Assembly (NCBI GenBank): GCA_012800135.1
Contig: JAAZJV010000259.1
Span: 1-20,010 of the forward strand
Origin: Clostridiaceae bacterium
Lineage (GTDB): Bacteria > Bacillota > Clostridia > Saccharofermentanales > DTU023
Length of the DNA stretch: 20,010 bases
Direction of reading: 5' to 3'
A program made the position numbers and the translations under genes. This document shows positions 1-20,010 of this stretch, one piece after another. Numbering within the stretch: position 1 is the stretch's first letter; each line of letters opens with the position of its first letter. The notes under the pieces were generated by a model, which saw only the letters and a list, made by a program, of their open reading frames with translations, made no database searches and was not told the origin of the DNA.

Positions 1-780
1 AAAGAGGCGCTCTCGATCGGAGCGAATACGTTCCAGTTTTTTACTCGCAATCCGCGGGGCGGAGCGGTGAAGGCGCTCGATCTCGACGATATGGCCGCTT
101 ATAACGCGTTCGCCGATGAGCATGGATTCGGCACAATTGTCGCACATGCGCCTTATACGCTTAACCTCTGTTCTGACAAGCCGCGTGTCCGCGAATTCGG
201 TCGTGAAGTGATGCGTGACGATCTCGAACGCCTGCAAAATATAGATCGCGTCGTCTACAATTTCCATCCCGGCAGTCACGTCGGTCAGGGCGAGGACGCC
301 GGGATTGAGATGATCATCGAGGCGCTTAACGATATCCTGACGGAGGATATCAAGACGCCGGTTCTGCTTGAAACGATGGCCGGTAAAGGCAGCGAAATCG
401 GGTATAGGTTCGAGCATCTCAAGCGCATCATAGATGGCGTTCATTTGAAGTCAAAGATGGGCGTCTGCATGGATAGCTGTCATATCAGTGACGCCGGCTA
501 CGATGTGATCGGCAATTTTGATGCCGTGTTGGATGAATTTGATCGCGTTGTAGGACTTGAGCGGTTGTATGCCTTTCACTTGAACGACAGCAAAAATGAT
601 CCTGCAAGCCGCAAGGATCGCCATGAAAAAATCGGCGAAGGCACACTCGGCCTTGATACTATCGTCAATATTATTAATAATCCGCGGATTGCGCATCTCC
701 CCTTTGCGCTCGAAACGCCTAACGACCTTGAGGGCTATGCAAGAGAGATTGTGCTTTTGCGTGACCGCAGGGAGCTCTAA
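1..780 (+). CDS. nfo: Endonuclease IV (AP endonuclease), 5' end cut by window
   Basis: This is a zinc-dependent apurinic/apyrimidinic endonuclease of base-excision repair, which nicks DNA 5' of abasic sites. The frame is open from base 1 (it begins KEALSIGANTFQFF), so the true start lies upstream and the GTG at 67 is internal. Metal ligands known from E. coli Nfo are recognisable in order: the His of HAPYTLNL, the His of FHPGSHVG, the Glu of LLETMAGKG, Asp and His of CMDSCHISDAGYD, the His of FHLNDSK, Asp and His of SRKDRHEKIGEG, and the Glu of FALETPND. The C-terminus is complete (TAA at 778-780). Perhaps only the first 30-40 residues are missing. No convincing terminator follows; the next gene is 445 bp away and functionally unrelated. 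Confidence 0.96.
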   Translation, partial: KEALSIGANTFQFFTRNPRGGAVKALDLDDMAAYNAFADEHGFGTIVAHAPYTLNLCSDKPRVREFGREVMRDDLERLQNIDRVVYNFHPGSHVGQGEDAGIEMIIEALNDILTEDIKTPVLLETMAGKGSEIGYRFEHLKRIIDGVHLKSKMGVCMDSCHISDAGYDVIGNFDAVLDEFDRVVGLERLYAFHLNDSKNDPASRKDRHEKIGEGTLGLDTIVNIINNPRIAHLPFALETPNDLEGYAREIVLLRDRREL

Positions 781-967
781 TCTACAATAGCTGCGCTTTC
801 AGATTATCTGCGCTTAAACAGTGACAAATAAACCTGTCTAAAATATCATTTCGTTTTTTTACATAAATGTTTTGAACGTTATCTTATGATCGACCGATCG
901 TGATTATATAAATGTAAAAAACAGGAAGATGCCTGATATTAGTGCATTTCAGACAAAAGCCCAACAC

Positions 968-984
968 TTTACATGAATTTTACA
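968..984 (+). promoter_or_regulatory. Pho box candidate (TTTACA direct repeat, 11-bp phase)
   Basis: TTTACA at 968-973 and again at 979-984 are separated by exactly 5 bp, which puts both on the same face of the helix. This spacing and the hexamer fit the known PhoP/PhoB direct-repeat consensus of Firmicutes (TT-x-A-C/T-A with 4-5 bp spacers). A degenerate third unit (TACCAT, 990-995) continues the phase. The site lies just upstream of a promoter-like pair and ahead of an operon that encodes a PhoB-type regulator. Binding is inferred, not shown. Confidence 0.6.
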
Positions 985-1001
985 AAACGTACCATGAGGA
1001 C

Positions 1002-1029
1002 TTTACATAACATTCGTATGCTTTATATG
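1002..1029 (+). promoter_or_regulatory. Candidate promoter of the pst-pho operon
   Basis: TTTACA (1002-1007) as a -35-like element is followed by a 16-bp spacer and TATATG (1024-1029) as a -10. It lies 17 bp downstream of the Pho box pair. Transcription would start near 1036, leaving a leader of about 190 nt before pstS. A second, weaker possibility is TGGACA at 1162-1167, but it has no good -10. Confidence 0.4.
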
Positions 1030-1225
1030 GATGTCGCGAGGCATCTGAACTAATAAAAATGATGTCAAATGCCAAAAGACATGATCGAGACAAGCAAAGA
1101 CAGTGTCAGATGGCCAACGGGCTCATTTAAAAAAAGTTGTTTACAAAAATAACAAATGAAATGGACAGACCACAGAAGATTATTTCAATACTTTTAATAT
1201 TGTGGTCGGAGAAAGGAATGAAAAG

Positions 1226-2032
1226 ATGAAAAAAAGGACAGTTCTACTCGTAGTGCTTCTTGCCGTAGCGCTTCTGATCGTAGGTTGTGGCCCTAAGAAG
1301 GGCGGAAGCGTCTCGACAGACGGATCCACATCAATGGAAAAAGTCATCGGTGCACTCGGAGAAGCTTTCATGAAAGACAATGAAGGCACCACATTCACCT
1401 ATAACCCGACGGGTTCCGGTTCAGGCATCGAAGCAGTTAAAGCCGGCCGTTGTGACATCGGGCTTGCCAGCAGAGCTCTGAAAGAAGAAGAGAAGGCGGA
1501 CGGGCTTGTTGAGACAACACTCGCACTTGACGGTATCGCGATGATCGTCAGCCCGGAGAATCCGGTCGGTGACCTCACCCTCGAGCAGATCGCCGACATC
1601 TACACCGGCGCAATCACCAACTGGAAAGACGTTGGAGGCAATGATGCGGAAATCGTTGTAATCGGCCGCGAAGCCGGCAGCGGTACGCGCGACGGCTTTG
1701 AGTCTGTGACCAAAACGAAAGACAAGTGCGCCTATCGTCAGGAACTCACATCCACCGGCGACGTCATCACGACAGTCTCTTCGAACCCGGATGCAATCGG
1801 CTACGCCTCACTGGCATCAGTCAAAGACAGCGTCAAAGCGGTTGCGGTCGGCGGAGTTGCACCGAGTGAAGATACAGTTCGCGACGGCAGCTACAAACTG
1901 CAGCGTCCGTTCGTCCTCGTGACGAAGAAAGACGGGAAGCTTTCAGAAACGGCTCAAAAGTTCTTCGACTTCGTGACGTCAAACAAAGCAAACGACATTA
2001 TCTCCAAGTCTGGCGTCGTTCCTGTAAAATAA
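1226..2032 (+). CDS. pstS: Phosphate ABC transporter substrate-binding lipoprotein PstS
   Basis: This captures inorganic phosphate outside the membrane and hands it to PstCA. The ATG at 1226 is chosen over the in-frame GTG at 1202 because GGAGAAAGGA (1208-1217) sits 8 nt upstream and the product then begins with a proper lipoprotein signal: MKKR, a hydrophobic stretch (residues 5-20) and lipobox L-I-V-G-Cys21. The mature part has the PBP-like phosphate fold with the typical loops TDGSTSMEKV, NPTGSGSGI and REAGSGTRDGF. At 268 aa it is a normal length for short Firmicutes PstS proteins. It is the first gene of a seven-gene phosphate operon, with a stem-loop between it and pstC. Confidence 0.97.
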   Translation: MKKRTVLLVVLLAVALLIVGCGPKKGGSVSTDGSTSMEKVIGALGEAFMKDNEGTTFTYNPTGSGSGIEAVKAGRCDIGLASRALKEEEKADGLVETTLALDGIAMIVSPENPVGDLTLEQIADIYTGAITNWKDVGGNDAEIVVIGREAGSGTRDGFESVTKTKDKCAYRQELTSTGDVITTVSSNPDAIGYASLASVKDSVKAVAVGGVAPSEDTVRDGSYKLQRPFVLVTKKDGKLSETAQKFFDFVTSNKANDIISKSGVVPVK

Positions 2033-2064
2033 TCATCTCTCGCGAAGAAGATTTAAGTGATTAG

Positions 2065-2088
2065 GAGGGGCAGATTATTCTGCCTCTC
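2065..2088 (+). other. Intercistronic stem-loop between pstS and pstC
   Basis: A 10-bp arm (2065-2074) pairs with 2079-2088 with one G-U pair and a TTAT loop. No run of T follows, so it is unlikely to be an efficient intrinsic terminator. In many ABC transporter operons, such a hairpin after the binding-protein gene protects the upstream mRNA from 3' exonucleases and keeps the binding protein in excess of the membrane subunits. That role is inferred here. Confidence 0.6.
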
Positions 2089-2173
2089 TGCTTGTAGTAT
2101 TTAGTTTACATGATCTAATTAGAGTAGGTACGAGGAAATCTATAAGCTTAATGGATGATGGTGGTTCAAAGTT

Positions 2174-3085
2174 ATGATAGGTGAAAGAGAAATAACAGTA
2201 ACAGCACAGGAAAGTGCAAGAAGAAAACGAATAGAACGGATCATCCACGGAATCTTTCTAATGCTTGGGCTGATTACCGTCGGTTGTGTGCTTCTTATTA
2301 CCATCTATCTTGTTATTTCCGGTATTCCAGCGATGCGAACGATCGGTCTCAAAGAGTTTCTTTTCGGCCAAAAATGGGCATCGACGGCAGCAGAACCCAA
2401 ATACGGCATACTGCCCTTTATTCTTACCAGCATTTACGGCACAGCCGGAGCGATTGTGCTGGGTGTACCGATTGGCTTTTTTGCGGCGGTCTACATCGCG
2501 AAAATAGCCAAAGGCAGGATTAGATGGCTACTGCAATCAGCAGTAGGTATGCTCGCGGGTGTTCCTTCGGTCGTTTACGGTCTTGTAGGTATGATGGTGC
2601 TCGTTCCCGGAATTCGTAAATTATTCAAGGTGCCGGATGGTGCCAGCCTTCTTGCTTCAATCATAGTTCTTGCAGTCATGATTCTTCCTTCTATTATCAA
2701 AGTTTCCGTAACGGCATTGGAAGCGGTGCCCCAAGAATATGAAGAAGCGTCCTTGGCCATGGGCGCTACGCCGATCGAAACGTATTTTCGCGTGTCTGTG
2801 CCTGCTGCAAAAAGCGGGATTGCCGCAGCGGTCGTTTTGGGTGTCGGTCGCGCCATAGGCGAAGCGATGGCCGTCATGATGGTGGCCGGCAATGCGCCGA
2901 ATATGCCGTCGCTTTTTGAGAGTGTGCGCTTCCTTACGACTGCGGTCGCAAGTGAAATGTCCTATTCGTCGGGACTTCAGAGGCAAGCGCTCTTTTCTAT
3001 CGCACTGGTGTTGTACTTCTTCATCATGCTCATCAATGCTGCGCTCAACTTCTTCTTGAAACGCGGCAACGTAAAACAGTCATAA
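2174..3085 (+). CDS. pstC: Phosphate ABC transporter permease PstC
   Basis: This is one of the two membrane subunits that form the phosphate channel. The 303-aa protein has a short cytoplasmic N-terminus, a first membrane span at about residues 27-49, a soluble loop (ending KYGILPF) and then five more hydrophobic segments. The ABC-permease EAA loop, which docks PstB, is visible as EEASLAMGATPIETYFRVSV. The GVPSVVYGLVGMMVLVP segment is characteristic of PstC/PstA. The ATG at 2174 has only a weak ribosome-binding site (GGTGG, about 12 nt upstream), which fits lower translation than pstS. It is 141 bp after pstS and 90 bp before pstA. Confidence 0.96.
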   Translation: MIGEREITVTAQESARRKRIERIIHGIFLMLGLITVGCVLLITIYLVISGIPAMRTIGLKEFLFGQKWASTAAEPKYGILPFILTSIYGTAGAIVLGVPIGFFAAVYIAKIAKGRIRWLLQSAVGMLAGVPSVVYGLVGMMVLVPGIRKLFKVPDGASLLASIIVLAVMILPSIIKVSVTALEAVPQEYEEASLAMGATPIETYFRVSVPAAKSGIAAAVVLGVGRAIGEAMAVMMVAGNAPNMPSLFESVRFLTTAVASEMSYSSGLQRQALFSIALVLYFFIMLINAALNFFLKRGNVKQS

Positions 3086-3175
3086 GAAGATAGAGTGCGA
3101 ATCGGAATATAGGACAATGACCGACATTTACGAGAAATAGAATCAATACTGGATATGCAACAAGGTGAAAACGAT

Positions 3176-4066
3176 ATGAAGAAAAATCAATTACCAGTGA
3201 GGCGTCGAGCCTATATCGGCACGATGAAAACGACCATGTGGATCTCTGCCTTGATTACATGTGCGTTGATCATCGGTATCATCGTCTATGTGTTCGCGAA
3301 GGGAATACCTTTTATTTCGTGGGATTTGCTTTCAACGTCGCCGACGTACATCCCGCCACATATCGGCATCCTGCCGGACATTATGAATACGATTTACATC
3401 GTGATCGCATCTCTTGTGGTGATGGTGCCGCTTGGCGCGGGAGCAGCAGTATATCTTGAAGAGTACGCGACTAATCAGAAAGTTGTCGCTGTGATCGAAT
3501 ACGCGGCTGAAACGCTTTCAGGTATTCCGTCGATCATCTATGGTCTTGTCGGCATGCTGTTTTTCTGTGAGTTTGCCGGATTAAAAACCTCGATTTTGGC
3601 CGGCGCGCTGACGCTCGTGATCATGAACCTTCCTTCTATCATGCGCACGACGCAGGAAAGCCTGAAAACTGTGCCGCAAAGTTACCGTGAAGGCGCCTTT
3701 GCTCTCGGAGCCGGGAAATGGCGTGTGATCCGAACTGTCGTGCTTCCGGGATGTGTCGACGGTATCATCACCGGTTGCGTATTGGCGACCGGTCGAATTC
3801 TAGGCGAGTCAGCTGCTCTTCTGTTTACCGCGGGCTTCGCACATGCGCTAAATCCCTTTTTCGAGGGGCTTATGAGTCCGGGCGCAACGTTAACGGTAGC
3901 GCTTTATGTGTATGCTAAGGAACAAGGAGAGTTTGGCGCTGCATTTGCCATCGCTGCAATCCTGATGGTCTTGACGCTGGGAATTAACTCTTTAGCTATG
4001 TGGCTTGAGAGTCATTTCAAGAAAATGCGTGAGCAAGGGTATCCGCAGGAGAAATCAAAGGAATAA
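3176..4066 (+). CDS. pstA: Phosphate ABC transporter permease PstA
   Basis: This is the second membrane subunit, partner of PstC. The ATG at 3176 is preferred to the upstream in-frame ATG at 3155 because AAGGTG (3162-3167) is placed 8 nt before it, while 3155 lacks such a site. The product of 296 aa has about six hydrophobic segments, the PstA-type loop after the first span ([19 protein letters not shown]), the motif [17 protein letters not shown] and the EAA loop [19 protein letters not shown]. The tail is charged and cytoplasmic. It ends five bases before the pstB start codon. Confidence 0.95.
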
Positions 4067-4071
4067 AACGA

Positions 4072-4851
4072 ATGAATGTAGAAGATAAACAAAAAAGCGA
4101 TACGATTATTTCAACGAAAGATCTCAACGTTTGGTACGATGACTTTCAGGCGCTGATCGATGTCAGCATGGAAATTCCGGAGAAAAGCATTACTGCGCTG
4201 ATAGGGCCGTCGGGCTGCGGGAAATCCACATTTCTCCGTACGCTGAATCGCATGAATGACCTGATCGATTGTGCTAAGACAACCGGCTCTGTGTTCTATC
4301 GCGGCCAAGATATTTTTGATCCGTCGATGGAAGTCAGCGAGTTGCGGCGCCATATCGGAATGGTGTTCCAAAAACCGAATCCTTTTCCCATGAGCGTTTA
4401 TGACAATGTTGCCTACGGTCCGCGTACGCACGGTACGAAAAGCCGAGCAAAATTGGACGATATCGTAGAGCGCTCACTTCGCGGTGCAGCCATCTGGGAT
4501 GAGGTGCGTGACAAGTTGAGGCAGAACGCACTCGGTCTTTCAGGCGGTCAGCAGCAGCGACTCTGTATTGCGCGTGCTCTTGCCGTTCAACCGGACGTTT
4601 TGTTGATGGATGAACCGACAAGCGCGCTTGATCCAATCTCGACTACAAAAATTGAAGAACTTATCTTACAATTAAAAGAGAATTATACGATTATAATTGT
4701 GACACATAATATGCAACAAGCGTTGCGCATATCCGACGGTACCGCTTTCTTCCTGCTCGGCGATCTTATCGAGTACGGATCGACTGATATCATCTTCTCG
4801 ACACCATCGGACAAACGCACGGAAGACTATATTACAGGGAGGTTTGGATAA
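4072..4851 (+). CDS. pstB: Phosphate ABC transporter ATPase PstB
   Basis: This is the ATPase that powers the Pst importer (259 aa, full length for the family). The motifs are complete: Walker [10 protein letters not shown] (45-53), Q-loop Gln100 within [15 protein letters not shown] (diagnostic of PstB), signature LSGGQQQRL (156-164), Walker B VLLMDEP with Glu181, D-loop SALD and switch His212. AAAGGA (4057-4062) lies 9 nt before the ATG. It ends one base before phoU, whose Shine-Dalgarno sequence is inside pstB. Confidence 0.98.
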
Positions 4852-4852
4852 T

Positions 4853-5521
4853 ATGAGAAGCCGTTTTATCAAACAGCTGTCCCGACTCAATAAAGAACTG
4901 ATTGAAATGGGTGCACTTTGCGAACTGGCGATCAAGACGGTCTCCGAAGCGTTGGCGAACCGTGATTTTGAGTTGGCAGAAACGTTGTTCTCGATTGATG
5001 AAGAAATTGATCAAAAAGAGCGCGACATCGAGTCGTTGAGTCTCAAGCTTTTGCTCCGTCAACAGCCGGTCGCGGGCGACCTTCGACAGATTTCCGCGGC
5101 ACTTAAAATGATTACCGATTTAGAACGCATCGGCGACCAAGCTGAAGATATCGCTGAAATCATTGTTCATCTTACGGAAAAAGACGACGACCTCGAAGCT
5201 GAATTATCGGGCATGGCCGACGCTACGATGAAAATGGTAACGGACAGTGTTGATGCCTATGTCAAACGCGACCCGGAGCTCGCGCGCGCTGTTTTAGCCG
5301 CCGACGATGTCGTAGACAACTACTTTTCGAGTATCAAAAAAGATCTGATCAGTGCCGTTGCCGCAGATCCTGAAGCCGGAGAATACGCTCTCGACCTCTT
5401 AATGATCGCGAAATACTATGAGCGCATCGGTGATCACGCCGTAAACGTCGCAGAGTGGGTTATTTTCGCTATTACGGGCATACATCGAACCACAGAATAT
5501 GAAGAGAGATTATCGGAATGA
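4853..5521 (+). CDS. phoU: Phosphate signaling protein PhoU
   Basis: PhoU links the Pst transporter to the PhoR kinase and keeps the Pho response off when phosphate is plentiful. The 222-aa helical protein shows the two PhoU repeats, each with the metal-binding acidic motif: DLERIGDQAEDIAE (89-102) and YYERIGDHAVNVAEW (188-202). The ATG at 4853 is chosen over an in-frame TTG at 4844 because AGGGAGG (about 4836-4842) is 10 nt before the ATG and would nearly touch the TTG. The stop overlaps the phoB start as ATGA. Confidence 0.97.
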   Translation: MRSRFIKQLSRLNKELIEMGALCELAIKTVSEALANRDFELAETLFSIDEEIDQKERDIESLSLKLLLRQQPVAGDLRQISAALKMITDLERIGDQAEDIAEIIVHLTEKDDDLEAELSGMADATMKMVTDSVDAYVKRDPELARAVLAADDVVDNYFSSIKKDLISAVAADPEAGEYALDLLMIAKYYERIGDHAVNVAEWVIFAITGIHRTTEYEERLSE

Positions 5522-6195
5522 TCTGGTGTGTAGAGGACGATGCCAGCACCCGTGACATTGAAGTCTATGCGCTTCAGATGGCGGGATTTGAAGCACAGGG
5601 TTTTGAAGACGGTGCTTCCTTTTGGAAAGCGTTAAAGGAGCGTCAGCCTCAGCTTGTTGTGCTTGACGTCATGCTTCCGGAGATTGACGGCATCGAACTC
5701 CTTCGCCGCATGAAAGGACATGCGCAGTACGCGGACATTCCGATCGTCATGGCTACAGCTAAAGGTGCCGAATATGACAAAATACAAGGTCTGGATCTTG
5801 GCGCCGATTATTACCTTGTTAAGCCGTTCGGTGTTATGGAGCTTGTTTCGTGCGTGAAAGCGGTGCTTCGCCGCTACAGGCCGAAATCAGATAAGACGAG
5901 AACACTGAAAGCCGGCGGCATCGTCTTGAGTCCTGAGAAACACACGGTGACTATAGATGGAGAACGTGTTAAGTTAACGAACAAAGAATTCGAATTGCTT
6001 CGCCTTTTCCTGTCTCAGCCGGGTATTACTTTTACACGAGATCAACTGATGGAGCAGGTCTGGGAGACGAGTTATCGCGGAGAAACACGTACAGTTGATA
6101 TGCACATTCAAACGTTGCGACAGAAACTCGGTCCTTATCGAAAGCTGATTGAGACAGTACGAGGCGTAGGGTATCGGCTGGAGGCCAAACAATGA
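5518..6195 (+). CDS. phoB: OmpR-family response regulator, PhoB/PhoP type
   Basis: This is a transcription factor activated by phosphorylation, very likely by the adjacent PhoR, and the probable reader of the TTTACA repeats upstream of pstS. The receiver domain spans residues 1-118, with acidic pocket E6/D7/D8, phospho-acceptor D50 (VVLDVMLP), switch T80 and K102 (LVKPF). The winged-helix DNA-binding domain spans about 128-222 and ends in the typical TVRGVGYRLE. The length, 225 aa, is normal. Firmicutes literature often calls this PhoP; the name depends on which model is followed. It overlaps phoU and phoR by 4 bp at each end, so the three genes are probably translationally coupled. Confidence 0.95.
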   Translation: MIWCVEDDASTRDIEVYALQMAGFEAQGFEDGASFWKALKERQPQLVVLDVMLPEIDGIELLRRMKGHAQYADIPIVMATAKGAEYDKIQGLDLGADYYLVKPFGVMELVSCVKAVLRRYRPKSDKTRTLKAGGIVLSPEKHTVTIDGERVKLTNKEFELLRLFLSQPGITFTRDQLMEQVWETSYRGETRTVDMHIQTLRQKLGPYRKLIETVRGVGYRLEAKQ

Positions 6196-7904
6196 AAAAG
6201 AAAATCTTCGGCAGCATGGTGTTGATCGCGGTTGCCGTCTTGATTGCAAGCTTCGCTATCATTACCGGTTTTCTTTACACCTATTATAGCGGCGTGCAAA
6301 AACAGCATATTAAAGACGAGCTCAATCTTGCCTCAGGAGCTGTCGAACTTAACGGCATCGACTACCTCCAAAAAGTAGAGTCCCATCGCTATCGGCTGAC
6401 TTGGATTGACGCGGATGGCCGTGTTCTTTATGACAGTGTTGCCGATGTGAATGATCTTGATAATCACGCGGATCGAGAAGAATTCCGAGAGGCCATGGAT
6501 TATGGTGAAGGTGAGAGCTCACGACGCTCATCGACACTGCTTGAAAAGCAGATGTATGTCGCTCGCCGTTTGAAAGACGGCACCGTCCTGCGTGTTTCTG
6601 CAAGTGTCTTGACGGCTGAGCATTTGGTGCTCGGTATGCTTCAGCCTTTTCTGACGGTGTTTGCTGTCTCGCTGGTGCTGTCTTTAGTGTTGGCTAACTA
6701 TCTTTCGAAGCGCATCATCGAACCGCTTAACAAGCTTGATCTCAGCAACCCGCTTGAAAATGAGGGCTACGATGAAATCGCACCGCTTCTTGGAAGACTG
6801 AATCAACAACGCCTTAAAATTGATGCTCAAATGCGCAATCTTCGTCGTCATTCTGACGAATTCCGTCAAATTACAGCAAGCATGCGAGAAGGGCTGGTGC
6901 TTATGGATACTCGCGGCACCATTCTCAGCATCAATCCGGCGGCGAGGCGCCTTTTCAAAACCGATGAAAATTGTGTTGGCGAGAATTTTTTGTCGGTTGA
7001 TCGCGATCCATCTGTCATCGCCATCGTTCGTGAGGCAATGACCGATGGTCACGGTGAAATGCGAGCGGAACGCAATGGTCAAATATACCAGTTTGATGTG
7101 AGTCGCATTGATTCTGGCGGCGAACCGATCGGTGCCGTGCTTATCGCTTTTGACATTACCGAGATCGAGCGATCCGAACGTCATCGCCGCGAATTTACGG
7201 CAAATGTTTCACATGAGCTCAAAACACCGCTTCAGGGTATTATCGGCAGCGCAGAACTTATCGAACGCAACATGGTGAGACCGGAGGATATGCAGCGGTT
7301 TGTGGGGCATATCCGCAATGAAGCTCAACGTATGGTCATGTTGGTTGGCGATGTCATTCGTCTCTCTCAACTCGAGGAAGGTGCAGACATGCCTGCAGAG
7401 CCCGTCGATCTTATATCGGTGGTCAAGGAAGTCATACGTGACCTTGATGATATCGCAAAAGAGCGCAATGTCAGCGTGTCTTACTCCGGAGAATCGGTCG
7501 TGATAACCGGTGTTCGTCTTCTTCTTTACGAAGCTGTCAGCAATCTCGTCGATAATGGTATCAAATACAACGTAGAAAATGGAAGTGTCCGAATCACAGT
7601 GTCCTACGACAACGATGAAGCCAAAATAGTCGTTCGCGACACGGGCACCGGCATCGCAAGCGAGCATTTGAATCGGATTTTTGAGCGATTCTACCGCGTT
7701 GACAGGAGTCACTCAAAGGCATCCGGCGGCACGGGACTTGGGCTTTCTATTGTAAAACACGCTGTGCAGTATCACGGCGGCAAAGTTGAGATCGAAAGCG
7801 AGCCTGGACAGGGCACAGAGATAACACTGATCTTCCCTTTAATAAATCATCTTGAAATTATTCGCGCCGAAAGTGATTCATCAACTCCGAAAACACCGGA
7901 ATAG
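6192..7904 (+). CDS. phoR: Phosphate-sensing histidine kinase PhoR
   Basis: This is the membrane sensor kinase of the Pho system (570 aa). Its order is: TM1 (about 8-30), an extracytoplasmic cache-like domain (31-145, with RLTWIDADGRVLYDS typical of Firmicutes PhoR), TM2 (147-170), a HAMP-like linker (171-215), a PAS domain (about 222-325), the dimerisation/phospho-acceptor helix with His341 (NVSHELKTPL), and the ATPase domain with N box (NLVDNGIKYN, 451-460), G1 (DTGTGI), F box (FERFYRVD) and G2 (GGTGLGLSI). GGAGG at 6180-6184 is 7 nt before the ATG, inside phoB. It is the last gene before a strong terminator. Residues 551-570 form a short hydrophilic tail beyond the usual end. Confidence 0.96.
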   Translation: MKKKIFGSMVLIAVAVLIASFAIITGFLYTYYSGVQKQHIKDELNLASGAVELNGIDYLQKVESHRYRLTWIDADGRVLYDSVADVNDLDNHADREEFREAMDYGEGESSRRSSTLLEKQMYVARRLKDGTVLRVSASVLTAEHLVLGMLQPFLTVFAVSLVLSLVLANYLSKRIIEPLNKLDLSNPLENEGYDEIAPLLGRLNQQRLKIDAQMRNLRRHSDEFRQITASMREGLVLMDTRGTILSINPAARRLFKTDENCVGENFLSVDRDPSVIAIVREAMTDGHGEMRAERNGQIYQFDVSRIDSGGEPIGAVLIAFDITEIERSERHRREFTANVSHELKTPLQGIIGSAELIERNMVRPEDMQRFVGHIRNEAQRMVMLVGDVIRLSQLEEGADMPAEPVDLISVVKEVIRDLDDIAKERNVSVSYSGESVVITGVRLLLYEAVSNLVDNGIKYNVENGSVRITVSYDNDEAKIVVRDTGTGIASEHLNRIFERFYRVDRSHSKASGGTGLGLSIVKHAVQYHGGKVEIESEPGQGTEITLIFPLINHLEIIRAESDSSTPKTPE

Positions 7905-7935
7905 ACCGAAAGTTCTTGTTTATCGCAACATTTAT

Positions 7936-7971
7936 AAAAGCCTGATGTGCCAATATCATATCAGGCTTTTT
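7936..7971 (+). terminator. Rho-independent terminator of the pst-pho operon
   Basis: Arms at 7936-7949 and 7957-7970 form a 14-bp stem (one G-U pair) with a 7-nt loop, and the 3' arm runs into five T. It lies 32 nt after the phoR stop. The 5' arm starts with AAAA, so the same hairpin could also stop transcription of the converging gatB operon from the other side, though with a shorter U tract (TTTT then ATAAA). Confidence 0.9.
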
Positions 7972-8134
7972 AGACTACGTCAGGTCACGTTGTTTGAGTT
8001 ACCTTATTGGTGGAAGCTGGAGGTTAATCCGCAAAGAATGCTGTGTATGGATGCCATGCCAACAGACGACGGAATATACCGGGATCTTGACGCTATTCTC
8101 GCGAAGCGCTTGCCGCTAGACGATGGGGCAATAG

Positions 8135-9577
8135 CTAAGATGATTTTTTATCAGCATCAGCGACCGCAGCTTTTAACATGTCTTCTGCAAGGATGGGATT
8201 GGCTCGTCCTTGCGTCTTTTTCATGATATAGCCCATGAGCGCGCGCATGGCAGGCGTTCTTCCCTTGAGATAATCATTAACGGCACGAATATTCGAACGG
8301 ACGGCTTCATCGACGATGGGTTGAAGCACCTTGGGATCGTTGATCTGCGCGAGATGATTTTCTTCGACGTAGGCTGCCGGATCTTGATCATTTTCGAGCA
8401 AGACTTTCAGGACTTTTCTCCCGGTGTTGCTGTTGATGACATCCTTTCCCAGAAGATCGGCGAGTGCGCCAAGTGTCTCGGGTGAAAGCGGCGCTTCCGT
8501 TTCGTCTTCGCCGAAAAGCGGTGCTAAATCAGTTAAAATCAAGCTGACAAGCGTCTTCGGATGAGCCGTTTCTTTTACGGCCGCCTCGAAGAAATCAGAA
8601 AGATCTTTATCGGCAGTCAGACGTTCCGCTTCGTAATCGCTGAGGTCATATGCGTCCTTGTACATTGCTTTTCGCTCGTCGGAAAGGCGGGGCATCGACG
8701 ATTGGATCTTTGCGATCATTTCATTGTCGACAAGCACTTCTCCTAAATCAGGATCAGGGAAATAGCGGTAATCGGCTGCGCTCTCCTTTTTGCGAAGGGC
8801 GCTTGTTAGTCCCGTTTTCTCATCGAACCGGCGTGTCTCTTGGACAATGATTTCGCCGTCTTCAATGAGGGCGACCTGGCGCTTAAATTCGCTTTCGATG
8901 GCGCGGGCAACGAAGTTGAAAGAGTTGATGTTCTTCATTTCGACGCGTTTGCCTAAAAGCGTCTCGCCTTTTTTCCTGACTGACAAGTTTACGTCGCAAC
9001 GAAGAGAACCCTCATTCATTTTACCGTCGGAGACGTCCGTGTATCGCACGATAGCGCGCAGTTTCCTAAGAAAGGCGACGGCCTCTTCACCGCTTCTAAT
9101 GTCGGGTTCAGTCACAATTTCAATGAGCGGCACGCCACAGCGGTTGCAGTCGACCAGCGAGTGATCTTCGTGATGGATCAGTTTGCCGGCATCTTCCTCT
9201 AGATGGATGCGATTGATTCGGATTCGCCGCATACCGTCTTCTGTTGCGACATCCACGTAGCCGCCTGAGCAGATTGGCGAAAAATTCTGTGTCACCTGAT
9301 AGGCTTTCGGCAGATCGGGGTAGAAGTAGTTCTTGCGATCAAAGCGCGAAGACGGCGCGATGTCACAGTGTAGCGCAAGACCCGCGCGGACGGCGAATTC
9401 AACACATTCTTGGTTGAGAAGCGGCAGTGAACCGGGCATCGCTAGGCAAACGGGACAGACCTGCGTGTTAGGAGGCGCGCCAAATGTTGTCGAACAGCCG
9501 CAGAACAGCTTTTGCGGCGTTTTCAGTTCGACATGGACCTCAAGGCCGATAACACTTTCGTAATCTGTGACACTCAT
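8135..9577 (-). CDS. gatB: Asp-tRNA(Asn)/Glu-tRNA(Gln) amidotransferase subunit B
   Basis: GatB is the kinase-like subunit that phosphorylates the misacylated Asp-tRNA(Asn) or Glu-tRNA(Gln), so that ammonia from GatA can amidate it. The 480-aa protein opens with YESVIGLEVHVELKT. A zinc site follows (C26xC28...C41xxC44). Next come the cradle motifs (HLEEDAGKL, VPLIEIVTEPD, MNEGSLRCDVN), then the helical and YqeY-like tail that contacts tRNA (about 330-480, ending GRANPILAEDMLKAA). The ATG at 9577 follows the gatA stop by one base and fits family starts best. An in-frame ATG at 9589, overlapping gatA, is the alternative. The ribosome-binding site is weak, so coupling to gatA is likely. Confidence 0.97.
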   Translation of the reverse strand: MSVTDYESVIGLEVHVELKTPQKLFCGCSTTFGAPPNTQVCPVCLAMPGSLPLLNQECVEFAVRAGLALHCDIAPSSRFDRKNYFYPDLPKAYQVTQNFSPICSGGYVDVATEDGMRRIRINRIHLEEDAGKLIHHEDHSLVDCNRCGVPLIEIVTEPDIRSGEEAVAFLRKLRAIVRYTDVSDGKMNEGSLRCDVNLSVRKKGETLLGKRVEMKNINSFNFVARAIESEFKRQVALIEDGEIIVQETRRFDEKTGLTSALRKKESAADYRYFPDPDLGEVLVDNEMIAKIQSSMPRLSDERKAMYKDAYDLSDYEAERLTADKDLSDFFEAAVKETAHPKTLVSLILTDLAPLFGEDETEAPLSPETLGALADLLGKDVINSNTGRKVLKVLLENDQDPAAYVEENHLAQINDPKVLQPIVDEAVRSNIRAVNDYLKGRTPAMRALMGYIMKKTQGRANPILAEDMLKAAVADADKKSS

Positions 9578-9578
9578 A

Positions 9579-11069
9579 CTATTTTCCATTTCTCTTTTCG
9601 TGAAAAAGACGGGGACGAGGCAAGCGATCGTGAGCGTCTTCATAGGCTGCTGCCAACATGTAAAGTCGCCCCTCCGAAAATCGCGGACCGATCAATTGAA
9701 GTCCGAGCGGGAGCCCTTCTTCTGTAAGCCCGCTAGGAAAAGCCAGCGCAGGAAGTCCTGCAAGCGGCGCCAGCACGGTGAAGCGATCCGATGAATATTG
9801 CCCGTTGAGCGATTCGTCGCCGTGTGCGCCGAAAAGCGGTGCCGGTCCAATTGTCACGGGAGCAAGAATGGCGTCGCACGCATTGAACAGCGTATTCAAC
9901 GTTTGAATCACTAACGTGCGGATTCGGGTCGCTTTCTCGTAATAAATTTCATAGTTTTCTTTAGAAAGAAGATAGCTTCCGAGTAAAACACGGGACTTTA
10001 CTTCGAGACCGAGCGCATCGGAACGAGAGCGGATGTAGATGTCATCGACGGTTTCAGCTTCGGCTGAGCGATAACCGTAATGGATGCCGTCGTAGCGGTT
10101 GATCGCGGAATATCCTTCGGCGCTTGTCAAAAGATAGTACGCCGCAAGCGCCTCCTGCAAATGAGGGAACGACAACGGCACCAGGCGAGCCCCCTCCGAG
10201 GAATAGAATTGAAGCGCGCGTTCTATGGCGTCGCGCACGGCGGGATCCAGTCCGTTTGAGAATTCCTCGATATAGCCGATGACCGGGTTGCCGAAGGTGG
10301 TTTCAATCGAGCCGACGTAGCCGCCTTCAGGGATGGGGGCAAACCGAGAAGACATGCCGTCTTTCGGATCGCGGACGGCAATCGCATCCAACACCGCCGC
10401 GTTATCGCGCACAGTTCTTGTCATGGGACCGGTCTGATCGAAGGAGGATGCATACGCCGTGACGCCGCGGCGCGAAATTAAACCATAAGTCGGGCGCATG
10501 CCAACAAGACCGCAGTACGCTGCCGGCTGGCAAATCGACCCGCCTGTGTCAGTGCCAAGCGCGTATACTGCTTCGCCTGCGGCCACAGCTGCCGCGGAGC
10601 CTCCCGAGCTTCCACCCGGAACACGCGTCGTATCATAAGGATTAAGGGTGGCATGAAACGCGGAGGCTTCGGACGAATCGCCCATGGCAAACTCATCCAT
10701 ATTCGTTTTGCCGAGAAAGACGGCTCCACTTTCGCGTAAAAGCGTCACTACATAGGCGTCATACGCCGGAACAAAGTGTTCCAGCATACGTGAAGCGTTG
10801 GTGGTGCGCACACCTGCCGTCGCGATGTTGTCTTTTAAAGCGGCGGGAATGCCGGCAAGCAAACCGGGATCGTAGCCTTCCTTCAAACGCTGATCGACCG
10901 TTTTTGCCATTGCGAGCGCGTCGTCTTCGGTCACAGTGATGTAAGCGCCGACGGACGGCTCCAATTGCTCAATGTTTTGAAGGAAAGCGCGGGTGATTTC
11001 AGAAGAAGAAAGGTCGCCTTTCCTAAGAGCTGCGGCCATTTCCTGTATTGTCATGTCGGTTATCGTCAT
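9579..11069 (-). CDS. gatA: Asp-tRNA(Asn)/Glu-tRNA(Gln) amidotransferase subunit A
   Basis: GatA is the glutaminase subunit that releases ammonia for GatB. The 496-aa protein belongs to the amidase-signature family, with the Ser-cisSer-Lys triad in place: Lys79 (ALKDN), Ser154 or neighbour (PGGSSGGSAAAV) and nucleophile Ser178 (DTGGSI). An oddity is that the residue two after the nucleophile, usually Arg in GatA (GGSIRQPA), is Cys180 here. A ribosome-binding site GAGAGG lies about 7 nt before the ATG at 11069, in the 10-nt gap after the aspS::gatC stop. The order gatC-gatA-gatB is the common one, with gatC carried by the upstream fusion. Confidence 0.97.
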   Translation of the reverse strand: MTITDMTIQEMAAALRKGDLSSSEITRAFLQNIEQLEPSVGAYITVTEDDALAMAKTVDQRLKEGYDPGLLAGIPAALKDNIATAGVRTTNASRMLEHFVPAYDAYVVTLLRESGAVFLGKTNMDEFAMGDSSEASAFHATLNPYDTTRVPGGSSGGSAAAVAAGEAVYALGTDTGGSICQPAAYCGLVGMRPTYGLISRRGVTAYASSFDQTGPMTRTVRDNAAVLDAIAVRDPKDGMSSRFAPIPEGGYVGSIETTFGNPVIGYIEEFSNGLDPAVRDAIERALQFYSSEGARLVPLSFPHLQEALAAYYLLTSAEGYSAINRYDGIHYGYRSAEAETVDDIYIRSRSDALGLEVKSRVLLGSYLLSKENYEIYYEKATRIRTLVIQTLNTLFNACDAILAPVTIGPAPLFGAHGDESLNGQYSSDRFTVLAPLAGLPALAFPSGLTEEGLPLGLQLIGPRFSEGRLYMLAAAYEDAHDRLPRPRLFHEKRNGK

Positions 11070-11079
11070 GGAACGCCTC

Positions 11080-13176
11080 TCATTCTACAACCGGAGGAAC
11101 GACGATGAAACCATCGCGTGTCTCTGCAGTATTGGAAAGCAGCTGGTCGCGTGTTGCGCCGGGCGTCTCATCCGGCTTCAGGAAGACGTCCTTTTCATCG
11201 GAAGGTGAAATCGTCATCGGTACGCCCTCTGTATCGACCTTTTGCATGTTTTCGGCAAGGTCAATGAGATAATTAAGGCGTTTGTGAACGAGCCGTTCCT
11301 CATCATCTGTGAGCGATAGGCGAGTTTGCGCCTCCAGCTCGGGAAGGTTAATAAGCGGTGTTTTGCGTTTTAGCGTACTCGACATCTTTTCTTGCGCCTC
11401 CGCGGCATCGCTTCCCTTTGCAAGCTGAATACCGAGGACGGATAGCTGTGCCGGATCTACGGGGGACGGCGCTTCGGTCAAAAGGCAGGACGCGTCGCGT
11501 ATTTTCGGGAATGCGATGACGTCACGCAGGGAGTCTTCTCCTGCGAGCAGCATGACTAGACGGTCGAGTCCGAACGCAAAACCTCCGTGAGGTGGCGCTC
11601 CGTAACGGAATGCGTTCAGAAGGAAGCCGAAACGGCTGTTAATTTCGTCTTCTTCCAATCCCAGCGCCTCAAATACTTTTCTTTGTATATCGCTTCGATG
11701 GATACGAATGCTGCCCGATCCGAGTTCCGTGCCGTTTAAGACGACGTCGTACGCCTGTGAGCGCACGCGCGCCGGATCGGAAAGCAGATAAGGAAAATCT
11801 TCTTCGTAGGGCATCGTGAAGGGGTGATGCTGCGCGACCCAACGACGATCCTCTTCGCGATATTCAAACATCGGGAAATCGGTGATCATGCAGAATGCGA
11901 ATTTTGCGGGATCGCGGAGTTCAAGCATATCGCCGATTAGAAGACGCAGAGCGCCGGTGACGCGGCGCGACACGGAGAGTTCGTCCGCTGAGAAAAGGAC
12001 GAAGTCGCCCGGTTTTGCGTCGACAAGGCGCAACAATACGTCCATGTCCTCTTTCGAGATGAACTTTGACAAGATGGAATAAACTTCTCCTTCAGGACGC
12101 CAAGCAATCCAAGCCATGCCGCCCGCACCTTGTGAGATGGCAAAGTCGGTCAGCTGTTCGATCGTTGCGCGTGTGAAGTCAGATTTTCCGGGAACAGTGA
12201 TCGCGCGCACAACGCCGCCTTTTTCAACGGCTTTTTTAAAAACGGTGAAGGTGGATGTCGCCGCGTAGGAGGTGATGTCAACAACAGGAAGCGCGAAACG
12301 AAGATCGGGTTTGTCCGATCCGTACGTGTCCATCGCTTCTTGCCAAGTGAGGCGGCGAAACGGACGTATAAGCTCAATGTCCATCACATCGCGTATCAGG
12401 TGATAGAAAAGCTCTTCCAGTAGTGCGAGCACGTCTTCTTGTTCGACGAACGACATCTCAAGGTCAAGCTGAGTAAATTCAGGCTGGCGATCGGCGCGCA
12501 GATCTTCATCACGGAAGCAGCGCGCAATCTGGTAATAGCGATCAAAACCGGAAACCATCAGGAGTTGCTTGAAAATTTGGGGAGATTGCGGCAACGCATA
12601 AAATGAGCCGGAGTGGACTCGACTTGGAACGAGATAGTCTCGCGCACCTTCCGGCGTGCTTTTTGTCAGCATCGGCGTTTCGACATCGACGAAGCCATGG
12701 TCATCCATGAATCGTCTTATCGAGCTGACGATACGGTGTCGGAAACGGAGATTGTTTCGCAAGATCGGTCGTCTGAGATCTAAGAACCGATAGCGGAGAC
12801 GCAGCTCCTCGTTGACGTCATCGGCGTCTGCCGGATTAAAGGGCAGGTTATCGCAGGGGGACAACAGTTCGGCTTCTCTTACGCGTAGTTCAACGGTGCC
12901 TGTTGCGATTTTCGGATTGATGGTTTCCTCATCGCGTAACGCGATCAGACCGCGCGCCAAAAGTACCGATTGATTTCGGACACGCTCCGCGAGCTTAAAC
13001 GTCGCCTCGTCGGTTAACATCGGGTTGAAAACGACCTGAAGGGTTCCTTCTCGGTCGACAAGATCGATGAAGATCACGCCGCCCATGTCGCGCTTTGTTT
13101 CCACCCAGCCGCATGCGCAGGCTTCGACACCTACATCTTTTTCAGAAAAAAGACCGCAGTAATTTGTTCGTTTCAT
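11080..13176 (-). CDS. aspS: Aspartyl-tRNA synthetase fused to GatC
   Basis: This single 698-aa reading frame joins two proteins. Residues 1-585 are a complete bacterial class II AspRS that attaches Asp to tRNA: an OB-fold anticodon domain (1-105), motif 1 near [20 protein letters not shown], motif 2 [16 protein letters not shown], a GAD insert (about 285-415) and motif 3 [15 protein letters not shown] 23-residue hydrophilic linker (586-608) follows. Residues 609-698 are a whole GatC ([26 protein letters not shown], ending [11 protein letters not shown]), the belt subunit that wraps GatA and GatB. The start at 13176 (MKRTNYCG) matches AspRS starts. The nearest AGGAG is 17 nt upstream, longer than usual. 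gatA begins 10 nt after the stop, so the operon makes AspRS-GatC, GatA and GatB. Confidence 0.95.
11083..11352 (-). other. gatC: GatC domain of the AspRS-GatC fusion
   Basis: This marks the 90 codons homologous to stand-alone GatC (usually about 95 aa), from [19 protein letters not shown] to the C-terminal PPVVE. No separate gatC is present between aspS and gatA, so this domain must supply the GatC function unless another copy exists elsewhere. A potential internal start (ATG at 11385-11383, on the minus strand) would yield a free 101-aa GatC. Confidence 0.9.
11383..11401 (-). promoter_or_regulatory. Possible internal ribosome-binding site and start codon for free GatC
   Basis: On the minus strand, GGAGG (plus-strand CCTCC, 11397-11401) precedes an in-frame ATG (11385-11383) by 11 nt, exactly in the linker between AspRS and GatC. 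The codons it overlaps encode AAEAQEKM. The spacing is slightly long but usable. It looks like the remains, or a working copy, of the ancestral gatC start. Confidence 0.4.
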
Positions 13177-13214
13177 AATTAATGTGCGAAATGCTCCTAA
13201 ATACAGTTGCTTGC

Positions 13215-13223
13215 ATTTTAGCA
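13215..13223 (-). promoter_or_regulatory. Candidate extended -10 promoter of the aspS::gatC-gatA-gatB operon
   Basis: The minus strand reads TGCTAAAAT here, an extended -10 (TG-n-TAAAAT). The -35 region 17 bp upstream is poor (TTCTTA), as tolerated by extended -10 promoters. Transcription would start near 13208, giving a leader of about 32 nt to the start at 13176. The region shows no T-box leader signs. Confidence 0.4.
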
Positions 13224-13417
13224 CAATGCCGTGACGGTAAGAAGCATGCCTTTAGCGGGGATGATATGATAATGTACAAGCCGATACGCCAATAAATGGA
13301 AGCAAATCGGTACGCAGTAAATGCAGAGAAAGCCTTATAGCCTTGCCGCAAAGAGTAGCACGCTATTCGCGGTGAGATGTCTGACGTCAGGCGAAGCGGA
13401 AATTGGATGGTGATAGC

Positions 13418-14497
13418 ATGACAAAAGGAGAAAACCTTCGGAGCAATATTCACCATGTGGCGCTCATATTTGAAGGTGGCGGGATGCGAGCCAGCTATAC
13501 TGCCGGCTTTGTGACGATGCTGCTTGAACAGCAACTCTACTTTGACTATGTTGCCGGTATTTCTGCCGGTTCTTCCCATGCGGTCAACTACATCTCACGC
13601 GATATGTTGCGTGCGCGCTTATCTTTTACGGATTTAGCAGAAGATCCTTCATTCGGCGATGTTCGCACGTGGTTGCGCGGGCAAGGCTTCTTCAACGCGG
13701 AATACCTTTATTCAGAGTCGTCGCTTGCAGACGGTGTCATTCCTCTCGATTTTGATACATTTTTGCGCAATAACGCCGAATGTGTGATCGGCGCTTTTTT
13801 GAAGAATGAGGGGCGTATGGTGTATTGGCGCAAGTATGACTACGTGACGATCGATGATCTGACGATTCGGGCGCGTGCGTCGTCCACGGTTCCTTATCTG
13901 ATGCCGGACACCGTGATTGATGGAAAAACTTATGTTGACGGGGGTGTCGGCGAAGCTATTCCCCTTGATATCGCGGAAAAAGACGGCTACGACCGATTCG
14001 TGATTGTTTTGACCCGACCGCGCGGCTTTCGCCAGGAACCGCCGGTGCGTTTGGCAATTATCGATCATTTTCTGAGTCAACATCCTGTTCAGAAAGAAGC
14101 GCTCATGACGCGATATATACGATACAATGACACGCTTAGGAGAATAGAGCGGCTTGAGCGAGAAGGCAAAGCATACGTTTTTTATCCTGAGTATGAAGGC
14201 GTTCGCATGACAGAAAAAGGACGCGACAAATTGATGGAACAGTACGTCTTAGGCCACGAACAAGCCTATAAAGAGTTGCCTTTGTTACGGAGCTTTCTTG
14301 AGGACGTAAAAAAGGAGAAGTCCCTGACCTGCTTGAAGTACAGGGATTCCAAGACGCTCTTGAACGTGACGCCTGAACGCTTTAAAAAAATAGTATCAGG
14401 ATTGACAGACACGGGTCTGACAGAAAACGGTGATGAACCTGCATCGACATTGGATATGCCGGACACTAATCAAGAGAAAGACAAGGCTGCACCATGA
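13418..14497 (+). CDS. Patatin-like phospholipase family protein (YjjU-like)
   Basis: This is a probable lipid acyl hydrolase with a Ser-Asp dyad. The oxyanion loop is EGGGMRASYTAG (19-30), the nucleophile elbow GISAGSS places Ser49, and the catalytic Asp174 is in YVDGGVGEAIP. After the patatin core (about 12-205), the region with GKAYVFYPEY resembles the C-terminal part of the E. coli YjjU group. The last 40 residues are hydrophilic and low in complexity. Substrate is unknown and no signal peptide is seen, so it is likely cytoplasmic. The ATG at 13418 follows GGTG by about 5 nt; the in-frame TTG at 13403 is the alternative. The stop overlaps the sbcD start (ATGA), so expression is tied to the SbcCD nuclease. 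Confidence 0.88.
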   Translation: MTKGENLRSNIHHVALIFEGGGMRASYTAGFVTMLLEQQLYFDYVAGISAGSSHAVNYISRDMLRARLSFTDLAEDPSFGDVRTWLRGQGFFNAEYLYSESSLADGVIPLDFDTFLRNNAECVIGAFLKNEGRMVYWRKYDYVTIDDLTIRARASSTVPYLMPDTVIDGKTYVDGGVGEAIPLDIAEKDGYDRFVIVLTRPRGFRQEPPVRLAIIDHFLSQHPVQKEALMTRYIRYNDTLRRIERLEREGKAYVFYPEYEGVRMTEKGRDKLMEQYVLGHEQAYKELPLLRSFLEDVKKEKSLTCLKYRDSKTLLNVTPERFKKIVSGLTDTGLTENGDEPASTLDMPDTNQEKDKAAP

Positions 14498-15987
14498 AGC
14501 TTATCCATCTTGCCGATCTTCATTTGGGAAAACGAGTACATGAAGTTTCCATGATGGAAGATCAGCGCGTTATGCTGGACTCTGTGATCGATCTTTGCCG
14601 TCGTGAACAGCCCGATGTAGTTATCATAGCAGGCGATGTCTACGATAAACCCATCCCGTCCGTTGAAGCGATCAATCTTTTTGAATCGTTTTTGCTGGCC
14701 TTGTCGGCGCTCGATAAGACGGTTCTGATTATCGCCGGCAATCACGATTCAGGCGAGCGCTTGTCCTTTGGCGACGTTTTTTTTAAAAAAGAGGGTATTC
14801 ACATCGCAGGCGTATTTGATGGTGCGCTTGATGAAGTTGTTCTTTCCGATGAACATGGTGATGTCGTCTTTTATCTTCTTCCCTTTATCCGCCCGATGCA
14901 CGTCCGCCGATTTTTTCCGGAAGAGGAAATCCTTTCCACGGAGGATGCGGTGCGCTGTGTGTTGCGCTCTGTTGGCAAAAGCGCGTCGACTTCGGGTGAT
15001 GCCGTTTGTGAAGTCGATGCGAGCATAAAGGAGGTTGCGCGCTCGACAAATGAAGGGGCGGGGCGACGTGTTTTGCATTCTGCCGGCAAGAGCTCATCGA
15101 CGCGTCACGTGCTCATCGCGCATCAGTTCGTGACCCGAAGCGGTTCCGCTGTTATACGCTCCGATTCTGAAACGCTGCAAGTGGGCACAACCGATCAAGT
15201 GGATGTTTCGCTTTTTTCAGCATTTGATTACGTTGCACTGGGTCATCTGCATGGTGCTCAGAGTTTGGCGGAAGGCGTGTGGTATGCAGGTTCACCGCTC
15301 GCCTATTCATTTTCGGAGATCGGACAGAAAAAAGGCGCACTCGTCGTGGAATTCGGCTCGGATGGCTCGCCGATTGTGCGGCAGGAGCCGCTTGCATCTC
15401 TTCACACAATGCGCCGTGCCCGAGGAACGCTTGACGATCTGCTTTGCGCCGGTAAGACATTGGAACGAAGCAACGATCCGTCGCGCGAGGATTACCTTGA
15501 AATGACATTGACAGACCGCGGCCCCGTTGCTGATCCGATGAATCGACTCAAAGTGTACTATCCCAACGTCATGCGTCTTGTTTTCGAGCGCGTACATGAG
15601 GAAACGGATCATAAAGACGCTCTGGTGGATAGCGATGATCTGGGAAAACTTGATCCTGCCGCTTTATTCGCACGTTTTTTTGAACTGCAGACCGGGCGAC
15701 CGCTTTCAGAACTTGAACATAATATCGTAGCCGACGCTGTTAAATCCGCCTCCGACGCGTACGACGTCAATGCTGATTCTGCTTCCGTTTCGCTCGAGAA
15801 CGATATTGGAAGCTCGGATGAAGTGAATGGCGATACTGCAGTGACGTTTGCAGAGAGCGTTTCGGACAATTCGATATCCGGCAATGCGAACACCTCATCG
15901 TCGACGCATCAACGTGAGTCGGAGCAGACGTTTCGGGATCCGTCCTACGAGTTGAGCGATGACGGAACGCCCGAAGGAGGTACGTGA
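14494..15987 (+). CDS. sbcD: Exonuclease SbcCD nuclease subunit SbcD (Mre11-like), enlarged
   Basis: SbcD is the metal-dependent nuclease half of SbcCD, which cuts hairpins and blocked double-strand ends. Calcineurin-like phosphoesterase motifs are complete: D8-x-H10 (ADLHLG), D48 (AGDVYD), N83-H84 (AGNHD), H210 (LIAHQF) and H251-x-H253 (GHLH). At 497 aa it is about 100 longer than usual (near 400). The excess is in two places: an insert around residues 156-203 that contains a repeated VL-x-S-x-GKS-x-ST element, and a Ser/Asp/Glu-rich tail from about 417 onward that looks disordered. Motifs on both sides of the insert are intact, so activity is expected. AAGG lies 7 nt before the ATG. The stop overlaps the sbcC start region. 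Confidence 0.95.
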   Translation: MKLIHLADLHLGKRVHEVSMMEDQRVMLDSVIDLCRREQPDVVIIAGDVYDKPIPSVEAINLFESFLLALSALDKTVLIIAGNHDSGERLSFGDVFFKKEGIHIAGVFDGALDEVVLSDEHGDVVFYLLPFIRPMHVRRFFPEEEILSTEDAVRCVLRSVGKSASTSGDAVCEVDASIKEVARSTNEGAGRRVLHSAGKSSSTRHVLIAHQFVTRSGSAVIRSDSETLQVGTTDQVDVSLFSAFDYVALGHLHGAQSLAEGVWYAGSPLAYSFSEIGQKKGALVVEFGSDGSPIVRQEPLASLHTMRRARGTLDDLLCAGKTLERSNDPSREDYLEMTLTDRGPVADPMNRLKVYYPNVMRLVFERVHEETDHKDALVDSDDLGKLDPAALFARFFELQTGRPLSELEHNIVADAVKSASDAYDVNADSASVSLENDIGSSDEVNGDTAVTFAESVSDNSISGNANTSSSTHQRESEQTFRDPSYELSDDGTPEGGT

Positions 15988-18900
15988 TGAAGCCGGTTAA
16001 GCTTGTGCTAAGCGCATTTGGCTCTTATGCCGACCGAGTCGAAATATCGTTCGAGCATGTGCATGAACGATTGTTTTTGATTTCAGGACCGACCGGTTCC
16101 GGAAAAACACTTCTTTTTGACGCCATGATGTTTGCACTCTACGACGACGCAAGCGGTGCCGCGCGTGGGAATAACACGCTCCGAAGTGATTTCGCGTCAC
16201 CGGATGATGATACTTATGTCGAACTGACGTTTCAGCTTCGCGGAGAACGGTACATGATAAGAAGAAGTCCTTCTTATGAACGTCCCAAAAAACGCGGCGA
16301 CGGGATGACACTTCAGGCCGCAGAAGTTGAACTTCGCTATCCTGATGGCCGTGTCATCGACAAAAAAGTCGAAGCGGATCAAGCGGTCGAAGAGTTAATC
16401 GGACTCGACAAGCATCAATTCCGCCAAGTCGTCATGATCGCGCAGGGCGCCTTTTACGATCTGATCAGCGCGTCGAGCAGCGAGCGCGTCCAAATTTATC
16501 GAAAACTGTTTGCCACAGATATCTATCGAGAGATGGAAAACTTTTTCAAGCGCGAATACAACAAAGCGCGCGACCGCTCACAGAATGAGCAGGATCGTTT
16601 GAAAGTGCTGTTCTCGCGCTTCGCTTTCCTAGAGGATGATCCGGAGGAAGTGTCGCTTAAAGAGCGCTGTACGGATGCTTTAAGCGGCGGCTCAGTCTGG
16701 GATCTTGATCGCTTGCTTCCCGATTTAAGAAGTTCCGTGTCGCAGGATAAAAAAGCACTTGATGAACTGGAAACGTCGCTCAGTCAGGCGCAAAAGCGCT
16801 TAAACGAAACGACACGCGCACTCGATCGCATCGTGCGTGACAACGCGCTGCTCGATGAGTATGATGCTGCGCGCGATAAAGAAATCGAGTTAAATCGCAC
16901 ACTTCCTCTCTTTGAAGAAAAGTCGGCGCTTCATGACGCCGATGTGCGCGCCAGGACGATCGTCAATCCGATCGCTGAGTTGCGTTACCGCGTCCTTCAT
17001 GATCTTGACGACGCTCAATACAGTTTGGGTTCTGCGAAAGAAGAGCTCAATAAAGCAGAACAAGAATTTTTTGTCGCAAAAGAGAAATATGATTTTTGCT
17101 TGCAACGTGAACCTGAAAGGGAGGCGCTTACTCGCCGTTACGAAAAGCTTGTGAAGGAACAAGATGCGCGCAGAGCAATTGCGCCCCTTGTTCGCGAAAA
17201 GCGGCAGCTTCTAGAAAATATCGCGTCTTTACAGAAAGCATGGGATCAACGCCTAGCCTCGATTCAAGCCTTAGAAACAACGGTTGCTTCGTGTGAAGAA
17301 AAAATGACTGCGTTCAAGGGCGTGGAGCAGGCGTCATTTGAGGCTGAACGGCTCGTTGCTGCTTTAAATTCGGGCAAGGAACGTGCCGGCAGCCTGACCG
17401 TGGATCTAAATCTGCAAAAAGACCGGTTGCAAAAACTTGACGAAACACGCCTGCAATTTGAGGAAGATAACCGTCTTTGGCGGCAAAAAGAGGATGAGGC
17501 CGATGAAGCTGCCGATCGGATGATGCGCGAGCAGGCCGGTTTGCTGGCGCAGAATCTTGTCGAAGGCAAACCCTGTCCCGTATGCGGTTCTACGCACCAC
17601 CCTCAAGTCGCCTGCCTTTCTCCTCATGCTCCGAATCGAGAAGAAGTCGAAAAATGTCGTCGCGCGGCGGAGCGCGCTCGTCGCAACTTGGAAAAAAGAA
17701 GTGCCGACATGCATGGCACGCGCGAAAGTATTGCAGAAGCGCTCCGCCACATAGAAATACGATTCGGCGAGATTGTCGACGCTTATCCTGTATCTGGAGA
17801 TGAGGTGCTGCCGCAGGATGTTGAGGCGTCGTTGTTCCCGGCAGAACAACCTCCTATAGACACTTCTTTTATATCGCTTGAGAAAAAATATGAACAGATT
17901 CGCGAACGATTAGAGCGCTTATCCGAACGCCTTGTCTCGCAGTTGTCTGATGAAGAGATGACGCGTGACGCATTGCGCGTGCAGTTGGAAGAAAGCAAGG
18001 TGTTCGACAAGATGATTCTTGAGGCCAAGCGCGATATTACATCCCTCAAAGAAAAGCAGGATGAAGAAAGACAGCATCTCACGGACGAGCGAGAGCGGAG
18101 CATCGCGCTTACGGCAAAAATCGAGGCCGCCTCAAAAGACTTTTCGGAAGACGATGACGACACGCTTGCAAGTCAGCTGAAAGAGGCGGAAGTGACGTTG
18201 CGCAACATGAACGAGGCAAAAAAGGCCGCCGAAGACGGTGTGCAAAAAGCGTCCGAAAAGGAGGCCATCGCGCGACGAACGGTCATGCTTCGCGATGAAC
18301 GGTGTCACAAACTAGATGAAGAGAAGACTAATATCGAAACGCGTTTCCAAGAGGCATTGCAAAAAGCAGAATTCGAAGATGAAGCGGCCTTTGAGAAAAG
18401 CATGCTTTCAGAGGATGCGCGCACAGAGCTTGAGAAAGCGATAGCATCTGAAAATGCAGAGCGTGATGCAAATGCGCGTGATGTAGAGCGCCTTAAAAAG
18501 GAAACGAAGGGTCTTTCGCGCCAAAACGTTGACGATTTACTTGTCGTGGAAGCCAAGCATGAAGAGCGCGTCCGTAGTTTAGAGAAAGAGCGCCGTGAAC
18601 GGACAGCTCAAGTCGATGCCCGCAGGAACTCCTTGGAGAATATTGAGCAGGATTTCAAACTTGTTAAACTAACATCTCAGCAGATTGCCTCTCTAAAAGA
18701 GCTGTCTGAAATCGCATCAGGTACGCGCGCAGGAGCCGACAAAATCAGTTTTGAAGCCTACATTCAGACGTGGTTTTTTTCCAAAATGATATGTCAGGCA
18801 AATGTTCTTCTCGGAACGATGTCGCAGGGGCGGTATCAGCTTTGCCGCGCAGAAGTAACGTCGCGCCGAGGACGAACAGGCCTTGATCTTTCTGTCGAGG

Positions 18901-19235
18901 ATCTTTGGACGGCGCGTGTTCGACCCGTTGCTTCCCTTTCAGGCGGCGAAAAATTCCAAGCAGCTCTCGCGATGGCGCTGGGGTTGTCGGATGTCGTCTC
19001 CGCGCACGCGGGCGGTGTTGAAATCGATGCGCTCTTTATCGATGAAGGCTTCGGCGGACTCGATGAAGATTCTCTTCAGGACGCAATGACCGTCCTTCGC
19101 GCGTTAACCGAAAATCAACGCATGATCGGAGTCATTTCACATGTGCAAATGCTCCGGCTCGCTATAGATGATCAGCTGCTCGTGACCATCGAACCGGGAG
19201 GCAGTCGTGTCGATTGGCGTGACAGCTTAACATGA
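15987..19235 (+). CDS. sbcC: Exonuclease SbcCD ATPase subunit SbcC (Rad50-like)
   Basis: SbcC is the SMC-like ATPase partner of SbcD (1082 aa, usual size). It has the N-terminal ATPase half with Walker A GPTGSGKT (34-41), Q-loop region QVVMIAQGAF and a long coiled coil of charged heptads (about 175-940). The zinc hook C530-P-V-C533 sits midway, and the C-terminal half has signature LSGGEKF (984-990), Walker B ALFIDEGFGGLD (Glu1020) and switch His1052 (VISHVQML). The ATG at 15987 is preferred to the in-frame GTG at 15984 because AAGGAGG (15974-15980) is 6 nt before the ATG. The ATG overlaps the sbcD TGA by one base. No terminator is evident after the stop. Confidence 0.97.
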   Translation: MKPVKLVLSAFGSYADRVEISFEHVHERLFLISGPTGSGKTLLFDAMMFALYDDASGAARGNNTLRSDFASPDDDTYVELTFQLRGERYMIRRSPSYERPKKRGDGMTLQAAEVELRYPDGRVIDKKVEADQAVEELIGLDKHQFRQVVMIAQGAFYDLISASSSERVQIYRKLFATDIYREMENFFKREYNKARDRSQNEQDRLKVLFSRFAFLEDDPEEVSLKERCTDALSGGSVWDLDRLLPDLRSSVSQDKKALDELETSLSQAQKRLNETTRALDRIVRDNALLDEYDAARDKEIELNRTLPLFEEKSALHDADVRARTIVNPIAELRYRVLHDLDDAQYSLGSAKEELNKAEQEFFVAKEKYDFCLQREPEREALTRRYEKLVKEQDARRAIAPLVREKRQLLENIASLQKAWDQRLASIQALETTVASCEEKMTAFKGVEQASFEAERLVAALNSGKERAGSLTVDLNLQKDRLQKLDETRLQFEEDNRLWRQKEDEADEAADRMMREQAGLLAQNLVEGKPCPVCGSTHHPQVACLSPHAPNREEVEKCRRAAERARRNLEKRSADMHGTRESIAEALRHIEIRFGEIVDAYPVSGDEVLPQDVEASLFPAEQPPIDTSFISLEKKYEQIRERLERLSERLVSQLSDEEMTRDALRVQLEESKVFDKMILEAKRDITSLKEKQDEERQHLTDERERSIALTAKIEAASKDFSEDDDDTLASQLKEAEVTLRNMNEAKKAAEDGVQKASEKEAIARRTVMLRDERCHKLDEEKTNIETRFQEALQKAEFEDEAAFEKSMLSEDARTELEKAIASENAERDANARDVERLKKETKGLSRQNVDDLLVVEAKHEERVRSLEKERRERTAQVDARRNSLENIEQDFKLVKLTSQQIASLKELSEIASGTRAGADKISFEAYIQTWFFSKMICQANVLLGTMSQGRYQLCRAEVTSRRGRTGLDLSVEDLWTARVRPVASLSGGEKFQAALAMALGLSDVVSAHAGGVEIDALFIDEGFGGLDEDSLQDAMTVLRALTENQRMIGVISHVQMLRLAIDDQLLVTIEPGGSRVDWRDSLT

Positions 19236-19255
19236 AATTGATGTCATAGTATATG
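19227..19255 (+). promoter_or_regulatory. Candidate promoter of the aminotransferase gene
   Basis: TTAACA (19227-19232), a 17-bp spacer and TATATG (19250-19255) make a plausible sigma-A promoter that overlaps the end of sbcC. It suggests that the next gene is expressed on its own. The -10 falls inside a palindrome, as expected for a repressed promoter. Confidence 0.45.
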
Positions 19256-19266
19256 TTATTATGACA
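19242..19266. promoter_or_regulatory. Operator-like 25-bp palindrome
   Basis: Half sites TGTCATAGTA (19242-19251) and TATTATGACA (19257-19266) are reverse complements except for one position, around a 5-bp centre. The outer seven bases match perfectly. It overlaps the candidate -10 and lies 45 bp before the start codon. The regulator is unknown. A second, perfect 12-bp palindrome TACGATATCGTA follows at 19283-19294. Confidence 0.45.
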
Positions 19267-19310
19267 AAGGCAATAAAAAAGCTACGATATCGTACGATTC
19301 AGGAGGCATT

Positions 19311-20010
19311 ATGTACAAACAATTATTTATTCCGGGACCGACGGACGTCGCACCAGAGGTGCTCGAAAAGATGGCAACGCCCATGATTGGACACCGCACG
19401 GCCGAAGCGACTGAACTTCAAAAAAGTATTTCAGAGAAACTGCAGAAACTGATGTACACGGAGAATACGATTCTTCTCTCGACGTCATCCGGTACAGGAT
19501 TGATGGAGGCGGCGATTCGTTGCTGTACACGTAAGCGGGCTGCCGTTTTCTCGGTTGGCGCTTTTGGTGACCGCTGGTATCAGCTTGCAGAAAACAACAA
19601 TGTCCCTGCTGATGTTTTCAAATCGGAACCCGGTCAACCTACCACACCTGAAATGGTCGATGACGCCCTAAAAACGGGCAAATACGATGTGGTCACGGTG
19701 ACACACAATGAGACGAGTACGGGTGTCATGAACGACTGCGCAGCGATCGGCGACGTCATTAGAAAGTACGATGACGTGCTATTCCTTGTGGATACGGTGT
19801 CATCGCTCGCCGGCTCAAAGATTGAGGTTGATCTTTGGGGAATCGATGTCTGTATCGCATCGACGCAAAAATGTTTTGCGCTGCCGCCCGGATTAAGCCT
19901 CTGTTCTGTTTCGGAACGCGCGATTGAAGCGGCGAAACAGGTGAAACATCGCGGTTATTACCTTGATCTCGTTCGGCTCTACAATCGTGTGAAGAGGGAC
20001 TACCAGTACC
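19311..20010 (+). CDS. Class V (PLP-dependent) aminotransferase, 3' end cut by window
   Basis: This belongs to the alanine-glyoxylate / serine-pyruvate / class V phosphoserine aminotransferase group (PGPTDVAPEVLEKM at the N-terminus and GHRT). PLP contacts are visible: the SSGTG phosphate loop (59-63), THNETSTGV (131-139), Asp161 (FLVDTVSS) that pairs with the pyridine nitrogen, and Lys187 (STQKCFALPPG) that forms the Schiff base. The first 233 codons are present and the frame is open to the window end. AGGAGG (19301-19306) is 4 nt before the ATG. It could make serine (as SerC in many Clostridia, often next to serA) or handle glyoxylate; the missing downstream genes would decide. Confidence 0.92.
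   Translation, partial: MYKQLFIPGPTDVAPEVLEKMATPMIGHRTAEATELQKSISEKLQKLMYTENTILLSTSSGTGLMEAAIRCCTRKRAAVFSVGAFGDRWYQLAENNNVPADVFKSEPGQPTTPEMVDDALKTGKYDVVTVTHNETSTGVMNDCAAIGDVIRKYDDVLFLVDTVSSLAGSKIEVDLWGIDVCIASTQKCFALPPGLSLCSVSERAIEAAKQVKHRGYYLDLVRLYNRVKRDYQY

Follow-up and report, generated by a model that had tools for sequence, protein, structure and literature searches.

The window analysed here is a stretch of 20,010 nucleotides from a Clostridiaceae genome (G000; 1.65 Mb in 348 contigs, 84% complete). It raises the question of why an aspartyl-tRNA synthetase (AspRS) should be fused to GatC of the amidotransferase GatCAB, and which tRNA such a protein might serve. Transamidosomes are thought to guard the genetic code in that a mischarged tRNA stays near its amidotransferase, and the complexes known to us consist of separate chains. 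A natural covalent version makes a direct test of channelling possible. Judging from the genome comparisons below, the fusion is quite probably a second AspRS that is dedicated to tRNA(Asn) and joined to the GatC of the Asp-tRNA(Asn) amidotransferase. The novelty would lie in a transamidosome that is made permanent and has its own dedicated synthetase.

The AspRS-GatC frame and its operon

The fusion gene (11080..13176) is located on the minus strand, as are all parts and genes of its operon, and encodes 698 amino acids between an ATG (13174-13176) and a TGA (11080-11082). Its first part (residues 1-587, 11416..13176) has the conserved columns of a bacterial-type AspRS and scores 811.9 bits against the NCBIfam aspS model NF001750 (cut-off 443). 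It contains an OB-fold anticodon-binding domain (PF01336, 48.8 bits; residues 22-105, 12862..13113), the class II core (PF00152 in Pfam, residues 122-559) and a GAD domain (PF02938, 68.7 bits; residues 313-401, 11974..12240), and thus the elements expected of a bacterial-type AspRS. The last part (residues 613-698, 11083..11340) is a full GatC that resembles solved GatC chains; PF02686 matches residues 622-693 over model positions 1-66 of 66 (43.6 bits, cut-off 23) and NCBIfam TIGR00135 matches residues 613-698 (49.5 bits, cut-off 47.1). Between the two lies a linker of about residues 588-612 (11341..11415), which is recognized by its variability, low pLDDT and dN/dS.

The gatA gene (9579..11069, 496 amino acids) starts 10 nt after the fusion stop, and a single base separates its own stop from gatB (8135..9577), which has 480 amino acids when counted from the ATG adjoining the gatA stop and consists of GatB_N and GatB_Yqey. 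GatA matches PF01425 (457 bits) and TIGR00132 (489.1 bits, cut-off 481.1). Its Lys-cisSer-Ser glutaminase triad is intact (K79, S154 and S178, in what we take to be the numbering of S. aureus GatA); the amidase triad of the yeast enzyme is described in the accessible part of PMC4027206. The initial annotation had proposed a complete AspRS and a complete GatC in one frame that heads an operon with gatA and gatB and leaves no separate gatC, and the coordinates and the domain matches agree with this proposal. In the profile search, the only GatC match of G000 is the fused one (in an assembly that is 84% complete). A promoter scan of the operon head found no sigma-70-type promoter, and no T-box or other Rfam leader was found at the window's own operon. 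About 230 bases upstream of the fusion, a patatin-like phospholipase with DUF6363 is encoded divergently (13403-14497, plus strand).

Fragmentation of the assembly into 348 contigs leaves room for the view that aspS and gatC were joined by an assembly or frameshift artefact. We compared 59 genomes, mostly incomplete and G000 included. In 33 of these, the sole GatC match is in frame with an AspRS, 14 are GatC-less and 12 have a free GatC. The fusions fall into clade A (26 genomes) and clade B (7 genomes). They are full-length through both domains in 29 of the 33 genomes, and a contig end cuts the fusion in G006, G012, G018 and G029 (G006 and G029 were assigned to clade A by genus and identity, outside the tree described below). 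Named MAG records (Clostridiaceae, Clostridiales and Mageeibacillus) returned 24 AspRS loci, of which 11 carry a full-length fusion at 62-96% identity and a twelfth carries a fusion fragment; by equal match positions, these records are largely the same genomes as in our set. Furthermore, the GatC part of a fusion was searched twice against 5.8 billion proteins. The 6 and 12 clusters obtained all combine AspRS with GatC domains, which is partly so by construction as candidates had only 0.55-1.75 times the fusion length and one of them (P0001) is the window's own protein. Since the architecture is conserved across genomes (33 of 59, and the 11 overlapping MAG records), we reject the artefact as practically negligible. 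The open frame and its conservation thus bear out that the synthetase is covalently joined to GatC.

The fusion is not supported as a trait of the whole phylum. In a sample of 398 genomes, the GatC matches listed with their frame lengths, which are the best-scoring ones and leave the middle-scoring genomes outside, all lie in frames below 260 amino acids. When 36 weak-scoring genomes were searched again, all 39 GatC matches were stand-alone.

The two halves might also work separately, either because the chain is cleaved or because free GatC is made from a start within the linker. An in-frame ATG is present at residue 598 (11383-11385) with a Shine-Dalgarno-like GGAGG upstream, and in the AlphaFold2 model the linker is of low confidence (pLDDT below 50 at residues 580-608). 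In this model, which rests on a shallow alignment, AspRS is confident over much of its length (residues 168-198 and 222-232 are also low) and two GatC helices are modelled, with no confident model for the GatC tail. However, the two nearest relatives lack the start at residue 598, and 0 of 11 other fusions examined have a start in the linker that is preceded by a Shine-Dalgarno-like sequence. The frame is unbroken in 29 genomes and in the contig-held parts of four more. Among close relatives, where the frame is likewise unbroken, dN/dS is highest in the linker (0.25-0.43), followed by GatC (0.10-0.13) and AspRS (0.04-0.05), and in the alignment of fusions the linker differs in length and sequence from one to the next. 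We therefore regard separate halves as improbable and continue with the fusion as one working chain.

Two AspRSs and the route to asparagine

The initial annotation had missed both a stand-alone AspRS and a GlnRS, so the fusion is not the only AspRS of this genome. The stand-alone AspRS of G000 (G000:C282:114-1868) is full-length and 50% identical to the AspRS of the fusion. Of the two stand-alone genes that had been named as speaking against the fusion, aspS thus exists and gatC was not found. A stand-alone AspRS is present in 30 of the 33 fusion genomes; in the remaining three (G008, G012 and G029; 69-84% complete) none was found. Of the absences that had been proposed for checking, AsnRS and a second gatC were not found, but glnS is present.

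To trace both copies, we inferred a quick IQ-TREE phylogeny of 89 AspRSs, in which rows are the loci fetched and the stand-alone copy of G013 was omitted due to unreadable letters. All 31 fusions in this tree group into a single clade (SH-aLRT 98) that includes clade A (99) and clade B (100). Another clade holds 44 stand-alone copies alongside single sequences from Lachnospiraceae and family f2. Of the 14 GatC-less genomes, 12 have their AspRS in this stand-alone-type clade (the other two, G025 and G058, are not in the tree). In GatC-less genomes, a mischarged tRNA(Asn) could not be corrected. Because its relatives serve such genomes, the stand-alone type is probably discriminating, that is, specific for tRNA(Asp).

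Position 31 distinguishes the two types as well. All 31 fusions compared have Met there (codon 13084..13086, minus strand, in the window), a residue seen in 0 of 58 non-fusion rows. Among 45 stand-alone rows the position is Leu in 36, Ile in 6, Phe in one and unreadable in two. The corresponding residue of P. aeruginosa AspRS, His31, is presumably a specificity residue of this non-discriminating enzyme. Non-discriminating AspRSs with Leu at this position exist. We thus rejected a His31 rule as proof of specificity and treat this single residue as suggestive. Furthermore, the 43 readable stand-alone rows share a two-residue loop deletion with AspRS1 of T. thermophilus, which the fusions lack.

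Which tRNA the fusion charges depends on the other routes to asparagine. No clade A genome (0 of 26) has an AsnRS over the TIGR00457 cut-off, as against 6 of 7 in clade B, 13 of 14 GatC-less genomes and 6 of 12 genomes with a free GatC; the difference between clade A and the GatC-less genomes gives a Fisher p of 1.2e-9 when genomes are treated as independent. Replacement of AsnRS by the fusion is thus not universal, since 6 of the 7 clade B genomes have both proteins. The asparagine synthetase AsnA occurs in 0 of 33 fusion genomes compared to 11 of 26 others (Fisher p=2.8e-5, kinship ignored), and AsnB at E<1e-15 in 6 of 26 clade A and 1 of 7 clade B genomes. G000, at its 84% completeness, yielded no AsnRS, no AsnA and no full-length AsnB; its two AsnB matches reach 27.3 bits each (Pfam cut-off 21) and cover 64 and 58 of 354 positions. 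The tRNA-bound route thus appears to be the only way found to Asn and Asn-tRNA(Asn) in this genome, as far as its gene content tells. GatCAB requires the U1-A72 pair of tRNA(Asn).

We also considered GatCAB as a source of Gln, which is unlikely since GlnRS occurs in 57 of the 59 genomes including G000 (the exceptions are G012 with none and G029 with fragments). With GlnRS present, GatCAB is not needed for Gln and is free for Asn. By elimination, as no AsnRS was found and the other AspRS is probably specific for tRNA(Asp), the fusion would be the enzyme that makes Asp-tRNA(Asn). The pair of paralogues in one genome may thus separate the charging of tRNA(Asp) from that of tRNA(Asn).

Conservation of the synthetase bears on two further explanations. 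All fusions keep 92 of 100 near-invariant AspRS columns unchanged, and 8 differ in some of them; the window's fusion departs at three (R40 to V, E69 to Q and I550 to L). This retention, together with an anticodon domain that lacks the two-residue deletion typical of stand-alone copies, would fit a fusion that also charges tRNA(Asp) and a stand-alone AspRS that is a partly redundant back-up. The AspRS of B. bacteriovorus prefers tRNA(Asp) by only 3-fold (according to the accessible part of PMC4206432), which points in the same direction. On the other hand, the stand-alone copy is retained in 30 of the 33 fusion genomes, suggesting a job of its own, and the fusion clade bears its own residue M31. 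We consider redundancy a real possibility, though not the one we favour. Conversely, the AspRS half might be a non-catalytic scaffold, with the full-length stand-alone AspRS of the genome charging both tRNAs. Most near-invariant columns are conserved and purifying selection on the AspRS part is strong; moreover, GatC-less genomes, in which mischarging is uncorrectable, rely on orthologues of the stand-alone copy. A scaffold is thus very improbable, and we retain a division of labour with the fusion acting on tRNA(Asn).

A second AspRS is described as rare: apart from Deinococcus-Thermus, the accessible part of PMC4206432 counts 15 genera, of which 10 lack AsnRS. In the same source, C. acetobutylicum and some Actinomycetales have, as here, an extra AspRS beside the indirect Asn route, and its accessible text mentions no fusion for them. 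Thermus and Deinococcus likewise have a second AspRS for tRNA(Asn) (PMC4206432, accessible part), AspRS2, which is archaeal-type, unlike that of the window. Within our own set, family f2 has a free GatC, two AspRSs and no AsnRS over the cut-off; in the three genomes examined (L106-L111; G048, G056 and G037) one AspRS has His31 as in P. aeruginosa, and its partner varies in origin.

A proposed covalent transamidosome compared to known systems

We propose the following mechanism. The GatC part would bind GatA and GatB, so that every AspRS chain would carry an amidotransferase. The AspRS part would aspartylate tRNA(Asn), and the resulting Asp-tRNA(Asn) would be converted to Asn-tRNA(Asn) on the spot with ammonia that GatA releases from glutamine. 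This route would take the place of AsnRS and apparently, within the genus of the window, of asparagine synthetase too. A stabilising effect of GatC on the complex of GatA and GatB is described in PMC8406222 and PMC4027206 (accessible parts). From the architecture, assembly of this transamidosome should be independent of tRNA, and AspRS and GatC would be present in a 1:1 ratio. The idea of a permanent channel fits what is known of the M. tuberculosis and T. maritima systems described below.

Among the closest known systems, P. aeruginosa (PDB 4wj3) and M. tuberculosis each have an Asn-transamidosome that also combines a GAD-bearing bacterial-type AspRS with GatCAB; the AspRS part is 49% identical to 4wj3_M in a structural alignment. 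In these two species AspRS and GatC are separate chains, whereas the window has one chain and a second AspRS. According to the accessible part of PMC8406222, AspRS and GatCAB of M. tuberculosis join only with tRNA(Asn) and form no complex without tRNA, and the tRNA-independent complex of H. pylori requires a further protein. By its design, the fusion would need neither for the association of AspRS with GatCAB.

Two named entries come close to the architecture. The NCBIfam model NF009460 (PRK12820, bifunctional AspRS/GatC) has, by name, the same two activities in one protein, and its existence means that an AspRS/GatC architecture was already known to annotators. Its cut-off of 1379 is far above the scores of the window's protein (621 bits) and of a clade B protein (662.8 bits), which both score higher against plain AspRS. 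In PDB 3al0_C, from the Gln-transamidosome of T. maritima, the two proteins are also joined by a linker (GatC-linker-GluRS by chain name), but in reverse order and with GluRS in place of AspRS; we take this chain to be engineered. To our knowledge, the archaeal-type AspRS2 of Thermus and Deinococcus is not fused. Our literature searches, which covered few subscription journals and parts of the sources, found no natural AspRS-GatC fusion and no amidase-dead GatA.

A sister fusion with altered GatA

In the seven genomes of clade B (L097-L103, corresponding to G044, G052, G028, G020, G030, G036 and G033), the fusion is followed by an altered GatA, here termed GatA*, and gatB. GatA* of G020 matches PF01425 with 160 bits and TIGR00132 with 263 bits (cut-off 481), and its predicted fold is GatA-like (pLDDT 91.7; TM-score 0.92 to 4wj3_A). 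All seven fusion loci have lost the GGSSGGS block and carry A or S in place of the catalytic Lys, so that the Lys-cisSer-Ser triad is broken in each of them; the nucleophile position is Ser in only two. GatA* departs at 48 of 89 columns that are invariant in 13 other GatAs, and GatB of clade B retains 93 of 105 columns that are invariant in 20 other GatBs. The loss extends to database relatives. Among 57 aligned GatA relatives (of 120 listed among 7334 found), the block is missing in 35 and kept in 22. All 26 close GatA* clusters lack both the Lys and the block, and nine more distant clusters also lack the block, one of them with the Lys kept. Block-less GatA-like proteins beyond the close family include P0038 (Epulopiscium sp.), which has the Lys, P0044 and P0045 (Tissierella creatinophila; names as given by the source).

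These substitutions, read in the GatA of the fusion operons, suggest that GatB of clade B may draw on free ammonia when Asn is formed on the tRNA. For Gln, yeast GatFAB can carry out the corresponding reaction in vitro with ammonium chloride (PMC4027206, accessible part). As the amidase site is lost and AspRS-GatC and GatB are kept, clade B raises the question of whether tRNA-dependent Asn synthesis can run on ammonia. AsnA occurs in 0 of 7 clade B genomes and is present in both GatC-less genomes of genus g2 (G014 and G026). This exchange of AsnA and fusion is imperfect, as 5 of the 14 GatC-less genomes (G016, G019, G022, G025 and G049) lack AsnA and AsnB; two of the five belong to the genus of G028, and G044 of clade B has an AsnB-like match. 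We tentatively suggest an always-assembled, tRNA-independent factory for Asn-tRNA(Asn), with an ammonia-dependent version in clade B that would replace AsnA.

In two clade B genomes, a T-box precedes the fusion operon. It is located at L097:7865-8127 (minus strand) in G044 with 105.5 bits and at L098:7099-7352 (minus strand) in G052 with 114.6 bits (gathering threshold 93), and it ends 37 and 35 nt, respectively, before the likely fusion start. A third T-box (L104:2861-3128, plus strand) lies before an operon of archaeal-type AspRS, gatC, gatA and gatB in G057. GAAx-NNN-A is the usual T-box specifier register. Read in this register, the specifier is AAC (Asn) in L097, L098 and L104; the alternative register gives GAA, AAA and GAA, respectively. 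An Asn specifier at the two fusion operons would agree with a role of the fusion in charging tRNA(Asn). Three other clade B loci (L099, L100 and L102) have no T-box at E up to 0.1, and none reaches the gathering threshold in L101 (fewer than 350 bases upstream) and L103. In clade A, no T-box was found at five loci at E up to 0.5, nor at the gathering threshold in L006, L007, L009, L012, L015, L115, L116, L132 and L133 (the last two with fewer than 300 bases upstream available for the search).

The operon of G057 belongs to family f3 (L104, L105, L134, L135 and L136; G057, G038, G046, G043 and G054, respectively), in which an AspRS-like gene stands before a free gatC, gatA and gatB. L104, the f3 locus that was scored, encodes an archaeal-type AspRS (NF003483, 543 bits, cut-off 353), and the four other f3 loci have no T-box. 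This arrangement is a different, unfused solution.

Lastly, a fusion of two other synthetases occurs naturally in genus g5. In G023 (L149), GluRS and GlnRS share one frame that is open at the contig end. In G017, whose protein is the one covered by the profile scan, the GluRS-GlnRS fusion (L148:882-4061, plus strand) has 1059 amino acids, with TIGR00464 at residues 23-490 and TIGR00440 at residues 533-1054.
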